The notes under the pieces: model-generated
The model's database searches: none
Seen by the model: the letters and a program-made list of their open reading frames with translations, nothing else
What the model was told of the DNA's origin: nothing
Shown here: positions 1 to 64,000 of the stretch, one piece after another
Layout: each line of letters starts with the position of its first letter
How positions within the stretch are numbered: the stretch's first letter is position 1
Assembly: GCF_020181595.1 (NCBI RefSeq)
Contig: NZ_CP084028.1
Location: forward strand, 426,919-490,918
Source: [Mycobacterium] vasticus
GTDB taxonomy: Bacteria > Actinomycetota > Actinomycetes > Mycobacteriales > Mycobacteriaceae
Direction: 5' to 3'
Length of the DNA: 64,000 nt
Made by a program: the position numbers and the translations under genes

Positions 1-73
1 GGGTATTGATCGCCTCCTGCGCAGCCAGACACTCCCAAATGGTGTCCCGATCCGCCAGCGCATCCCTACCCAT
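1..73 (-). CDS. N-terminal fragment of an unidentified protein, possibly 13E12/DUF222 family
   Basis: An open frame runs from an ATG at 73 off the left edge and gives about 24 residues beginning MGRDALADRD. Too little protein is visible to assign a family. The only hint is the near-consensus LexA box directly upstream, because several 13E12 (DUF222/HNH) repeat-family genes of M. tuberculosis are known SOS genes. That assignment is inference. The frame could also be spurious. Confidence 0.35.
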   Translation of the reverse strand, partial: MGRDALADRDTIWECLAAQEAINT

Positions 74-76
74 AAA

Positions 77-92
77 TCGAACACTAGTGCGA
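77..92. promoter_or_regulatory. Candidate mycobacterial SOS (LexA) box
   Basis: The 16-mer tcgaacactagtgcga matches the mycobacterial SOS consensus TCGAAC-N4-GTTCGA with one mismatch (GTGCGA in the second half-site). It lies 4 bases upstream of the partial minus-strand gene. A one-mismatch hit beside a start codon is suggestive; LexA binding is inferred. Confidence 0.5.
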
Positions 93-230
93 ATATCCGA
101 CAAGTAATCCCCGGATTCGAGGCGCCGGAATTAAGGAAAGAATGAGAAAATCGGGTCTGTCCCAGACGCTGGATCTGCGCAGTGCCTCCGATAGTGTCGA
201 TCCACAGGCACGCCACCGAAAGGAGACATC

Positions 231-692
231 ATGGCGGTCACCGTCGTCGACGCAGGACCCCGGCAGGTCAGCCGGTCGGTAGAGGTTGCGGCGCCCGCGG
301 CCGAGCTGTTCGCGATGGCGGCCGACCCCCGGCGTCATCAGGAACTGGACGGGTCGGGAACCGTCCGTGACAACGTGAAGGCGCCGGCCGAAATCGCTGT
401 CGGGTCGAAGTTTTCGACGAACATGAAGATGTTCGGGTTGCCCTACCGCATCACCAGCACCGTGACCGCGTTCCAGCCGAACGAGCTGGTCGAGTGGCGT
501 CACCCGGAGGGCCATCGGTGGCGCTGGGAATTCGAGGAGATCTCCCCGAACCTGACCAGGGTCACCGAGACGTTCGACTACCGCAACGGCGGCGCGCTCA
601 AGTTGAAGTTCTACGAATTGTCCCGGTCCGTCAAGACCAATGCCGCCGGCATCGAGGCGTCGCTGACGCAGCTGTCCCGGCGCTACGTCTAG
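231..692 (+). CDS. SRPBCC family protein (polyketide cyclase/START-like fold)
   Basis: A 153-residue protein with the features of the SRPBCC/Bet v1-like ligand-binding fold: an N-terminal strand ([20 protein letters not shown]), a central amphipathic sheet with [13 protein letters not shown], and a long C-terminal helix. Length fits a single domain. The ATG is preceded by the Shine-Dalgarno AAAGGAG at about 219-225. These proteins bind hydrophobic ligands or act as cyclases/aromatases; the ligand cannot be predicted. The stop overlaps the end of the convergent amidase gene by 4 bases. Confidence 0.8.
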
Positions 693-2134
693 CCCACCTG
701 CGACAGCAACAGCTCCGTCGGCGGCTGGCGCGCAATCCACGGCTGCACCGACTCGATCTGGGCGGCCAGCGAGATCAGGGTGGCCTCGTCATTGGCGCGC
801 GACACCAGATGCACCGCCTCGGGCACACCGTCGGCACTGATCCCGGTCGGGACCGACATGGCGGGCTGGCCGCTGTAGCACTGCGAGAACGTGAACGGGA
901 TGAACTTCAGCATCCGGAGCATGGCGCGGGTCGGTCCGTACCCCTCGAAATAGCCCAGCTGCACCGGCGGCATCGCCATCACCGGGGTCATCAGAATGTC
1001 GAAGTCGGCGATCGGACGTTGCATGCGCGCGCTGATCCGGGGCTGTGCGGCGACGGCGCGACGGGCTACCCAATCCGGGACCAGCCGACTGGTGCGGGCC
1101 TCGGCCTGCATGCGGCGTTCCAGCAGTTCGGTCCGAGGCAGCCGTTCGATCTCGTGGGCGAAGCCGTTCATGAACAGCGACAGCACCGCGGCGATACCCA
1201 GCACCGGGTAGACCGGGTCGCGTTCGACCACCTCGTGGCCCAGCGAACGCAGCAATTCGGCGGTCTCCAACACCGGCCGGCGCACCTCGTCGCTCACGTG
1301 CACCGGGACCACCGGCTTGAACGACATCGCGATTCGCAGCGGCCGCGTCGGCGCCAACAGCGCATCCATCAACGGCGGTGCCGGTGGGGGAGAAGGGATC
1401 TCGTCGTCGGGCTCGGGCCCGGTCATCACGTCGTGCAGCAGTGCGGCGTCGTAGACGCTGCGGGCCAGCGGACCGATGTGGTTGAGGCCGTGGAAGCGGT
1501 AGGCCCGCTCGGGTGACTCCTTGGTGCTGATCCGTCCGCGCTGCCCCTTGAGTCCGACGATCCCGCAGCAGGCTGCCGGGATCCGGATCGAGCCGCCGCT
1601 GTCGCTGCCCGTCGCGCCGGGCACCATCCCGGCCGCGACCGCCGCTGCCGAACCGCCGCTGGAGCCGCCGGGTGTGCGGTACAGGTCCCACGGGTTGCGC
1701 GTCACGCCCCAGGTCGCCGATTCGCAGACCGGGTAGGCGCCGAACTCCGAGAGGTGGGTCTTGCCGATGATCACCGCACCGGCGGCGCGCAGTCGGCGCA
1801 CCGCGGCACTGTCGGCACTGGCCGGGCCCACGTCAATCCCGGTGCCGCACATCGACGAAACGCCCGCGACGTCGGTGTCGTCCTTGACCGCGATCGGTAC
1901 ACCGGCCAGCGGAAGGTGCTCTCCGGCGGCCAGTCGCTGCTCGACCTGCGCGGCGTCGGCCATCGCCCGGTCGCCCAACACCGTGCGAAACACGTTCAGA
2001 ATCGGGTCAAGTCGGGCGATCCGGTCCAGATACAGCGTCACCAGCTCCTGCGGTGTGACGTCCTTCTGCTGCACCAATTGCGCAAGGCGCGCCACACCGG
2101 CGAACGCCAAATCGTCATCGTGCGCGGCAGGCAT
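689..2134 (-). CDS. Amidase (amidase signature family)
   Basis: A 481-residue amidase signature enzyme hydrolysing an unknown amide. The Ser-cisSer-Lys triad is visible: the lysine in VAVKDD-type context ([11 protein letters not shown]), the [14 protein letters not shown] motif, and the serine in the following [12 protein letters not shown] segment. The chosen ATG encodes MPAAHDDD and has AAAGGA about 10 bases upstream; a longer frame to 2209 adds 25 residues that do not look like amidase sequence. It is the last gene of a minus-strand run after the FAD oxidase, 84 bases downstream of it. It resembles the AmiB2/AmiC/AmiD group of mycobacteria. Confidence 0.85.
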
Positions 2135-2218
2135 CCTTGCGTCCTTTCCCCCTTGGGCCACAATACCTATCCTGCGCTGCGCCAAGATGTGTGCGCGGTG
2201 GCGACACACCCAGATTCG

Positions 2219-3583
2219 TCAGCTGGTCGCGGGCTCGATGTTGTGGTTGCGGGTGAAGCGGTTGGTCGGGTCCAGACGAGCTTTGAGTTCGGCCAGGCGG
2301 CGGTAGCCGTCCTCGCCGAAGGTGGCCCGGATGCGGTCCTGGCCTTCGTCGCCGACGAAGTTCAGGTAGGCACCGGCGGGTCCGAGCGGCCGCAGGATCT
2401 CGAACGCCTGACCAGCCCACGCGGTACAGCGGGCGGTCTCGGCGGGATCGGTCCAGGTCGTCATCAGATGGATGATGTACGGGTGCTGCCGGGTGACGAC
2501 GGCCGTCGACTCGGGCGGCACCCGGCTGGCGTAACCACCCAGCCGGATCAGGTGCAGCCGGGTCTGTGCCGAGGGCCGCGACCGGCCCAGCAGCGCGATA
2601 CGACGGATCGCCTCATCGGTGAGCTCGGTGACGAACAGCGACTTCCAGTAGTTCAGCCAGCCGTACGGCGCCGTGTAGTCCAGGGCCTGCTGCCACGTCG
2701 AATAGTCCAGCTTGTGCTGCACCGCCACCACCGGCTTGTCCGCCACACCGCGCACATTCAAAAGGGCGCTGACCTCGTCGCTGCCGACCTGGTCGGTCCG
2801 CGTCGAACAGGCCAGCACGTTGACCAGCGACTGTCCCGTGGTGAAGTCGGAGGAGAAGTCGAGGATGGACGCCAGGTGATCGGGCGCGTTGTCCATCTGG
2901 GCCCGGAAGTGCTTCAGCGCCGCCTCGGCGTCGGTGTCGGGGTAGGACTGCACCCCGGCCACCACACCGTCGATCGGATGCAGTCGCAACGTGAACTGCG
3001 CCACGACACCGAAGTTGCCGCCACCACCGCGCAGGCCCCACAGTACGTCGGCGTTCTCGGTCTCGCTGACCGTCATGACCTCGCCGGAAGCCGTCACCAG
3101 CGTGGCGCCGATCAGGTTGTCGCAGGTCATGCCGTGGGCGCGGGACAGCCATCCGATGCCGCCACCGAGGCCGAACCCGCCGACACCGGTCGTCGAGACC
3201 ACCCCGCCGGGGGTGGCCAGACCGTGGACGCTGGTGACCCTGTCCACGTCACCCCAGTTGGCACCGGCGTCGACGTAGGCTACCCGCGCCTCGGTGTCGA
3301 CCCGCACCTCGCGCATCAGCGACAGGTCGATCACGATCCCGCCATCCGTGGTCGAGTGGCCGGCGACGCTGTGACCGCCGCTGCGCACCGCGATCTCGGC
3401 GCCGGAGTCCACCGCGTAGCGCACGGCGGCGACGATGTCGTCGGCGGAGCGGCACTGCAGCACCACCTGTGGCCGCTTGTCGATCATGCCGTTGAAGACC
3501 TGACGCACTTTGTCGTACAGGCGATCACCCGGGTAGATGGCATCGCCGGTGAAGCCGGGCACGGTGGGGGCGTTCGCTGTCAT
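2219..3583 (-). CDS. FAD-binding oxidoreductase (berberine-bridge-enzyme/PCMH type)
   Basis: About 454 residues. The N-terminal half is a PCMH-type FAD domain: RSGGHSVAGHST contains the histidine that bicovalent or monocovalent BBE-like enzymes use to attach FAD, and GGGIGWLSRAHG and GGGGNFGVV are the further flavin contacts. The C-terminus ends in a BBE motif-like YRRLAELKARLDPTNRF. The ATG at 3583 follows GAAGGA by 6 bases; a GTG at 3622 that overlaps the permease stop (GTGA) would add 13 residues. Such enzymes oxidise alcohols, sugars or secondary metabolites; the substrate is unknown. Probably cotranscribed with the ABC genes upstream. Confidence 0.85.
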   Translation of the reverse strand: MTANAPTVPGFTGDAIYPGDRLYDKVRQVFNGMIDKRPQVVLQCRSADDIVAAVRYAVDSGAEIAVRSGGHSVAGHSTTDGGIVIDLSLMREVRVDTEARVAYVDAGANWGDVDRVTSVHGLATPGGVVSTTGVGGFGLGGGIGWLSRAHGMTCDNLIGATLVTASGEVMTVSETENADVLWGLRGGGGNFGVVAQFTLRLHPIDGVVAGVQSYPDTDAEAALKHFRAQMDNAPDHLASILDFSSDFTTGQSLVNVLACSTRTDQVGSDEVSALLNVRGVADKPVVAVQHKLDYSTWQQALDYTAPYGWLNYWKSLFVTELTDEAIRRIALLGRSRPSAQTRLHLIRLGGYASRVPPESTAVVTRQHPYIIHLMTTWTDPAETARCTAWAGQAFEILRPLGPAGAYLNFVGDEGQDRIRATFGEDGYRRLAELKARLDPTNRFTRNHNIEPATS

Positions 3584-3618
3584 TGCATCCTTCGTGTCGG
3601 CCGTGGGGACGGCGTTGC

Positions 3619-6150
3619 TCACTCGTCGCGAAGCTCGGTGGCCGGGGTGGACCGGGTGCTCTTCCAGGCCGGGATGATGGCCGCGAAGACCGCGGCGACG
3701 GTGGCCAGCGCCGCGTACATCAGTGCGTCGGTCCAGGGGAACACCAGCGGTGTGACCAGTCCGACGTTGACGACGGCCGCGCGGCGCACCGCTTCGGAGA
3801 TCGCGATCGAGAGCACCCCGCCGAACAGCCCGCCGGCGGCGCCGGCGATGACGGCCTCGATGGTGGTGATGCTGAACACCCGCAACCGGGTGGCGCCCAG
3901 CGCCTGGATCAGCGCGACCTCGCGCTTGCGTCTCATGCCGACCAGCAGCAGCGTCGAGAGCACCGAGACGAAGGCGATGGCCAGCAGACCGAACTTCAGG
4001 GTGTTCAGCGGGGTCAGGTACCGGCCGATCGAGGTGGCGATGTCCGAGGCGTAGCCGGCGGTGTCGACCGCTTTCACGGGTTGGTCGAACTGCGCCCCGC
4101 TGATGCTGTCGATGACCTCGTCGGAGCTGAATCCGTCCGCCGGGGTCGCGAAGATCAGCCCGGCGGGCTGCGGGCCGTAGATCTGCTCGGCGATCGAGTA
4201 CGGCATATAGATGCGCCGGCCGCCGTATTCGGGGGTGGCAACAATGGTGCCGATACCCATCGCCTGGGCGTCGAGTCCACTTCCGAATACGAGTGTGTCA
4301 CCGATGTGGAGACCCTTCTCGCGCGCAAGCACGCTGCCGATGACGACTTCATTGGCTTTCTGACTCGCCTCGGGGGATTGACCGGCGAGTAATCCGAATG
4401 GAAATGTCGGCCGGTCCTGAGCCTGAATATGCGCCAGCGACCCGTCCTTGAGACTGATCTCGATTTCGGCCATCCGCTCGGTTTTCGCCACCCCGGCCAG
4501 CGCGTTGAGTTTGTTGACCGTCTGCGGGGCGAATCGGGCGTCAATGGGCCCGTAGTCGGCGAACTGCGTGGTGGTGATGGCGATACGGCCGTCGGCCTGC
4601 GACTCGGCGACCTTGGTGGCACCCATGTGGATCGCGACCAGGAACCCGGACAGCAGGATGGCCACCACCACGGGTACCGCGATCGCGCCGGAGATGGCCG
4701 CGGTGCGCGACCGGTCGGAGCGCAGCGCGTTGAGCGCAATCGTGACCGAGGCCCCGTGCGACTTGTCCGACTTGGGCCGCAGGCTGGTGATAGCCTGCGC
4801 ACTCAGATAGGCGGTGGCCAGCAGCAGGCCGATCAGGGCGACGACGGCGCCGAGGTCGGCGATGATGGCCTGCCAGGCCGCCAGAGCCCCGGACAGCGTG
4901 GCCAGCCGGGCGGCGATCACTCCGCCGAGCCCGATGGCCAGCAGCAGCAGTGCTTTGAACCAGATCTTGCGCTGGCTGGTCTGCTCCTGAGCCGCCCGCC
5001 CGGACAGTTCGGCCGCGATCGGGGTGTTCGACGCCGACAGCGCCGGGCCCAGTGCGGCCCCGATCGCCAGCACGATGCCGGCGATGATGCCGGCCACCAG
5101 GATCGCCGGTTTGAGGACGACCGGGACGGTGACGCCGACGAAACGCTCGGTGAGTTCGCTGGCACTGGCCACGATGGGTTCGGAGATCACGACGCCGGTC
5201 GCCACGCCCATCGCCGAGCCGACCGCGCCCAACAGGCCCGCCTCGCTGAGGAATCCGGTCATGATCGACGCCGGTGACGCGCCCAGCGCGGAGGCGATGG
5301 CGATCTCGCGGCGGCGTTCCTCTACCGACAGCCGGGTGATCTGCGTGATCAGGATGACGCCGACGCCCACCGAGATCAGGGCGAAGATGCCCAGCAGCGG
5401 CAGCAGGACGTCGTTGACGTTGTAACCGCGGGCCGGCTCGCTGCGGGGCTGCACGCTGTAGGTGGGCCCCAGGGTGGTCTTCAGGTTCCGCTGGACCGCG
5501 TCGGCGTCGGCATCCTTGGTCAGCGTCACGTAGATCATGTCGACCCGGTCGCCGCGGGCGAACTGGGTCTTGGCCATGCTCAGCGGCAGCACTGCGACCA
5601 GGCCGTTGTTGACGTTGTCGAGGTCGGATACCCGCTGGAACTTCTCCAGCGAGAGCTGCCCGACGTCGGTGACCAGGCTTGCCGAGGAGTCCAGCTTGTC
5701 GCCGAGCACCTGCGAGATCGCCGGAGGCGGCTCGTGCTGGCCGGACTGGCAGACCTTCGGGTCGACGATCCACTGCGCCGAGCAGTCGGCGCCCAGGGCG
5801 AGCCCGAAGGTCTCCTTGCCGTCGTTGCGGATCATCGTCACACCGCGGATGACGGGCACCACGGCGGCGACGCCGGGAACCGTACGGGCGTTCTCGATGA
5901 CGGACGGGCTGATGCCGCCACGTGTCGCGGCGCCCACCACGCGCACCGGTGCGGGCCCGGCGATCTGGTAGCCGACGTCGTCGACGGCCTTGGAGACGCT
6001 GGTGACCTCGATCATGACGGCCACCACCACGGCGACGCCGCCGCCGAGTGAGAATGCCGCCAGTGCGGCCCGGAATGCGTGTTTACGAACGGCCCGAAAA
6101 TTGATAATCCGGAGCAGGCCGAAAGTCGCGGCTAATGTTCCGCGAGCCAT
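3619..6150 (-). CDS. ABC transporter permease, FtsX/MacB-like, two FtsX domains
   Basis: An 843-residue membrane protein. An N-terminal transmembrane segment (residues about 24-47) precedes a roughly 200-residue extracytoplasmic MacB-PCD-like domain, then a three-helix FtsX domain containing EERRREIAIASALGASPASI, several central helices, a second extracytoplasmic domain and a final FtsX domain with MRRKREVALIQALGATR. The duplicated layout is typical of permeases serving as one chain with a LolD-type ATPase. It overlaps the upstream ATPase gene by 19 bases, so the two are surely a unit. Likely substrates are lipids, lipoproteins or peptides (family inference). Confidence 0.88.
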   Translation of the reverse strand: MARGTLAATFGLLRIINFRAVRKHAFRAALAAFSLGGGVAVVVAVMIEVTSVSKAVDDVGYQIAGPAPVRVVGAATRGGISPSVIENARTVPGVAAVVPVIRGVTMIRNDGKETFGLALGADCSAQWIVDPKVCQSGQHEPPPAISQVLGDKLDSSASLVTDVGQLSLEKFQRVSDLDNVNNGLVAVLPLSMAKTQFARGDRVDMIYVTLTKDADADAVQRNLKTTLGPTYSVQPRSEPARGYNVNDVLLPLLGIFALISVGVGVILITQITRLSVEERRREIAIASALGASPASIMTGFLSEAGLLGAVGSAMGVATGVVISEPIVASASELTERFVGVTVPVVLKPAILVAGIIAGIVLAIGAALGPALSASNTPIAAELSGRAAQEQTSQRKIWFKALLLLAIGLGGVIAARLATLSGALAAWQAIIADLGAVVALIGLLLATAYLSAQAITSLRPKSDKSHGASVTIALNALRSDRSRTAAISGAIAVPVVVAILLSGFLVAIHMGATKVAESQADGRIAITTTQFADYGPIDARFAPQTVNKLNALAGVAKTERMAEIEISLKDGSLAHIQAQDRPTFPFGLLAGQSPEASQKANEVVIGSVLAREKGLHIGDTLVFGSGLDAQAMGIGTIVATPEYGGRRIYMPYSIAEQIYGPQPAGLIFATPADGFSSDEVIDSISGAQFDQPVKAVDTAGYASDIATSIGRYLTPLNTLKFGLLAIAFVSVLSTLLLVGMRRKREVALIQALGATRLRVFSITTIEAVIAGAAGGLFGGVLSIAISEAVRRAAVVNVGLVTPLVFPWTDALMYAALATVAAVFAAIIPAWKSTRSTPATELRDE

Positions 6151-6929
6151 GACACATTGTTGGGCGTGTGTGCCATTCCGCTGTCGGTTTCAATTTCGCC
6201 GTCGAGTAGCGAAACCAAACGCGGGGCGTCGTCGGCGATTTTCCGGTCGTGGGTTACCAGAACAATTGTCTGGCCGGCTGCATTGAGGTTATACAGCGCG
6301 TCCATGACGCGCTGTCCGTTATTGGTGTCGAGATTACCGGTCGGCTCGTCGGCGAGAATGACATCGGGCTTCATGAACAATGCCCGGGCCACGGCCACGC
6401 GCTGCTGCTCGCCGCCGGACAGCTCCGACGGGGTGCGCTTGGACTTCGCGGCCAGGCCGACCTGGTCGAGCAGGCTCATGGCATGGGCGTGCTGTTCGCG
6501 GCCGGATCGGCCGGCCAGCAGGCCCGGCAGCATGACGTTCTCCGCGACCGTCAGGCCGGCCAGCAGGTTGAAGGCCTGGAAGACGTAGCCGAGGGTCTGG
6601 CATCGCACGGTGGCCAGCTGCTTGCGGGACAGCTGCGAGACGCTCTGACCGTTGATCATGACGTCGCCGGAGGTCGGAAGGTCCAGCAGGCCGAGGATGC
6701 TCAGCAGCGTCGACTTGCCCGACCCCGACGGACCGACCAGCGCGACGAATTCGCCGCGGGTGATCTGAAGATCGATGTTGCGCAATACCGGCGTCGCCGA
6801 ATCGCCTTCACCGAACTGCTTGTTCAGGCCGCGCGCCTCCAGAACCACCGGGGGCCGAAGAAGAACCGGCGCGGCGTGTCCGTTATGGTCCAGATCTATA
6901 TCGATGGTGTGCATCTCGGTCCTGATCAT
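6132..6929 (-). CDS. ABC transporter ATP-binding protein, LolD/MacB type
   Basis: A 265-residue ATPase with Walker A GPSGSGKS, Q-loop FQAFNLL, signature LSGGEQQRVAVARAL, Walker B VILADEPTGNLDT and the H-loop VTHDRK. The ATG at 6929 has GGAG 5 to 8 bases upstream. Its 3' end overlaps the permease gene, which is its obvious partner. First gene of the minus-strand block ATPase, permease, FAD oxidase, amidase. The 247 bases upstream (6930-7176) carry no gene that I can support and presumably hold its promoter. Confidence 0.9.
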   Translation of the reverse strand: MIRTEMHTIDIDLDHNGHAAPVLLRPPVVLEARGLNKQFGEGDSATPVLRNIDLQITRGEFVALVGPSGSGKSTLLSILGLLDLPTSGDVMINGQSVSQLSRKQLATVRCQTLGYVFQAFNLLAGLTVAENVMLPGLLAGRSGREQHAHAMSLLDQVGLAAKSKRTPSELSGGEQQRVAVARALFMKPDVILADEPTGNLDTNNGQRVMDALYNLNAAGQTIVLVTHDRKIADDAPRLVSLLDGEIETDSGMAHTPNNVSWLAEH

Positions 6930-7176
6930 GAATCTCCATCGGGCGTGTGTAGGACAGGATCATGCCTGCGTAGGGCGAGTTCCTCAATATCCATAGCCCG
7001 ACCCCGACGGTCCTGCGCTACGCGATGGTCAAACCCGATCATACCGATCTGGGCGCTCGGCCAAAAATCATTTCTGCGTGACTCCGCACACGCTCGGGTG
7101 GGAAAACCGGCCGTTCAGCCCGCTTTCCTGCTGGTGACGAACCGATAGCCACAGAAGCGGACACCTCCGGCGTCGA

Positions 7177-7977
7177 TCAGCCCGGTAGGTCTCGTGCGGC
7201 CCGGGTTGCAGGATGCTCGGCCACCAGCCCCAGCTCGTTTCGGCGCGCACAGATCGCGGCCAGCTCGCCGTAGGCCTTCTCGCCCAACAGTTCGGTGAGC
7301 TCCGGTGCCAGGCTCTGCCAGACCTGCCTGCTGCCGACGTGCGCAGCCGGGTCGCCCGAGCAGTACCAGTGCAGGTCTGCGCCGCCGGGGCCCCAGCCGC
7401 GCCGGTCGAACTCGGTGATCGTGGTCTTGAGGATCTCGGTGTCGTCGGGGCGGGTCACCCACTCCTGGCTGCGCCGGATCGGCAGCTGCCAGCACACCTC
7501 CGGCTTCATGGTCAGCGGCTCCACCCCCAGCCGCACCGCCTTGATGTGCAGGGCGCAGCCGGCGCCGCCGGCGAATCCGGGCCGGTTCAAGAAGATGCAG
7601 GCGCCCTTGACGGTTCGGGTGCGCAGCTGCTGCTCGCCGTCGTTCTCGTCGAGTTCCAGGTAGCCCTTGCGGCCCAGGCCCTTGTCGCGCAGCTGCCAGT
7701 CGGCGTCAGTGAGTTTCGACACCGCGTCGTCGAGGTTGGCGCGATCGTCGTCGTCGCACAGGAACGCACCGTGCGAACAGCATCCGTCGTCGGGGCGTCC
7801 GGACACGATGCCCTTGCAGGCCGCGGTGCCGAAGACGCACGTCCAGCGCGAAAGCAGCCAGGTCAGATCGGCCGCGATCAGGTGTTCGGGGTTGTCCGGG
7901 TCGTAGAACTCCACCCATTCGCGGGCGAAGTCCAGGCCGACCTCACCGGGGCGGGGGCTGGGTTGCGCTGGGGTCAC
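7177..7977 (-). CDS. Conserved cysteine-rich protein (Rv0495c-like)
   Basis: A 266-residue cytoplasmic-type protein, probable orthologue of the conserved M. tuberculosis protein Rv0495c by content and position next to ppx. Cysteines are unusually many for a mycobacterial protein: positions 47, 54, 66, 67, 74 and then about 126, 140, 161 and 205, several in metal-site-like spacings ([17 protein letters not shown]). A bound metal or Fe-S cluster is possible but not shown. GTG start. Function unknown. Divergently transcribed from ppx with 61 bases between. Confidence 0.8.
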
Positions 7978-8026
7978 AGAACTCCACGCTAGACCAGAAA
8001 TTCGCGACGACGGCGCGTCGCCCCAC

Positions 8027-8032
8027 TAAGTT
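8027..8032 (+). promoter_or_regulatory. -10 element of a probable leaderless promoter for ppx
   Basis: TAAGTT fits the mycobacterial -10 TANNNT and is followed by exactly 6 bases and the GTG start at 8039. No Shine-Dalgarno sequence precedes the GTG. Mycobacteria use many leaderless mRNAs with this spacing; the start site itself is inferred. Confidence 0.5.
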
Positions 8033-8038
8033 GGGTGC

Positions 8039-9031
8039 GTGCGATTAGGCGTGCTCGACGTCGGCAGCAATACCGTCCACCTGTTGGTGGTCGATGCCCA
8101 CCGGGGCGGTCACCCGACCCCGATGAGTTCGACCAAGGCCACCTTGCGGCTGGCGGAGGCAACCGACAGCTCAGGCAAGATCACCCGGCGCGGTGCCGAC
8201 AAGCTGGTGTCCACGGTCGGCGAATTCGCCAAGATCGCCGCCAGCTCGGGCTGCGCCGAACTGATGGCGTTCGCCACCTCGGCGGTGCGTGATGCGTCCA
8301 ACTCCGAGGAGGTGCTGACCCGGGTGCGCTCGGAGACCGGGGTCGGCCTGCAGGTGTTGGCGGGGGAGGACGAATCCCGACTCACCTTCCTGGCGGTGCG
8401 GCGCTGGTTCGGTTGGAGCGCCGGGCGGATCATCAACCTCGATATCGGCGGCGGTTCGCTGGAGATGACCAACGGTGTCGACGAGGAGCCGGATGTGGCG
8501 CTGTCGCTGCCGCTGGGGGCCGGCCGGCTCACCCGGGAGTGGCTGGGCGAGGACCCGCCCGGCCGGCGCCGAGTGGGCATGCTGCGGGACTGGCTGGACA
8601 CCGAGCTGGCGGGCGCTGCCGCGGTCGTCCTCGACGCCGGCGTCCCGGATCTGGCGGTGGCCAGCTCCAAGACATTTCGTTCGCTGGCCCGGCTCACCGG
8701 AGCGGCGCCGTCGGCTGCCGGGCCGCGGGTACGGCGCACTTTGACCGCCACAGGCCTTAGGCAGCTCATATCATTCATCTCTAGGATGACCACGGCAGAT
8801 CGTGCCGAATTGGAAGGGGTCAGTGCCGACCGGGCACCGCAGATCGTGGCGGGCGCCCTGGTGGCGGAGGCGAGTATGCGAGCGCTGTCGATCGAAGCGG
8901 TTGAGATTTGCCCGTGGGCACTGCGGGAGGGCTTGATCATGCGCTGGCTCGACAGCGAAGACGACGCCACCCTGCTGGAGTCGTCGTCGATGGAGATGGC
9001 GGCCCGCGGGACGGAGGGACACCGGCGATGA
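8039..9031 (+). CDS. ppx1: Exopolyphosphatase / Ppx-GppA phosphatase
   Basis: A 330-residue Ppx/GppA family enzyme of the ASKHA fold that removes terminal phosphate from polyphosphate (or pppGpp). Phosphate-binding motifs are visible: LDVGSNTVHLLVV at the N-terminus and the second phosphate loop NLDIGGGSLEMT near residue 135, plus the catalytic-glutamate region AGEDESRLTFLAV. Length matches the short single-module M. tuberculosis Ppx1 (Rv0496). GTG start, probably leaderless. The stop overlaps the next start (ATGA), so translation is coupled. Confidence 0.9.
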   Translation: MRLGVLDVGSNTVHLLVVDAHRGGHPTPMSSTKATLRLAEATDSSGKITRRGADKLVSTVGEFAKIAASSGCAELMAFATSAVRDASNSEEVLTRVRSETGVGLQVLAGEDESRLTFLAVRRWFGWSAGRIINLDIGGGSLEMTNGVDEEPDVALSLPLGAGRLTREWLGEDPPGRRRVGMLRDWLDTELAGAAAVVLDAGVPDLAVASSKTFRSLARLTGAAPSAAGPRVRRTLTATGLRQLISFISRMTTADRAELEGVSADRAPQIVAGALVAEASMRALSIEAVEICPWALREGLIMRWLDSEDDATLLESSSMEMAARGTEGHRR

Positions 9032-10128
9032 CCGGACCCAAACCCGACCCCCGCGACATCGAGACGCGGCCGATCTCGGTCGCCGAACTGCTGGCCAAGA
9101 ACGGCAACATCGGTGCCCCGCCGCCCGCCGGACGCCGTCGGCGCAGGCGCGGCAACGCCGACGCGGTCACCGTCGCCGAGCTGACCGGCGAGATCCCGAT
9201 CATCCGCGACGACGATGCACCTCCCGAACCCGATGCTCCCGCCAGCGGGGCGCTGCCGGTCGTTGCCGCACCCGGGTTCGTCGACGACGATCGGCCGCCG
9301 ACCGGGCCCCGGCCAGTTGAAAGACCGGTCGAGCCGCGCTGGCCCAAGTCGCCGATGCAGCCCGCGCGCGGCTCCGGGCCGCAGCAGAGCGCGTACCCGC
9401 GGCCGTTGCGTCGTTCCGAGCAGCCGATCGCCGAGCAGGCGCGTCCGGTGCAAGAGGACACCCGAGCCGCGGCGGCGGCGAAGGTGCCGGATCCCAGCTC
9501 CGCCTCTCCTTCGTCGAGCCTCGCTGAACTACCGGGTTCGGGAGCCGAGCAGATGCGGCCGGATCCGGTCGACAGCTATGACCTGGGCGTCGCCCTAGAC
9601 GTCGAGGCCATCAAGGCTATTGACGCCGGTGCCCGCGACGCCGATCTGCCCGTTGAGGACTCGGCGTTCATCCGCTCCTACCTGAACCCGTCCGGCGTCA
9701 GCCTGGACCGGTCGATCCGGCCGTTGCGCAGAGCGGGCCGCGGCGATGACCTCGACGATGAAATCGCGGTTGATCTGGACGATTCCGTCCGGGCGGAAGC
9801 CGGCGACGACCGCGACGACCGCGAGGATTTCGACCGCGACGACGATTACGACGACGCCCCCGTCGGGCCGACGGGAGTGGTCGGCGGAGCCCTGGTGGTG
9901 TTCCAGTCGATCCTGGCGGTCGCATTCGGCGGTGGGCTGTTCATCGCATTCGACCAGTTGTGGCGGTGGAACAGCATCGTCGCGCTGGTGCTCACCGTCT
10001 TGGTCACGCTCGGGCTGGTGACAGCGGTGCAGGTCGTCCGCAAGACCCCCGACGTCGTCAGCACCCTGATCGCGGTCGCGGTCGGCCTGCTGGTGACTTT
10101 GGGGCCGCTGGCGCTGCACGCCGGTTAG
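9028..10128 (+). CDS. Conserved membrane protein (Rv0497-like)
   Basis: A 366-residue protein. The first two thirds are hydrophilic and disordered-looking, rich in Pro, Asp and Arg with a run GRRRRRRG near residue 33 and an acidic patch around residues 250-285. Three hydrophobic segments follow between about residue 285 and the C-terminus, the first in GGALVVFQSILAVAFGGG. It resembles M. tuberculosis Rv0497 in position and topology. The ATG overlaps the ppx stop. Function unknown. Confidence 0.85.
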   Translation: MTGPKPDPRDIETRPISVAELLAKNGNIGAPPPAGRRRRRRGNADAVTVAELTGEIPIIRDDDAPPEPDAPASGALPVVAAPGFVDDDRPPTGPRPVERPVEPRWPKSPMQPARGSGPQQSAYPRPLRRSEQPIAEQARPVQEDTRAAAAAKVPDPSSASPSSSLAELPGSGAEQMRPDPVDSYDLGVALDVEAIKAIDAGARDADLPVEDSAFIRSYLNPSGVSLDRSIRPLRRAGRGDDLDDEIAVDLDDSVRAEAGDDRDDREDFDRDDDYDDAPVGPTGVVGGALVVFQSILAVAFGGGLFIAFDQLWRWNSIVALVLTVLVTLGLVTAVQVVRKTPDVVSTLIAVAVGLLVTLGPLALHAG

Positions 10129-10145
10129 CCGTTCACTATTAGTTC

Positions 10146-10988
10146 GTGCGCCCCGCCATCAAGGTCGGACTTTCGACGGCATCGGTCTACCCCCTGAAGA
10201 CCGAGGCCGCCTTCGAGTATGCGGCGCGCTTGGGCTACGACGGCGTCGAGCTGATGGTGTGGGGGGAGTCGGTCAGCCAGGACGTCGGCGCCGTGCGGCG
10301 GCTGTCGCGCAAGTACCGGATGCCGGTGCTCTCGGTGCACGCGCCGTGCCTGCTGATCTCGCAGCGGGTGTGGGGCGCGAACCCGATTCCCAAGCTGGCG
10401 CGCAGCGTTCGGGCAGCCGAGCAGCTCGGTGCCCAAACCGTCGTGGTGCATCCGCCGTTTCGCTGGCAGCGGCGCTACGCCGACGGCTTCAGCGACCAGG
10501 TCGCCGAGCTGGAGGCCGCCGGCGATGTGGCCGTGGCGGTGGAGAACATGTTCCCGTTCCGGGCCGACCGGTTCTTCGGCAGCGAGCAGTCCCGCGAGCG
10601 GATGCGCCGCCGGGGCGGCGGACCGGGCGTGGGCGTTTCTGCGTTCGCGCCGTCCCACGACCCGCTGGACGGCAACCACACCCACTACACCCTGGACCTC
10701 TCGCACACCTCCACCGCCGGCACCGACGCGCTGGAGATGGCGCGGCGGATGGGCTCGGGCCTGACCCACCTGCACCTGTGCGACGGCACCGGGTTGCCGG
10801 CCGACGAGCATCTGGTGCCGGGCCGCGGCGACCAGCCCGCCGCCGAGGTGTGCCAGCTGCTGGCCGCGGGTGACTTCGTCGGCCACGTGGTGCTGGAGGT
10901 GACCACCTCGCAGGCCCGCTCGCCCCATGAGCGTGAGGCGCTGCTGACCGAGTCGCTGCAATTCGCCCGGACGCACCTGCTGCGCTGA
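10146..10988 (+). CDS. Sugar phosphate isomerase/epimerase-like TIM-barrel protein (Rv0498-like)
   Basis: A 280-residue protein of the xylose isomerase-like/AP endonuclease family 2 TIM barrel. Metal-ligand-bearing strands are apparent: YDGVELMVWGES, LSVHAPC, VVVHPPFRW, VAVENMFPF, YTLDLSHTS, THLHLCDGTG and VVLEVTTSQ. The GTG start lies 17 bases after the preceding stop. Activity unknown; the fold allows isomerase, epimerase or endonuclease chemistry. Confidence 0.85.
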   Translation: MRPAIKVGLSTASVYPLKTEAAFEYAARLGYDGVELMVWGESVSQDVGAVRRLSRKYRMPVLSVHAPCLLISQRVWGANPIPKLARSVRAAEQLGAQTVVVHPPFRWQRRYADGFSDQVAELEAAGDVAVAVENMFPFRADRFFGSEQSRERMRRRGGGPGVGVSAFAPSHDPLDGNHTHYTLDLSHTSTAGTDALEMARRMGSGLTHLHLCDGTGLPADEHLVPGRGDQPAAEVCQLLAAGDFVGHVVLEVTTSQARSPHEREALLTESLQFARTHLLR

Positions 10989-11003
10989 CCGAAGGGACAT
11001 CGA

Positions 11004-11816
11004 ATGGGCCTGTTCGCCGACGCCATGCGGCTCACCCCGATCGCCGAAGAAGCCGACGGTATGAGCTTCGACGGCGCGCTCAACGAACACTGGACCATCG
11101 GTCCGAAGGTGCACGGCGGCGCCATGCTGGCGTTGTGCGCCAATGCCGCCCGCACCACCGTTGGCGGCGGGCTGCAGCCGGTCGCGGTGTCCGCCAGCTA
11201 CTTGTGGGCGCCCGACCCCGGCCCGATGCGGCTGGTGACCACGGTTCGCAAGCGCGGTCGCCGGGTCAGCCTCGTCGACGTCGAACTCAACCAGGGCGAG
11301 CGCACCGCGGTGCGCGCCGTCATCACCCTGGGTGAGCCTGAACACCAGGCACCGCCCCTGCTGTCGTTCAACCCGGTGGTGCCGTTGATGACGCCGGAGC
11401 CGCCGCCCGGCCTGGAGCCGATCGGTCCGGGGCATCCGATGGAGCACATCGTGCACCTGGCGCATGGCTGCGACATCCGGCCGGCGTTGACCACGCTAGG
11501 CCCGCGCACCGATGGCGGCCCGCCGGTGATCGAGATGTGGGTGCGGCCCAAGGACGACCCACCCGATGTGCTGTTCGCGCTGCTGTGCGGCGACGTGTCC
11601 GCGCCGGTGACGTTCGCCGTCGAGCGCGCCGGTTGGGCGCCCACCGTGCAGCTCACCGCCTACCTGCGGGCCGTCCCGGCCGACGGCTGGCTGCGGGTGA
11701 TCTGCAGTTGTGTGGAGATCGGCCAGGACTGGTTCGACGAGGACCACACCGTCGTCGACTCAGCGGGGCGGATCGTGGTGCAGTCGCGCCAGTTGGCGAT
11801 GGTCCCGGTCCAGTAG
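11004..11816 (+). CDS. Thioesterase-fold protein, double hotdog (Rv0499-like)
   Basis: A 270-residue acyl-CoA thioesterase-like protein with two predicted hotdog repeats. The N-terminal one holds the substrate-helix region KVHGGAMLALCANA, and the C-terminal one the segment VTFAVERAGWAPTVQLTAYLRA. ATG is preceded by GAAGGGA. It belongs to the thioesterase superfamily group that hydrolyses acyl-CoA esters; the acyl chain cannot be read from sequence. Its stop codon forms part of the proC -10 element. Confidence 0.8.
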   Translation: MGLFADAMRLTPIAEEADGMSFDGALNEHWTIGPKVHGGAMLALCANAARTTVGGGLQPVAVSASYLWAPDPGPMRLVTTVRKRGRRVSLVDVELNQGERTAVRAVITLGEPEHQAPPLLSFNPVVPLMTPEPPPGLEPIGPGHPMEHIVHLAHGCDIRPALTTLGPRTDGGPPVIEMWVRPKDDPPDVLFALLCGDVSAPVTFAVERAGWAPTVQLTAYLRAVPADGWLRVICSCVEIGQDWFDEDHTVVDSAGRIVVQSRQLAMVPVQ

Positions 11817-11819
11817 CCT
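11814..11819 (+). promoter_or_regulatory. -10 element of a probable leaderless promoter for proC
   Basis: TAGCCT, overlapping the upstream TAG stop, is followed by 6 bases and the proC ATG at 11826. No ribosome binding site precedes the ATG. This matches the leaderless pattern seen at several genes here. Confidence 0.5.
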
Positions 11820-11825
11820 GTCGCA

Positions 11826-12686
11826 ATGTCCAGAATCGCGATCATCGGCGGCGGCAACATGGGCGAGGCCCTGCTGGGAGGTTTGCTGGCGGCGGGGCAC
11901 CCGGTCAAGGACCTGGTGGTGGCCGAACGCTTCGCGGATCGGGCTCGGCAGCTCTCCGAGAAGTACTCGGTGCTGGTGACCTCGGTCGCCGACGCGATGG
12001 AGAACGCCCCGATCGTGATCGTCGCGGTGAAGCCGCAGGACGTGGACAGCGTCGTCGCGGAATTCGCCAAGAATGTCACCGCGTCCTCCGGCGACAGTGC
12101 CGACCAGGTGCTGGTGACCATCGTCGCCGGCGTCACCACCGGGTACGTCGAGTCCAAACTGCCCGCCGGTGCCGCGGTGATCCGGGTGATGCCCAACACC
12201 CCGGTCAAGGTCCGTGCCGGGGCCAGCGGGCTGGCCAGGGGCCGGTTCGCCGGCGACGAACAGGTCGACGAGGTGGCCGCGCTGTTCGAGGCCGTCGGCA
12301 CCGTGGCGATCGTGCCGGAGGAACAGCTCGATGCGCTGACCGCGGTGTCGGGTTCCGGGCCGGCCTACTTCTTCTTGATGGTGGAGGCCCTGGTGGACGC
12401 CGGGGTCGCGGTCGGCCTGAGCCGGCGTACGGCGACCGATCTGGCGGTGCAGACCATGGCTGGAGCGGCACAGATGCTGGCCGAGGAGCGCAGTGCGGCG
12501 TCGGGCGAGGCCGGTGTGGCCATCGACACCGCGGCGACGGGGCTCAGGGCCATGGTGACCTCGCCCGGTGGCACCACCGCGGCCGGAGTTCGGGAGCTGG
12601 AGGCCGGCGGGTTCCGGACGGCGGTGGACAGGGCGGTACAAGCTGCGAAAAACCGCTCTGAGCAGCTAAGAATTACATCGGAGTAG
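11826..12686 (+). CDS. proC: Pyrroline-5-carboxylate reductase
   Basis: A 286-residue enzyme reducing pyrroline-5-carboxylate to L-proline with NAD(P)H. The Rossmann motif IAIIGGGNMGEALLGG opens the protein, VAVKPQDV and VIRVMPNTP follow, and the conserved C-terminal signature around residues 215-260 includes AATGLRAMVTSPGGTTAAG. Length matches the family. Cytoplasmic, last step of proline biosynthesis. Confidence 0.95.
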   Translation: MSRIAIIGGGNMGEALLGGLLAAGHPVKDLVVAERFADRARQLSEKYSVLVTSVADAMENAPIVIVAVKPQDVDSVVAEFAKNVTASSGDSADQVLVTIVAGVTTGYVESKLPAGAAVIRVMPNTPVKVRAGASGLARGRFAGDEQVDEVAALFEAVGTVAIVPEEQLDALTAVSGSGPAYFFLMVEALVDAGVAVGLSRRTATDLAVQTMAGAAQMLAEERSAASGEAGVAIDTAATGLRAMVTSPGGTTAAGVRELEAGGFRTAVDRAVQAAKNRSEQLRITSE

Positions 12687-12826
12687 TTCACTTATTTTTC
12701 ACATTTTGGCCCTCACCAGTCGCAGAAACCCCATTCGTCCCGCTATCCTCCTCTATGTCTGTGCGTGTGGGGTGCAGCGGAGGGGAAGCCGCTGAGACTG
12801 CACGTGCCTGATTGAAATGGGTAGCG

Positions 12827-13036
12827 ATGACGTCTGCGAACGGGCCTTCGGCGCGGGACACGGCACAATTTCTCACGGTGGCCGAGGTGGCCGCGCTGAT
12901 GCGGGTCAGCAAGATGACGGTGTACCGCCTGGTGCACAACGGCGAGTTGCCCGCGGTACGGGTTGGACGGTCCTTCCGGGTGCACGCCAAGGCTGTGCAC
13001 GACCTGCTGGAGACCTCCTTCTTCGACGCGGGCTGA
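12827..13036 (+). CDS. Helix-turn-helix DNA-binding protein, excisionase/MerR-like
   Basis: A 69-residue protein consisting almost wholly of a winged-helix HTH of the excisionase (HTH_17) type: FLTVAEVAALMRVSKMTVYR, then the wing GELPAVRVGRSFRV. It closely resembles M. tuberculosis Rv0500A. The ATG at 12827 is preferred; an in-frame TTG at 12812 would add five residues. A strong hairpin lies just downstream. Despite the family name there is no prophage nearby, so it is a core chromosomal regulator of unknown target. Confidence 0.85.
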   Translation: MTSANGPSARDTAQFLTVAEVAALMRVSKMTVYRLVHNGELPAVRVGRSFRVHAKAVHDLLETSFFDAG

Positions 13037-13059
13037 ATGTCCGTCGACAGGTAAGCGCC

Positions 13060-13091
13060 CCCCGGGCGTCGCCGCACGGCGACGCCCGGGG
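13060..13091 (+). terminator. Strong GC hairpin, intrinsic-type terminator without U tract
   Basis: Two perfect 14-base arms (13060-13073 and 13078-13091) flank a four-base loop GCAC, beginning 23 bases after the HTH gene stop. No T-run follows, which is common for mycobacterial terminators. It would separate the HTH transcript from the bS22 gene. Confidence 0.7.
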
Positions 13092-13224
13092 TCGGCCTTG
13101 TCGTCGGTCCGGGTCAGGTGCCGGTTTTCTGCTGCGCGCCTGTCTACGGGTAAGGTGACCGGGTCGATCACGTTCAGCGGCGCCGCTGCGACAGCGGTGC
13201 GAGCAGAAGCAGATAGCGGAGTTC

Positions 13225-13326
13225 ATGGGTTCAGTCATCAAGAAGCGGCGCAAGCGCATGTCGAAGAAGAAGCACCGCAAGCTGCTTCGCCGTACCCGGG
13301 TCCAGCGCAGAAAACTCGGTAAGTAA
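13225..13326 (+). CDS. Small ribosomal subunit protein bS22
   Basis: A 33-residue, extremely basic protein (starts [16 protein letters not shown], ends RRKLGK) of the AURKAIP1/COX24 type, equivalent to Rv0500B. In mycobacterial ribosome structures this peptide is the 30S protein bS22. The ATG is preceded by GGAG at about 13219-13222. Almost half of the residues are Lys or Arg. Confidence 0.88.
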
Positions 13327-13374
13327 GCCCGCTTGGCGTCTTGATCGCCGGTACAGCTTTGACGGCAAGGCCGT

Positions 13375-13380
13375 TAGGCT
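13375..13380 (+). promoter_or_regulatory. -10 element of a probable leaderless promoter for the galE2-like gene
   Basis: TAGGCT is followed by 6 bases and the GTG at 13387, with no ribosome binding site. Same arrangement as at ppx, proC and the PGRS gene at 42285. Confidence 0.5.
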
Positions 13381-13386
13381 GGCGGG

Positions 13387-14517
13387 GTGGATGAGGTCGG
13401 GCCGGCTGGCGGCAGCACGCGAAGCGACGTCCGGCACTACCCCAAGGTTGTGTTGGTCACCGGCGCGTGCCGGTTCCTGGGCGGCTACCTGACCGCCAGA
13501 CTCACCCAGAATCCGTTGATCAACCGGGTGATCGCAGTCGACGCGGTCATGCCCAGCAAGGACATGCTGCGCCGGATGGGGCGCGCCGAATTCGTTCGCG
13601 CCGACATCCGTAATCCGTTCATCGCCAAGGTGATTCGCAACAGCGAAGTGGACACCGTGGTGCACGCGGCGGCGGCCTCCTATGTGCCGCGGTCCGGCGG
13701 CGGCGCGGCGCTCAAGGAACTCAACGTGATGGGCGCCATGCAGCTGTTCGCCGCCTGTCAGAAGGCGCCCTCGGTGCACCGCGTGGTGCTCAAGTCGACG
13801 TCGGAGGTCTACGGTTCCGGCTCGCGTGATCCGGTGCTGTTCACCGAGGACAGCACGGGGCACCGGCCGCCCAGTGGCGGCTTCGCCCGGGACAGCGTGG
13901 ACATCGAGGGCTACGTGCGCGGGCTGGGCCGGCGCCGGCCCGACATCGCGGTGACCATCCTGCGGATGGCCAACATGATCGGCCCGGCCATGGACACGGC
14001 CCTCTCGCGCTACCTGAGCGGGCCGCTGGTGCCGATGGTGCTGGGCCGCGACGCGCGGCTACAGCTGCTGCACGAGCAGGACGCGCTGGGCGCGCTGGAG
14101 CGGGCGACCATGGCGGGCCGGGCCGGGACCTTCAACGTCGGCGCCGACGGCATCATCATGATGTCGCAGGCGATCCGCCGGGCGGGCCGCGTCACGCTGC
14201 CGCTGCCCGGGTTCGGATTGTGGGCCATGGACTCGCTGCGGCGGGTCGGAAACGCCACCGAGATCAACCGCGGGCAGCTGGACTATCTCAGCTTTGGCCG
14301 GGTGATGGATACGACTAGGATGCGTAGTGATCTCGGGTACAGCGCCAAGTGGACGACCGCTGAGGCATTCGACGATTACATCCGGGGGCGGGATCTCAAC
14401 CCGATCATCGATCCCGAATGGGTCCGTTCGGTGGAGCGACGAACAGTCAGCGTGGCGCAACGCCTGGGTCGCATCAATGGCAACAGGGGACTGGGAGGTC
14501 AACCCAATGGCCAATGA
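13387..14517 (+). CDS. galE2: NAD-dependent epimerase/dehydratase-like protein (GalE2-like)
   Basis: A 376-residue extended SDR-fold protein matching M. tuberculosis Rv0501 in position and sequence character. The nucleotide loop reads VLVTGACRFLGGYL, an atypical version of TGxxGFxG, and STSEVYGSG corresponds to the Ser/Thr active-site strand. The usual YxxxK pair is not intact: the candidate tyrosine (EGYVRGL) has Leu where Lys is expected. It may therefore bind NAD without GalE chemistry. The 3' end overlaps the acyltransferase gene by 11 bases, indicating an operon. Confidence 0.8.
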   Translation: MDEVGPAGGSTRSDVRHYPKVVLVTGACRFLGGYLTARLTQNPLINRVIAVDAVMPSKDMLRRMGRAEFVRADIRNPFIAKVIRNSEVDTVVHAAAASYVPRSGGGAALKELNVMGAMQLFAACQKAPSVHRVVLKSTSEVYGSGSRDPVLFTEDSTGHRPPSGGFARDSVDIEGYVRGLGRRRPDIAVTILRMANMIGPAMDTALSRYLSGPLVPMVLGRDARLQLLHEQDALGALERATMAGRAGTFNVGADGIIMMSQAIRRAGRVTLPLPGFGLWAMDSLRRVGNATEINRGQLDYLSFGRVMDTTRMRSDLGYSAKWTTAEAFDDYIRGRDLNPIIDPEWVRSVERRTVSVAQRLGRINGNRGLGGQPNGQ

Positions 14518-15532
14518 ATCAGGGGCCAAAGTAATTCCGCTGCACAAGAATTCGGGATCCGCTCGTCGGCACCCGTCGACGGTGTCCCGTCGGACGGGTC
14601 GGGTATCGACTGAGCACTCGGCCGCCGTTCGTGACATCGATGAGCATCGTGGCGACGCGGACGGCTCGCCCGCCGGGGACGCGACGCCGGGCGAGTTCGC
14701 CCGGGCGGTGGCCGCGGCCGCCGCGTTCCTGCGTGAGCGGATCACCGGCGACTACCAGGTCGATGAGTTCGGATTCGACCCGCACTTCAACGAGGCCATC
14801 GCGCTTCCGCTGCTGCGGTTCTTCTTCAACGACTGGTTTCGCGTCGAGGTGAGTGGAATCGAGAACCTGCCCGTTGACGGGCCCGCGCTGCTGGTGGCCA
14901 ACCACGCGGGGGTACTGCCGATGGACGCCCTGATGCTCTCGGTGGCGGTGCGTGATCACCACCCCGCGCAGCGCAACCTGCGGATGCTGGCCGCCGACCT
15001 GGTGTTCGACCTGCCGGTGATCGGACCGGCCGCACGCAAGGCCGGTCACACCGTGGCCTGCAACGCCGACGCCAACCGGCTGCTGGCCGCCGGCGAGCTC
15101 ACCGCGGTGTTCCCCGAGGGCTACAAGGGCCTGGGCAAGCGCTTCAAGGACCGCTACAAGCTGCAGCGGTTCGGTCGCGGAGGTTTCGTTGCGGCGGCGC
15201 TGCGCACCAAGGCGCCGATCGTGCCGTGCTCGATCGTCGGGTCCGAGGAGATCTACCCGATGCTCACCGATGTCAAGCTGCTGGCCCGGCTGCTCGGGGT
15301 GCCGTACTTCCCGATCACCCCGCTGTTCCCGCTGGCCGGCCCGGCCGGGCTGGTGCCGCTGCCGTCCAAGTGGCACATCGCGTTCGGCGAGCCGATCGAG
15401 ACGGCCGACTACGAGCCCGGAGCCGCCGAGGACCCGATGGTCACCTTCGAGCTGACCGACCAGGTGCGCGAGACCATCCAGCACACGCTGTATCGGCTGC
15501 TGGCCGCCCGCCGCAACGTGTTCCTGGGCTGA
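14507..15532 (+). CDS. Lysophospholipid acyltransferase family protein (Rv0502-like)
   Basis: A 341-residue PlsC-type acyltransferase. After a low-complexity N-terminal 60 residues come the catalytic HX4D motif in ANHAGVLPMDA and the acyl-acceptor motif FPEGYKGLGK, followed by VPCSIVGSEE. The ATG has GGGAGG 7 bases upstream and overlaps the preceding gene. It probably acts at the inner membrane in phospholipid or other lipid acylation. In H37Rv the next gene is cmaA2, which is absent here. Confidence 0.88.
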   Translation: MANESGAKVIPLHKNSGSARRHPSTVSRRTGRVSTEHSAAVRDIDEHRGDADGSPAGDATPGEFARAVAAAAAFLRERITGDYQVDEFGFDPHFNEAIALPLLRFFFNDWFRVEVSGIENLPVDGPALLVANHAGVLPMDALMLSVAVRDHHPAQRNLRMLAADLVFDLPVIGPAARKAGHTVACNADANRLLAAGELTAVFPEGYKGLGKRFKDRYKLQRFGRGGFVAAALRTKAPIVPCSIVGSEEIYPMLTDVKLLARLLGVPYFPITPLFPLAGPAGLVPLPSKWHIAFGEPIETADYEPGAAEDPMVTFELTDQVRETIQHTLYRLLAARRNVFLG

Positions 15533-15619
15533 CTTTCCCCTCGACCGCGAACGTGCGGGTTTGTCCGCAACACGCCGCGATTCGGCGTACAACTGTGCAC
15601 GCTCGGCGGGGGTTGGAAG

Positions 15620-16147
15620 CTACTTCTTGCCCAGCGCCCGGTCGCGCATCGCCTCGATGTTGGCGATCGTCCTGGCCTGCGTGTCGGCGTCCTGGTTGGT
15701 CGACTCGCCGAGCATGGTGACCACGCTGGTCACCACCGGCTTGCCTTCGGCGTCGGTGACCTCGCTGCGGACTTCGCTGACTACTGTGCCGTGCGACTCG
15801 ATCACCGAGTCGAGGTAGGTGTCGAAGAACAGTTTGTCGCCGGCCACGATCGGCCGGTGGAAGGTGAACTTCTGATCGCGGTGCAGCACCCGCGCGATGT
15901 TGATCGGGAGGTCGAACTTGTCGAAGATCTCCAGCTGCACCTGCCGGCCGGCAACGGCCAGGAACGTCAGCGACGCCACCAGTCCGGGGTAGCCGTCCTC
16001 GGTGGCGGCGGATTCCTCGAAATGGGAGGGGTGGTCGTCTTTGACCGAGCGGGCGAACTCGCGAATCTTCTCCCGGCCGACCTCGAAGTAGTCCGGGAAC
16101 CGGTAGTGCGTTCCGATGATCCCCTGCGACTCGACGTGTACTGACAT
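15620..16147 (-). CDS. MaoC/HadA-like dehydratase N-terminal domain protein (Rv0504c-like)
   Basis: A 175-residue single hotdog protein of the FAS1-like/MaoC N-terminal family, similar to HadA, HadC and Rv0504c. Typical features are [17 protein letters not shown] at the N-terminus, [14 protein letters not shown], and [18 protein letters not shown]. The catalytic hydratase Asp/His pair sits in the HadB-like partner, which is not encoded nearby, so this may be a substrate-binding subunit. Start is an ATG (MSVHVESQG). Gene lies 87 bases from the convergent acyltransferase. Confidence 0.85.
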
Positions 16148-16212
16148 GCCCGTTTACCCCTCTGCCCGCCGTGGTGTTCGGCGGCGGAAGTTTATCAGCG
16201 GGCAGGTCAGCC

Positions 16213-16303
16213 GCGCTCGTTCCGGTGCGCCACGGTGCCCGATTCGGTCGCCCCGGCCTCGCGCCCTCCGCAGGCTACGGGCGCTCGTTCCGGTGCGCCA
16301 CGG
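16213..16303. repeat. 23-bp perfect direct repeat around the serB1 3' end
   Basis: The same 23 bases occur at 16213-16235 and 16281-16303, 68 bases apart. The second copy encodes the last residues of the SerB1-like protein (AHRNER), the first lies in the intergenic space. It looks like a relic of a small duplication at the gene end. Confidence 0.7.
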
Positions 16304-17156
16304 CCGCCGCCAGGGCCCCGCCGACGGCCCCCAGCGCCAGCGCCGACGGCACCCCGATGCGCGCCGCCCGCCGCGCGGTGCGGAAGTCACGGATCTCCCA
16401 GCCCCGCGCGCGGGCCGTCGCACGCAGCGCCGCGTCCGGGTTGATCGCCACGGCCGTGCCCACCAGCGACAGCATCGGGACGTCGTTGAAGCTGTCCGAG
16501 TAGGCCGTGCAGCGCCGCAGGTTCAGGCCTTCGCGGATCGCCAGCGCCCGCACCGCATGCGCCTTGCCGGGCCCGTGCAGGATCTCGCCGACCAGCCGGC
16601 CGGTGAACACCCCGTCGACTGACTCGGCGACGGTGCCCAGCGCGCCGGTCAGGCCCAACCGGCGGGCGATGGTGTCGGCCAGCTCATGGGGGGTGGCGGT
16701 GACCAGCCACACCTGTTGGCCGGCGTCGAGATGCATCTGCGCCAGATCCCGGGTGCCGGGCCAGATCTTGTCGGCGATGATCTCGTCGTAGATCTCCTCG
16801 CCGAGCTCGACCAGCTCCGAGACCGGGCGGCCCTCGATGAACGCCAGCGCCTTGCGCCTCCCGGCGGCGACGTCTTCGCTGTTCTCGCGGCCGGTGAACT
16901 GGAACTTGGCCTGGGCGTAGACGAATCCGACGACGTCGCGGTAGGTGAAGTAGTTGCGGGACGCCAGTCCGCGGCCGAAATGCACCATCGACGAGCCCTG
17001 GACCAGGGTGTTGTCGACGTCGAAGAACGCGGCGGCGGTCAGATCCACCGGGGCGGCGACATCGACATCGACATCGACATCGACTTTGACGTCGGCTGTG
17101 TCGGCGATGTCGTCGGTGGCGGCGAAGTCCCCGTCGGCCGGGCCCGGTAGAGCCAT
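16275..17156 (-). CDS. serB1: HAD-family phosphatase, SerB1-like, membrane-anchored
   Basis: A 293-residue HAD-IB hydrolase matching Rv0505c. HAD motif I is FFDVDNTL, motif II lies in WLVTATP, and motif III/IV in the stretch [13 protein letters not shown] to [11 protein letters not shown]. Family members include phosphoserine phosphatases and sugar/lipid phosphatases; the substrate is not proven. The N-terminal extension contains a Val-Asp repeat encoded by a hexamer run. The C-terminus has a hydrophobic segment ([19 protein letters not shown]) that may anchor it in the membrane. Confidence 0.85.
17058..17090 (-). repeat. Hexanucleotide repeat in the serB1 5' region
   Basis: Four perfect tandem copies of ATCGAC (17061-17084), flanked by a half copy and one degenerate copy, encode the Val-Asp repeats of the SerB1-like N-terminus. 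In-frame unit length means that slippage changes the protein by two residues without frameshift. Confidence 0.8.
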
Positions 17157-17210
17157 CCCCGACTCCTTCCGCGTGATTGCCGGCGACCGGTCGTCCGGCC
17201 GCCATCAACC

Positions 17211-17666
17211 CTAACCGGCTGCACCGCCGATGACCCCCAGGTGATCGTGCAGATCACCTTTGAGGTCGAACATCGAATAATCCCGGAAGGTGAACCGCCA
17301 GACGCCGTCGACCCGCTCGAATTCGTCGTGGTAGCGACCGGCCGCGATCACCTGCAGCGCAATCTGTTCGGTCTGCTGCAGGACCGTGTAGTAGGACCGG
17401 CAGGTAGCGGTCCCGGCCGCCTCGTCGATGTCGAGGATCGGATTGGTGACGACGTGCTTGGTGCGCGGGGTGCCGTCGGCGTGGATCTTCACCATTCCGC
17501 GCCACAGATCCAGGATTCCGGCGTGATCGAGGATGACGGCCCCGTCGGGGTCGGCCTTGATCCGGGCGTGGGTGAAGAGCGCGGCGGCGCCGTCCAGGTC
17601 GCCGGCGTCCATCAGTTCGGCGTAGCGGTACAGCAGGTTGGTGATCGACACCGAGCTGGGATTCAT
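17211..17666 (-). CDS. SnoaL/NTF2-like protein
   Basis: A 151-residue protein of the SnoaL-like/NTF2 fold: N-terminal helix NLLYRYAELMDAGDLDGAAA, then TKHVVTNPILDID, and a C-terminal YHDEFERVDGVWRF strand pair, typical of dehydratase- or dioxygenase-small-subunit-like folds. The ATG overlaps the lipoprotein stop (ATGA) and is preceded by AAAGGAG within that gene. It is the last gene of the cassette that starts with the metallopeptidase. Catalytic role unknown. Confidence 0.8.
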   Translation of the reverse strand: MNPSSVSITNLLYRYAELMDAGDLDGAAALFTHARIKADPDGAVILDHAGILDLWRGMVKIHADGTPRTKHVVTNPILDIDEAAGTATCRSYYTVLQQTEQIALQVIAAGRYHDEFERVDGVWRFTFRDYSMFDLKGDLHDHLGVIGGAAG

Positions 17667-18208
17667 GGCCGGAACTCCTTTCGCAGATCTTCGCGGTGCT
17701 TCAGTTCCTTCGTCGATGTCAGGCTGATACCAATCAGACAGTCGTCTTTGACGCGAATTCCGAAGGTCAGCTCTCCCCATTCGTAGGGCACCACCCAACC
17801 GAATGTCTCGTAGGCGGAGTGGCCCGTCACTCCGTAAGTCAATTCAACTGAGGGGTAGTGCTCCTTGACCATGTCGATCGTGATGCAGGAGGTGGATTCG
17901 ATATCAAATCCTGCGAAATCCCATCCGTTTGAATCGATTCCAAGCGAAGCGCCGGCAACTGTGACGTCTGGGCTGAGACGCACCGTCTCGCTGTCCCAGC
18001 GCCCCGGTGTTTCTGGGTCCTCGACCAACGGGGTGGCGAGCAGTTCTTCCATCTTCGCCACGGTCAACGGGACCAGGTTTACCGCGCGCTCCGCCAACTG
18101 CCACACATCATGGGGTGGTTCCGAACCGGTCACGGCAGTCCCTTTCTCCAGCTTTGTGCATCCGGCGGTGAGGCAGGCGATGGTGAGGACAGCTGCGAGC
18201 CATCTCAT
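17663..18208 (-). CDS. Lipoprotein, candidate immunity partner of the metallopeptidase
   Basis: A 181-residue protein starting MRWLAAVLTIACLTAGC, a lipoprotein signal peptide with lipobox LTAGC. The mature part has no recognisable catalytic motif; cysteines remain at SCITID and DDCLIG, possibly a disulphide. The ATG overlaps the stop of the metallopeptidase gene, so the two are translated together. Base composition is less GC-rich than the flanking core genes. Location outside the cytoplasmic membrane would suit protection against an exported protease; this is inference. A resemblance to DUF3558-type lipoproteins is possible but unverified. Confidence 0.8.
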   Translation of the reverse strand: MRWLAAVLTIACLTAGCTKLEKGTAVTGSEPPHDVWQLAERAVNLVPLTVAKMEELLATPLVEDPETPGRWDSETVRLSPDVTVAGASLGIDSNGWDFAGFDIESTSCITIDMVKEHYPSVELTYGVTGHSAYETFGWVVPYEWGELTFGIRVKDDCLIGISLTSTKELKHREDLRKEFRP

Positions 18209-19173
18209 TTGGCGGGACAACCCTGGCCGTAGTAGTCGTGATAGGTGCTGGCCGGCTCGGTCGACGGATGCAGTGAGCCGAACTCCTGGCCGATCGCGGT
18301 GATCGCGGTCTGGTAGGCGGCCTGAGTGCTGCCTGCCTGGAGATAGGTGTCGTAAATCCGTTCGAACTTGTCGTCCGAGCCGCCCGGGCGAACGATGTCC
18401 GGGCCGCCGTTCGCCAGTATCTCGCGCTCCACCTTGATCATGTTCATGGTCGCCGCGCCCTCATTGTCGAGCTGCGACTTAATGCATGATTCGCGTGCGC
18501 TTCGGTCGATTTGCGGAGGTCCGTAGAGTGCGTGTCCCATCTCATGGGAAATTGCGTTGACCAACTGTGCTGGATCATTTTTCAGGCTCGGGTCGATATT
18601 TATAATGTTTTCCTTGCGTCCAGAATCGCCATATTGAGTGTAGGTCCCCTCATTTGGCTTGAAGGTGAATTTCCATCTCTCCGCCTTGAGCTTTTCCCAC
18701 TCGGCGAGCAGGGTCGGCGACTTCGACGCGATCTTCCACGCTTCGTCGTCGATGGGCAGATCGCCGGGTTTCGGGTCGCCCGACACGGTGTTGTCCCAGG
18801 GCCAGGGGGCGGGCCGGTCGGCCGGGGAAGACGAATAGCGGCCGGTCAGTGCCTGCACGGTCGCGGCCCGCGCCCGGCTGTCGGCGGCCGCATCGGCGAC
18901 CACCTGATGAACCTCGCGGGTCTTGACGGCCAGGAACTGCTGGAACTGGCGGGATCCGGCTGGGGTCTCCAGGGCCGGCCAGCGGGCAGCGGCCTGTCTG
19001 ATGTCAGCTTCGATCGCATCAAGGCGCCGGCGGGCGAACAGGTTGTATCGGTGGGCGCCGCGCAGCACGCCCTCGAACTCTCGGTCGGCGGTCACGGACT
19101 CCGTCAGCCGCTGCACCAGCACCGCCTCGCGCGCCCGCGCCGCATCGGCGAAAGCGCCAAGCTCGTCGGGCAT
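18205..19173 (-). CDS. Putative zinc metallopeptidase with N-terminal helical domain, toxin-like
   Basis: A 322-residue protein. Residues 1-110 are helical and charged without a signal peptide and may serve as an export or adaptor domain, reminiscent of short mycobacterial effector leaders such as DUF4226 (uncertain). A Pro/Trp-rich linker leads to a C-terminal domain with HEMGH at 210-214 and Glu 238 in DNEGAATMN, 24 residues later, which fits the third zinc ligand of gluzincin-type peptidases. Parts around 18560-18680 are clearly AT-richer than the neighbours, a sign of transfer. Leaderless-type promoter upstream. Followed by a lipoprotein and a SnoaL-like gene in an overlapping operon. Confidence 0.75.
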   Translation of the reverse strand: MPDELGAFADAARAREAVLVQRLTESVTADREFEGVLRGAHRYNLFARRRLDAIEADIRQAAARWPALETPAGSRQFQQFLAVKTREVHQVVADAAADSRARAATVQALTGRYSSSPADRPAPWPWDNTVSGDPKPGDLPIDDEAWKIASKSPTLLAEWEKLKAERWKFTFKPNEGTYTQYGDSGRKENIINIDPSLKNDPAQLVNAISHEMGHALYGPPQIDRSARESCIKSQLDNEGAATMNMIKVEREILANGGPDIVRPGGSDDKFERIYDTYLQAGSTQAAYQTAITAIGQEFGSLHPSTEPASTYHDYYGQGCPAK

Positions 19174-19179
19174 AGCGAC

Positions 19180-19185
19180 AACGTA
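19180..19185 (-). promoter_or_regulatory. -10 element of a probable leaderless promoter for the metallopeptidase operon
   Basis: On the minus strand TACGTT is followed by 6 bases and the ATG at 19173, with no ribosome binding site. It defines the metallopeptidase as first gene of the three-gene operon. Confidence 0.45.
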
Positions 19186-19239
19186 GCGACCGCGCGCGGT
19201 GCCCGGTAGTCACTCCGATCCATGCGCCACACTGATCCC

Positions 19240-19500
19240 ATGACTCGTCACCAGGTGCAGCTGCTGACCCGCGACGGCTGCCAGGTCTGCGAAAAGGTGC
19301 ATGCCCAGCTCACTCGCCTGGCCGACGAGCTGGACTTCGACCTGCTGACCACCGACGTCGACGCCGCCGCGGCGGCCGGGGACAGCGCGCTGCGGGCCGA
19401 ATTCGGCGACCGGCTGCCGGTGGTGCTGCTCGACGGCGCCGAGCACAGCTACTGGGAGGTCGACGAGCCCCGGTTACGTGCTGATCTGGCGGGTTCATGA
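19240..19500 (+). CDS. Glutaredoxin-like protein (Rv0508-like)
   Basis: An 86-residue thioredoxin-fold protein with the redox motif CQVC in LLTRDGCQVCEKV and the cis-proline region DRLPVVLLDG. Fits the glutaredoxin-like Rv0508 that precedes hemA in M. tuberculosis. Two starts are possible, ATG at 19222 or 19240; neither has a clear ribosome binding site and the shorter, MTRHQVQL, is preferred. A role in thiol redox control near haem synthesis is inferred only from context. Confidence 0.8.
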   Translation: MTRHQVQLLTRDGCQVCEKVHAQLTRLADELDFDLLTTDVDAAAAAGDSALRAEFGDRLPVVLLDGAEHSYWEVDEPRLRADLAGS

Positions 19501-19600
19501 GGTGGTTCCAGCTTAATTTGGTGGGCCAGCGTCTTAGCCTCTACCGTGGAGTGAAGTTTGTTCACTGGTGACAGCAAGGAGCGGGCCAGGTGAATCCGCC

Positions 19601-20980
19601 GTGAGCGTCCTGCTCTTTGGGGTCTCCCATCGCAGTGCCCCGGTCTCGGTACTCGAGCAGCTCAGCACCGCCGAATCCGATCAGATCAAGATCGTCGAGC
19701 AGGTGTTGCAGTCGCCGCTCGTCACCGAGGCGATGATTCTGTCGACCTGCAACCGGGTCGAGATCTACGCCGTCGTCGAGGCTTTCCACGCCGGGCTGTC
19801 CGCGATCGGTCAGGTGCTCTCCGAGCATTCCGGTATGTCGATGACCGACCTGACCAAGTACGCCTACGTCCGCTACAGCGAGGCCGCCGTCGAGCACCTG
19901 TTCTCGGTGGCCAGCGGTCTGGATTCGGCGGTCGTGGGCGAGCAGCAGGTGCTCGGGCAGGTGCGCCGCTCCTACGCCTCCGCTGAGGCCAACAGCAGCG
20001 TCGGCCGGGTGCTGCATGAGCTGGCGCAGCGGGCCCTGTCGGTGGGCAAGCGGGTGCACGCCGAAACCGGGATCGACGCCGCCGGCGCGTCGGTGGTCTC
20101 GGTTGCGCTGGACATCGCCGGAACCCAGTTGGGTGACAACGAATTACGCGGCCGCACCGCGGCGGTGATCGGCGCCGGCTCGATGGGCGCACTGTCCGCG
20201 GCGCACCTGGTGCGTGCCGGAGTCGAGCACATTCACGTCGTCAACCGGTCGCTGCCGCGCGCCAAGCGCCTGGCCCGCAAGATCCGCGAGAGCGGCGTCG
20301 GCGCCGACGCGCTCACCCTGGATCGGGTGCCGGCCGCGCTGACCGGCGTGGACATCGCCGTGTGCTGCACCGGCGCGGTCAGCCCGGTGGTGTCGCTGGC
20401 CGACGTGCACCACGCGCTGGCCGCCGGAAACCGCGACGAGGCCACCCAGCCCCTGGTGATCTGCGACCTGGGCATGCCGCGCGACGTCGACGCCGCGGTC
20501 GCCGGGCTGCCCGGGATCCGGGTGATCGACATGGACCGGATCCAGCGCGAACCCTCGGCGCGGGTGGCCGCCTCCGACACCGACGCCGCGCACGGCATCG
20601 TCGCGCGTGAGGTCGCCACCTACCTGGCCGGCCAGCGGATGGCCGAGGTCACCCCCACCGTCACCGCCCTGCGGCAGCGGGCCGCCGACGTCGTCACCGC
20701 CGAATTGCTGCGGCTCGACCACCGGCTGCCGGATCTGGACACCGCGCACCGCGAGGAAGTGGCGCGCACCGTGCGCCGGGTGGTCGACAAGCTGCTGCAC
20801 GCCCCCACCGTGCGGGTCAAACAGCTGGCCAGCTCACCCGGTGGCGACAGCTACGCCGAGGCGCTGCGAGAGTTGTTCGAACTCGACCCGACCGCCGTGG
20901 ACGCGGTCGCGACCGCCGGCGAACTGCCCGTGGTTGCCGACGGCATGGGCGTCGGCGCCGAACCAGGCTCGGCGGGGTAG
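19601..20980 (+). CDS. hemA: Glutamyl-tRNA reductase
   Basis: A 459-residue enzyme that converts glutamyl-tRNA to glutamate-1-semialdehyde with NADPH, the first step of C5 tetrapyrrole synthesis. The N-terminal catalytic domain starts [14 protein letters not shown], with the active-site Cys 50 in LSTCNRVE; an NADP Rossmann domain has [12 protein letters not shown]; the C-terminal dimerisation helix includes [13 protein letters not shown]. The GTG at 19601 is chosen because [11 protein letters not shown] matches known N-termini; a GTG at 19568 in frame would add 11 residues. hemC starts 6 bases after the stop. Confidence 0.96.
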
Positions 20981-20986
20981 CGCCTC

Positions 20987-21925
20987 TTGGGTGAAGTGAT
21001 CCGGATCGGCACGCGGGGCAGCCTGTTGGCCACCACCCAGGCCGGAACCGTGCGCGACGCGCTGGTGGCCGCCGGTCATCCCGCGGAACTGGTGGTGATC
21101 AGCACCGTCGGCGATCGTGCCTCGGGGCCGGTCGCCGACCTCGGCGTGGGGGTGTTCACCGCCGAGCTGCGCGAGGCCATCGCCGATGACCGGGTGGACG
21201 CAGCGGTGCACTCGCACAAAGACCTGCCGACCGCGCAAGATCCCCGATTCGTGCTGGCCGCGATTCCGCGCCGCGAAGACCCTCGGGACGCGCTGGTGGC
21301 CCGCGACGGCCTGGTGCTCGGGGAGTTGCCGGCGGGCTCCGTGATCGGCACGTCCTCGCCGCGACGGGCCGCACAGCTTAGAGCACTGGGTCTCGGTTTG
21401 GAAATCCGCCCCCTACGAGGCAACCTAGACACCAGGTTGAACAGGGTAAGCAGCGGCGAACTCGATGCAATCGTGGTAGCCCGGGCGGGTCTGGCCCGAG
21501 TGGGACGCCTCGAGGTCATCACCGAGACGCTGGAGCCGGTACAGATGTTGCCGGCGCCGGCTCAAGGTGCGCTCGCGATCGAGTGTCGGGCCGACGACAC
21601 CGCACTGGCGGCGTTGCTGGCGCAGTTGGACGACACCGACACCCGCGTCGCGGTCACCGCGGAGCGGACCCTGCTCGCCGAGCTGGAGGCGGGTTGTTCC
21701 GCACCGGTCGGCGCGATCGCTGAGGTGGTCGAGTCGATCGATGAGGACGGCCGTGTCTTCGACGAGCTGTCGCTGCGCGGTTGCGTGGCGGCGCTGGATG
21801 GGTCCGACGTGATCCGCGCATCCGGCATCGGCAGCCCCGATCGGGCCCGGGAACTGGGGGTCTCGGTGGCCACGGAGCTGTTCGAGTTGGGTGCGCGCGA
21901 GCTGATGGCGGACGGGAAGTACTGA
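20987..21925 (+). CDS. hemC: Porphobilinogen deaminase (hydroxymethylbilane synthase)
   Basis: About 312 residues; polymerises four porphobilinogens to hydroxymethylbilane. Family motifs are clear: [42 protein letters not shown], and [10 protein letters not shown], whose Cys carries the dipyrromethane cofactor. The TTG at 20987 is the longest start; a GTG three codons later at 20996 gives the usual [10 protein letters not shown]-terminus and is equally likely. Operon with hemA and the next gene. Confidence 0.95.
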
Positions 21926-21946
21926 AGAAGTGACTGGGAGTGGGAA

Positions 21947-23674
21947 ATGGCTCGCCAAGTGAGCGTGCGTGGGCAGAAGCCCAAGCCGGGCCGCATCGTC
22001 TTCGTCGGCTCGGGTCCTGGTGACCCGGGCCTGCTGACGGCGCGAGCGCGAACGGCGCTGACGAACGCCGCTCTGGTGTTCATCGATCCCGACGTTCCCG
22101 AGGCGGTGCTGGCGCTGGTCGGCATCGACCTGCCTCCGATCGTCGGCCCGGTGCCGCCGGAGGCCAAGTCGGAGAAGACCGCAGATGGCGCAGACGGCCC
22201 GGCCGACGCCGACGGTGCCGACAGCGCCGAGAACTCTGCGGACACCGCCGCCGCCACGGTTGCCGGTGGAGCCGACGTGCGCCCCGCGCTGGGCGAGCCG
22301 GCCGACGTGGCCAAGATCCTGGTCGCCGAGGCCCGAGCCGGCGCCGATGTGGTGCGCCTGGTCGCCGGAGACCCGCTGTCGATCGACTCCGTGATCACCG
22401 AGGTGAACGCGGTGGCCCGCACCACTGTGCAGTTCGAGATCGTTCCGGGCCTGCCCGCCACCAGCGCGGTGCCCACCTACGCCGGCCTGCCGCTCGGCTC
22501 GTCGCACACCGTGGCCGACGTTCGCGGTGACGTGGACTGGGCGGCGTTGGCCGCCGCGCCGGGTCCGCTGATCCTGCAGGCCACCACCTCGCATCTGCCC
22601 GACGCGGCCCGCACCCTCATCGAGTACGGCCTGTCGGAGTCCACGCCGTGCGTGGTCACCAGTTCGGGCACCACCTGTGCGCAGCGCTCGGTCGAGGCCA
22701 ACCTCATCGGGCTGACCGACCCCGCCGCGCTCGCCAGCATCGACCCGGTCGTCCTGCCCAACGGTCAGGAGACCTCAGCGGGGCCGCTGGTGGTGACCAT
22801 CGGCAAGACGGTGAACAACCGGGCGAAGCTGAACTGGTGGGAGAGTCGCGCACTGTACAGCTGGACCGTGCTGGTGCCGCGCACCAAGGACCAGGCCGGC
22901 GAGATGAGCGACCGGCTGGTCAGCCACGGCGCACTGCCGGTCGAGGTGCCCACCATCGCCGTCGAGCCGCCGCGCAGCCCCGCCCAGATGGAAAGGGCCG
23001 TCAAGGGATTGGTGGACGGTCGCTACCAGTGGGTGGTGTTCACCTCCACCAATGCGGTGCGTGCGGTGTGGGAGAAGTTCGGCGAGTTCGGTCTGGACGC
23101 CCGCGCGTTCTCCGGGGTCAAGATCGCCTGCGTCGGCGAGGCCACCGCGGAGCGGGTCCGGGCGTTCGGGATCAGTCCGGAGCTGGTGCCGTCCGGCGAG
23201 CAGTCCTCGCTGGGCCTGCTCGACGAATTCCCGCCCTACGACGACATTTTCGACCCGGTCAACCGGGTGCTGCTGCCGCGTGCCGACATCGCCACCGAGA
23301 CGCTGGCCGAGGGCCTGCGGGATCGGGGCTGGGAGATCGAGGACGTCACCGCCTACCGCACGGTGCGTGCCGCACCGCCGCCCGCCCACATCCGGGAGAT
23401 GATCAAGACCGGTGGGTTCGACGCGGTGTGCTTCACCTCGAGTTCCACGGTGCGCAACCTGGTCGGCATCGCCGGCAAGCCGCACGCCCGGACCATCGTG
23501 GCGTGCATCGGACCGAAAACCGCTGAAACGGCAGCCGAATTCGGGCTGCGGGTCGACGTGCAGCCGGAGACCGCCGCGGTAGGACCGCTGGTGGACGCGC
23601 TGGCCGAGCACGCCGCCCGGTTGCGCGCCGAAGGCGCACTGCCGCCACCGCGTAAGAAGAGCCGCAGGCGTTAA
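21947..23674 (+). CDS. hemD: Bifunctional uroporphyrinogen-III C-methyltransferase / uroporphyrinogen-III synthase
   Basis: A 575-residue fusion. Residues about 15-270 are a SAM-dependent tetrapyrrole methylase (IVFVGSGPGDPGLLT, the VVRLVAGDPL motif, VPGLPATSAVP). Residues about 300-560 are a HemD-type domain with VVFTSTNAVRAVWE and VCFTSSSTVRNLVG. An Ala/Asp-rich insert sits at about residues 75-108. The same fusion occurs as Rv0511 in M. tuberculosis. It closes uroporphyrinogen III and can methylate it towards sirohaem or cobalamin; in mycobacteria the methylase activity is not certain. ATG preceded by GGGAG. Confidence 0.93.
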   Translation: MARQVSVRGQKPKPGRIVFVGSGPGDPGLLTARARTALTNAALVFIDPDVPEAVLALVGIDLPPIVGPVPPEAKSEKTADGADGPADADGADSAENSADTAAATVAGGADVRPALGEPADVAKILVAEARAGADVVRLVAGDPLSIDSVITEVNAVARTTVQFEIVPGLPATSAVPTYAGLPLGSSHTVADVRGDVDWAALAAAPGPLILQATTSHLPDAARTLIEYGLSESTPCVVTSSGTTCAQRSVEANLIGLTDPAALASIDPVVLPNGQETSAGPLVVTIGKTVNNRAKLNWWESRALYSWTVLVPRTKDQAGEMSDRLVSHGALPVEVPTIAVEPPRSPAQMERAVKGLVDGRYQWVVFTSTNAVRAVWEKFGEFGLDARAFSGVKIACVGEATAERVRAFGISPELVPSGEQSSLGLLDEFPPYDDIFDPVNRVLLPRADIATETLAEGLRDRGWEIEDVTAYRTVRAAPPPAHIREMIKTGGFDAVCFTSSSTVRNLVGIAGKPHARTIVACIGPKTAETAAEFGLRVDVQPETAAVGPLVDALAEHAARLRAEGALPPPRKKSRRR

Positions 23675-23681
23675 CCACCCG

Positions 23682-24665
23682 ATGACCGGCTTCCCGCGGC
23701 AGCGTCCGCGCCGGCTGCGATCCACGCCGGCGTTACGCCGACTGGTGGCTCAGACGTCGTTGGAGCCCAGGCATCTGGTGCTGCCGCTGTTCGTCGCCGA
23801 CGGTATAGCGGAACCGCGGCTCATACCTTCAATGCCCGGTGTCTACCAGCACACCCGCGACTCGCTGCGCGCCGCCGCCGCCGACGCGGTGGCCGCCGGG
23901 GTGGGCGGGCTGATGCTGTTCGGGGTGCCCCAGCAGGCCGACAAAGACGCCACCGGCTCGGTCGGGGCCGCTGTCGACGGGGTGCTCAACGTCGCGCTGC
24001 GCGACCTGGCCGCCGATCTGGGCGATGCCACCGTGCTGATGGCCGACACCTGCCTGGATGAGTTCACCGATCACGGCCATTGTGGTGTGCTCGATGAGCG
24101 CGGCCGGGTCGACAACGACGCGACGGTGGCCGGCTATGTCGAACTTGCTGTCGCACAAGCGGAATCGGGCGCCCACGTGGTGAGCCCCAGCGGAATGATG
24201 GACGGCCAGGTCGCCGCCATCCGCGACGGTCTGGACTCCGCCGGATTCCACGACACGGTGATCCTGGCCTACGCGGCGAAGTTCGCCTCGGCGTTCTACG
24301 GCCCGTTCCGTGACGCGGTGGCCTCCACCCTGTCCGGAGACCGCCGTACTTACCAGCAGGAGCCCGGCAACGCCCGCGAGGCGCTGCGGGAGATCACCCT
24401 CGACCTCGCCGAGGGCGCGGACTTGGTGATGGTCAAACCGGCGATGGGATACCTGGACGTGATCGCGGCCGCGGCCGAGGTGTCCAGCGTTCCGGTTGCC
24501 GCCTACCAGGTTTCGGGCGAGTACTCGATGATCGCCGCGGCGGCCGCCAACGGCTGGATCGACCTGCGTTCGGCCGTGTGCGAATCGCTGATCGGCATCC
24601 GGCGAGCGGGTGCCGACATCGTGCTGACGTATTGGGCTGCCGAAGTCTCCGGCTGGCTGACATGA
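23682..24665 (+). CDS. hemB: Delta-aminolevulinic acid dehydratase (porphobilinogen synthase)
   Basis: A 327-residue TIM-barrel enzyme condensing two aminolevulinates to porphobilinogen. Both Schiff-base lysines are present: AYAAKFASAFYGPFR and MVKPAMGYLD. The metal loop reads DTCLDEFTDHGHCG, without the three-Cys zinc set of the animal type, so magnesium dependence is likely. The stop overlaps the next gene by ATGA. Last enzyme of the local hem cluster. Confidence 0.96.
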   Translation: MTGFPRQRPRRLRSTPALRRLVAQTSLEPRHLVLPLFVADGIAEPRLIPSMPGVYQHTRDSLRAAAADAVAAGVGGLMLFGVPQQADKDATGSVGAAVDGVLNVALRDLAADLGDATVLMADTCLDEFTDHGHCGVLDERGRVDNDATVAGYVELAVAQAESGAHVVSPSGMMDGQVAAIRDGLDSAGFHDTVILAYAAKFASAFYGPFRDAVASTLSGDRRTYQQEPGNAREALREITLDLAEGADLVMVKPAMGYLDVIAAAAEVSSVPVAAYQVSGEYSMIAAAAANGWIDLRSAVCESLIGIRRAGADIVLTYWAAEVSGWLT

Positions 24666-25078
24666 CCGGGCAACCGGACGTGACGGTCCGACCGGCTGAC
24701 GTCGACACCGGGTTCTGGCTGTGGCTGGCCGCACTGCCGTTGATGACGACCGGATACGCGATCAGCCTGCTGACCGCCCCCGAGGTCACCGCATCGGTGG
24801 TCACCTACACGATCGTCGGGCTGACGACGGTGGTGTTGCTGGTGGTGGTGACCACCTTCCTGGTGTTGATGCGCTCCGGATACCGTTGGGCCCGAACCCT
24901 GTTGACCGGCGGCGGGATCGCCTCGGTGGTGTATTCGGTCAGTGGATTGGCCCACGCCGACGCCCGGCCGTCGGTAGCGGTGCCGCTGGCCGTCACCGGC
25001 ATCATCGGGTCGGTGTTGATCGCGGCAGGGACATTCCTGTTGCACCGCACACAGTCCCAGGAGTACTTCGTCCGGTAG
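24662..25078 (+). CDS. Small membrane protein (Rv0513-like)
   Basis: A 138-residue protein with four predicted transmembrane segments (starting near residues 16, 42, 75 and 100) and the short loop RSGYRWARTLLTGGG. Matches position and topology of Rv0513. Its ATG overlaps the hemB stop, so it belongs to the hem operon. Function unknown. Convergent with the first PGRS-glycosidase gene, 5 bases apart. Confidence 0.82.
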   Translation: MTGQPDVTVRPADVDTGFWLWLAALPLMTTGYAISLLTAPEVTASVVTYTIVGLTTVVLLVVVTTFLVLMRSGYRWARTLLTGGGIASVVYSVSGLAHADARPSVAVPLAVTGIIGSVLIAAGTFLLHRTQSQEYFVR

Positions 25079-25083
25079 TCGGC

Positions 25084-27225
25084 TCAGCCGGCCGGCCTCA
25101 CGGTGACGTCGACGGTGCCGGTGCCGTCCGAGGCGATGATCAGCACGGGGGCACCCGAAGCCGAGACGACGTGTCCGCCGGTGACGCTGACCTGGTAGCC
25201 GTCCGGGTAGATGATCTTGGGCACCGAGATCTCGGTCTGGGTCCCGGCGCCGAAGTGGCCTGCACCGCCTGCCATCTCGGTGGAGTAGCTGAAGTGGAAC
25301 GTGCCGTCGGCAAAGGACCAGGACTCCGGCGTGCCGGCGATGGCCTGCGGGTACGGCTCGGCCAGCGTGGTCAGAACGGGGTTGTCGGCCTGATCGTCGA
25401 CCACTCCACCGTTGAGGTTCGGGCCCATCGCGAGGCCGTAGTTCCAGTACATCCAGCCGAAGCCCTGACTGTTGGCCTCCGTGAGGGTGTCATCGATGCT
25501 GGGGGTGTACCTGGTGTTGCCGAACTCGGTGATCACCGCCGGCATGTTGTTGGGATAGGCATAGGCCGCAGCGTTGTCCTGGACGATGGTCTCCCACGCC
25601 GCGCAGCCGAAGGTGCTGTCGCCGAGCAGCGCCGTCGTCGTGCAGTAGTCGTGGAACGAGAAGACGGTGTTCTCGTCGTTCACCGTGCCCAGGTGAGTGG
25701 GTATCGGAAGGTTGCCGGACAGCGTGCTCGGTTCGATATAGACCGAGGTGTGCGGGTCGACGGACCGGATCGCCGAGGCCACCTGGTCGTAGAACGGGGT
25801 CAGTTGTTGAGCCCCGAAATAGGAATTGCCGAATATCGTTGACAGCCAGGTTGATCCAGGCCACGGTTCGTTCATGATCTCGTAGCCGGCCACGTTCGGG
25901 TCACCGGCGAAGTAGCCGGCGACGGCCTGCCACATCTGCGCGTAGTGATTCTGCAGCCCGACGCCGTCGGGTGCGTCGGAGTTGGACCAGAACGCATCCC
26001 AGGCGTGGTTCTGCGCGGGACTGATCGCGTAGGTCCACGGGAACCCGGCATTGATGTCGGGCAATCCGCCGGTCTGGACCGCCCAGTCCGGCGCACCGTC
26101 TGCGCCGAGCGAGGCGCTGTAGAGGTCCTGGTGCATGTCGAGTACCGAGTAGATGCCGTGGTTGGCCAGCGTCTGCACGGTCTGGTTGATTTCGGCCAGG
26201 TAGTCGTAGTCGATAACTCCAGGCGTCGGTTCGACGGCTTCCCAGATGATGCCCACCCGGACCGAGTTGAAGCCGTTGGCGGCCAGGAACGCCGCATCGT
26301 CGTCGTTGAACCCCTGGGCGGCCGGGTAGAACGGAGCGCCCTTGTTCACCTCGCTGAATCCGTGCAGGATGACGACGCGTCCGTCTTCGTCGGTGATCCA
26401 GGTACCGGTGGTGCCCAGGCCTGCGGCGGCCACGGCGGGCGCGCCGTCGAGGGTTCCGTAGTGGCCGACGGCACCGTGGATACCGAGCATGCTGCTGTTG
26501 CCGCCGGCGCCGCCGAGGGCGGGGAGGTCACCCGGGCCGGTGTAGGTCCCGTTGCCGGCGTCGCCGCCGTTGCCGCCGACGCCCATCAACCAGCCGGCGT
26601 CGCCGCCGTCCCCGCCGTTGCCTCCGGAACCGCCGTGGCCGCCACTGCCGCCGTTGCCGAACATGCCGGCTGCGCCGCCGGCCCCGCCCATTCCGCCGGA
26701 TTCGGTATTGTCCCAACCCTTTCCGCCGTCGCCGAACAGCCAGCCGCCGTCGCCGCCATTGGCGTGCTCTGCGGTGCCGTCGGCGCCGTCGCCGATCAGG
26801 GCGCGGCCGGTCAGGGCGAGGAACGGTTGGTTGATCAGGTTGTTGACCTGCGCGCCGAGGTCGCCGTTGATCCAGTCTTCGATACCGGTGTGGATCGGGG
26901 TGTAGAAGTACTGCTGTAGCCAGACGGCCGGATCGACCGGAATGGCTGCTGCCGCACCGGGTGTAGCCAGCCCACCGAGTTCGGCGAGCACAGTGTCCCA
27001 GTGGGTGGGCGCCAGGAAGGTGTCCCAGGAGGTGGGGGACAAGACCGCGTCCCAGACGAGGTTGCCGGTGCCGGCATCGACGAACGGCGCCATGGCCGCC
27101 TCGATCGCGTCGTCGAAGTCAGCCTGAGCGGCAGGGGCCGCGGCGAGTGGAGCGATCCCGTATGTCAGGAAAGCGGCGGTGGTAGCGGCAAATCCGACCG
27201 TCCGGCTCGTCATACGGTCTTTCAT
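25084..27225 (-). CDS. Secreted PGRS-GH5 glycosidase, endoglycoceramidase-like (copy 1)
   Basis: A 713-residue protein. Residues 1-36 form a Sec-type signal peptide ending AAQA, followed by a Trp-rich segment and the motif RALIGDGADGT that begins PGRS regions. Residues about 156-245 are Gly-rich PGRS repeats. Residues about 276-625 form a GH5 catalytic domain of endoglycoceramidase type: LHGFSEVNK, SVRVGIIWEAVEP, DMHQDLYS, the acid/base Glu 453 in NEPWPGS and the nucleophile Glu 567 in ITEFGNT. Residues about 635-713 form the beta-sandwich C-terminal domain of that family. No PE domain. Third gene of a three-gene operon, 15 bases after copy 2. The substrate, perhaps a glycolipid, is inferred from family. 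Confidence 0.88.
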   Translation of the reverse strand: MKDRMTSRTVGFAATTAAFLTYGIAPLAAAPAAQADFDDAIEAAMAPFVDAGTGNLVWDAVLSPTSWDTFLAPTHWDTVLAELGGLATPGAAAAIPVDPAVWLQQYFYTPIHTGIEDWINGDLGAQVNNLINQPFLALTGRALIGDGADGTAEHANGGDGGWLFGDGGKGWDNTESGGMGGAGGAAGMFGNGGSGGHGGSGGNGGDGGDAGWLMGVGGNGGDAGNGTYTGPGDLPALGGAGGNSSMLGIHGAVGHYGTLDGAPAVAAAGLGTTGTWITDEDGRVVILHGFSEVNKGAPFYPAAQGFNDDDAAFLAANGFNSVRVGIIWEAVEPTPGVIDYDYLAEINQTVQTLANHGIYSVLDMHQDLYSASLGADGAPDWAVQTGGLPDINAGFPWTYAISPAQNHAWDAFWSNSDAPDGVGLQNHYAQMWQAVAGYFAGDPNVAGYEIMNEPWPGSTWLSTIFGNSYFGAQQLTPFYDQVASAIRSVDPHTSVYIEPSTLSGNLPIPTHLGTVNDENTVFSFHDYCTTTALLGDSTFGCAAWETIVQDNAAAYAYPNNMPAVITEFGNTRYTPSIDDTLTEANSQGFGWMYWNYGLAMGPNLNGGVVDDQADNPVLTTLAEPYPQAIAGTPESWSFADGTFHFSYSTEMAGGAGHFGAGTQTEISVPKIIYPDGYQVSVTGGHVVSASGAPVLIIASDGTGTVDVTVRPAG

Positions 27226-27240
27226 CTTGACTTCCGTTTC

Positions 27241-29394
27241 CTAGTCGGCGGGGGTGACCGAGACGGTGACGGTGCTCGCACCGCCGTCCGAGGCGATGAT
27301 CAGCACGGGGGCGCCGGCCACCGAGACGACGTGGCCGCCGGTGACGGCGACCTGGTAGCCGTTGGGGTAGTGCGACGCCGGCACCGAGATCTCGGTCTGC
27401 GAGCCGGCGGCGAAATTGGCTGTGCTGCCCGGCATCGCAGTGTTGTAGGCGAGGTGGAAGGTGCCGTCGGTGAACGACCAGGAGTTTGGGGTGCCCGCGA
27501 TCGCCTGCGCGTACGGTGCCGAAGTCGCTTCCAGCCGGACCCAATCGACGTTGTCGCCGACCAGCGGCTTGCTCGGGTCGATGACCAGCGCATTTCCCGG
27601 CGCCGTGCCGGTGATCTCCGGTACCCCGTTGTAGGCCCACTGCGACCAGCCCCACATCCGTTGGTCGGCGGCGTTCATCACCATCGTGGCTTCCTCGGCG
27701 CCGTTCCCGGATCCGAACTCCGAGATGAATCCCGGCACGCCGTACCTGCTCGTGTACGCCTCGCCGTTGTTCGCCTCCATCTCGATGTATCCCGGGCACA
27801 GCGGAGAGAGAGCCATGCTGAGGCTGGTCAGCATGCAGTAGTTGTGGAAGGCGAAGACGCCGTGCGGGTCGTCGACCGGACCCAGCTGGGTCGGCACCGC
27901 CTCGTTGAACAGGGTGTTCGGCTCGTAGATCAGCGGGGTGGTCGGGTCGACGGAGCGGATCGCCGCGCTCACTTGGTTGTAGAACGGGGTCAGTTGCTGG
28001 GCTTCGTAGTAGGAGTTGCCGAATATCGTTGACAGCCAACTGGAGCCGGCCCACGGTTCGTTGATTATCTCGTAGCCGGCGACGTTCGGGTCGTCCTTGA
28101 AGTAGTCCGCAACGGCTTGGGTCATCCGGGCGTAGTGGTTCAGCAGCCCCACCCCGTCAGGCCCTTTGGCGTTGCCCCAGAACGCATCCCAGGCGTGGTT
28201 CTCCGCGGGGTTGAGCGGGTAGTTCAGGCCGAAACCGAAGTCGATGTTGGGCAGTCCGCCGGTCTGGGTGGCCCACTCCGGTGCACCCTCGCCGCCGAAC
28301 GTGGGGCTGAAGTCGTCCTGGTGGAAGTCGATGACGCTGACGATGCCGTGGTTGGCCAGGGTCTGTACGGTCTGGTTGATCGAGGCCAGGTAGTTATAGT
28401 CGATAACTCCAGGCTCGGGCTCTACGCCGGCCCAGATGACGCCCAAGCGAACCGAGTTGAAGCCGTTGGCGGCCAGGAACGCCGCGTCGTCGTCGCTGAA
28501 CCCGCCGGCCGACGGCTCGTACGGCGGGATCTTGTACACCTCGTTGAATCCATGCAGCACCAGGGCGCGGCCGTCGGCGTCGGTGATCCAGCTGCCGGCG
28601 GTGGTGATGCCGGCGACGGCGGCCGGCGCGCCATCGAGGGTGCCGGCTTGGCCGTGGTCGCCGTGGGTGCCGAGCAGCATGCCGGCGTTCCCGCCCGCGC
28701 CGCCGAGGGCGGGCAGATCGCCAGCGCCGCTGTAGGTCCCGTCGCCGGCGTTGCCGCCGGTCCCGCCGATGCCCATCAGCCAGCCGCCGTTGCCGCCGTC
28801 CCCGCCGTTGCCACCGAGGCTGCCGTCTGCGCCGCCACCGCCACTGCCGCCGTTGCCGAACATGCCGGCGTTGCCCCCGGCCCCGCCCATGCCGTCGGCG
28901 GCGGTGTTGGCCCAGCCGTTTCCGCCGTCGCCGAACAGCCAGCCGCCGTCGCCGCCATCGGCATGTTCAGCCGTACCGTCGGCGCCGTCGCCGATCAGGG
29001 CGCGTCCGGTCAGGGCGAGGAACGGCTGGTTGATCAGGTTGTTGACCTGCGCACCGAGGTCGCTGTTGATCCAGCCCTCGATACCGGTGTGGAGCGGGGT
29101 GTAGAAGTACTGCAGCAGCAGGGTATTCGGGTCGGCAAGCGCCGGTCCGGCCAGAGCGAGTCCGGCCAGGGCGGCATCCCAGTGACCCGGGGCCAGGAAG
29201 GTGTCCCAGGCCGCGGGCGAGACCACCGCATCCCAGTCCAGGTTGCCGGTGGGGTCCAGAAACGGCGCCAGGAAGTCGTCGATCACCACGTCGAAGGCAT
29301 CCGCCTGTGCCTGCGGGGCGCTGACCAGCGGCGCCGTCCCGAAGGTCAGTAACGCACCGGCGGAGACGGTGAATCCGACAGCCCGACTGCTCAT
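27241..29394 (-). CDS. Secreted PGRS-GH5 glycosidase, endoglycoceramidase-like (copy 2)
   Basis: A 717-residue paralogue of the flanking genes with the same layout: signal peptide (1-32, ending AQADAF), RALIGDGADGT at 131-141, PGRS repeats about 147-245, GH5 domain about 266-620, C-terminal beta-sandwich. Catalytic residues are Glu 446 in NEPWAGS and Glu 559 in ISEFGSG. It has diverged most in the active-site surroundings: HQDDFSPTF replaces HQDLYSASL, HNYCMLTSL replaces HDYCTT, and an extra Pro/Cys loop follows. A different substrate preference is therefore possible. ATG preceded by GGGAG; starts 11 bases after the copy 3 stop. Confidence 0.87.
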   Translation of the reverse strand: MSSRAVGFTVSAGALLTFGTAPLVSAPQAQADAFDVVIDDFLAPFLDPTGNLDWDAVVSPAAWDTFLAPGHWDAALAGLALAGPALADPNTLLLQYFYTPLHTGIEGWINSDLGAQVNNLINQPFLALTGRALIGDGADGTAEHADGGDGGWLFGDGGNGWANTAADGMGGAGGNAGMFGNGGSGGGGADGSLGGNGGDGGNGGWLMGIGGTGGNAGDGTYSGAGDLPALGGAGGNAGMLLGTHGDHGQAGTLDGAPAAVAGITTAGSWITDADGRALVLHGFNEVYKIPPYEPSAGGFSDDDAAFLAANGFNSVRLGVIWAGVEPEPGVIDYNYLASINQTVQTLANHGIVSVIDFHQDDFSPTFGGEGAPEWATQTGGLPNIDFGFGLNYPLNPAENHAWDAFWGNAKGPDGVGLLNHYARMTQAVADYFKDDPNVAGYEIINEPWAGSSWLSTIFGNSYYEAQQLTPFYNQVSAAIRSVDPTTPLIYEPNTLFNEAVPTQLGPVDDPHGVFAFHNYCMLTSLSMALSPLCPGYIEMEANNGEAYTSRYGVPGFISEFGSGNGAEEATMVMNAADQRMWGWSQWAYNGVPEITGTAPGNALVIDPSKPLVGDNVDWVRLEATSAPYAQAIAGTPNSWSFTDGTFHLAYNTAMPGSTANFAAGSQTEISVPASHYPNGYQVAVTGGHVVSVAGAPVLIIASDGGASTVTVSVTPAD

Positions 29395-29405
29395 CTGGTT
29401 TCTCC

Positions 29406-31508
29406 CTAACCGGTCCGGGTGACGACGACGTCGACGGTGGTCGCGCCGCTGTCCGATGCGATGACGAGAACCGGAGCGTTGGCTGCGGAGATCACGTGCC
29501 CGCCGGTGACGGTGACCTGGTAACCGTCGGGGTATTGCAGTGCCGGAACGGAGATCTCGGTCTGGGTGCCCGCTGCGAAGCTGCCTGTTCCGTCGGCCAT
29601 CGCGGTGGAGTAGCTGAGGTGGTAGGTGCCGGCATCAAATGACCAGGAATCCGGGATACCCGCCACCGCAAGCGGATACGGCTGGGCGAGCGTGGTCAGA
29701 GTGGTGTAGTCGACGGTGCTGTCATTCACCGGCGTGTTCAGGTCCCAGTACCGCATCATGGTGTAGTCCCAGAACATCCAGTTGTAGCTGTAGTGGTTGG
29801 CCTCGGTCATCGTGTCGGTGATCGCACCGGGGTCGGTGGTGGCGCCGAACTCGGTGATCGCCACCGGCAGGCCGTGTGCCGATGCGTATGCCTCGGCGTT
29901 GCCCTGGACGATCGTCTCCCACAGCGAGCAGCCGGTGTTGCCGCCGAACAGGGCCGTCACGGTGCAGTAGTCATGGAAGGCGAAGACCGAGTTCGGGTCG
30001 TCCACGGTGCCGAGGTGGGTCGGGATCGGGAGGTTGCCCGACAGGGTGTTCGGTTCGAAGTACACCGGTGTGGCCGAGTCGACGGCTCTGATGGCGGAGT
30101 CGACCAGGTTGTAGAACGGGGTCAGCTGCTGGCCTTCGAAGAACGGGTTGCCGAAGACGGTGTTGAGCCACTGCGATCCCGCCCAGGGCTCGTTCATGAG
30201 CTCGTAGCCGACGACGGAGGAGTCGTCTTTGAAATAGTTCGCGACGTGTTCCCACATCTGCGCGTAGTGGTTCTGCAGGCCGATGCCGTCCGGTGCTTTG
30301 GCGTTGGACCAGAACGCATCCCAGGCGGCATACTCCGCGGGGTTGAGCGCGTAGGTCCACGGCCAGCCGGCGTAGTTGTTGGGTGTGTCGCCGATCTGCA
30401 CCGCCCATTCGGGTGCGCCGTCGGCACCCAGTGAGGCGCTGTAGAGGTCCTGATGCATGTCGAGGACGGTGCGGATGCCGTGGTTGGACAGGGTCTGCAC
30501 GGTCTGGGAGATCTCGTTGAGGTAGTCGTAGTCGATCACCCCGGGCTCCGGTTCGACACCGGCCCAAAGGATTCCGAGCCGCACGACGTTGAATCCGTTG
30601 GCGGCCAGCAGTGCCGCGTCGGCATCGCTGAAGCCCTCTGCGGCGGGATAGAACGGCGGGTTCTTCATCACCTCGCCGAAACCGTGCAGGATCACGACCC
30701 GCCCGTCGTCGTCGACCAGCCAGCTGCCGGCGGTGGTGATGTCCGAGGCGCCGCCAGACGGTGCACCGTCCAGGGTGCCGTGGTGGCCGTGGTCGCCGTG
30801 GATGCCCAGCATACTGCTGTTGCCGCCGGCGCCGCCGAGGGCGGGTAGGTCGCCCGGGCTGCTGTACACGCCGTTGCCGGCGTCGCCGCCGGTACCGCCG
30901 ATCCCCATCAGCCAGCCGCCGTCTCCGCCGTCCCCGCCGTTGCCGCCGACTCCGCCGTAACCGCCGTGGCCGCCACTGCCGCCGTTGCCGAACATTCCGG
31001 CATCGCCGCCGGCCCCGCCCATGCCGCCTGCGGCGGTGTTGGTCCAACCCTTTCCGCCGTCGCCGAACAGCCAGCCGCCGTCGCCGCCGTTGACATGTTC
31101 AGCCGTACCGTCGACGCCGTCGCCGATCAGGGCGCGTCCGGTCAGCGCGAGGAAGGGCTGGTTGATGAGGTTGTCGACCTGTTGGCCGAGATCGCTCTTG
31201 ATCCAGTCTTCGATGCCGGTGTGGATCGGGGTGTAGATGTACTGCTGCGCGAGCACGGCCGGGTCGGCAAGCGCCGGTCCGGCCGGAGCGAGTCCGGCCA
31301 GGACGGCCTCCCAGTGACCGGGGGACAGGAAGGTGTCCCAGGCCGCGGGCGAGGCCACCGCCTCCCAGTCGAGACCACCGGTGGTGACGTCCAGGAACGG
31401 CGCCAGGAAGTCGTCGGCGTCGAAATCCGCCTCGGCGGCCGGTGCCATCCCGAACATCAGGAACGCACCGGCGGCAGCGACAGATCCGAGAACTCGGCGA
31501 CTGGCCAT
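29406..31508 (-). CDS. Secreted PGRS-GH5 glycosidase, endoglycoceramidase-like (copy 3)
   Basis: A 700-residue protein and first gene of the tandem array. Signal peptide 1-27, RALIGDGVDGT at 125-135, PGRS repeats about 141-235, GH5 domain about 260-610 with acid/base Glu 440 in NEPWAGS and nucleophile Glu 553 in ITEFGAT, then the C-terminal beta-sandwich. More similar to copy 1 than to copy 2 in the active site (DMHQDLYSASLGADGAP in both). Promoter region with an inverted repeat lies in the 161 bases upstream. All three copies share the post-signal motif DFxxDDFLAPF or a close variant. Confidence 0.88.
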   Translation of the reverse strand: MASRRVLGSVAAAGAFLMFGMAPAAEADFDADDFLAPFLDVTTGGLDWEAVASPAAWDTFLSPGHWEAVLAGLAPAGPALADPAVLAQQYIYTPIHTGIEDWIKSDLGQQVDNLINQPFLALTGRALIGDGVDGTAEHVNGGDGGWLFGDGGKGWTNTAAGGMGGAGGDAGMFGNGGSGGHGGYGGVGGNGGDGGDGGWLMGIGGTGGDAGNGVYSSPGDLPALGGAGGNSSMLGIHGDHGHHGTLDGAPSGGASDITTAGSWLVDDDGRVVILHGFGEVMKNPPFYPAAEGFSDADAALLAANGFNVVRLGILWAGVEPEPGVIDYDYLNEISQTVQTLSNHGIRTVLDMHQDLYSASLGADGAPEWAVQIGDTPNNYAGWPWTYALNPAEYAAWDAFWSNAKAPDGIGLQNHYAQMWEHVANYFKDDSSVVGYELMNEPWAGSQWLNTVFGNPFFEGQQLTPFYNLVDSAIRAVDSATPVYFEPNTLSGNLPIPTHLGTVDDPNSVFAFHDYCTVTALFGGNTGCSLWETIVQGNAEAYASAHGLPVAITEFGATTDPGAITDTMTEANHYSYNWMFWDYTMMRYWDLNTPVNDSTVDYTTLTTLAQPYPLAVAGIPDSWSFDAGTYHLSYSTAMADGTGSFAAGTQTEISVPALQYPDGYQVTVTGGHVISAANAPVLVIASDSGATTVDVVVTRTG

Positions 31509-31585
31509 GGTGGACCGTCCATCCCTATTGGCTGGGGAAATCGCGATGCGCGTCTACCCAGATGGAAATCTAGCTGAGTATTTGC

Positions 31586-31609
31586 TTACGTGTAAATAAA
31601 ATGACGTAA
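31586..31609. promoter_or_regulatory. Inverted repeat in an AT-rich divergent promoter region
   Basis: Half-sites TTACGT (31586-31591) and ACGTAA (31604-31609) form a perfect dyad with a 12-base spacer. The surrounding 50 bases are strikingly AT-rich for this genome. The dyad lies 78 bases upstream of the first PGRS-glycosidase start and is a candidate operator for that operon. Confidence 0.45.
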
Positions 31610-31655
31610 TTTGGTTATCAGGTTGCGGCCCAGGGTCGCGCTCGCGGCCTCGCGT

Positions 31656-31661
31656 TAGGCT
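31656..31661 (+). promoter_or_regulatory. -10 element of a probable short-leader promoter
   Basis: TAGGCT lies 8 bases before the ATG at 31670, so the transcript would begin at or within a base or two of the start codon. It drives the membrane protein and P-type ATPase operon. Confidence 0.4.
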
Positions 31662-31669
31662 GACTCGAC

Positions 31670-32212
31670 ATGTCTGAACCCGAACCCACCGCGCACCCGG
31701 CACCGTTGTTCTTCGAACATGGCGCCAGCTGGTACTGGGTGCTGTTCGGCCCGGTCGCCGCCGCACTGTTGGTGGCGATCCAGAACTCCGGCGGCTACGG
31801 CGTGCAGCCACTGTTTCCCGTGCTGCTGGCGCTGCTGGTCTCGGCCATGCTGGCCGTTCAGGTGAAGGCGGCCCGCATCCACACCTCGGTCGAACTCACC
31901 GCGGATGCTCTTCGGCAGGGCACCGAAACCCTGCGGCTGTCCGAGATCGTGATGATCTTTCCCGAGCCCGGGCGGCCCACCGGCTGGCGCAAGCCGCAGC
32001 CGGAGAAGTGGCAGGAAGCCCGGGCGCTCGGCGAGCTCAGCGGGGTACCGCGCCGTCGGGTGGGCATTGGGCTGCGGGTGACCGGCCGCCGCACCGTTCA
32101 GGCCTGGGCGCGCGATCACCGCAGGCTCCGCGCAGCACTGGCCGAACTGGTTCCGGATGCGGTTCCACCCGTCGGGCTCGTCGTCCCGGACCTGGACGGG
32201 CCGCAGGAATGA
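31670..32212 (+). CDS. Membrane protein, DUF3093-like
   Basis: A 180-residue protein with two transmembrane segments (about residues 20-36 and 45-63) and a cytoplasmic C-terminal half with a Trp/Arg-rich beta region ending in a helix DHRRLRAALAELV. The layout resembles DUF3093 proteins, an assignment that needs a profile search. It overlaps the next gene by ATGA and heads the P-type ATPase operon. Confidence 0.75.
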   Translation: MSEPEPTAHPAPLFFEHGASWYWVLFGPVAAALLVAIQNSGGYGVQPLFPVLLALLVSAMLAVQVKAARIHTSVELTADALRQGTETLRLSEIVMIFPEPGRPTGWRKPQPEKWQEARALGELSGVPRRRVGIGLRVTGRRTVQAWARDHRRLRAALAELVPDAVPPVGLVVPDLDGPQE

Positions 32213-32481
32213 GATCGGCGCGGGCAGCGTTGGTCCGGGCGATCGTCGAGTTGACTCTGGCCGGTGCCGCGGCGGTCGGATGCGCGGTGAGCTGGGGCCA
32301 CGTTCGTCATCCGGTGCTGGTGGCCCCGGTGCTCGACGGCGAGCCGGCCACCACCTCAATGGCCTACCACCCGCCGATGCTGCTGTTGGCGTGGGCGTTG
32401 GCAACCGCAGCGGGAGTGCTGGCGGTGGTCGGCGCCGCCCGGCTGAAGAGGCTGCGCAGGCTGCGGAAGGCGGCGGGGTGA
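32209..32481 (+). CDS. Small membrane protein of the P-type ATPase operon
   Basis: A 90-residue protein with two hydrophobic segments (residues about 9-29 and 55-78), a basic C-terminus RLKRLRRLRK, and a periplasmic loop of about 25 residues. ATGA overlap with the gene before and GTGA overlap with the ATPase after show tight coupling. Possibly an accessory subunit; family not recognised. Confidence 0.75.
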   Translation: MRSARAALVRAIVELTLAGAAAVGCAVSWGHVRHPVLVAPVLDGEPATTSMAYHPPMLLLAWALATAAGVLAVVGAARLKRLRRLRKAAG

Positions 32482-34583
32482 TCACCACCGACCTGGAACT
32501 GCGCGGCATGACCTGTGCGTCCTGCGCGGCCCGGGTGGAGCGCGGCCTCAACGCGCTCGACGGAGTGCACGCCACGGTCAACCTCGCCGTCGAACGCGCC
32601 CGCGTCGAGCACCCGCCGAGCGTCTCCGGCGAGGATCTGGTGCGGGCGGTGGAGTCGGCCGGCTATCAGGCCGCGGTGATCGGCGCCGGCCACGAGCATC
32701 CCGCCGAACACTCCGATGTGCCGGCCGGTCAACTGCGCGCCCGGCTGATCGGCTCGGCGCTGCTGGCCGTCCCGGTGGTGGCGCTGTCGATGGTGCCGGC
32801 CTGGCAGTTCGACGGCTGGCATCAGTTGGCGCTCGCCCTGACGACCCCGATCGTGGTGTGGGGCGGCTACCCGTTCCACAGTGCTGCCCTGCGCACCGCC
32901 GCGCACGGCGCCGCCACCATGGACACCCTGGTGTCGCTTGGGACGTTGGCGGCCTACCTGTGGTCGACGGTCGCGGTCATCGCCGGATCGGGCCACCTCT
33001 ACTTCGAAGTGGCGGCCGTGGTCACGGTGTTCCTGCTGGCCGGCCGCTTCGCCGAGGCGCACGCCAAACGATCGGCCGGTGCCGCGCTGCGCGAACTGCT
33101 GGAACTGGGCGCCAAGGACGCCGCGGTGATGCGACGCGGCGACGACGGGCTCAAAGAGATCCGGGTGCCGATCGCCGACCTGCGGGTGGGCGACGTCCTG
33201 GTGGTCCGGCCCGGTGAGCGGATCGCCACCGACGGCGTGGTCATCGACGGCAGCACCGCACTGGACACCGCGGCGATGACGGGTGAGTCCGTTCCCGTCG
33301 ACGTAGGTGAGGGGGACGCGGTGCTGGGCGGCGTCCTCAACACCACCGGTCTGGTGCTGGTGCGTGCCACCAAGGTCGGCGCCGACACCCAACTCGCCCG
33401 GATCGCCAAGCTGGTCACCGACGCCCAGGCCGGCAAGGCGTCCATCCAACGGCTGGCCGACCGGGTGTCGGCGGTGTTCGTGCCCGCGGTGCTGGTGATC
33501 GCCGCGGTCACCCTGGCCGGCTGGTTGGCGACCGGGCATTCCGCTGCGGCGGCGTTCACCGCGGCCGTCGCCGTGCTGATCATCGCCTGCCCCTGCGCGC
33601 TGGGGCTGGCCACCCCGACGGCCATCCTGGTCGGCACCGGCCGGGGCGCCCAGCTCGGCATCGTCATCAAGAACCCGCAGGTCCTCGAGGCCGTCAAGGA
33701 CATCGACACCGTCGTACTCGACAAGACCGGAACGGTCACCACCGGCGTCATGACCCTCGGCGGCCTGGCCGCCGCCCACGGGGAGGACCCGAATACCGTG
33801 CTGGCCCGGGCCGCCGCCGTCGAATCCGGCTCGCAGCACCCGATCGCGGCGGCCATCGTCGCCGGGGCCGCCGGCCTGACGATCGGCCCGGTGAGCGAGT
33901 TCGCCAGTACCCCCGGCCACGGCGTGAGCGGCATGGTCGACGGCGTGCGGGTCGAGGTCACCCGATCGGCCGCCGCGCACCAGACCGGGACGGCCGTCGA
34001 GGTCTCCTGGGACGGTCGGGCGCGCGGGACGATCACGCTGACTGACACCGTCCGGCCCACCAGTGCAGCGGCGGTGGCCGAACTCAAGTCCATGGGCATC
34101 ACCCCGGTGTTGCTCACCGGCGACGGCGCCGCCGTGGCGCGCAAGGTGGCCGCCGAGGTCGGGATCGACCCGGCCGACGTCATCGCCGACGTGCTGCCGG
34201 CCGACAAGGCTGAGGCCATCACGAAGCTGCAGGCCCGAGGCGCCCGGGTGGCGATGGTCGGTGACGGCGTCAACGACTCGGCGGCGCTGGCCACCGCCGA
34301 CATCGGGATGGCGATGGGCAGCGGCAGTGACGCCGCCATCGAGGCCGGTGACCTGACGCTGGTGCGCGCTGACCTGGGGGTGGTCCCGGCCGCGCTGCGC
34401 CTGTCGGCGCGCACGCTGAGCATCATCCGGCAGAACCTGGTGTGGGCGTTCGGCTACAACGTCGCGGCGATCCCGCTGGCGGCGGCCGGAATGCTCAACC
34501 CGATGATTGCTGGCGCGGCGATGGCAGCGTCCTCGGTGCTGGTGGTGACGAATAGCCTGCGGCTTCGCCGGTTCGCGGGGTAG
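32478..34583 (+). CDS. Copper-type P1B ATPase (heavy metal translocating)
   Basis: A 701-residue P1B-type ATPase. One N-terminal HMA domain carries GMTCASC (Cys 13, Cys 16). The actuator loop has TGESVP, the membrane metal site is CPC (about residue 370, in IIACPCALGLATPT), the phosphorylation motif is DKTGT (about residue 414), SQHPIAA is the HP motif and GDGVND the hinge motif (about residue 594). CPC plus HMA places it with Cu(I) exporters such as CopA/CtpA/CtpB/CtpV. Which Ctp it corresponds to is not certain. GTG start overlapping the previous stop. No CsoR-like regulator is adjacent. Confidence 0.92.
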   Translation: MITTDLELRGMTCASCAARVERGLNALDGVHATVNLAVERARVEHPPSVSGEDLVRAVESAGYQAAVIGAGHEHPAEHSDVPAGQLRARLIGSALLAVPVVALSMVPAWQFDGWHQLALALTTPIVVWGGYPFHSAALRTAAHGAATMDTLVSLGTLAAYLWSTVAVIAGSGHLYFEVAAVVTVFLLAGRFAEAHAKRSAGAALRELLELGAKDAAVMRRGDDGLKEIRVPIADLRVGDVLVVRPGERIATDGVVIDGSTALDTAAMTGESVPVDVGEGDAVLGGVLNTTGLVLVRATKVGADTQLARIAKLVTDAQAGKASIQRLADRVSAVFVPAVLVIAAVTLAGWLATGHSAAAAFTAAVAVLIIACPCALGLATPTAILVGTGRGAQLGIVIKNPQVLEAVKDIDTVVLDKTGTVTTGVMTLGGLAAAHGEDPNTVLARAAAVESGSQHPIAAAIVAGAAGLTIGPVSEFASTPGHGVSGMVDGVRVEVTRSAAAHQTGTAVEVSWDGRARGTITLTDTVRPTSAAAVAELKSMGITPVLLTGDGAAVARKVAAEVGIDPADVIADVLPADKAEAITKLQARGARVAMVGDGVNDSAALATADIGMAMGSGSDAAIEAGDLTLVRADLGVVPAALRLSARTLSIIRQNLVWAFGYNVAAIPLAAAGMLNPMIAGAAMAASSVLVVTNSLRLRRFAG

Positions 34584-34619
34584 GGTCCGGAAATCGTTCG
34601 AGCGAAGGGGAAAGTGCAC

Positions 34620-34940
34620 ATGAAATCAGTGAAGTTTTCTGCTGCCGCCGGTCTCGCCTTGGCGGCCCTGGCCTCTGCCGGCGCTGCAGGCGCCGACCCG
34701 GCCAACCCGGATCCGTTCAACCCGGCCGACTGTATGGCGAACGCGAATGCGGTCTGCAATGCCGGGCCGTACGGGCCCGACAGCCTGACGAACCCGGCGA
34801 ACATCAACAGCCCGATTAACCTGGACAACCCGGCCAATCCCGCCAGCCCGATGGACCCGATGAACCCGGCGAACATCAACAGCCCGATGAATCCGATGAA
34901 TCCGGCCAGCCCGATGAACCCGATGAACATGCCCTACTAG
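34620..34940 (+). CDS. Secreted Asn/Pro/Met-rich repeat protein
   Basis: A 106-residue protein with a signal peptide (residues 1-27, ending GAAGA) and a mature part built of degenerate repeats of NPANINSP and SPMNPMNPA. Two cysteines (CMANANAVC) precede the repeats. The ATG at 34620 has AAGGGG 9 bases upstream; a GTG two codons earlier is possible. A TAGGGT box near 34580 could be its -10. Extended, proline-rich wall proteins look like this, but no function is known. Confidence 0.72.
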   Translation: MKSVKFSAAAGLALAALASAGAAGADPANPDPFNPADCMANANAVCNAGPYGPDSLTNPANINSPINLDNPANPASPMDPMNPANINSPMNPMNPASPMNPMNMPY

Positions 34941-34960
34941 GGGCGACAGGCCGCCCGAAG

Positions 34961-35773
34961 TCAGGAGTCCATCCAGGCCAGCTCGGCCGGCAGCTGCGCG
35001 CGCCAGTACGACACGTCGTGGCCCCCGGGGGTGAACTCGCCCGCCGGCCGGGGATTCAGCTGGCCGACGAAACTCTTGGTCGCATAGAAGAAACTGTCCG
35101 AGGTGCCGCAGTCGACCCGCAGCGGGATCGGCGCCAGCTTCGGCGCCAGGTTGAACACCGAGTTCGTCCGCCAGTCGTCGACGCTGTCGAAAGCGCCTGC
35201 GGGAGCGCCGAAGTAGGTCATGTAGATCGCCGGGCTGATCGCGCAGATCCCCGCGGTGCGCGCCGCGCCCAGTCGGGTGCCCAGCAGCATCGCGCCGTAG
35301 CCGCCCATCGACCAGCCCATGAACCCCACCCGTGAGGTGTCGATGCCCTTGTCGGCCAGCATCGGGATCAGCTCACCCAGCACCATGGCCCCGGAATCCC
35401 CACCGGAGGCGTGCGGTCGCCAGTAGGTGTTGCCGCCGTCGACGGCCACCACCGCGAACGGCGGATGCCCGGCGGCGGTCAGCTTCGCCAGTTCCTCCTC
35501 GACGCCCAGGTCCATCACCCAGGCCGCGTCGCCGTCCTTGCAGTGCAGGGCGATCACCGGCCGCAGCGGGGCGGTCTGGCCCGGCGGCCGGGCGATGATC
35601 CAGTTGGTCTCCAGCCCACCGCGCGCCGCGGACACGAACGATCCGGACTCCCGCGTCGGAAAGGCGTTTCCGGTGGCGTACGACGACGGCGGGTTCAGCA
35701 GGACACCCGACCCCAGCAGGCCTGCTGCACCGACCCCGAGGCGCAGTGCAGCCCGGCGGGTCAGCTCAGCCAT
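34961..35773 (-). CDS. Secreted alpha/beta-hydrolase, esterase family (Rv0519c-like)
   Basis: A 270-residue protein starting MAELTRRAALRLGVG, a twin-arginine-like signal. The mature part is an antigen-85/esterase-D-like alpha/beta hydrolase: nucleophile Ser in GWSMGGYGAM, a candidate acid in the RVDCGTSDSFF region, and the catalytic His in GGHDVSYWR near the C-terminus. Similar to Rv0518/Rv0519c. ATG at 35782 (three codons longer) is an alternative start. Expected to hydrolyse or transfer acyl esters outside the cytoplasm. Confidence 0.83.
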   Translation of the reverse strand: MAELTRRAALRLGVGAAGLLGSGVLLNPPSSYATGNAFPTRESGSFVSAARGGLETNWIIARPPGQTAPLRPVIALHCKDGDAAWVMDLGVEEELAKLTAAGHPPFAVVAVDGGNTYWRPHASGGDSGAMVLGELIPMLADKGIDTSRVGFMGWSMGGYGAMLLGTRLGAARTAGICAISPAIYMTYFGAPAGAFDSVDDWRTNSVFNLAPKLAPIPLRVDCGTSDSFFYATKSFVGQLNPRPAGEFTPGGHDVSYWRAQLPAELAWMDS

Positions 35774-35847
35774 GACGGCCATCTTCTCGCGCCGGCCGGC
35801 GCGGTTCGGGCAGGCACGCCGCGGCAAGGGTCACGCTGCGGCAACGG

Positions 35848-36834
35848 TCAGGTTGCGTCTGCGTCGTCGGTCCCGGGCGGCCGGCCGAACTGCTCCCGGA
35901 ACGCCTCAACGGTGTAGCTCACGACGGTCGCCTCGCGGGGCGCCCGGACCGTCGCGTTGCGTGGAATGCGGACCATCGGGCCCAGCTGACCCGCGTAGTT
36001 GTCGGGTTTACCGATCTTGAGCAGCCCTTCGCCGGCGCCGGCCGAGTGCGGGGCGATCTCCACCTCGCCGTCGGTGACCACATACATCAGGTCCTCGACG
36101 GTGCCCTGTTCCAGCAGCACCGCACCGGGCCCCAGCCGCATCGGCGTCTGCTCCGGGCGGGCCGGTGTGGGCGCGGCGGTCGGCGTCAGCTGGATGACGA
36201 TGTCGGCCAGCGGCACGATCCGGGTGTCGTGGGTGGCCACCACCACCACGCGGTCACCGGCGGCCAGGCCCCGCAGCAGTTGCACCACCTCGTCGGCGCG
36301 GACGAAGTCCAGCTGTGCGGTGGGCTCGTCGGCCAGGATCAGCGGCGGGTCCAGGGCCAGCGCGCGTGCCACGGCCACCCGTTGCTGCTGACCACCGGAC
36401 AGCTGTCCCGGCCGATGGTGGGTGCGGTCGGCCAGGCCGACGCGGGTCAGCAGATCCCGGGCGCGCTCTTGCGCCTGCCACTGCGTCCAGTCGGCCGCCC
36501 ACAGCGGCACCATCACGTTCTCCAGCGCGGTCAGGCTCGGCACCAGGTTGAACGCCTGGAACACGATGCCGACGGTGCGCCGCCGATACGAGGTGATGTC
36601 GCGGCGGTTCAGCGCGGTGACATCGGTGGCCCCGAACATGATCTGGCCGCTGGTGGGGCTAAGGATGCCGCCCAGACACGACAACAACGTGGTCTTGCCG
36701 CACCCGCTGGGGCCCAGGACCACCACCAGCGAGCCGGCCGGGATCTCCAGGCTCAGGCCATGGATGGGACGCACCGGCTCCCCGCCGCCGGTGGCGTATT
36801 CGATGACCAGGTCGCTGATCCGCAGGTCGCCCAT
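35848..36834 (-). CDS. ABC transporter ATPase with C-terminal cyclic-nucleotide-binding-like domain (Rv0073-like)
   Basis: A 328-residue protein. Residues 1-225 form a LolD/MacB-type ATPase: Walker A GPSGCGKT, FQAFNLV, signature LSGGQQQRVAVARAL, Walker B LILADEPTAQLD, H-loop ATHDTR. Residues about 235-320 look like a cyclic-nucleotide-binding beta-roll (AVLLEQGTVEDLMYVVTDGE, then a C-terminal helix), though the phosphate-binding cassette is degenerate. The pair with the following permease matches Rv0072/Rv0073 in lengths and order. Only 3 bases separate it from the permease stop. Confidence 0.87.
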   Translation of the reverse strand: MGDLRISDLVIEYATGGGEPVRPIHGLSLEIPAGSLVVVLGPSGCGKTTLLSCLGGILSPTSGQIMFGATDVTALNRRDITSYRRRTVGIVFQAFNLVPSLTALENVMVPLWAADWTQWQAQERARDLLTRVGLADRTHHRPGQLSGGQQQRVAVARALALDPPLILADEPTAQLDFVRADEVVQLLRGLAAGDRVVVVATHDTRIVPLADIVIQLTPTAAPTPARPEQTPMRLGPGAVLLEQGTVEDLMYVVTDGEVEIAPHSAGAGEGLLKIGKPDNYAGQLGPMVRIPRNATVRAPREATVVSYTVEAFREQFGRPPGTDDADAT

Positions 36835-36837
36835 GTC

Positions 36838-37887
36838 TTATGGCCCCCCGAACGCCATCACCGGGTCAACGGCCACCGCGTGCCGCACCCCGGCCAGGCT
36901 GGCCAGCAGGCCGATCACCACCGCGGTCAGCCCCAGCAGCGCGAAGGATGAGCCGGTCACCGCCACCAGCATCGGGAAGGCCGGACCGATCGCCACCGCC
37001 AGCACCCCGCCGAGCACCGCCGCGGCCACCGCGACGATCACCGACTGCAGCGCCAGCCCGGTCAACACCATCGCGGTGGTGACCCCCAGCGCCTTGAACA
37101 CCGCGAAGTCACGGGTGCGCTCGAGTGCCGACAGATAGATCAGCGACCCGACGATCAGCCCCGCGACGCCCCACAGCAGCACAGACATGTACGACAGTGC
37201 CAGCTGCGCTCCGGCCAGCGGCCGCACCATGTCGTCCACCGCGGCGGCCCGGTCCACCACCCGAAATCCCTCCGGCGCCTTTGCCGGGGTGCCGCGCACG
37301 CCGATGGCCGAGACCACCGGCTGCCCGGAATACATCAGCCGTTGCGCTCCGGACACCGTCAGGAAGGCATTCGGCTGGCCGGCCAGCGTCGTCGACTTCG
37401 CCACCAACCCCACCACCCGCAGCTTGTCGGCGCCCAGCTCGACGTCGTCGCCGATGGCGCGCTTCAGGGTGGTCGACGCCAACATCTCGTTCGGCTCGGT
37501 GGGTGCACGTCCCGAGGCGATCGGCGGCATCGCCTCTTTGGGTATGCCGTAGACGTTGACGTTCAGCGGGGATTCGCCGTCCTGCAGGATCGTATTGCCG
37601 TACACCACCGGCAGTGCCGCGTCGACGCCGGCGATCTTGCCGACATCGCCGGCTTCCTTCTGCGGGAAGCGTGACGAGCCCATGAACGGGCCGACGGCGG
37701 CGGTCTGGATCACGTAGCCGTCGATGTCGAGTGAGTCGACCACGTGCTCGGCCTCGACCCGGAAGCCGTGGGTCAGGCCGGCCAGGACCAGCGTGAGCGC
37801 AAAGACCAGGCCGGTGCCGACCGCGGCAACGATGAATCGGCGCAACCGCCACTGCAGATCACGAAAAGCAGTGATGAGCATCCGCAC
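36838..37887 (-). CDS. ABC transporter permease, FtsX family (Rv0072-like)
   Basis: A 349-residue permease: one N-terminal membrane helix (about 15-37), a 190-residue extracytoplasmic domain with SSRFPQKEAGDVGKIAGV, and three C-terminal helices of the FtsX type with LERTRDFAVFKALGVT. Same length as Rv0072. First gene of the two-gene minus-strand operon with its ATPase. Such systems move lipids or signal through the wall rather than import amino acids. A start at 37887 (ATG, MRMLITAF) is used. Confidence 0.88.
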   Translation of the reverse strand: MRMLITAFRDLQWRLRRFIVAAVGTGLVFALTLVLAGLTHGFRVEAEHVVDSLDIDGYVIQTAAVGPFMGSSRFPQKEAGDVGKIAGVDAALPVVYGNTILQDGESPLNVNVYGIPKEAMPPIASGRAPTEPNEMLASTTLKRAIGDDVELGADKLRVVGLVAKSTTLAGQPNAFLTVSGAQRLMYSGQPVVSAIGVRGTPAKAPEGFRVVDRAAAVDDMVRPLAGAQLALSYMSVLLWGVAGLIVGSLIYLSALERTRDFAVFKALGVTTAMVLTGLALQSVIVAVAAAVLGGVLAVAIGPAFPMLVAVTGSSFALLGLTAVVIGLLASLAGVRHAVAVDPVMAFGGP

Positions 37888-37954
37888 GGCCGCATGTTAT
37901 CGCAGCGTGCCGATGTGGCGGCGCTCTCAGTGGCGGGGGCGGACGCGACTCCGC

Positions 37955-38012
37955 AAATACGGAATACACGGCCGGTGGAGCTCTTTTCGGCTACAAATAC
38001 ACGGGTACCCGT
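37955..38012 (+). promoter_or_regulatory. Upstream region of the PPE-SVP gene: AAATACGGA motif and 12-bp palindrome
   Basis: AAATACGGA occurs at 37955-37963, and a perfect 12-bp palindrome ACGGGTACCCGT at 38001-38012, 42 bases before the PPE ATG. The nonamer recurs at a similar distance before the other PPE gene. Candidate regulator sites; no family assigned. Confidence 0.35.
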
Positions 38013-38053
38013 TTGCTGCGGGCGGTCGTCACACCCGGGGAGGGGGTCAGCGG

Positions 38054-39421
38054 ATGAACTACGCTGCGCTGCCTCCGGAGGTCAATTCGGTGCGCATCTA
38101 CACCGGCCCGGGTTCGGCGCCCATGCGGGCGGCCGCGGCGGCCTGGGGCGCGCTGTCGGCGGAACTGCACTCGGCGGTCGCGTCGTACGAATCGGTGATC
38201 AGTGAGCTGACCGCTCAGGCGTTTCGTGGGCCGGCGTCGGTGGCGCTGACCCGGGCGGCGAGCCTTTACGCGTCCTGGATGGCGGCCACCGCGGGGATGG
38301 TGGATCAGACCACCGCGCAGGCCAACGCCGCTGCTGCGGCCTATGAGGCGGCGTTCGCCGCGACGGTCCCGCCGTCGGTGGTGGCCGCCAACCGGGCCCA
38401 GTTGCAGTTGCTGGTCGCCACAAATGTGCTGGGGCAGAACACCGCTGCGATCGCCGCCAACGAAGCCGTCTACGCCGAGATGTGGGCGCAGGACGCCGTC
38501 GCGATGTACACCTATGCCGGGGCCTCGGCGGCAGCGACCGGGCTGACCCCGTTCCAGGCGCCTCCGCAGACCAGCAATCCGACCGGACCGGTAAGTCAGG
38601 CCGCGGCGACAGGGGCCGCCGAGGCCACCTCGTCGTCGTCGAACGTCCAGTCGTTGTTGGGGCAGTTGGCGTCGGGGATCTTCGGAACGTCGAACACTGC
38701 CGCACTGCAGCCGGGGGTGGCGGCCGCGGCGGGGCCGGCGGCGAGCCTGGCGGATCTGATCACGCTGCCGAGCCTGAGCGACATCGCGGGGCTGAGCGCG
38801 GCACAGGTGACCTCGCTGATCATGTCCGGGGGCGCTTGGATGGCGGCCGATGCCAGCACACGGGAGATTCTCTATGAACAGGATCAGTTGCGGGAGGTGG
38901 AGTACCAGATCCTGCACAACATCGACCTGTTCTCCCCGTTGACCCCGTCGCGGCCGGCTGGCGCGGTACCGCTGACCTCGGCGGCGTTTCCGACGGCGGC
39001 GATCGGAGACGCGGTCACCGCCGGGCGGCTGTCGGTGCCGATCAGCTGGGCGGCCAACGCCCCGGAGATCCGGACGCTTTCCTACACCACGCCGCTGGCC
39101 GGGCCGGCCGTCGGCGCGGCGCCGGCCGGCTCGCTCAGCGGGGCCGGGACCGCCTTCAGCCAGATGGCCCTGGCCGGGATGGGCGGCAGCGCGTTGGCCG
39201 GGTCGGTCAACCGCGGGCGCGGTGACGCCGACGCTCCGAAGGTTCAGCAGCCGCAACGCCCGGCCGCCGCGGGTGATGGCGGCGACGCCGATGACGGTGC
39301 GCCCGGTCCGACGGCCATGGGGATCGCCGCGGAGATCCGCGAGTTCGCCGACCTGCGCGACCGTGGGCTGATCACCAACGACGAGTACAACGAGCAGAAG
39401 ATACGCCTGCTGGGGCGCTAG
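38054..39421 (+). CDS. PPE family protein, SVP subgroup, with SHOCT-like C-terminus
   Basis: A 455-residue PPE protein. PPE motif at residues 7-9, helical PPE domain to about 160 with the WxG-like turn FRGPAS, and the SVP subgroup motif SVPISW at 327-332. The last 29 residues ([15 protein letters not shown], then [12 protein letters not shown]) match a SHOCT short C-terminal domain, an unusual appendage. PPE proteins are exported by ESX type VII systems, normally with a PE partner; no PE gene is adjacent. ATG preceded by GGGGAGGG. Converges on the second PPE gene with a 4-base overlap. Confidence 0.9.
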
Positions 39422-40845
39422 CCCGAGCCCTCCGGGCTCTCCCAGGTGTGCGGCAGCATCGGGACGGCCGTATCGTCGGAAAGATTTGTCAATCCCGTTA
39501 CTGCAGAACGTGTTTCATTTGTTCCCGTGCCGGGGAAGCCCACCGGGCCCGCGCCGCTGGCAGACGCCTTGGTCGGGGAGTCGAGGTACTCGTAGCGGTA
39601 GCCGGGGTCGACCAGGCGGTCGTGGTGCCGCCGGCGGCGGGCCTGTTTGGTAGCCGTGCCCACGGCTGCCGCCGCGGCGGGCGCCGAAGCGCGCCGGGCT
39701 TCGGACGGTGCCGACGCGCTCACCTTGGTCCGCATGCCCGCGGTTGGACCGCCGCCGATCAGGTAGGGGAAGGCCGCCGCAGCTTCCATGCCGGTGATCG
39801 GCGGCGGCATCACCGAGACACCGGCCACCGTCGCGGTCGGTGCCAGAGCGGGCGGGGCCATCGCCGGGGGCGCCGCCGCGGCAGGAGCAGGCGGGGCCGC
39901 GGCGGGAACCGAGGCGGCAGCTGCGGCCGGCGCGGGAGCCGCGGGGGCGGGCAGCACCGGAGCGGCCGGAACATCGATGGCTGCCAGTCCGGCCAGGCCG
40001 GCGGCCCCGGCGAACCCCGCCAGCGGCGTGACGGGTGCGATCAGGCCGAGCATCGACTCGGTCAGCGACGTCACGGCCGGGGCGATGCCGAGCACGATTT
40101 CACCGGCGTAGTGCGGGGCGATCGTCATCAGGACCGGGTCGCTGATGATGCTGGCGATCGGATTGTTGCCGGACAGATCGGCCTGGATGGCGTCGTTGAT
40201 CTCGGCCAGCCGGGTGGTCCACCAACTCTCCTGGTAGATGTTGCCGAAGTCCTGAGTAGGGGCCTGACCGGTCCGGTGCTGGTGATCGCGGTGCGTCGGG
40301 CTGTCGGGGTTGAGCACCGTGGGTGCCGTCGACGCGGCCGGGGAGGAGGCCACCGCGGCGCCGGCCACCGCCTGGTAGGTCGACATCGTCGTCGCCGCCT
40401 GTACCCACATCCGGGTGTAGTCGGCCTCGTTGACGGCGATCGGAATGGCGTTGACTCCGAAGAAGTTCGTCGCCTCCAGAATCCCGTGAATGGTGTGGTT
40501 GGCGGCCAACTCGCCCAGGGTGGGCATCGCCGCGAGCGCGGCGGTGTAGGCGGCCGCCGCGGTCTGGTGCTGAGTGGCCAGTGTGGTGCTGTCGGCGCTG
40601 GCCTGCGACAGCCACGTCAGGTACGGAACATTGGCTGCCACATAGGATTCCGCGCTCGGACCCTGCCATGCGCCGGCCTGCACGGTGGACAGCAGGCTGG
40701 ACAGTTCTTGGGCGATCGTGGCGTATTCGGTGCTCAGTGCGGCCCACATGCCCGCGGCCGCCAACAGCGGCCCAACTCCCGGCCCTGCGCTCAGTAATGT
40801 CGAGTGCACCTCCGGAGGTGAGGCCATCCAGATCGGCTCCGTCAT
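39418..40845 (-). CDS. PPE family protein, PPW subgroup
   Basis: A 475-residue PPE protein with the motif at residues 10-12 and the helical PPE domain to about 180. A hydrophobic, Ala/Pro-rich middle leads to the PPW subgroup C-terminal motifs GFPGT (436-440) and PMLPHTW (462-468, PxxPxxW). A basic patch [11 protein letters not shown] lies near residue 405. Expected to be exported by a type VII system. No PE partner is nearby. Lies downstream of the JmjC gene on the same strand, 90 bases apart. Confidence 0.9.
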
Positions 40846-40924
40846 TGCCGCCTTCCCGCATGATCCACGATGAACGGACGGATCATATCCTCAAAATCAG
40901 GGGAATATCTGGAAGTCGCCTGGG

Positions 40925-40958
40925 AATACGGAATTCTAGCGTGAATTCGTCCGTATTT
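40925..40958 (-). promoter_or_regulatory. Imperfect inverted repeat upstream of the PPE-PPW gene
   Basis: AATACGGA (40925-40932) and TCCGTATT (40950-40957) form a dyad that also contains two GAATTC sites, overlapping the 3' end of the JmjC gene. Read towards the PPE gene the sequence begins AAATACGGA, the nonamer also found before the other PPE gene, 105 bases from the start here and 91 there. Confidence 0.35.
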
Positions 40959-42144
40959 CCGTGTCATGACGGATCAGGAAGCCGCTCATGATCAGACTCC
41001 GGGTCAGCTCGATCTGCTGCGGGGCGGTCAGGCCGGGTAGATCGCCGACCCGGAACGACTCGGTGCTGCCTGACAGGAAACGCATCGCGGCGTCGTGATC
41101 CGGGCGTGCGCTGACCACCAATTGAGCGAACTGCAAACCGACGCCGTCGGCCGTCGCGACCACCCGCGAGTACAGCGGCTGCTGCTTGCGCACCACCGTG
41201 TCGGCGTCGATCCCGACGGTATCGGAGACCTGCCCGACGAGCGGGCCGCGGCCCCGTCGAACCAGGAAGTCCTGCATGGCCCCGAGGCCCTCGGCCAGCG
41301 AATCGCGATCGGCGATGGCGGCGAGCCCGTCGTGGATCAGCGCGCCCAGATTCTCCCGCACCGCCGGGTCGTCGAGATGTCTTGCGGGAAGCCGGGTATG
41401 CACGACGTCGTCGCGCAGGCTCAGCATGTGCAGCGTGTGGGTCAGCAGGGTCAGCACCGTCGGCACGTGAATCCCGACGGTCAGGTGCATCGACGCCTGC
41501 CCGGTGGTCTCGGCCGAATGCACCCGGCCCCGGGGCAGATAGAGGGTGTCGCCGGCGGCCAGGTGCAGGCTGGTCGGTTCCGGCAGACCTGCCGGGTCCA
41601 CCTCGTGCATCTGCTGCATCAGGTGCGCCGGCACTTCGTCGCCGTAGAAGTACCAGGTCTTGTCGCCGTGGACCTGCAGCACCAGCACGTCGTGGTGGTC
41701 GTAGTGCGGCAGGAATCCGGTCGATGCCGGCGGGGTGATGTAGGCGTTGACGTGGGTCGGAAAGTTCAGCTCGACCTCGACGCCGTGCGTCAGCGTCGAG
41801 TAGGAGCGCAGGTACTTCTCGATGTTGTTGCAGATGATCGTGTAGCCGTTGTACAGCTCGGCGCGTACCCGGGCCAGGTCCACCGTCCCGTCGGCCAGGG
41901 TGTACTGCTCGGGTGGCAGGTGGTCGGGCCCGCGGACCAGCTTCACCGCCGCCGGGTCGACGCGCAGCGCCGCCAGGATCTGCTCGCCCGCGTCCGGTCC
42001 GGCCAGCCGGTCGAAATAGTCGCTGCGGCCCCGCGCGATGTGGTGCGGAGCGCTGCCCCACAGTTCCCCGAGGAAGGCCGGCACCGTCACCGGCGCCAGC
42101 AGCCAGGCGAGCGGGGACGCTGGTGTGTCTGCGCTGGCCGGCAT
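40936..42144 (-). CDS. JmjC/cupin-type Fe(II) 2-oxoglutarate oxygenase
   Basis: A 402-residue protein with a JmjC-like domain. The iron triad is visible as His 147 and Asp 149 (HYDHHD) and His 209 in GRVHSAE; DKTWYFYG follows the first pair and the C-terminal part is helical, as in ribosomal-protein hydroxylases of the NO66/MINA/YcfD type. The start at MPASADTP (42144) is chosen because the longer frame adds Cys/Arg-rich sequence without similarity to the fold. Substrate unknown; a protein or peptide side chain is likely from family. Confidence 0.8.
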   Translation of the reverse strand: MPASADTPASPLAWLLAPVTVPAFLGELWGSAPHHIARGRSDYFDRLAGPDAGEQILAALRVDPAAVKLVRGPDHLPPEQYTLADGTVDLARVRAELYNGYTIICNNIEKYLRSYSTLTHGVEVELNFPTHVNAYITPPASTGFLPHYDHHDVLVLQVHGDKTWYFYGDEVPAHLMQQMHEVDPAGLPEPTSLHLAAGDTLYLPRGRVHSAETTGQASMHLTVGIHVPTVLTLLTHTLHMLSLRDDVVHTRLPARHLDDPAVRENLGALIHDGLAAIADRDSLAEGLGAMQDFLVRRGRGPLVGQVSDTVGIDADTVVRKQQPLYSRVVATADGVGLQFAQLVVSARPDHDAAMRFLSGSTESFRVGDLPGLTAPQQIELTRSLIMSGFLIRHDTEIRTNSR

Positions 42145-42272
42145 CGGCACAAAATACACCTGCCCTGGTCTCTGGCATTGTCGCCATGTGCGGGTGTTAT
42201 CGGTATGTGCACCCGCAAATGATGAGCAACGATGCTTATACGCCCGTAGTTGTGGATCGGCATTCAACTGGT

Positions 42273-42278
42273 TAGGTT
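42273..42278 (+). promoter_or_regulatory. -10 element of a probable leaderless promoter for the PGRS gene
   Basis: TAGGTT is followed by 6 bases and the ATG at 42285; no ribosome binding site is present. Confidence 0.5.
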
Positions 42279-42284
42279 CGGTGA

Positions 42285-43817
42285 ATGTCTGCTCGCCGCG
42301 CTGTGAAACCGGTCCAACTCACCTCCGTCGGGGCGTTTCTGGCGCTCGGGTTGAGCCCGCTGTCCGCCGCGCCGGCGCAGGCCGACTTCGATGACCTGTT
42401 CTCACTGGACCAGTTATTCGACCCCGCAGCGCTGCCCGACCCGGGCTCGGCCGCCGGCGACACCTCGGACCTGCCCCTCGCGGGTACCGACATCTACACC
42501 TGGCTGTCGGTGGGCGAGGTCGTCTTCGCCGGGCTGGTCCAGAACCAGCTCTACGCCACTATTCACGATCTGGGCACCCTGTGGACCATGGGGCCGGGGG
42601 CGTTGATCGACCCGATCATCAACCCGCTCTTCGCCTTTGACGGTGCTTGTGGGCTGATCTGCGACGGCGTCGACGGCACCGTGGATCACCCCGACGGCGG
42701 CGACGGCGGCTGGTTGTTCGGTGACGGCGGCAACGGCTACGGCGCCGGCAGCGACCAGAACATCGCCGCCGGAGTGGTCGGCGGCCACGGCGGCGACGCC
42801 AAGATGATCGGCAACGGCGGCTGGGGCGGCGACGGTGGTTCCAGTGCCGACGGCGGTGACGGCGGAACCGGCGGCTGGCTGCTGGGCAACGGCGGCGAAG
42901 GCGGTTGGGGCGGCGACGGGCTGGACAGCATCTCCGGCACCGCGGGCAATGGCGGCAACGGTGGGCTCGGCGGCGACGCCATCTCGCTGTTCGGCGCGGG
43001 CGGTCGCGGCGGTGACGGCGGTGACGGCGGCTGGGGCAACGCCGGCGGTGACGGCGGCAACGGCGGCAATGCCGGTGACGGTGGCCGCGCGGTGGCCGGC
43101 TTCGGTGGTCCCGGCGGTTCCGCGGGCTACGGCGGCAACGGCGGCGACGGCACCGCCGAGCACCCGGACGGCGGCAACGGTGGGGACGCCGGGGCGGCCG
43201 GCAATGCCGGTGACCTGATGTTCATGGGCAACGCCGGGCCGGGCGGCTTCAGCGGCCCCGGCGGTAACGGCGGCAACGCATTTGCCGGCTCGGACGGCAA
43301 CGGCGGCAACGGCGGCCGCGGTGGTGACGGCGGTTCGGGCGGCTACGGCGGCGTTCCCAGCCACGGCCGGGCCGCCGGTGCCGGTGGCAACGGCGGGGCC
43401 GCGGGATCGTGGGCCGGCACCGCCGGCAACGGTGGCGATGGCGGGACTGGCAAGGACGGCATGGTCGGGCACCCGGACAGTGGCGAGAGCGGCGGCGGCG
43501 GCAAGGGTGGCACCGGTGGTGCCGGTGGTGCCGGTACGGCGGCCCATCCCGACGGCGGCGTCGGCGGCATGGGGGGCAACGGCGGTGACGCCGGGGACGG
43601 CGCGGCGGCATCGGCCGGTGGTGCCGGCGGTACGGGTGGTGCCGGTGGTGCGGCGGCTGCAGGTGGATCGGTCGGACCCGGCGGCGCGGGCGGCAATGGT
43701 GGTGACGGCGGCGACGGTGCCGAGGCCGGAAAGGCCGGTGCCGCCGGAGCCGGTGGCGCGGGCGAGCCGACCGGAACCTCGGGCAAGGCAGGCACGGCCG
43801 GCACCGAAACGGGGTAG
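42285..43817 (+). CDS. Secreted PGRS repeat protein without PE domain
   Basis: A 510-residue protein. Residues 1-33 are a Sec-type signal peptide ending SAAPAQA, followed by DFDDLF as in the three PGRS-glycosidases. A linker with the junction motif CDGVDGTVDHPDGGDGG replaces the usual GADGT, and about 370 residues of Gly-Gly-X/Asn-Gly repeats follow to the C-terminus. There is no PE domain and no catalytic domain. PGRS regions are surface-exposed calcium-binding-type folds by analogy with PE_PGRS proteins. Probably leaderless. Confidence 0.88.
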   Translation: MSARRAVKPVQLTSVGAFLALGLSPLSAAPAQADFDDLFSLDQLFDPAALPDPGSAAGDTSDLPLAGTDIYTWLSVGEVVFAGLVQNQLYATIHDLGTLWTMGPGALIDPIINPLFAFDGACGLICDGVDGTVDHPDGGDGGWLFGDGGNGYGAGSDQNIAAGVVGGHGGDAKMIGNGGWGGDGGSSADGGDGGTGGWLLGNGGEGGWGGDGLDSISGTAGNGGNGGLGGDAISLFGAGGRGGDGGDGGWGNAGGDGGNGGNAGDGGRAVAGFGGPGGSAGYGGNGGDGTAEHPDGGNGGDAGAAGNAGDLMFMGNAGPGGFSGPGGNGGNAFAGSDGNGGNGGRGGDGGSGGYGGVPSHGRAAGAGGNGGAAGSWAGTAGNGGDGGTGKDGMVGHPDSGESGGGGKGGTGGAGGAGTAAHPDGGVGGMGGNGGDAGDGAAASAGGAGGTGGAGGAAAAGGSVGPGGAGGNGGDGGDGAEAGKAGAAGAGGAGEPTGTSGKAGTAGTETG

Positions 43818-43818
43818 C

Positions 43819-44202
43819 TCAGCCGGCGCGGTCGAGCAGCATCGTGTGCGCCACCCCGGCGTGCCCGAGCAGTCGATCCCAGGGCGCCCGCATTAGCCCG
43901 ACGGCCTCGCCGGTCGGCACCACCCGAGGACGAGTGACGTCGAATGTCTTGCCGCCCACCTTGATCCGCCCCCCACCGGCCGCCACTACGTTGCGCACCC
44001 AGTCCCGATCGGTGCCGTAGGGCAGTAGCACGGCCACGCCGTCGGCGGTGTGGAACACCGAGACCGGGGTGCGGTAGCGCTTCCCGGAGCGCCGGCCGGT
44101 GTGCTCGACGATCGACCACAGCGGCACCCACCCGGAGACCGGCCGAAACAGCGGATTGGTCACCACCCGGTTGAACCGAGCGCGGCGGTCGGAGAACTGC
44201 AT
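43819..44202 (-). CDS. Deazaflavin-dependent oxidoreductase, Ddn-like
   Basis: A 127-residue split-beta-barrel protein of the nitroreductase/Ddn family that uses F420. Features: HTGRRSGKRYRTPVSVFHTADG and the later PYGTDRDWVRNVVAAGGG. The sequence lacks the long N-terminal helix of Ddn itself. It overlaps nothing but lies 3 bases after the neighbouring paralogue, forming a tandem pair. Corresponds in position to Rv0523c. Stop is 2 bases from the PGRS stop. Confidence 0.83.
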   Translation of the reverse strand: MQFSDRRARFNRVVTNPLFRPVSGWVPLWSIVEHTGRRSGKRYRTPVSVFHTADGVAVLLPYGTDRDWVRNVVAAGGGRIKVGGKTFDVTRPRVVPTGEAVGLMRAPWDRLLGHAGVAHTMLLDRAG

Positions 44203-44205
44203 CGC

Positions 44206-44598
44206 TCAGCTCGCCCGATGCAGCAGCACCGCCTGCTCGAACGGCAGCCGCCCGAACGCGCGGCGGGCCGCACCGGTCACGTGCGCCGCGGCCTCGTCTC
44301 TGCTGACCACCCGCGGGTCGGTGACGGTGAAGGTCTTGCCGTGCCGGCGCATGGTGGCGCGGCCGGTGGCGGTGATGTTCTTCAGCCAGTCCCGGTCCGG
44401 GCCGTAGGTGAGCAGGATGGCTACTCCGTCGTCGGTGTTGAACACGCTCAGCGGGGTGCGGTACGGCTTCCCGGAGCGCCGGCCGACGTGTTCGAGGATG
44501 CCGAAGGACGGTGCCCAGCCCGCCCACATCCGCTGGATCGGGTTGGTGACGTGCCGGTTGAAGCGGGCCAGCCGTTGCGGTAGTTGCATGCCTGCCAT
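44206..44598 (-). CDS. Deazaflavin-dependent oxidoreductase, Ddn-like (second copy)
   Basis: A 130-residue paralogue of the following gene with the same core ([37 protein letters not shown]). The ATG at 44598 has GGAG 5 to 8 bases upstream; starts at 44637 or 44589 are possible. H37Rv has a single gene (Rv0523c) at this place, so this is probably a local duplication. Activity on F420 is inferred from family. Confidence 0.83.
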
Positions 44599-44685
44599 CA
44601 AACTCCGGGTGCCTGCTCCGCTCAACCCCCGAAACAACTACACCCTGTAGTCGGCTTGGTCGCGCGAGCTGGGACACTGAGGGCT

Positions 44686-45998
<1,313 letters not shown>

Positions 45999-45999
<1 letters not shown>

Positions 46000-46607
46000 T
46001 GGCCGAAACCACCCGCGTGCACCTGATCCGCCACGGTGAGGTCTACAACCCCGACGGCATCCTCTACGGCCGCATCCCGGGCTTCCGGCTCTCCGAGACC
46101 GGTCGCGGGCAGGCCATCGCCGCCGCGGAGATGCTGGCCGACCGTGACATCGTCGCGGTGATCGCCTCGCCGCTGCAGCGCGCGCAGGAGACCGCGGCGC
46201 CCATCGCCGCGCGCCACGACCTGCCGGTCGACGTCGATGACAATCTGATCGAATCGACCAATATTTTTGAGGGCAAACGGGTTTCGCCCGGTGACGGCGT
46301 CTGGCGCAGTCCGCGGTTCTGGTGGCACCTGCGTAACCCGATTCGCCCGTCCTGGGGTGAGCCCTACGACCAGATCGCTGCCCGGATGGCCACCGCGGTC
46401 GACAAGGCCCGCGCCCGCGCCGCCGGCCACGAGGTGGTGTGCGTCAGTCACCAGTTGCCGGTGTGGACGGTGCGGCAGTACCTCAGCGGCCAGAAGCTCT
46501 GGCACGACCCGCGTCGCCGCCAGTGCGACGTCGGCTCGGTCACCACCCTGGTCTACGACGGTGACCAGCTGGCCGACGTCGAATACCGCGTCCCGGCCGG
46601 CGGCTGA
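45999..46607 (+). CDS. Histidine phosphatase family protein (phosphoglycerate mutase-like, Rv0525-like)
   Basis: A 202-residue enzyme with the phosphohistidine motif LIRHGEVYNPDG, second arginine region SPLQRAQETA and the second His in VVCVSHQLPVW. Positioned as Rv0525. Start TGATG overlap with hemL. Substrate unknown. Confidence 0.9.
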
Positions 46608-46609
46608 CG

Positions 46610-47212
46610 ATGCGGGCGGTGCTGATCGTCCTGGCGGCCGCCCTGATCGGCGGCTGCTCGGTTGGCGACGACGCGGTAACCCAGGGCGGCACCTTCGAGT
46701 TCGTCTCGCCCGGTGGCAAGACCGACATCACCTATGACCCGCCGGCCGAGCGTGGCCGGCCCGGTCCGATCTCCGGGCCCGACCTGATGGACCCGTCGCG
46801 CACCATCGGCGTCGATGACTTCGCCGGCAAGGTCGTCGTACTCAACGTGTGGGGGCAGTGGTGCGGGCCGTGCCGCAGCGAAATCACGGAACTGCAAAAG
46901 GTTTACGACGCCACCAAGGCTGACGGTGTGGCTTTTCTGGGCATCGACGTGCGCGACCCCGAACCGCAGGCGTCCCGGGACTTCGTCAAAGACCGGCGCA
47001 TCAGCTACCCGTCGATCTACGACCCGGCGATGCGCACCATGATCGCGTTCGGCGGCCGCTACCCGTCGTCGGTGATCCCGGCGACCATGGTGCTCGACCG
47101 GCAGCACCGGGTGGCCGCGGTGTTCCTGCGTGAGGTGATCGCCCAAGACCTGCAGCCCGTCGTGCAGCGACTGGCCCGGGAAGGCACCGAAAGCGCCGAG
47201 GGACAGCCATGA
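46610..47212 (+). CDS. Thioredoxin-like lipoprotein, ResA type (Rv0526-like)
   Basis: A 200-residue lipoprotein: signal with lipobox LIGGC (Cys at residue 16), then a TlpA/ResA-like thioredoxin domain with WCGPC and cis-Pro in SSVIPATMVLD. It would reduce the CXXCH cysteines of apocytochrome c outside the membrane, taking electrons from the CcdA protein encoded next. Overlaps ccdA by ATGA. Confidence 0.92.
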   Translation: MRAVLIVLAAALIGGCSVGDDAVTQGGTFEFVSPGGKTDITYDPPAERGRPGPISGPDLMDPSRTIGVDDFAGKVVVLNVWGQWCGPCRSEITELQKVYDATKADGVAFLGIDVRDPEPQASRDFVKDRRISYPSIYDPAMRTMIAFGGRYPSSVIPATMVLDRQHRVAAVFLREVIAQDLQPVVQRLAREGTESAEGQP

Positions 47213-47976
47213 GCGGACTGACCGCCACCGCCACCGGCGGCCCACTGCTGCTGGCCGTTGCGGTCTCGGCGCTGGCCGGGCTGGTGTCGTTCGCCTCGCC
47301 GTGCGTGGTCCCCCTGGTGCCCGGCTACCTGTCGTATCTGGCGGCCGTGGTGGGTGTCGAGGAGCGTGCCGAGCGACGCGCCTCCGGTGCCCGGTGGCGG
47401 GTGGCGTTCTCGGCGCTGCTGTTCGTGGCCGGGTTCACCGCGGTGTTCCTGCTCGGCTCGATAGCGGTGCTCGGCATGACCACCACCTTGATCACCAATC
47501 AGGTTCTGCTGCAACGGGTCGGCGGTGCGATCACCATCGTGATGGGACTGGTTTTCGTGGGATTCGTTCCGGTGATGCAACGTTCACTGCGGTTCACCCC
47601 GCAGCAGCTGTCGAGCGTGCTGGGCGCCCCGTTGCTGGGCGCGGTGTTCGCGCTGGGCTGGACGCCGTGCCTGGGGCCCACCCTGACCGGGGTGATCGCC
47701 GTCGCCTCGGCCACCGACGGCTCCAGCGTGGCCCGCGGCGTGCTGCTGGTGATCGCCTACTGCCTGGGTCTGGGTATCCCGTTCGTGGCGCTGGCCTTCG
47801 GGTCGGCCAGTGCGGTGGCCGGGCTGGGCTGGCTGCGCCGCCACACCCGGACCATTCAGATCCTGGGCGGGGTGCTGCTGATCGCCGTCGGTCTTGCGCT
47901 GGTGACCGGCGTGTGGGGCCACTTCGTGGCCGCCGTGCGCGACACCCTGGTCTCCGATGTCAGGCTGCCGATCTGA
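47209..47976 (+). CDS. ccdA: Cytochrome c biogenesis thiol-disulphide transporter
   Basis: A 255-residue protein with six transmembrane segments. The redox cysteines lie in SFASPCVVPLVPGY and LGWTPCLGPTLTG. Transfers electrons from cytoplasmic thioredoxin to the ResA-like lipoprotein. Equivalent to Rv0527. Stop overlaps the resB start. Confidence 0.94.
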   Translation: MSGLTATATGGPLLLAVAVSALAGLVSFASPCVVPLVPGYLSYLAAVVGVEERAERRASGARWRVAFSALLFVAGFTAVFLLGSIAVLGMTTTLITNQVLLQRVGGAITIVMGLVFVGFVPVMQRSLRFTPQQLSSVLGAPLLGAVFALGWTPCLGPTLTGVIAVASATDGSSVARGVLLVIAYCLGLGIPFVALAFGSASAVAGLGWLRRHTRTIQILGGVLLIAVGLALVTGVWGHFVAAVRDTLVSDVRLPI

Positions 47977-49535
47977 TGCTGATCGCGAAGATCCGTAACA
48001 CCTGGCGGGCGCTGACGTCGATGGGCACCGCATTGGTGCTGCTGGTGCTGCTCGCACTGGCCGCCATCCCCGGTGCCCTGCTGCCGCAACGAAATCTCAA
48101 CGCCGCCAAGGTCGAGGAGTACCAGGCACTGCACCCGGTGCTCGGCCCGTGGCTGAACCGGGCGCAGGCCTTTGATGTCTTCTCCAGCTTCTGGTTCACC
48201 GCCATCTACGTGCTGCTGTGCGTGTCGCTGATCGGCTGCCTGACTCCGCGGACCGTCGAGCACCTGCGCAACCTGCGGGCCGTCCCGGTCGCCGCTCCCC
48301 GCAACCTGAGCCGGCTGCCCAAGCACGCCGAGGGCGAGTTGACTGGTGACGCAACGCAACTCGGAAACGAACTCAGCGACCGGCTGCGCGGCTGGCGGCG
48401 GACCGTCCGCGCGCAGGGCGGCGTCGTCGAGGTGTCGGCGGAAAAGGGGTACCTGCGCGAATTCGGCAACCTGGTCTTCCATTTCGCGCTGTTGGGGCTG
48501 CTGGCGTCGGTCGCGATCGGTCGCCTGTTCGGCTACGAGGGCAACGTGATGGTGATCGCCGACGGCGGGCCCGGATTCTGCTCCGCCTCGCCGGCCGCAT
48601 TCGACTCGTTTCGCGCCGGAGCCACCGTGGACGGCACCCGGCTGCACCCGATGTGTATCCGGGTCAACGACTTCACCGCGAACTACCTGGACTCCGGGCT
48701 GGCCACCTCCTTCACCGCGCACATCGACTACCAGAGCGGCGAGGATCTGGCCGCCGACCACTGGCGCCCCTATCTGCTGGAGGTCAACCACCCGCTGCGG
48801 ATCGAGGGCGTGCGCGCCTACCTGCAGGGCCACGGTTACGCGCCCACGTTCACGGTGATCTTCCCGGACGGCCAGACCCGCAGTCAGACGGTGCAGTTCC
48901 GCCCGGACAACCCGCTGACCCTGTTGTCCTCGGGTGCGGTGCGCATCGACCCGCCGGCCGGGGTCTATCCCGACGCCGACGAGCGTCGCAAACACCAGAT
49001 CGGTATCCAGGGCCTGTTCGCCCCGACCGAGCAGCTCGACGACCAGCTGCTGTCCTCGTCGTTCCCGGCGCTCAACGACCCGGCCGTGGCCATCGACGTC
49101 TACCGCGGCGACACCGGCCTGGACACCGGCCGGCCGCAGGGCCTGTTCACCCTGGATTCCCGGCTGATCCACCAGGGCCGGCTGGCCAAGGTGGCCCGGT
49201 CCAACCTCAAGCCCGGTGAACAGATCCGCCTCGACGACGGAACCCGGGTGCGATTCGACGGGGCGGTGCCGTTCATCAACGTCCAGGTCTCGCATGATCC
49301 GGCCGCCCTGTGGGTGCTGGTGTTTGCGATGACGATGATGGCGGGCCTGGTCGTGTCGCTGGCGGTGCGTCGTCGTCGGGTCTGGATCCGGATCACTCCT
49401 GTGGAGCCCGGCCAGTCCAGCGGTACGGTGAACGTCGAGCTGGGCGGGCTGGCCCGCACCGACAACTCCGGCTGGGGTGACGAGTTCGAGCGGTTGATCA
49501 AGCGCCTGCTCGGCAAGGAGGAGCAACGACCGTGA
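47976..49535 (+). CDS. resB: Cytochrome c biogenesis protein ResB
   Basis: A 519-residue membrane protein of the system II haem lyase: transmembrane segments near residues 20, 70 and 160, a large extracytoplasmic domain (about 185-440), and a last helix near 450 (LWVLVFAMTMMAGLVVSLAV). LLPQRNLN and SSFWFTAIYVLLCVSLIGC are typical ResB sequences. Forms the haem-ligating complex with CcsA. Equivalent to Rv0528. Confidence 0.94.
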   Translation: MLIAKIRNTWRALTSMGTALVLLVLLALAAIPGALLPQRNLNAAKVEEYQALHPVLGPWLNRAQAFDVFSSFWFTAIYVLLCVSLIGCLTPRTVEHLRNLRAVPVAAPRNLSRLPKHAEGELTGDATQLGNELSDRLRGWRRTVRAQGGVVEVSAEKGYLREFGNLVFHFALLGLLASVAIGRLFGYEGNVMVIADGGPGFCSASPAAFDSFRAGATVDGTRLHPMCIRVNDFTANYLDSGLATSFTAHIDYQSGEDLAADHWRPYLLEVNHPLRIEGVRAYLQGHGYAPTFTVIFPDGQTRSQTVQFRPDNPLTLLSSGAVRIDPPAGVYPDADERRKHQIGIQGLFAPTEQLDDQLLSSSFPALNDPAVAIDVYRGDTGLDTGRPQGLFTLDSRLIHQGRLAKVARSNLKPGEQIRLDDGTRVRFDGAVPFINVQVSHDPAALWVLVFAMTMMAGLVVSLAVRRRRVWIRITPVEPGQSSGTVNVELGGLARTDNSGWGDEFERLIKRLLGKEEQRP

Positions 49536-50503
49536 ATCGCACCCACATCGACATCGGCTTGGCCCGCTACTCCGACTGGGCGTTCACTTCGGCGCTGATC
49601 GTGTTGGTGATCGCCCTGCTGCTGCTGGCCGTCGAACTGGCGTCTGGCCGCACTCCCGCCGCGGCCGAGCTGGTGCCGGCCGGGGGGGTGCGCGCCGACA
49701 GTGCGACGCCGGGGGTGGTGCACTCCGCGCAGCCACGGTCCCTGGGCGAGCGGGCCGGTCGCGCCGGTCTGGCCCTGGTCTATCTGGGCATCGCGCTGCT
49801 GCTGGCCTGCATCGTGTTCCGCGGCGCCGCCACCCTGCGCCCGCCGTGGGGCAACATGTATGAGTTCATCAACCTGACCTGCTTCTCCGGGATGGTGGCG
49901 GCCGCGCTCGCACTGCGCCGCCCGCAACACCGCAGCCTGTGGGTGTTCGTGCTGCTGCCGCTGCTGATCCTGCTGACGATCTCCCAGCGCTGGCTGTATG
50001 CCACCGCGGCCCCGGTGATGCCCGCGCTGCAGTCCTACTGGCTGCCGATTCACGTCTCGGTGGTCAGCATCGGCTCCGGGGTGTTCCTGGTGGCCGGGGT
50101 GGCCAGCATCCTGTTTCTGCTGCGGTCCTCGCCGTTGAGCGACGCCGACGCCCCGGGCGCACTGGCGCGCATGGTCCGTCGGTTGCCCGACGCGCAGACC
50201 CTGGACCGGATCGCCTACCGGACGACGATCTTCGCGTTCCCGATCTTCGGATTCGGTGTGATCTTCGGCGCGATCTGGGCGGAAGGGGCGTGGGGACGCT
50301 ATTGGGGCTGGGACCCCAAGGAGACGGTCTCCTTCGTCGCCTGGATCATCTACGCCGCTTATCTGCACGCCAGGTCGACGGCCGGATGGCGCGACTACAA
50401 GGCCGCGTGGATCAACGTCGCAGGATTCGTGGCGATGATCTTCAACCTGTTCTTCGTCAACCTGGTGACCGTGGGTCTGCACTCCTATGCCGGGGTCGGC
50501 TGA
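49532..50503 (+). CDS. ccsA: Cytochrome c biogenesis protein CcsA (ResC)
   Basis: A 323-residue multi-spanning protein with the tryptophan-rich haem-handling motif WGRYWGWDPKE and conserved histidines in LPIHVSVV and in GLHSYAG. Partner of ResB in attaching haem to apocytochrome c. Overlaps resB by ATGA-type coupling (GTGA). Equivalent to Rv0529. Confidence 0.95.
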   Translation: MNRTHIDIGLARYSDWAFTSALIVLVIALLLLAVELASGRTPAAAELVPAGGVRADSATPGVVHSAQPRSLGERAGRAGLALVYLGIALLLACIVFRGAATLRPPWGNMYEFINLTCFSGMVAAALALRRPQHRSLWVFVLLPLLILLTISQRWLYATAAPVMPALQSYWLPIHVSVVSIGSGVFLVAGVASILFLLRSSPLSDADAPGALARMVRRLPDAQTLDRIAYRTTIFAFPIFGFGVIFGAIWAEGAWGRYWGWDPKETVSFVAWIIYAAYLHARSTAGWRDYKAAWINVAGFVAMIFNLFFVNLVTVGLHSYAGVG

Positions 50504-50593
50504 TGCCGTTGTCAGCTGGCCTTAGGGCTGCTGCGCTACCCTGCGGACACAGGCCAATCGGCTGAAGCAACCACTGTGACGGGAGAGATTCCA

Positions 50594-51904
50594 GTGTCCG
50601 ACCATGCACCGGGTGATTCGACTCAGCGCAATGAGGTGACGGATCACCCCACCACTCAATTTCCGCCGTATCAGCCGGTCGACGTCGAATCCGACCCGGC
50701 CACCGGAGGCTTCGAGGAGCCGTCCGAGGACAGCGAGACGAGGTCGTTCGGCGGATTCCGCACCGAGCGCCGGTTCTCCGAGCCGCTGGACCCGTGGCCG
50801 TCGCCACCCGTGGACGTCGCGGCCCAGCAGAGCTGGAATCCCGGTCAGGCGACCTGGGTTCCGCAGCCGATGGACAGCCCGCCGCCGGTCTACCACGGTG
50901 GTGCCCCCAATGGCTTCCCCCAGGGCGCCAACGCCCCGTACCGGCCGGCCGGCACCATCGCGCCGTTCTCGGACCTGTCCACCACGTCACTGCTGCGACA
51001 GGTCAAGCCGCCGCCCACCTCCGGTTGGCGCCGCCTGCTGTATGTGGTGTCCGGCCAGCTGATCAACGTCGGCGAGAGCCCCCGCACGACCCGCTACAAC
51101 GACCTGGTGGTGCAGGTCAACCGCCCGCTGCAGGGCTGTCACCGGATCGCGGTGCTCTCGCTCAAGGGCGGTGTCGGCAAGACCACCATCACCGCGACCC
51201 TGGGTGCCACGTTCGCCTCGATCCGCGGCGACCGGGTGGTGGCCGTCGACGCGAACCCGGACCGGGGCACGTTGAGCCAGAAGGTGCCGATGGAGACACC
51301 GGCGACGGTGCGCCACCTGCTGCGCGACGCCGACGGCATCCAGCGCTACAGCGACGTGCGCAGCTACACCAACCAGGGCCCCAGCCGGCTGGAGGTGCTG
51401 GCCTCGGAGAGCGACCCGGCGGTGTCGGAGGCGTTCAGCGCCGAGGACTACGCCCGCACCCTGCAGGTGCTGGAGCGGTTCTACAGCCTGGTGCTCACCG
51501 ACTGCGGCACCGGCCTGATGCACTCGGCGATGTCGGCGGTGCTGTCCAAGGCCGACACCATGATCGTGGTGAGCTCCGGCTCGGTCGACGGCGCGCGCAG
51601 TGCCTCGGCGACGCTGGACTGGCTGGACGCGCACGGTCACGAGGAGTTGGTGCGCAACTCCATCGCGGTGATCAACGCGGTGCGTCCCCGCTCGGGCAAG
51701 GTCGACATGCAGAAGGTGGTCGACCACTTCTCCCGGCGCTGCCGTGCGGTGCGTCTGGTGCCGTTCGACCCGCATCTGGAAGAGGGCGCCGAGATCGACC
51801 TGATGCGGCTGAAGCGCGAGACCAAGGAGGCGCTGGTCGAGCTGGCGGCCGTCGTCGCCGAAGCGTTCCCGGGCGACGACCGCTCAAATCAGCACTTCGT
51901 CTAG
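50594..51904 (+). CDS. MinD/ParA-like P-loop ATPase (Rv0530-like)
   Basis: A 436-residue protein: a Pro-rich, disordered-looking N-terminal 150 residues followed by a SIMIBI-class ATPase with the deviant Walker motif LKGGVGKTTI (about residue 190), VDANPDRG and DCGTGL. Resembles the ESX-associated EspI/Rv3876-type ATPases in layout. The GTG at 50594 has GGGAGAG 8 bases upstream; a GTG six codons earlier is an alternative. Partner and role unknown. Confidence 0.88.
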   Translation: MSDHAPGDSTQRNEVTDHPTTQFPPYQPVDVESDPATGGFEEPSEDSETRSFGGFRTERRFSEPLDPWPSPPVDVAAQQSWNPGQATWVPQPMDSPPPVYHGGAPNGFPQGANAPYRPAGTIAPFSDLSTTSLLRQVKPPPTSGWRRLLYVVSGQLINVGESPRTTRYNDLVVQVNRPLQGCHRIAVLSLKGGVGKTTITATLGATFASIRGDRVVAVDANPDRGTLSQKVPMETPATVRHLLRDADGIQRYSDVRSYTNQGPSRLEVLASESDPAVSEAFSAEDYARTLQVLERFYSLVLTDCGTGLMHSAMSAVLSKADTMIVVSSGSVDGARSASATLDWLDAHGHEELVRNSIAVINAVRPRSGKVDMQKVVDHFSRRCRAVRLVPFDPHLEEGAEIDLMRLKRETKEALVELAAVVAEAFPGDDRSNQHFV

Positions 51905-51910
51905 CGGGCC

Positions 51911-52063
51911 CTAAGGCTTGTTGTCGCCCTGGCCGATCCGACGCAGGAAATCCGGGTCGTCGTCCGGGCCGATGACGCGGGTCCTCGGCCGGCTGCGCGC
52001 GGTTCGCAGCGCGATGTAGATCAAGGCCCCCAAGGTCACTGCGAGGAGCACGTAGAGCGGCAC
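51911..52063 (-). CDS. Small membrane protein (Rv0530A-like)
   Basis: A 50-residue protein on the opposite strand between two plus-strand genes. It starts MPLYVLLAVTLGALIYIALR (one transmembrane segment) and continues basic then acidic (GPDDDPDFLRRIGQGDN). The GTG start is preceded by a perfect AGGAGG 8 bases upstream, strong support for translation. Position and form match the small M. tuberculosis gene Rv0530A. Confidence 0.8.
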   Translation of the reverse strand: MPLYVLLAVTLGALIYIALRTARSRPRTRVIGPDDDPDFLRRIGQGDNKP

Positions 52064-52125
52064 GGCGGACACCTCCTGGGGCCGAATATACCGCTAGCGC
52101 CGTCTGGGCAGGTCAGGCCCGGCAG

Positions 52126-52131
52126 TAGGCT
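52126..52131 (+). promoter_or_regulatory. -10 element of a probable short-leader promoter
   Basis: TAGGCT is followed by 8 bases and the GTG at 52140; no ribosome binding site is present. Confidence 0.4.
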
Positions 52132-52139
52132 GGGCGACC

Positions 52140-52436
52140 GTGATGGCAGGTCGAGCCCCGTTGGGGCGTGCGGTTTTGGATGTTGTGGTGTACACGCTCG
52201 CCCGGCTGGGGCTGGTGGTCGTGCTCAGTGCGGTGGTCTACGGGGTGGCGCGGCTGCTCGGGCTCAATGACTTCCCGCCCATCATGGCGATGCTGCTGGC
52301 CCTGATCGTGGCGCTGCCGCTGGGCATGTGGGTCTTCACGCCGCTGCGCAAGCGCGCCAACGAAAGCCTGTCGGTGGCCGGTGAGCGGCGTCGGCGCGAA
52401 CGCGCGGAGTTGCAGGCGAAGCTGCGCGGGGAGTGA
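52140..52436 (+). CDS. DUF4229 family membrane protein (Rv0531-like)
   Basis: A 98-residue protein with two transmembrane helices (about residues 14-40 and 46-66) and a charged C-terminal tail NESLSVAGERRRRERAEL, the DUF4229 layout. Corresponds to Rv0531. Start GTG at 52140, immediately followed by an ATG that could also serve. Convergent with menA, 10 bases apart. Confidence 0.83.
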   Translation: MMAGRAPLGRAVLDVVVYTLARLGLVVVLSAVVYGVARLLGLNDFPPIMAMLLALIVALPLGMWVFTPLRKRANESLSVAGERRRRERAELQAKLRGE

Positions 52437-52446
52437 CTTCTCTGCG

Positions 52447-53328
52447 TCAGCGCAGGTAGGCCAGCGCCACCGCCTCGGCCACGGCCCACACCAGCATGGT
52501 CAGCCCGGTGTCGCGCAGCACCGGAATCAACTGCGTCCCGCCTCGCCGCGACCCCACCGGGGCTATCGCCCGCACCGCCAGCGGGGTGGCGATCAGCCCG
52601 AGCGCGGCCCACGGGGTGGCCCGCATCAGCGCCAGCGTCATCGCCCCGGTCAACAGCACCAGCAGCTGAAACAGCACCCGGGTGCGGGCGTCGCCGAGTC
52701 GCACCGCCAGGGTGATCTTGCCCGCCGGCTCGTCGGTGTCGATATCGCGCAGATTGTTGGCCACCAGCACCGCCGACGACAGTGCCCCGACACCGACGGC
52801 CAACGCCGCGCCGACCCAGTCCACCCGCAGTGCCTGGGTGTACTGGGTGCCCAGGACGGCCACCAGCCCGAAGAACACGAACACCGCGACCTCACCGAAC
52901 CCGGAGTAGCCGTACGGCTTGGCCCCGCCGGTGTAGAGCCACGCCCCGGCGATGCAGGCCGCCCCGACGGCCACCAGCCACGGGGCGCTGACCAGGGCCA
53001 GCGCCAGTCCGGCCAGCGCACCGATCGACAGCGCCACCACCGCCGCGCTCAGCACCGCCCGCGGGGAGGCCAGCCGTGAGCCCACCAGCCGCAGCGGCCC
53101 GGTCCGAACGTCGTCGGTGCCGCGGATGCCGTCGGAGTAGTCGTTGGCGAAGTTCACCCCGATGATCAGCGCCACCGCGACCGTCAGTGCCAGCAGCGCC
53201 TTCCACCACACGGCCGCGCCGAGCCAGGCCGCCGCGCCCGTCCCGGCGATCACCGGGGCGATCGCATTCGGCAGGGTACGGGGCCGGGCCCCCTCGATCC
53301 ATTGTGCAAAGCTGGCCTTCTCAGACAT
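52447..53328 (-). CDS. menA: 1,4-dihydroxy-2-naphthoate prenyltransferase
   Basis: A 293-residue UbiA-family membrane enzyme transferring the polyprenyl chain to DHNA in menaquinone synthesis. The two Asp-rich motifs are NFANDYSDG (residues about 58-66) and NNLRDIDTD (about 188-196). The ATG (MSEKASF) has AAGGATC 7 bases upstream. Only 33 bases separate it from the divergent phosphorylase gene. In H37Rv fabH and PE_PGRS6 precede it; both are missing here. Confidence 0.94.
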
Positions 53329-53361
53329 GGGCACGATCCTTACACGCCAGAGGAGCTCACT

Positions 53362-54138
53362 TTGCTCGGAGTGATCGGTGGCAGCGGGTTCTACTCGTTG
53401 TTCGGCGACAACGCGCGCCGGCTGGAATGCGACACCCCCTATGGCCGGCCCAGCGCGGAGATCACCGTGGGCACCGTCGGCGGCCGCGAGGTCGCGTTCC
53501 TGCCGCGGCACGGCGAGCAGCACGAGTTCTCCGCGCACACCGTGCCCTACCGGGCCAATATGTGGGCGCTGCGGGCGCTGGGGGTGCGGCGCATCCTGGC
53601 GCCGTGTGCGGTGGGCAGCCTGACTCCGGAGCTGCCGCCGGGAACGGTCGTGGTGCCCGACCAGCTGGTGGACCGCACCCGGGCCCGCGCCGACACCTAC
53701 TTCGACGACGGCGGTGTGCACGTCGAGTTCGCCGACCCGTACTGCCCGACGCTGCGGGCGGTGATGACCGGTCTGCCCGACGTCGTCGACGGCAGCACCA
53801 TGGTGGTGATCCAGGGCCCGCGGTTCTCCACCCGTGCCGAGAGCCAATGGTTCGCCTCAGCAGGCTTCCGGCTGATCAACATGACCGGTTACCCCGAGGC
53901 GGTGCTGGCGCGCGAGCTTGAGATCTGTTACGCCGCAGTGGCGTTGGTCACCGACCTCGATGCCGGCATCGACGTCGGCAGCGGCGTGCGGACAGTCGAT
54001 GTGTTCGCGGAGTTCAAGAGGAACATCGAGCCGTTCAAGAAGCTGGTGTTGCAGGGTATCGAGCAGATCGACGAGCGCCGCAGCTGTACGCACTGCCTGC
54101 CGCACGAGGGCGTTCAGTTGCCGTTCGAGCTGCCCTGA
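53362..54138 (+). CDS. pnp: 5'-methylthioadenosine/purine nucleoside phosphorylase (Rv0535-like)
   Basis: A 258-residue MTAP-family phosphorylase releasing adenine from 5'-methylthioadenosine or related nucleosides. Family motifs: [45 protein letters not shown] and [13 protein letters not shown]. It begins with TTG at 53362, supported by AGGAG 6 bases upstream. The 3' end overlaps the convergent membrane protein by 25 bases. Confidence 0.93.
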
Positions 54139-55553
54139 GGCTCGTCGGTTCCCCGATAGATCTTCGGCCCGTCTCCGAGCGTCTTCGCGGTGGCGTTCTG
54201 CGTCCGGAAGATGCTCGGTGAACCGCGGTCACCGGGGCGGGGACGCTCCGCGCGGGCGAATCGGGCGGAGATTATCGCGACCACCATTGCGCACCAAGCC
54301 AATCCGCACAGCACCAGATCGAAGGTGCTGGTGATCTGCTGCGCCAAGCCATTGCCGTAGACCGGGTTGGCCAGCGCTGCCTCCTGCTGGGCCTGCGCCA
54401 GCCGTGGCGCCAGGCCGACACCGACCACCAGGCGCGCGATGGTGAACCCGAACAGCACCGCGGCCACCGACCAGACGGCGGCCACCGGTAGCGACCGATT
54501 GCCCAGGTTGATCCGCAGCCAGATCGCGACCACCGCGGTCACCACGTCGAAGGCCGCCATCGCCGCGCTGTCGTACGGCGAATAGGGCAGGCCCAGTGTC
54601 GCGGCCACCACGATGTCGTCGAGACGCATGATGGCCGAACCCACACACCAGACGATGATGAGCAGCAAGATGTTTCGCGTGGCGAGCAGCCAGGTGGCGC
54701 CCGGGGCGTCACGCAGTGCGACCACGGCGAAGATCGCCGCGGCGGCAACCCACGCCAAAAAGCCCTCGAATCCCACGCCCATGGTGGAGGTGTTCTGGGC
54801 GATGCCGTGAAACCCGTCGACGAACCGGCCCGCCGGCATCACCCAGACCAATGCCCCCGACACCAGCGTCGCGCCACCGAGTATGACGATCGCGAGTTGG
54901 GATGCCTTGTCGTGCCGCAGAATCCAGCGCGACGCCGTGGCGACGGTGATCCATGCCACCGCCCCGTAGACGACTGCGGTGACGATGATCGCGACCTGCT
55001 GGCTACGGTACTCAGCGGCTCCGTCGGGTAGTGCGTAGTGCACCCGCCAGTACAGGTTGAACGCCACACTGACTGCGGCGCCGATGATCGAGGCGTAGCC
55101 CACGGCGCGCACCGCGCGCTTCCAGAATCGGGCCGGCCCGGCCAGTACCGGCTGCGCGGCCAGCAGGGCCCCAGCGGCCCCCAGCCAGGCTCCCGGGCCC
55201 ACCCCGCCGGGCGGCTGTGCGCTGCCGCCGTAGCGGATGGTCTGTACCGCGTCGAAGGCGACCACGCCGAGAACCAGCGCCAGATACGGGGCGGCGAGCG
55301 TCAACCGGAGCAGCCCGAGCAGGCGCGGATTGGGGTGCGCGCCGGTGATCCGCCAGGGCCCGACATAGGTGGCGGCCAGCGAACCGAGTGCCAGGACGGT
55401 GGCCGCCGTGCCGGCCGCCTGCAGTCGGGGGTCGGCGGTGGGAATCCCGACACCGAAAAACAGATTCCACGGCAACACCGACGCGGCGCACAGCAGTACC
55501 GCTGCGGTCACATCGCGGCCGATATTCCAGCTTCTGGTCGACTCGCCGGTCAT
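54114..55553 (-). CDS. Multi-spanning membrane protein (Rv0537c-like)
   Basis: A 479-residue protein with about ten to twelve predicted transmembrane helices and a hydrophilic C-terminal tail after residue 440. No transporter or enzyme motif recognised. Matches Rv0537c in size and position; galE3, which lies before it in H37Rv, is absent. Confidence 0.82.
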   Translation of the reverse strand: MTGESTRSWNIGRDVTAAVLLCAASVLPWNLFFGVGIPTADPRLQAAGTAATVLALGSLAATYVGPWRITGAHPNPRLLGLLRLTLAAPYLALVLGVVAFDAVQTIRYGGSAQPPGGVGPGAWLGAAGALLAAQPVLAGPARFWKRAVRAVGYASIIGAAVSVAFNLYWRVHYALPDGAAEYRSQQVAIIVTAVVYGAVAWITVATASRWILRHDKASQLAIVILGGATLVSGALVWVMPAGRFVDGFHGIAQNTSTMGVGFEGFLAWVAAAAIFAVVALRDAPGATWLLATRNILLLIIVWCVGSAIMRLDDIVVAATLGLPYSPYDSAAMAAFDVVTAVVAIWLRINLGNRSLPVAAVWSVAAVLFGFTIARLVVGVGLAPRLAQAQQEAALANPVYGNGLAQQITSTFDLVLCGLAWCAMVVAIISARFARAERPRPGDRGSPSIFRTQNATAKTLGDGPKIYRGTDEPQGSSNGN

Positions 55554-55670
55554 TTGCTCACCATAACCTCGTGGCGTGGCTATGCCGCTGAACAGCGAAG
55601 ATCGTGCCGGTCGGCTGTCGGTGTGCGCGGTTAGACTGGCAAATCAGTGGGCGTAAGGAGGAGTTTTCGC

Positions 55671-57560
55671 ATGGACGTTGCGCTCGGTGTGTCGGTGACC
55701 GGCGCGCTCGCCCGTCTGGCCCTGGTCGAATCCGATGCCTACGGCGATGCCGTGCTCGACGAGTCGATGCTCGACCTGACCCAGGATCCGGTCGCAACTC
55801 TCATCGAGACCATCACCGGCACCGACCGGATGCTGGCCGACGAGGGGCACCGGCTTGCGGCTACCCGGCTGTGCTGGTCGGATGCGGACCTGTTGAGCCG
55901 GCTTCGGCAGGCGCTCGACGAAGCCGGTGTGGAGAACGTGTCCGAGTCGGATCAGGCGCGCTCGGCAGTGGCGCTGGCGCGCAATGTCTCTGGCGAGGAC
56001 GGTGAGACGGCGTTTCTGCCGACTGCCGATGCGACCATGGCGGCGCCAGTGGCCATCGGAGTGGAGCCGGCGGACGCGACGGCCACCGCGGCGGCGCCCA
56101 CCGCCGAGAGTGTGGAACCCGATCAGCAACTGGCCTACTCCTTGACCGACGACGACTCGGAGCCGCTGCCGGTGGAGTACGCCGACGAGGACTACGAGTA
56201 CGACGACTACGACGAAACCGAGGTGGCCGCCGAGCCCGAGGTGCTGCCGCCGCCGGTGGGTCGTGCCTTGCTGGTGGGGAGTTCGGTCGGCGGCATTCTG
56301 GTCGCCGGATGTGCCGCGCTGGCGGTGGCCGTGACGATCGGCATTCGACCGACGGCCGCGGTGAGCCCGTCCGAGCCCGCGGTGGTGGCGCCGCCGGTGG
56401 CGCCTCAGCCGGTGCCGGGCAACTTCATGCCGGCGTTGCCCGCGCCGAAGCCGATCCCGATGCCGCAGGTTCCGGTATCCAATCCTGTTGTGGCCCCCGT
56501 GAATCCGGTGCCCGCCGCGGTGGCGCCGCCGGTCGTGGCTCCGCCGGTTGTCGCGCCGGCCGTGCCACCGCCGCCCGCGGTGATTCCCTTTCCGATTCCG
56601 ATCCCGATCATTCCCGCGCCTACTGGCGGTGTTGGCGGTTCGGGCGGTTCGGGTGGCTGGGATGGCTGGGGCGGCTGGGGCGGCGGCAGTGGTTCCGGGG
56701 GCAGCAATGGGTCGGGCGGGGGCAGCAGTTCCGGCGGGAGCAGTAGCTCGGGTGGCAGCAGTTCCGGTGGTGGGCACAGCGGTGAGGGCCAGAGCGGTGA
56801 GGGCCAGAGCGGTGAGGGACAGGGTGGCAACGGCCACGGTAGTGGTGGGCACAGCGGCGGCAGTGACACCGGCGGCTCGCCTTCGAGCGGTGGTACGAGC
56901 TCCGGCGGGGATTCCGACGCAGGCTCTACAGGCTCGGGTGGAACCGGCTCGGGTGGAACCGGCTCGGGTGGAACCGGCTCGGGTGGAACCGGCTCGGGTG
57001 GAACCGGCTCGGGTGGAACCGGCTCGGGTGGAACGAGCTCGGGTGGAACGAGCTCGGGTGGAACGAGTTCGGGTGGAGCCGGCTCGGGTGGAACGAGCTC
57101 GGGTGGAACAGATTCGAGTGGGAGCGGGTCGGGCGGTACGAGTTCGGGCTCTACCGGTTCGGGCAGTGGTGAGGGCAGTTCGGGCGGTTCCGGGAGCGGC
57201 TCCGGAAGTTCGGGAAGTTCGACGGGGGGCACCGATGGCAGCGGGTCTGCCGGCAGCGGTTCGGCCGGTGGCTCCAGCGATTCCGGGAGCGCCGGATCGG
57301 GCGGATCGAGCGGCAGCGCTTCGGGTTCCGACGGCGGCGGCTCGAGCGGCGGGAGTTCCAGTGGGGGATCGAGTGGCGGGAGCTCCGGCGGTGGTTCGGA
57401 TGGCGGTGGCTCCGGGGGAAGCTCCGGTGGTGGCGGTGGTTCCGGTGGTTCCGGCGGTTCCGGCGGTGGCGGTGGAGGTGGCTCCGGTGGCGGATCCGGC
57501 GGTGGCGGCGGTGGCTCCGGCGGTTCCGGTGGCGGTGGTTCTGGCGGGGGCGGCGACTAA
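55671..57560 (+). CDS. Membrane protein with Gly/Ser-rich repeat tail (Rv0538-like)
   Basis: A 629-residue protein. Residues 1-110 form a cytoplasmic domain starting MDVALGVSVTG, an acidic stretch follows (about 160-190), a single transmembrane helix lies near residues 205-228, then a Pro-rich extracellular stem, then about 310 residues of Gly/Ser repeats. Within the tail is an array of 15-base units. In Rv0538 the corresponding tail is Pro/Thr-rich, so the spacer chemistry differs. ATG preceded by AAGGAGGAG. Probable wall-spanning protein. Confidence 0.83.
   Translation: MDVALGVSVTGALARLALVESDAYGDAVLDESMLDLTQDPVATLIETITGTDRMLADEGHRLAATRLCWSDADLLSRLRQALDEAGVENVSESDQARSAVALARNVSGEDGETAFLPTADATMAAPVAIGVEPADATATAAAPTAESVEPDQQLAYSLTDDDSEPLPVEYADEDYEYDDYDETEVAAEPEVLPPPVGRALLVGSSVGGILVAGCAALAVAVTIGIRPTAAVSPSEPAVVAPPVAPQPVPGNFMPALPAPKPIPMPQVPVSNPVVAPVNPVPAAVAPPVVAPPVVAPAVPPPPAVIPFPIPIPIIPAPTGGVGGSGGSGGWDGWGGWGGGSGSGGSNGSGGGSSSGGSSSSGGSSSGGGHSGEGQSGEGQSGEGQGGNGHGSGGHSGGSDTGGSPSSGGTSSGGDSDAGSTGSGGTGSGGTGSGGTGSGGTGSGGTGSGGTGSGGTSSGGTSSGGTSSGGAGSGGTSSGGTDSSGSGSGGTSSGSTGSGSGEGSSGGSGSGSGSSGSSTGGTDGSGSAGSGSAGGSSDSGSAGSGGSSGSASGSDGGGSSGGSSSGGSSGGSSGGGSDGGGSGGSSGGGGGSGGSGGSGGGGGGGSGGGSGGGGGGSGGSGGGGSGGGGD
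56931..57110 (+). repeat. 15-bp tandem repeat array (VNTR-like) in the Gly/Ser tail
   Basis: Twelve units of GGCTCGGGTGGAACC or a close variant encode Gly-Ser-Gly-Gly-Thr repeats. The first six units are identical, the rest carry one to three changes. Near identity suggests recent expansion and probable length variation among strains. Confidence 0.9.
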
Positions 57561-57571
57561 GCCGGAATCCC

Positions 57572-58615
57572 TCAGCGAATAAATCGGCGTGCCAACGCCT
57601 TTCGGTCCAATTTTCCGATCCCCCGCCGGGGCAGCGTGGTGACAATGTGCAACTCGCGCGGTGCCGCCGTGACATCGAGGGAGCACCCCACAAAAGCGCG
57701 CAGCTCCTCCAGCGTCGGCGGCGTCGTCCCGGCCACCACCACCGCGGCGGCCACCCGCTGGCCCAGCCGGTCGTCGGGGACGGCGAACACCGCGCACTCG
57801 GCCACCGCGGGGTGGGTCGACAACACGGCCTCCACCGGTCCGGGCATCACCGTCAGGCCACCGGTGCTGATCGCGTCGTCGGCGCGGCCGAGCACTGTCA
57901 AGACCCCCGAAACATCCAGAGCACCAACGTCATCGGTGACAAACCAGCCCGGCTGTTCGAACGGGTTCGGCGAAACGGGATTGCGGTATCCGACGGCCAG
58001 CGTCGGGCCCCCGATCACCACCCGCCCGTCGTCGATACGTACCCGTACCCCGGGCAGCGGCACGCCGTCATACACGCAGCCGCCGGCGGTCTCGCTCATG
58101 CCGTAGGTCCGCACCACCCGCACACCCGCGGCCGACGCCGCGTCCAGAATCGGTTGCGGAGCCGGTCCACCGCCCAGCAGCACCGCATCCAACTCGGCCA
58201 GCGCGGCCGTCGCCTCGGGCGAGGTCAGTGCCTTGGCCAATTGTGTTGCCACCAGCGAGGTATAGCGGCGCCCGGAGCCCATCTCAGAGACCGCAGCGGG
58301 CAATAGGTCGATGTCGAAGCCCGTCGTGACGTCGAGTTGCACCGGGGTGGTGCCGGCCGCGAGACTGCGTACCGCCACCTGTATTCCGGCGATGTGATGC
58401 GCCGGCAGGGCCAGCAGCCACCGGCCCGGCCCGCCCAGGCGCTCGTAGGTGGCCGCAGCGCTGGCCAGCAGGGCCGCACCGGTCAACAGGGCGCCCTTGG
58501 GGGTTCCGGTGGTTCCCGACGTCGTCACCACCAGCGCGACGTCGTCGCCGATCGGTTCGCCGACCCGCAGTGCCGACAGCACCGACGGATCGGTGTCGGG
58601 GGCCACCGGTGTCAC
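57572..58615 (-). CDS. menE: o-Succinylbenzoate-CoA ligase (MenE)
   Basis: An AMP-binding enzyme activating o-succinylbenzoate for menaquinone synthesis. Motifs: P-loop-like TTSGTTGTPKGA, RTYGMSETAGG, the GRADDAIS hinge and the C-terminal lysine in RRGIGKLDRKALA. From the GTG at 58615 it is 347 residues, short for the superfamily, as usual for mycobacterial MenE. The frame continues upstream with protein-like sequence (GLRALIVEPGAAVSTLLPAL) to 58711 but offers no ATG, GTG or TTG there; an ATA at 58711 behind GGAGGG is a possible rare start. Confidence 0.88.
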   Translation of the reverse strand: MTPVAPDTDPSVLSALRVGEPIGDDVALVVTTSGTTGTPKGALLTGAALLASAAATYERLGGPGRWLLALPAHHIAGIQVAVRSLAAGTTPVQLDVTTGFDIDLLPAAVSEMGSGRRYTSLVATQLAKALTSPEATAALAELDAVLLGGGPAPQPILDAASAAGVRVVRTYGMSETAGGCVYDGVPLPGVRVRIDDGRVVIGGPTLAVGYRNPVSPNPFEQPGWFVTDDVGALDVSGVLTVLGRADDAISTGGLTVMPGPVEAVLSTHPAVAECAVFAVPDDRLGQRVAAAVVVAGTTPPTLEELRAFVGCSLDVTAAPRELHIVTTLPRRGIGKLDRKALARRFIR

Positions 58616-58707
58616 CGCGGGAGCGTGACCGTCCAGGACGTCGCGCAGGGCGGGCAGCAGTGTCGAGACGGCTGCGCCGGGCTCGACGATCAGCGCACGA
58701 AGGCCGG

Positions 58708-59010
58708 CTATTGTGTCCCTCCGCTGGAGGGGGCGTCGTCGAGCAGCCAGCCCTTGGCGGCCAGCCGCAGCCGCACCCGTTCGACGTCTTCTGGGGCTGG
58801 CAGTTCGTTGGTGAGGCGGGCGATCAGCACGCCGATGTCGATGTGGTCGAACTCGCCGCGGCCGATCAGTTCTCGGGCGACGGCCTTGACCTCATCGTTG
58901 GTCAGCCGTCGCGACAGCAATGCCAGCAGGGGGATGTAGTCGGTCTGGGGGACGCCATCGGGGTAACCGTCGCGTAGCCACGCAACGATGGAGGTGAGAA
59001 ATCTGTTCAT
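58708..59010 (-). CDS. DUF3349 family protein (Rv0543c-like)
   Basis: A 100-residue helical protein, DUF3349, with LTSIVAWLRDGYPDGVPQTD and LLALLSRRLTNDEVKAVA. Same family as Rv0543c, whose structure is known to be a small helical bundle of unknown function. The stop lies just inside the likely true 5' end of menE. Confidence 0.9.
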   Translation of the reverse strand: MNRFLTSIVAWLRDGYPDGVPQTDYIPLLALLSRRLTNDEVKAVARELIGRGEFDHIDIGVLIARLTNELPAPEDVERVRLRLAAKGWLLDDAPSSGGTQ

Positions 59011-59057
59011 CCTGAGTTAACTTCCCCGCGTCGGCAACGAGTTTGTCGCCATTGATA

Positions 59058-59363
59058 TTACGTCACATCGCGGCCGAAGACGTCGTCCCAACCATTCCAA
59101 TCATCCCACTGCCAGCCGATCCGGTGTTCGATGAAGTCGCGCGAAATGAACAGCACGCCGACAAGCATCATCGCCAGCAGCAACGCGAAAACCGCCCAAC
59201 GCATTACGGTCAATCCGCGGCGATTGGCGCCGGGCCCGTCGGCGGCCGCACCGAGGCGCACCCCGATCGCGAACAGTGCGGGCAGTGCGGTTCCGATCAA
59301 CAGGCCGAAGATCAGGATCTTGGCCGTGGCCACATAGTTGAACCAGGCGCTCAGCGTGTTCAC
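59058..59363 (-). CDS. Small membrane protein paired with phosphate permease (Rv0544c-like)
   Basis: A 101-residue protein with two transmembrane helices (about 14-38 and 53-75) and an aromatic, acidic C-terminus (HRIGWQWDDWNGWDD). The GTG start overlaps the permease stop (GTGA). A paralogue follows the other permease at 60609. Probable accessory subunit or regulator of Pit; no known function. Confidence 0.82.
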   Translation of the reverse strand: MNTLSAWFNYVATAKILIFGLLIGTALPALFAIGVRLGAAADGPGANRRGLTVMRWAVFALLLAMMLVGVLFISRDFIEHRIGWQWDDWNGWDDVFGRDVT

Positions 59364-60565
59364 GCACCGACCTCCTCGGCGCCGGAATCGGCTGGCACGG
59401 CCGACTGAACCGGTTGCGGCGCAATCTCATCCAGCCCATCGGTCATGTGATCACCCCAGTCGGCGGTGACGTTGGTGTGGTCGACCGGGGCCTTTCGGGA
59501 TTGGCGCCAGATCAGGCCGGAGACCGTCAGCAGCAGCGCGAGGCCGGCGAGCGTCCCGGCGTAACCGCCCAGGGTGTGGATCACCCGGTAGGTGAACGCC
59601 CCGATGGCGCCGGCCAGTGGCAGGGTGATCAGCCAGGCCACCGCCATCTGGCGGGCCACCTGCCAGCGCACGGTGGCGCCGGGCTTGCCCAGGCCGGAGC
59701 CCAGCACCGAACCGGTCACCACCTGAGTGGTGGACAGCGAGTAGCCGAAGTGACTGGACAGCAAAATGATGGACGCAGAAGAGGATTCGGCGGCCATTCC
59801 CTGCGGGGCCTCGACCTCCACGAGCCCTTTGCCCAGGGTGCGAATCACCCGCCATCCGCCGAAGTAGGTGCCCGCGGCCATCGCCATCGCGCAGCACACG
59901 ATCACCCACAGCGGTGGCATCACGTCGGTGTTCTGCGCTGCCCCGTAGGAGATCAGGGCCAGGAAGATGACACCCATCGTCTTCTGGGCGTCGTTGGTGC
60001 CGTGCGCAAGTGACATCAGCGCGGCCGAAAAGACTTGCCCGCGACGGAATTCCCGTCGGGTGCGTTCGGGGGACAGGCCGCGGGTCAGCCGGTAGACCAG
60101 CCAGGTTCCGATGGTGGAGATCAGGATGGCCGCCAGCACCGCCACCACGGTGGGCACCAGCACCTTCGAGACCACCCCGGCCCAACGCACCCCGCCCCCG
60201 CCGGCCGCGGCGAGCATCGCCCCGACCACGCCGCCGATCAGGGCGTGCGAGGAGCTGGACGGGATGCCCAGCAGCCAGGTGAGCAGGTTCCAGACGATGC
60301 CGCCGACGAGGCCGCCGAACATGACCTCCAGCGTGACCAGGTGGGTGACCACCAGGTCCTTGGCGATCGTCGCCGCGACCTGGGTCGACAGGAATGCTCC
60401 GACGAGGTTCAGCACCGCGCACAGGGTGACTGCCGTTTTCGGCTTGAGCGCGCCGCTGGCGATCCCGGTGGCGACGGCATTGCCGGTGTCGTGAAAGCCG
60501 TTGGTGAAGTCGAACGCAAGTGCGGTGATAACGACGGTTATAAGAAGGAAGAGCTCCAAGGTCAC
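59360..60565 (-). CDS. Low-affinity inorganic phosphate transporter, Pit family (second copy)
   Basis: A 401-residue PiT permease with the duplicated signature DFTNGFHDTGNAVA near residue 20 and SLAHGTNDAQKTMGV near 210, and GIPSSSSHALIGG. The start GTG (residues VTLELFLL) at 60565 gives the family N-terminus; the frame extends further upstream without similarity. Paralogue of the gene at 60911, which is closer to Rv0545c. Cotransports phosphate as metal complex with protons. Confidence 0.9.
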   Translation of the reverse strand: MTLELFLLITVVITALAFDFTNGFHDTGNAVATGIASGALKPKTAVTLCAVLNLVGAFLSTQVAATIAKDLVVTHLVTLEVMFGGLVGGIVWNLLTWLLGIPSSSSHALIGGVVGAMLAAAGGGGVRWAGVVSKVLVPTVVAVLAAILISTIGTWLVYRLTRGLSPERTRREFRRGQVFSAALMSLAHGTNDAQKTMGVIFLALISYGAAQNTDVMPPLWVIVCCAMAMAAGTYFGGWRVIRTLGKGLVEVEAPQGMAAESSSASIILLSSHFGYSLSTTQVVTGSVLGSGLGKPGATVRWQVARQMAVAWLITLPLAGAIGAFTYRVIHTLGGYAGTLAGLALLLTVSGLIWRQSRKAPVDHTNVTADWGDHMTDGLDEIAPQPVQSAVPADSGAEEVGA

Positions 60566-60608
60566 CGTGCGGATTTTTGCAGCCGCACACCCGCCTTGTC
60601 GAACTGGG

Positions 60609-60914
60609 TTACTTGACCTTGGCGCCGAGCAGGTACCAGCCGAAGTGGTGCCCCAGGAAGTCACGGGCGACGAACAGCACTCCGACGAGCACCACGGCCA
60701 GCACCAGTGCGAAGATGGCCCAGCTCAGAGCAATCAGCGCTGGCCGCCGCTCGCCGCCTGCCACGGTCCGGCGGCCCGCGGTGGCCACCGCCAGGCCGTT
60801 GCCGACCGCGTTGATCCGCATCGCCACCGCGAACAGGGCGGGCATGGCCGCACCGACCAGCAGGCCGAACACCAGGATCTTCAAGGTCGCGGCGTAGTTG
60901 AACCACTGACTCAT
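60609..60914 (-). CDS. Small membrane protein paired with phosphate permease (first copy)
   Basis: A 101-residue protein (MSQWFNYAATLKILVFG) paralogous to the one at 59058: same start pattern W-F-N-Y, helices at about 10-35 and 56-80, C-terminus HHFGWYLLG. ATG overlaps the pitA stop. With its neighbour it shows that the permease and small protein were duplicated as a unit. Confidence 0.82.
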   Translation of the reverse strand: MSQWFNYAATLKILVFGLLVGAAMPALFAVAMRINAVGNGLAVATAGRRTVAGGERRPALIALSWAIFALVLAVVLVGVLFVARDFLGHHFGWYLLGAKVK

Positions 60915-62188
60915 GACTGCACCACCTGCCGCTCGGCGTCGCCGGCGGTGACGGGGTTCAGCTTGGTCGGCTGGCCGCTGATGTCGAATGCCGTCCGCAG
61001 CGCGTATGCGGGTTGCGGACGCGGGTTCGTGGTCGGCGCGTCGTCCGCACCGGACAGCCCGCCGGTGAGGTGGCCGTCCCATTCGTCGTTGACGTTGTTG
61101 TGGTCGATGCGCGACCGGCGCGACCGCAGCCAGATCGACACGACCGCCGAGATCAGCAGGCCCACGCCCACGAGGATCCCGGGGTAGCCGCCGATGCCGT
61201 GCACCAGGCCGTAGGCGCCCGAGCCGACGGCGCCGGCCATCGGCAGCGTCACCAGCCAGGCTGCCGCCATGCGCCCGGCCACACCCCAGCGCACCTGGGC
61301 GCCCGGCTTGCCGACGCCGCTGCCCAGTACCGACCCGGTGGCGACCTGGGTGGTGGACAGCGAATAGCCGAAGTGGCTGGACAGCAGGATCACCGCGGCG
61401 GCGGCCGACTCGGCGGCCATGCCCTGCGGCGGCTTGATCTCGACCAGGCCCTTGCCCAGGGTCCGGATGATGCGCCAGCCGCCGGTGTAGGTGCCGGCCG
61501 CCATGGCCACGGCACAGCTGACGATCACCCACAGCGGGGGCAGCGTCTCCGACGTGCTCACCGAGCCGTAGGACATCAGCGCCAGGAAGATCACGCCCAT
61601 CGTCTTCTGCGCGTCGTTGGTGCCGTGGGCCAGCGATACCAGTGCGGCCGAACCGATCTGGCCGCGGCGGTAGACCTTCTCGGCGTGCTGTTCGTCGACG
61701 CCGCGGGAGATGCGGTAGACCAGCCAGGTACCCACCGAGGCGATGACGGTTGCGATCACGGTGGCCACCACCGCCGGGACCAGCACCTTGGAGACGACGC
61801 CGTTCCAGATCACCCCGTGGCCGCCTACCGCGGCGATCATCGCGCCGACGATGCCGCCGATCAGGGCGTGCGAGGAGCTGGACGGGATGCCCAGCAGCCA
61901 GGTCAGCAGATTCCACACGATGCCGCCGACCAGGCCGGCGAAAACCAGGTCCAGGGTCACCAGGTGGGCGTCCACCAGACCCTTGGCGATCGTCGCGGCG
62001 ACCGCGGTGGACAGGAAGGCGCCGAGCAGGTTCAGGACGGCGGACAGACCGACCGCCTGCTTGGGCTGCAGGGCCCCGCTGGCGATCGACGTCGCCATCG
62101 CGTTGCCGGTGTCGTGAAAGCCGTTGGTGAAGTCGAAGCCCAGGGCCGTGATCACCACGATGATCAGAAGGAGCAGGTCTAGGCTCAC
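60911..62188 (-). CDS. pitA: Low-affinity inorganic phosphate transporter PitA (first copy)
   Basis: A 425-residue PiT permease with DFTNGFHDTGNAMA, GIPSSSSHALIGG and SLAHGTNDAQKTMGV; closest of the two to Rv0545c. A 45-residue hydrophilic tail follows the last helix. First gene of the four-gene order pitA, small protein, pit copy 2, small protein, all with start-stop overlaps or short gaps. The 107-base region to 62295 upstream holds its promoter. Confidence 0.93.
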   Translation of the reverse strand: MSLDLLLLIIVVITALGFDFTNGFHDTGNAMATSIASGALQPKQAVGLSAVLNLLGAFLSTAVAATIAKGLVDAHLVTLDLVFAGLVGGIVWNLLTWLLGIPSSSSHALIGGIVGAMIAAVGGHGVIWNGVVSKVLVPAVVATVIATVIASVGTWLVYRISRGVDEQHAEKVYRRGQIGSAALVSLAHGTNDAQKTMGVIFLALMSYGSVSTSETLPPLWVIVSCAVAMAAGTYTGGWRIIRTLGKGLVEIKPPQGMAAESAAAAVILLSSHFGYSLSTTQVATGSVLGSGVGKPGAQVRWGVAGRMAAAWLVTLPMAGAVGSGAYGLVHGIGGYPGILVGVGLLISAVVSIWLRSRRSRIDHNNVNDEWDGHLTGGLSGADDAPTTNPRPQPAYALRTAFDISGQPTKLNPVTAGDAERQVVQS

Positions 62189-62295
62189 GAGGACATCACG
62201 GCAACAATTCTGCGGTCTCGATCGGGTGGTTGTCTAACGAACAGGCAGTCGAAACGCTGGTGTACTCCGAGACGTTAAGAACTGTTCTCCCTGCG

Positions 62296-62694
62296 TTAAC
62301 CTGCGGGCGCCCGGCGGGTGTCGCGGCGCAGCGGATGGTCGGGGGGAATCTGCACGAAAATCAGTGTGACGCCGTCGGGGTCGGTGACGTGCATCTCATG
62401 CAGACCCCACGGTTCCTGGCGTGCCTCCCGAGCGATCGGCACCCCGCGGCCCTCGAGTTCGGCCTGGGTGGCGGCGACGTCACGGACTTGCAGCCACAGC
62501 GCCCCGGGGAAGGGCGCGGTGGCATTCTCGGGGGTGCCGTGCCCGGCCAGTTCGATCAATGACTGCCCGGCGTAGAACACCGTCCCGGCGCCGTAGTCGC
62601 GGGCGATCGCCAGGCCGATCTCGTCGCGGTAGAAGCGCAGCGACCGCTGATAATCGTTGGGCCGGAACAGGATCCGGCTGGCCAGAATCTCCAT
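62296..62694 (-). CDS. Glyoxalase/bleomycin-resistance fold protein (Rv0546c-like)
   Basis: A 132-residue VOC-superfamily protein with the beta-alpha-beta-beta-beta pattern: SRILFRPNDYQRSLRFYRD, SLIELAGHG, and MHVTDPDGVTLIFVQ at the C-terminal half. Probably metal-dependent lyase or binding protein. Its ATG overlaps the SDR stop by one base. Corresponds to Rv0546c. Confidence 0.87.
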   Translation of the reverse strand: MEILASRILFRPNDYQRSLRFYRDEIGLAIARDYGAGTVFYAGQSLIELAGHGTPENATAPFPGALWLQVRDVAATQAELEGRGVPIAREARQEPWGLHEMHVTDPDGVTLIFVQIPPDHPLRRDTRRAPAG

Positions 62695-63578
62695 CAGTCC
62701 TCGACAGGCTCGATCCGGTTCCGCTTGACCAGGGCGGTGGCCCAGCCCGCGTTGAGGTTGTCCAGGGCGCGGAACGCCAGCGCCAGCCGCGGTGCGATGC
62801 GGATCGGGCGGTAGCGGGCCGCGTCGATCATCCACGCGCCGGCCTCCTGCGCGGTGAGCCCCGGCTTGCCCTGGAACGCCGCGGTGGGGGCGATCATCGG
62901 GGTCTTCACCAGCGGGTAGTACAGCGTGGTGGACTGCACGCCGTAGCGGGCCCACTCGCTGTCGATGACCCGGCTGACGGCGCTCAGTGCGGACTTGGAG
63001 CCGTTGTAGACCCCGAACAGCGGCGAGGAGTCGGTGAACACGCCCCAGGTGGCGACGTTGATGATGTGCCCGTCGCCGCGTTCGCGCATCGCGGGAGCGA
63101 ACCCGCGGATCAGCCGCAGCGGCGAGTAGTAGTTGAGCTGCATGGTCCGCTCGACGTCATGCCAGCGTTCCAGCGACTCGGCCAGCGGTCGGCGGATGGA
63201 GCGCCCGGCATTGTTGACCAGGATGTCCACCCCGCCGAACCGTTCGTCGACGTCCTTGACCAGGGCGTCGATCGCATCCAGGTCCGAGAGATCGCACGCG
63301 ATGGCGTGGGCGGTGCCGCCGGCGTCGGTGATCCGCTTGACCAGTGCGTCGAGGTTTTCCTGGCGGCGGGCGACCGCGATCACGGTGGCACCCTCGCGGC
63401 CGAACTGTTCGGCGCCGGCTTCCCCGATGCCCGACGACGCGCCGGTCACCAGCACCCGCTTGCCGGTCAGTTCGACAGGCTTGGTGCCGGGCCGGTGCAT
63501 CAGCTGCGCGGCGACCGGGGGGCGCATGGTCGCGATCGTGATCTGGTCGGACAGTCGGCGTAGCGGGCTTCGGCTCAT
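62694..63578 (-). CDS. Short-chain dehydrogenase/reductase (Rv0547c-like)
   Basis: A 294-residue classical SDR with TGASSGIG (cofactor), NNAG, and the YxxxK pair in GVYNGSKSALS. The 30-residue N-terminal extension (MSRSPLRRLSDQI) is basic. C-terminal part AFRALDNLNAGW is typical of lipid-acting SDRs. Equivalent to Rv0547c. Substrate unknown. Confidence 0.9.
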   Translation of the reverse strand: MSRSPLRRLSDQITIATMRPPVAAQLMHRPGTKPVELTGKRVLVTGASSGIGEAGAEQFGREGATVIAVARRQENLDALVKRITDAGGTAHAIACDLSDLDAIDALVKDVDERFGGVDILVNNAGRSIRRPLAESLERWHDVERTMQLNYYSPLRLIRGFAPAMRERGDGHIINVATWGVFTDSSPLFGVYNGSKSALSAVSRVIDSEWARYGVQSTTLYYPLVKTPMIAPTAAFQGKPGLTAQEAGAWMIDAARYRPIRIAPRLALAFRALDNLNAGWATALVKRNRIEPVED

Positions 63579-63608
63579 GGTTAGCCAGTCTATGCGCTGG
63601 CTTGGGTC

Positions 63609-64000
63609 TCAGAAGTAGCGCGGGAAGGGGCTCCAGTCGGGGTCGCGCTTCTGCAGGAACGCATCGCGGCCCTCGACGGCCTCGTCGGTCATGTAGGCCA
63701 GCCGGGTGGCCTCGCCGGCGAACAGCTGCTGGCCCACCAGGCCGTCGTCGAGCAGGTTGAACGCGAACTTCAACATGCGTTGCGCCTGAGGCGATTTGCC
63801 GTTGATCTCCTTGGCCCACTGCACGCCGGTGGCCTCCAGCTCGGCGTGGTCGACAACCTCGTTGACCGCACCCATGTGATGCATCTGCTCGGCGGTGTAG
63901 GGCCGGCCCAGGAAGAAGACCTCGCGGGCGAATTTCTGGCCGACCTGACGCGCCAGATACGCGCTGCCGTAGCCGCCGTCGAAGCTGCCGACGTCGGCGT
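63609..64000 (-). CDS. menB: 1,4-dihydroxy-2-naphthoyl-CoA synthase, C-terminal part
   Basis: The last 130 residues of a crotonase-family enzyme, open at the right edge. The visible part has VGSFDGGYGSAYLARQ, ending with QKRDPDWSPFPRYF, both diagnostic of MenB. It cyclises o-succinylbenzoyl-CoA in menaquinone synthesis. Equivalent to Rv0548c. Its start lies beyond the window. Confidence 0.93.
   Translation of the reverse strand, partial: ADVGSFDGGYGSAYLARQVGQKFAREVFFLGRPYTAEQMHHMGAVNEVVDHAELEATGVQWAKEINGKSPQAQRMLKFAFNLLDDGLVGQQLFAGEATRLAYMTDEAVEGRDAFLQKRDPDWSPFPRYF

Follow-up and report, generated by a model that had tools for sequence, protein, structure and literature searches.

Three adjacent genes in the 64-kb window, which is the whole stretch of DNA analysed here, encode proteins that consist of a predicted Sec-type signal peptide, a glycine-rich PGRS region, and an endoglycoceramidase-related GH5 domain with its catalytic residues in place, and that lack a PE domain. 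The delivery halves of such proteins have been exchanged and are often homogenised within genomes, while the catalytic halves are old and fall into two ortholog groups. The reading favored here, with moderate confidence, is that these proteins are exported by Sec, anchored through PGRS, and act as glycosidases on glycolipids or glycoconjugates, recombination having diversified them.

The three genes would be an array belonging to a large PE-free PGRS family found in Mycolicibacter. Export would rely on a conserved Sec-type signal peptide, a short N domain and a GRPLI-type linker would lead into the PGRS "sail", and the sail, by analogy with PE_PGRS proteins, may fix the protein in the outer mycomembrane. 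The GH5 domain at the C-terminus would face outward and cut the β-glycosidic bond of a lipid-linked or similar glycoconjugate, presumably through the usual two-glutamate retaining mechanism. Recombination would exchange and homogenise the delivery half while the catalytic half remains old and divergent, so that one delivery cassette would serve several catalytic heads, one dead subclade included.

Array Architecture and Genomic Setting

The initial annotation had described a three-gene PGRS-GH5 array with spacings of 11 and 15 bases, and the ORF check of the window recovers the genes on the minus strand with intergenic gaps of exactly 15 and 11 bases (Table 1). Each copy has the order signal peptide (predicted), N domain, PGRS (PF21526), GH5, and GH5 C-terminal domain. 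In the Pfam profile search PF21526, PF00150, and PF18564 score above gathering in all three proteins, and none of the three matches PE (PF00934). The combination of signal peptide, PGRS, GH5, and β-sandwich without PE is thus as originally described, with the N-termini read by eye and by a heuristic scan. Since the gaps are only 15 and 11 bases, it is plausible that the three genes share a single transcript; purine-rich stretches precede both inner start codons.

The genome, a single contig of 4.55 Mb, carries the array with hemB (PF00490) on one side and a P-type ATPase gene (PF00122) on the other, a setting that recurs in several relatives, and the number of array genes at the locus is one in Mycolicibacter sp. 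MYC123 and in M. engbaekii, three here, and four in the genome G022. Five genes flanking the array share 95.8–98.9% protein identity with MYC123, and 44 loci in named genomes belong nearly all to Mycolicibacter, Mycolicibacterium, or Mycobacterium species, so that the window is of Mycolicibacter type. Besides this genome (G000), G016, G022, G097, and G174 are termed Mycolicibacter-type because their genes cluster with named Mycolicibacter rows. Scans of the window for tRNAs and composition gave nothing bearing on the array.

Table 1. Features of the PGRS-GH5 array and of a related protein in the window (SP, predicted signal peptide; ↓, end of the signal peptide).
Feature	Position	Strand	Basis
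Copy 3, first gene of the array, 700-aa SP-PGRS-GH5 protein	29406..31508	-	ORF; PF00150 E 1e-27, PF18564 5.9e-14, PF21526 5.4e-12
Copy 3 predicted Sec-type signal peptide, aa 1-27, AEA↓D end	31428..31508	-	By eye and family consensus; heuristic scan cut three residues earlier
Copy 3 PGRS region, aa 128-244	30777..31127	-	PF21526 at 128-195 and glycine-rich extent
Copy 3 GH5 catalytic domain, aa 296-583, NEPW and TEFG glutamates kept	29760..30623	-	Pfam and alignment
Copy 3 GH5 C-terminal sandwich, aa 610-694	29427..29681	-	PF18564
Copy 2, 717-aa SP-PGRS-GH5 protein, in a well-conserved ortholog group	27241..29394	-	ORF, Pfam, ortholog search, trees
Copy 2 predicted signal peptide, aa 1-31, AQA↓D end	29302..29394	-	Heuristic scan
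Copy 2 PGRS region, aa 134-251	28642..28995	-	Pfam and glycine-rich extent
Copy 2 GH5 catalytic domain, aa 300-589	27628..28497	-	Pfam and alignment
Copy 2 GH5 C-terminal sandwich, aa 627-711	27262..27516	-	PF18564
Copy 1, last gene of the array, 713-aa SP-PGRS-GH5 protein	25084..27225	-	ORF, Pfam
Copy 1 predicted signal peptide, aa 1-35, AQA↓D end	27121..27225	-	By eye; heuristic scan cut three residues earlier
Copy 1 PGRS region, aa 144-257	26455..26796	-	PF21526 at 144-213 and glycine-rich extent
Copy 1 GH5 catalytic domain, aa 306-597	25435..26310	-	Pfam and alignment
Copy 1 GH5 C-terminal sandwich, aa 624-709	25099..25356	-	PF18564; MYC123 flank homology (95.6%) reaches into this 3' end
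Further SP-PGRS protein, 510 aa, same leader family	42285..43817	+	Sole Pfam match is PGRS; N-terminal match to copy 3 E 1.8e-20

Predicted Signal Peptide, Linker, and Absence of PE

The N-termini of the three copies read as signal peptides with an AxA↓D end, both by eye and in the heuristic scan. A search of this genome with copy 3 gives 31 matches, six with GH5 and 25 over the N-terminal part only. Of the latter, 24 were retrieved, and the last one is the further SP-PGRS protein of Table 1; most end in PGRS, 20 of the 24 pass the signal-peptide scan, and one is partly masked. The initial annotation holds for the array and its architecture and proves too narrow for the N-terminal half, which a large PE-free PGRS family has as its leader.

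The signal-peptide heuristic is positive in 86 of 97 ORFs (11 misses), with one evidently spurious call on the paralog L006. A hydrophobic stretch ending in AxA(D/E) occurs in 68 of 80 PGRS ORFs from G000, G016, and G022. When these 68 signals are aligned, proline stands at -5 in 59 and arginine at -28 in 52, the core is GAFLAFGMAPLA, and the consensus is R-x-V/I-G-A-G...G-A-F-L-A-F-G-M-A-P-L-A..A-P-x-A-Q/H-A↓D. Between signal and PGRS, all three copies carry a GRPLI-type motif, as GRALI, before the PF21526 block, and the pre-PGRS sequence NNLINQPFLALTGRALIGDGADG of copy 2 aligns by eye with a 22-residue stretch of a PE_PGRS linker from G017.

PE domains were sought with a home-made profile built from eight of 12 PE loci, leaving out L058–L061, where the script's motif chose another ORF. 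It recovers its own eight domains and matches none of the 73 full PGRS-GH5 ORFs and none of the 24 other SP-PGRS ORFs, the best E-value being 0.3. No PE-PGRS-GH5 fusion was found among these 73 ORFs; one candidate, L126, turned out to be a stand-alone GH5 downstream of an unrelated open frame.

Family Placement of the GH5 Domain

Searched with copy 3, the PDB gives six top sequences that all bear the name endoglycosylceramidase or endoglycoceramidase II (E 2.9e-55 to 8e-26), including 5ccu (2.9e-55), 2osw (1.4e-41), and 6jyz (8e-26). Next come a "Cytoplasmic protein" chain at 1e-9 and a sterylglucosidase at 2e-6, and glucanases begin at 1e-5. This ranking agrees with the original description of the GH5 domain as endoglycoceramidase-like and disfavors a cellulase identity. 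Entries 5ccu and 5j14 are titled "putative secreted endoglycosylceramidase", and 5ccu is taken here to be endoglycoceramidase I (EGC I) of Rhodococcus equi. The array GH5 resembles EGC I in its catalytic residues, including Lys and HQD, in its C-terminal domain (PF18564, E 6e-14 to 3e-13), and in a collinear match of ~450 aa. In contrast, it is only 34–36% identical over about 420 columns and is fused to PGRS, and some of its relatives are catalytically dead. The three copies match NF051847 (endoglycoceramidase I) at E 4e-81 to 4e-87 with 273–293 bits and do not reach the equivalog cut-off of 700, whereas the aligned 439-aa stretch of 5ccu, used as a control, scores 819 bits. The domain is therefore named endoglycoceramidase-related and not endoglycoceramidase I.

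The GH5 tree, made with a quick tree search, comprises 101 rows, with 17 partial rows left out and no cellulase row, and is rooted on EGC II by choice; the program flagged long outgroup branches, on which both EGC I and EGC II lie. The 88 mycobacterial rows form one clade (99), which divides into a group of seven stand-alone secreted GH5 proteins and a group of 81 rows (97 each). PGRS is visible in 79 of the 81, and the remaining two are fragments truncated at a locus edge. A phylogeny against endoglycoceramidases had been proposed in the initial annotation, and in this cellulase-free tree EGC I joins the mycobacterial rows by a branch (99), apart from EGC II and five distant rows. The tree suggests a single old PGRS-GH5 fusion common to Mycolicibacter and Mycolicibacterium. 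The GH5 domain is found at E 1e-30 in 53 of 248 genomes of the genus sample and in 12 of 246 genomes of the phylum sample. Such genes number six in this genome and 11 in G022, where a twelfth match is an N-terminal piece.

Active Sites and a Catalytically Dead Subclade

The core residues considered (two Glu, Arg, His, Asn, His, Tyr, Trp) were checked against EGC I. Nine core positions, including both glutamates reported initially, are kept in all three copies. Among the 88 mycobacterial rows, the acid/base Glu and the Lys are present in 88 and the His of HQD in 87; the nucleophile Glu, Arg, Asn, His of HDY, and Tyr are each present in 82, and all nine positions are intact in 81. The paralog L004 of this genome keeps both glutamates and has lost the His and Asp of HQD and one Trp.

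In six rows the nucleophile Glu is replaced by Gly, and Arg, Asn, His, and Tyr are lost too. These rows, namely L027 and L028 of G022, two from M. engbaekii, one from M. nonchromogenicus, and one from strain UM_WGJ, form one clade (support 100) from four genomes. Their dN/dS is 0.13–0.31 (six pairs) against 0.12–0.31 in intact rows (eight pairs), which argues against decaying genes. With dN/dS equal to that of intact rows, they have the appearance of pseudo-enzymes that are being maintained and may serve in binding.

Copy 2 had been singled out for an altered active-site surround, and the comparison reverses this. By the script's measure, the loop after the active-site Trp has 39–42 residues in copy 2 and in most of 25 mycobacterial rows; the loop has 28 residues in copies 1 and 3 and in L011, L020, and L022. 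L021 and L026 have 31 residues there and EGC I has 20, and the value of 65 for L019 and L024 probably reflects a mis-set end. Degeneration of copy 2 is ruled out by its nine kept core positions and by a dN/dS of 0.15–0.16 over three orthologs.

Evolution of the Array

Copy 2 shares 80–89% identity with full-length orthologs elsewhere and 93% with one partial row, against 57–59% with its array neighbors. In a set of 15 rows, the pre-GH5 segment and the catalytic core were treated apart in trees and AU tests. The pre-GH5 segments are of unequal length, with 369 nt after the signal peptide in six of the 15 rows (copies 2 and 3, L011, L018, MYC123, and G093), 426 nt in MYC098, and about 550 nt in the remaining rows. 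The catalytic cores form two ortholog groups (100/100 each), and the AU test rejects the three window cores as one clade (p 7e-42), copy 2 with copy 3 (2e-28), L011 with L018 (1e-65), and the MYC340 pair (5e-5). In the pre-GH5 segment tree, copies 2 and 3 are sisters (96/94), L011 and L018 are identical, and the MYC340 genes are paired (98/98). On this segment the three window copies are not established as one clade (p 0.089), and the test rejects a grouping of copy 3 with the gene of MYC123 (p 0.019), so that the MYC123 likeness to copy 3 is limited to the first ~90 codons.

In five of 14 within-genome pairs (L011/L018, L066, L012/L019, L024/L025, and L082), runs of 95–100% DNA identity cover a large part of the first ~700 nt, with 45–93% identity in the catalytic core. 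The L011/L018 and L066 pairs come from near-identical genomes, and in them identity returns to 97–98% in the C-terminal sandwich. A uniform 5' half is absent in nine of the 14 pairs, including the three window pairs (mostly 70–92% in the 5' half). At a second tandem locus, represented by 13 of 14 rows since L082_1 was dropped by the script's motif, within-genome pairing gives p 0.35 in the delivery halves; for the catalytic halves the values are 0.48 and 0.058. Catalytic halves from one genome cluster together in L084 (100/99) and, with weak support, in L012/L019 (56/99), which speaks against homogenisation of the delivery half only.

The single gene of MYC123 is a mosaic. Its first ~90 codons resemble copy 3 (91–96%), its middle resembles copy 2 (80–94%), and one 30-codon stretch near the 3' end resembles copy 1 (92%; copy 2 86%). 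The MYC123 flank is 95.6% identical over 3.3 kb, reaching into copy 1. Unequal crossing-over could leave such a gene.

PGRS With and Without PE Across Genomes

A PGRS place is counted as near PE when it lies within 1000–1200 nt of a PE domain, and the counts refer to the places listed. None of the 159 PGRS places listed for the five Mycolicibacter-type genomes is near PE (G000 0/26 listed of 27 found, G016 0/33, G022 0/42, G097 0/16, G174 0/42); these genomes each have 10–17 recognisable PE places. In three PE_PGRS-type genomes, the figure is 47 of 47 (G017 30/30 listed of 31 found, G121 4/4, G264 13/13). Another four genomes also have none near PE (G018 0/7 listed of eight found, G033 0/4, G024 0/4, G004 0/4). 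In G017, G121, and G264, where PGRS is PE-borne, GH5 is a stand-alone protein (L017, L127, and L128); in the nine genomes with PE-free PGRS, GH5 sits on PGRS. This split is a pattern and not a survey, as all 12 genomes were picked for holding GH5. In the genus sample, PGRS is found at E 1e-6 in 141 of 248 genomes.

PecA and Other Heads on the Same Scaffold

PE_PGRS proteins are ESX-5 substrates of slow-growing mycobacteria. The family of the array proteins shares with them the GRPLI-type linker, the PF21526 block, and, in some members, C-terminal cargo including the PecA protease domain; it differs in having a predicted Sec-type signal peptide and another N domain instead of PE. L043 of this genome and L160 of G022 are SP-PGRS proteins with a C-terminal aspartic protease of the PecA type, the same cargo family as in PecA/PE_PGRS35. 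They match PF20729 (E 8e-81 and 9e-82) and pass the NF038019 equivalog cut-off of 150 (237.6 and 243.4 bits, respectively). The PecA family occurs in 12 of the 13 genomes covered, in most cases additionally as proteins of their own that lack PGRS, and in G097 and G174 the frame of one PecA match doubles as the frame of a PGRS match. Other C-terminal heads are a collagen-like region with NHL in L048 and DUF2599 in L168.

Enzymes on PGRS are already described for PE_PGRS proteins, such as PecA (PMC6819658, PMC9436101), which is reported as a PE_PGRS that takes off PE domains (PMC6819658). In contrast, no PE-PGRS was found here for it to cut. As a guess, the PecA-type protease on the PE-free scaffold may cut the N domain between signal and PGRS.

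PGRS domains of M. smegmatis are noted in a 2025 review, which calls their N-termini questionable (PMC11939664). As described there, they likewise represent PGRS in a species without classical PE_PGRS; compared with that description only, the present proteins differ in that the N-terminus reads as a Sec-type signal in many ORFs and that cargo enzymes are attached. Among the best literature matches, with subscription journals mostly outside, no title or abstract start deals with Sec-type PGRS families that lack PE or with PGRS-GH5 fusions. What appears to be new, judged from sequence, is PGRS display without PE.

Alternative Explanations

The GH5 domains may instead be β-glucanases or cellulases for environmental polysaccharides that resemble endoglycoceramidases through shared ancestry only. 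The modest identity to EGC I and the missed NF051847 cut-off are in line with this, but it is unlikely given that endoglycoceramidases take the six best PDB places ahead of the first glucanase at 1e-5, that PF18564 is present, and that GH5_28 and GH5_29 are described as having endoglycosylceramidases as sole members (PMC3526467). A more serious possibility, though still a doubtful one, is that PGRS serves only as a flexible spacer and that the secreted enzymes are set free in soluble form. The seven stand-alone secreted GH5 rows of other mycobacteria indicate that the enzyme does not need PGRS, while the published sail model, as described, puts PGRS in the mycomembrane (PMC9436101), and a comparison of 21 PGRS-GH5 proteins shows many of the PGRS glycines to be invariant.

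It is highly improbable that the N domain represents a highly divergent PE and that the proteins are ordinary ESX-5 (type VII) PE_PGRS substrates. The linker, GRPLI-type motif, and PGRS block are indeed common to PE_PGRS, but PF00934 is absent from the array proteins, the PE profile matches 0 of 97 ORFs, a hydrophobic signal with an AxA↓D end stands in the place of PE, and none of the recognisable PE places in the five Mycolicibacter-type genomes is near a listed PGRS. The recent triplication put forward in the initial annotation agrees with the tight gene spacing and with the pairing of copies 2 and 3 in the N-domain/PGRS tree. For the catalytic halves it is practically excluded, however, by the rejection of the three catalytic cores as one clade, by the greater identity of copy 2 to orthologs elsewhere than to its neighbors, and by the presence of both ortholog groups at the same locus in G022 and MYC340.

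Significance for PGRS Biology

A wider proposal is put forward tentatively, at a confidence somewhat short of even. PGRS may be a leader-independent surface-display module and not an invention of the PE family, Sec-exported with swappable heads in Mycolicibacter and some Mycolicibacterium, with PE_PGRS being the version later captured by PE/ESX-5. In Mycolicibacter, recombination would keep the delivery half uniform while the heads diversify into active, altered, and selected dead (lectin-like) clades, and PecA would act there on something other than PE domains.

PGRS biology has so far been read largely via PE, ESX-5, and pathogenicity. A 2025 table gives Mycolicibacter terrae 12 PE and 0 PE_PGRS and M. 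engbaekii 11 PE and 0 PE_PGRS (PMC12209268); with zero entries for two Mycolicibacter species, such PE-based censuses miss the PE-free PGRS family. In the sail model, PGRS is described as carrying enzymes on the mycomembrane (PMC9436101), and the recognisable C-terminal enzymes of this family may serve as reporters for that model in non-tuberculous strains. The large Sec-type PGRS family of the M. terrae group would separate the function of PGRS from that of PE.

GH5 domains with altered active sites

The nucleophile, Arg, Asn, His, and Tyr of the GH5 core are all missing in the subclade of L027, L028, L078, L081, and L088, the first two being loci of the Mycolicibacter-type genome G022. The dN/dS of this subclade is low, and its members are, as judged from sequence, candidate lectin-like pseudo-glycosidases. 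A PGRS-GH5 paralog in the genome of [Mycobacterium] vasticus itself (L004, C1:748761-750893) has retained both glutamates and has lost one Trp and, within the HQD motif, both His and Asp.

In G022, the counterpart of the three-gene array of the window has four genes, and the scripted array-gene search found no array gene in a 1.1 kb stretch within it (L154, ~11160-12290). A comparable gap is present in G093 (L152, ~9680-10800).

Other cargo of the PE-free PGRS scaffold

The window also contains a further protein with a predicted signal peptide and PGRS (SP-PGRS), and an ORF that may not be a real gene.

Additional features of the window
Feature	Position	Strand	Basis
ORF with N-terminal hydrophobic FIGFIGLAGFIG-type repeat	34454-34930	-	ORF call; overlaps end of P-type ATPase gene
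SP-PGRS protein, 510 aa	42285-43817	+	Pfam: PGRS is the sole match

In the PE family search, the E. coli control genome also matched above the cut-off. The PE-free scaffold bears a PE-processing protease domain of PecA type in L043 of [Mycobacterium] vasticus and L160 of G022, and none of the PGRS listed for these two genomes lies near a PE domain. Beyond its SP-PGRS part, L048 has collagen-like repeats (GATGDT) as well as an NHL-type stretch.
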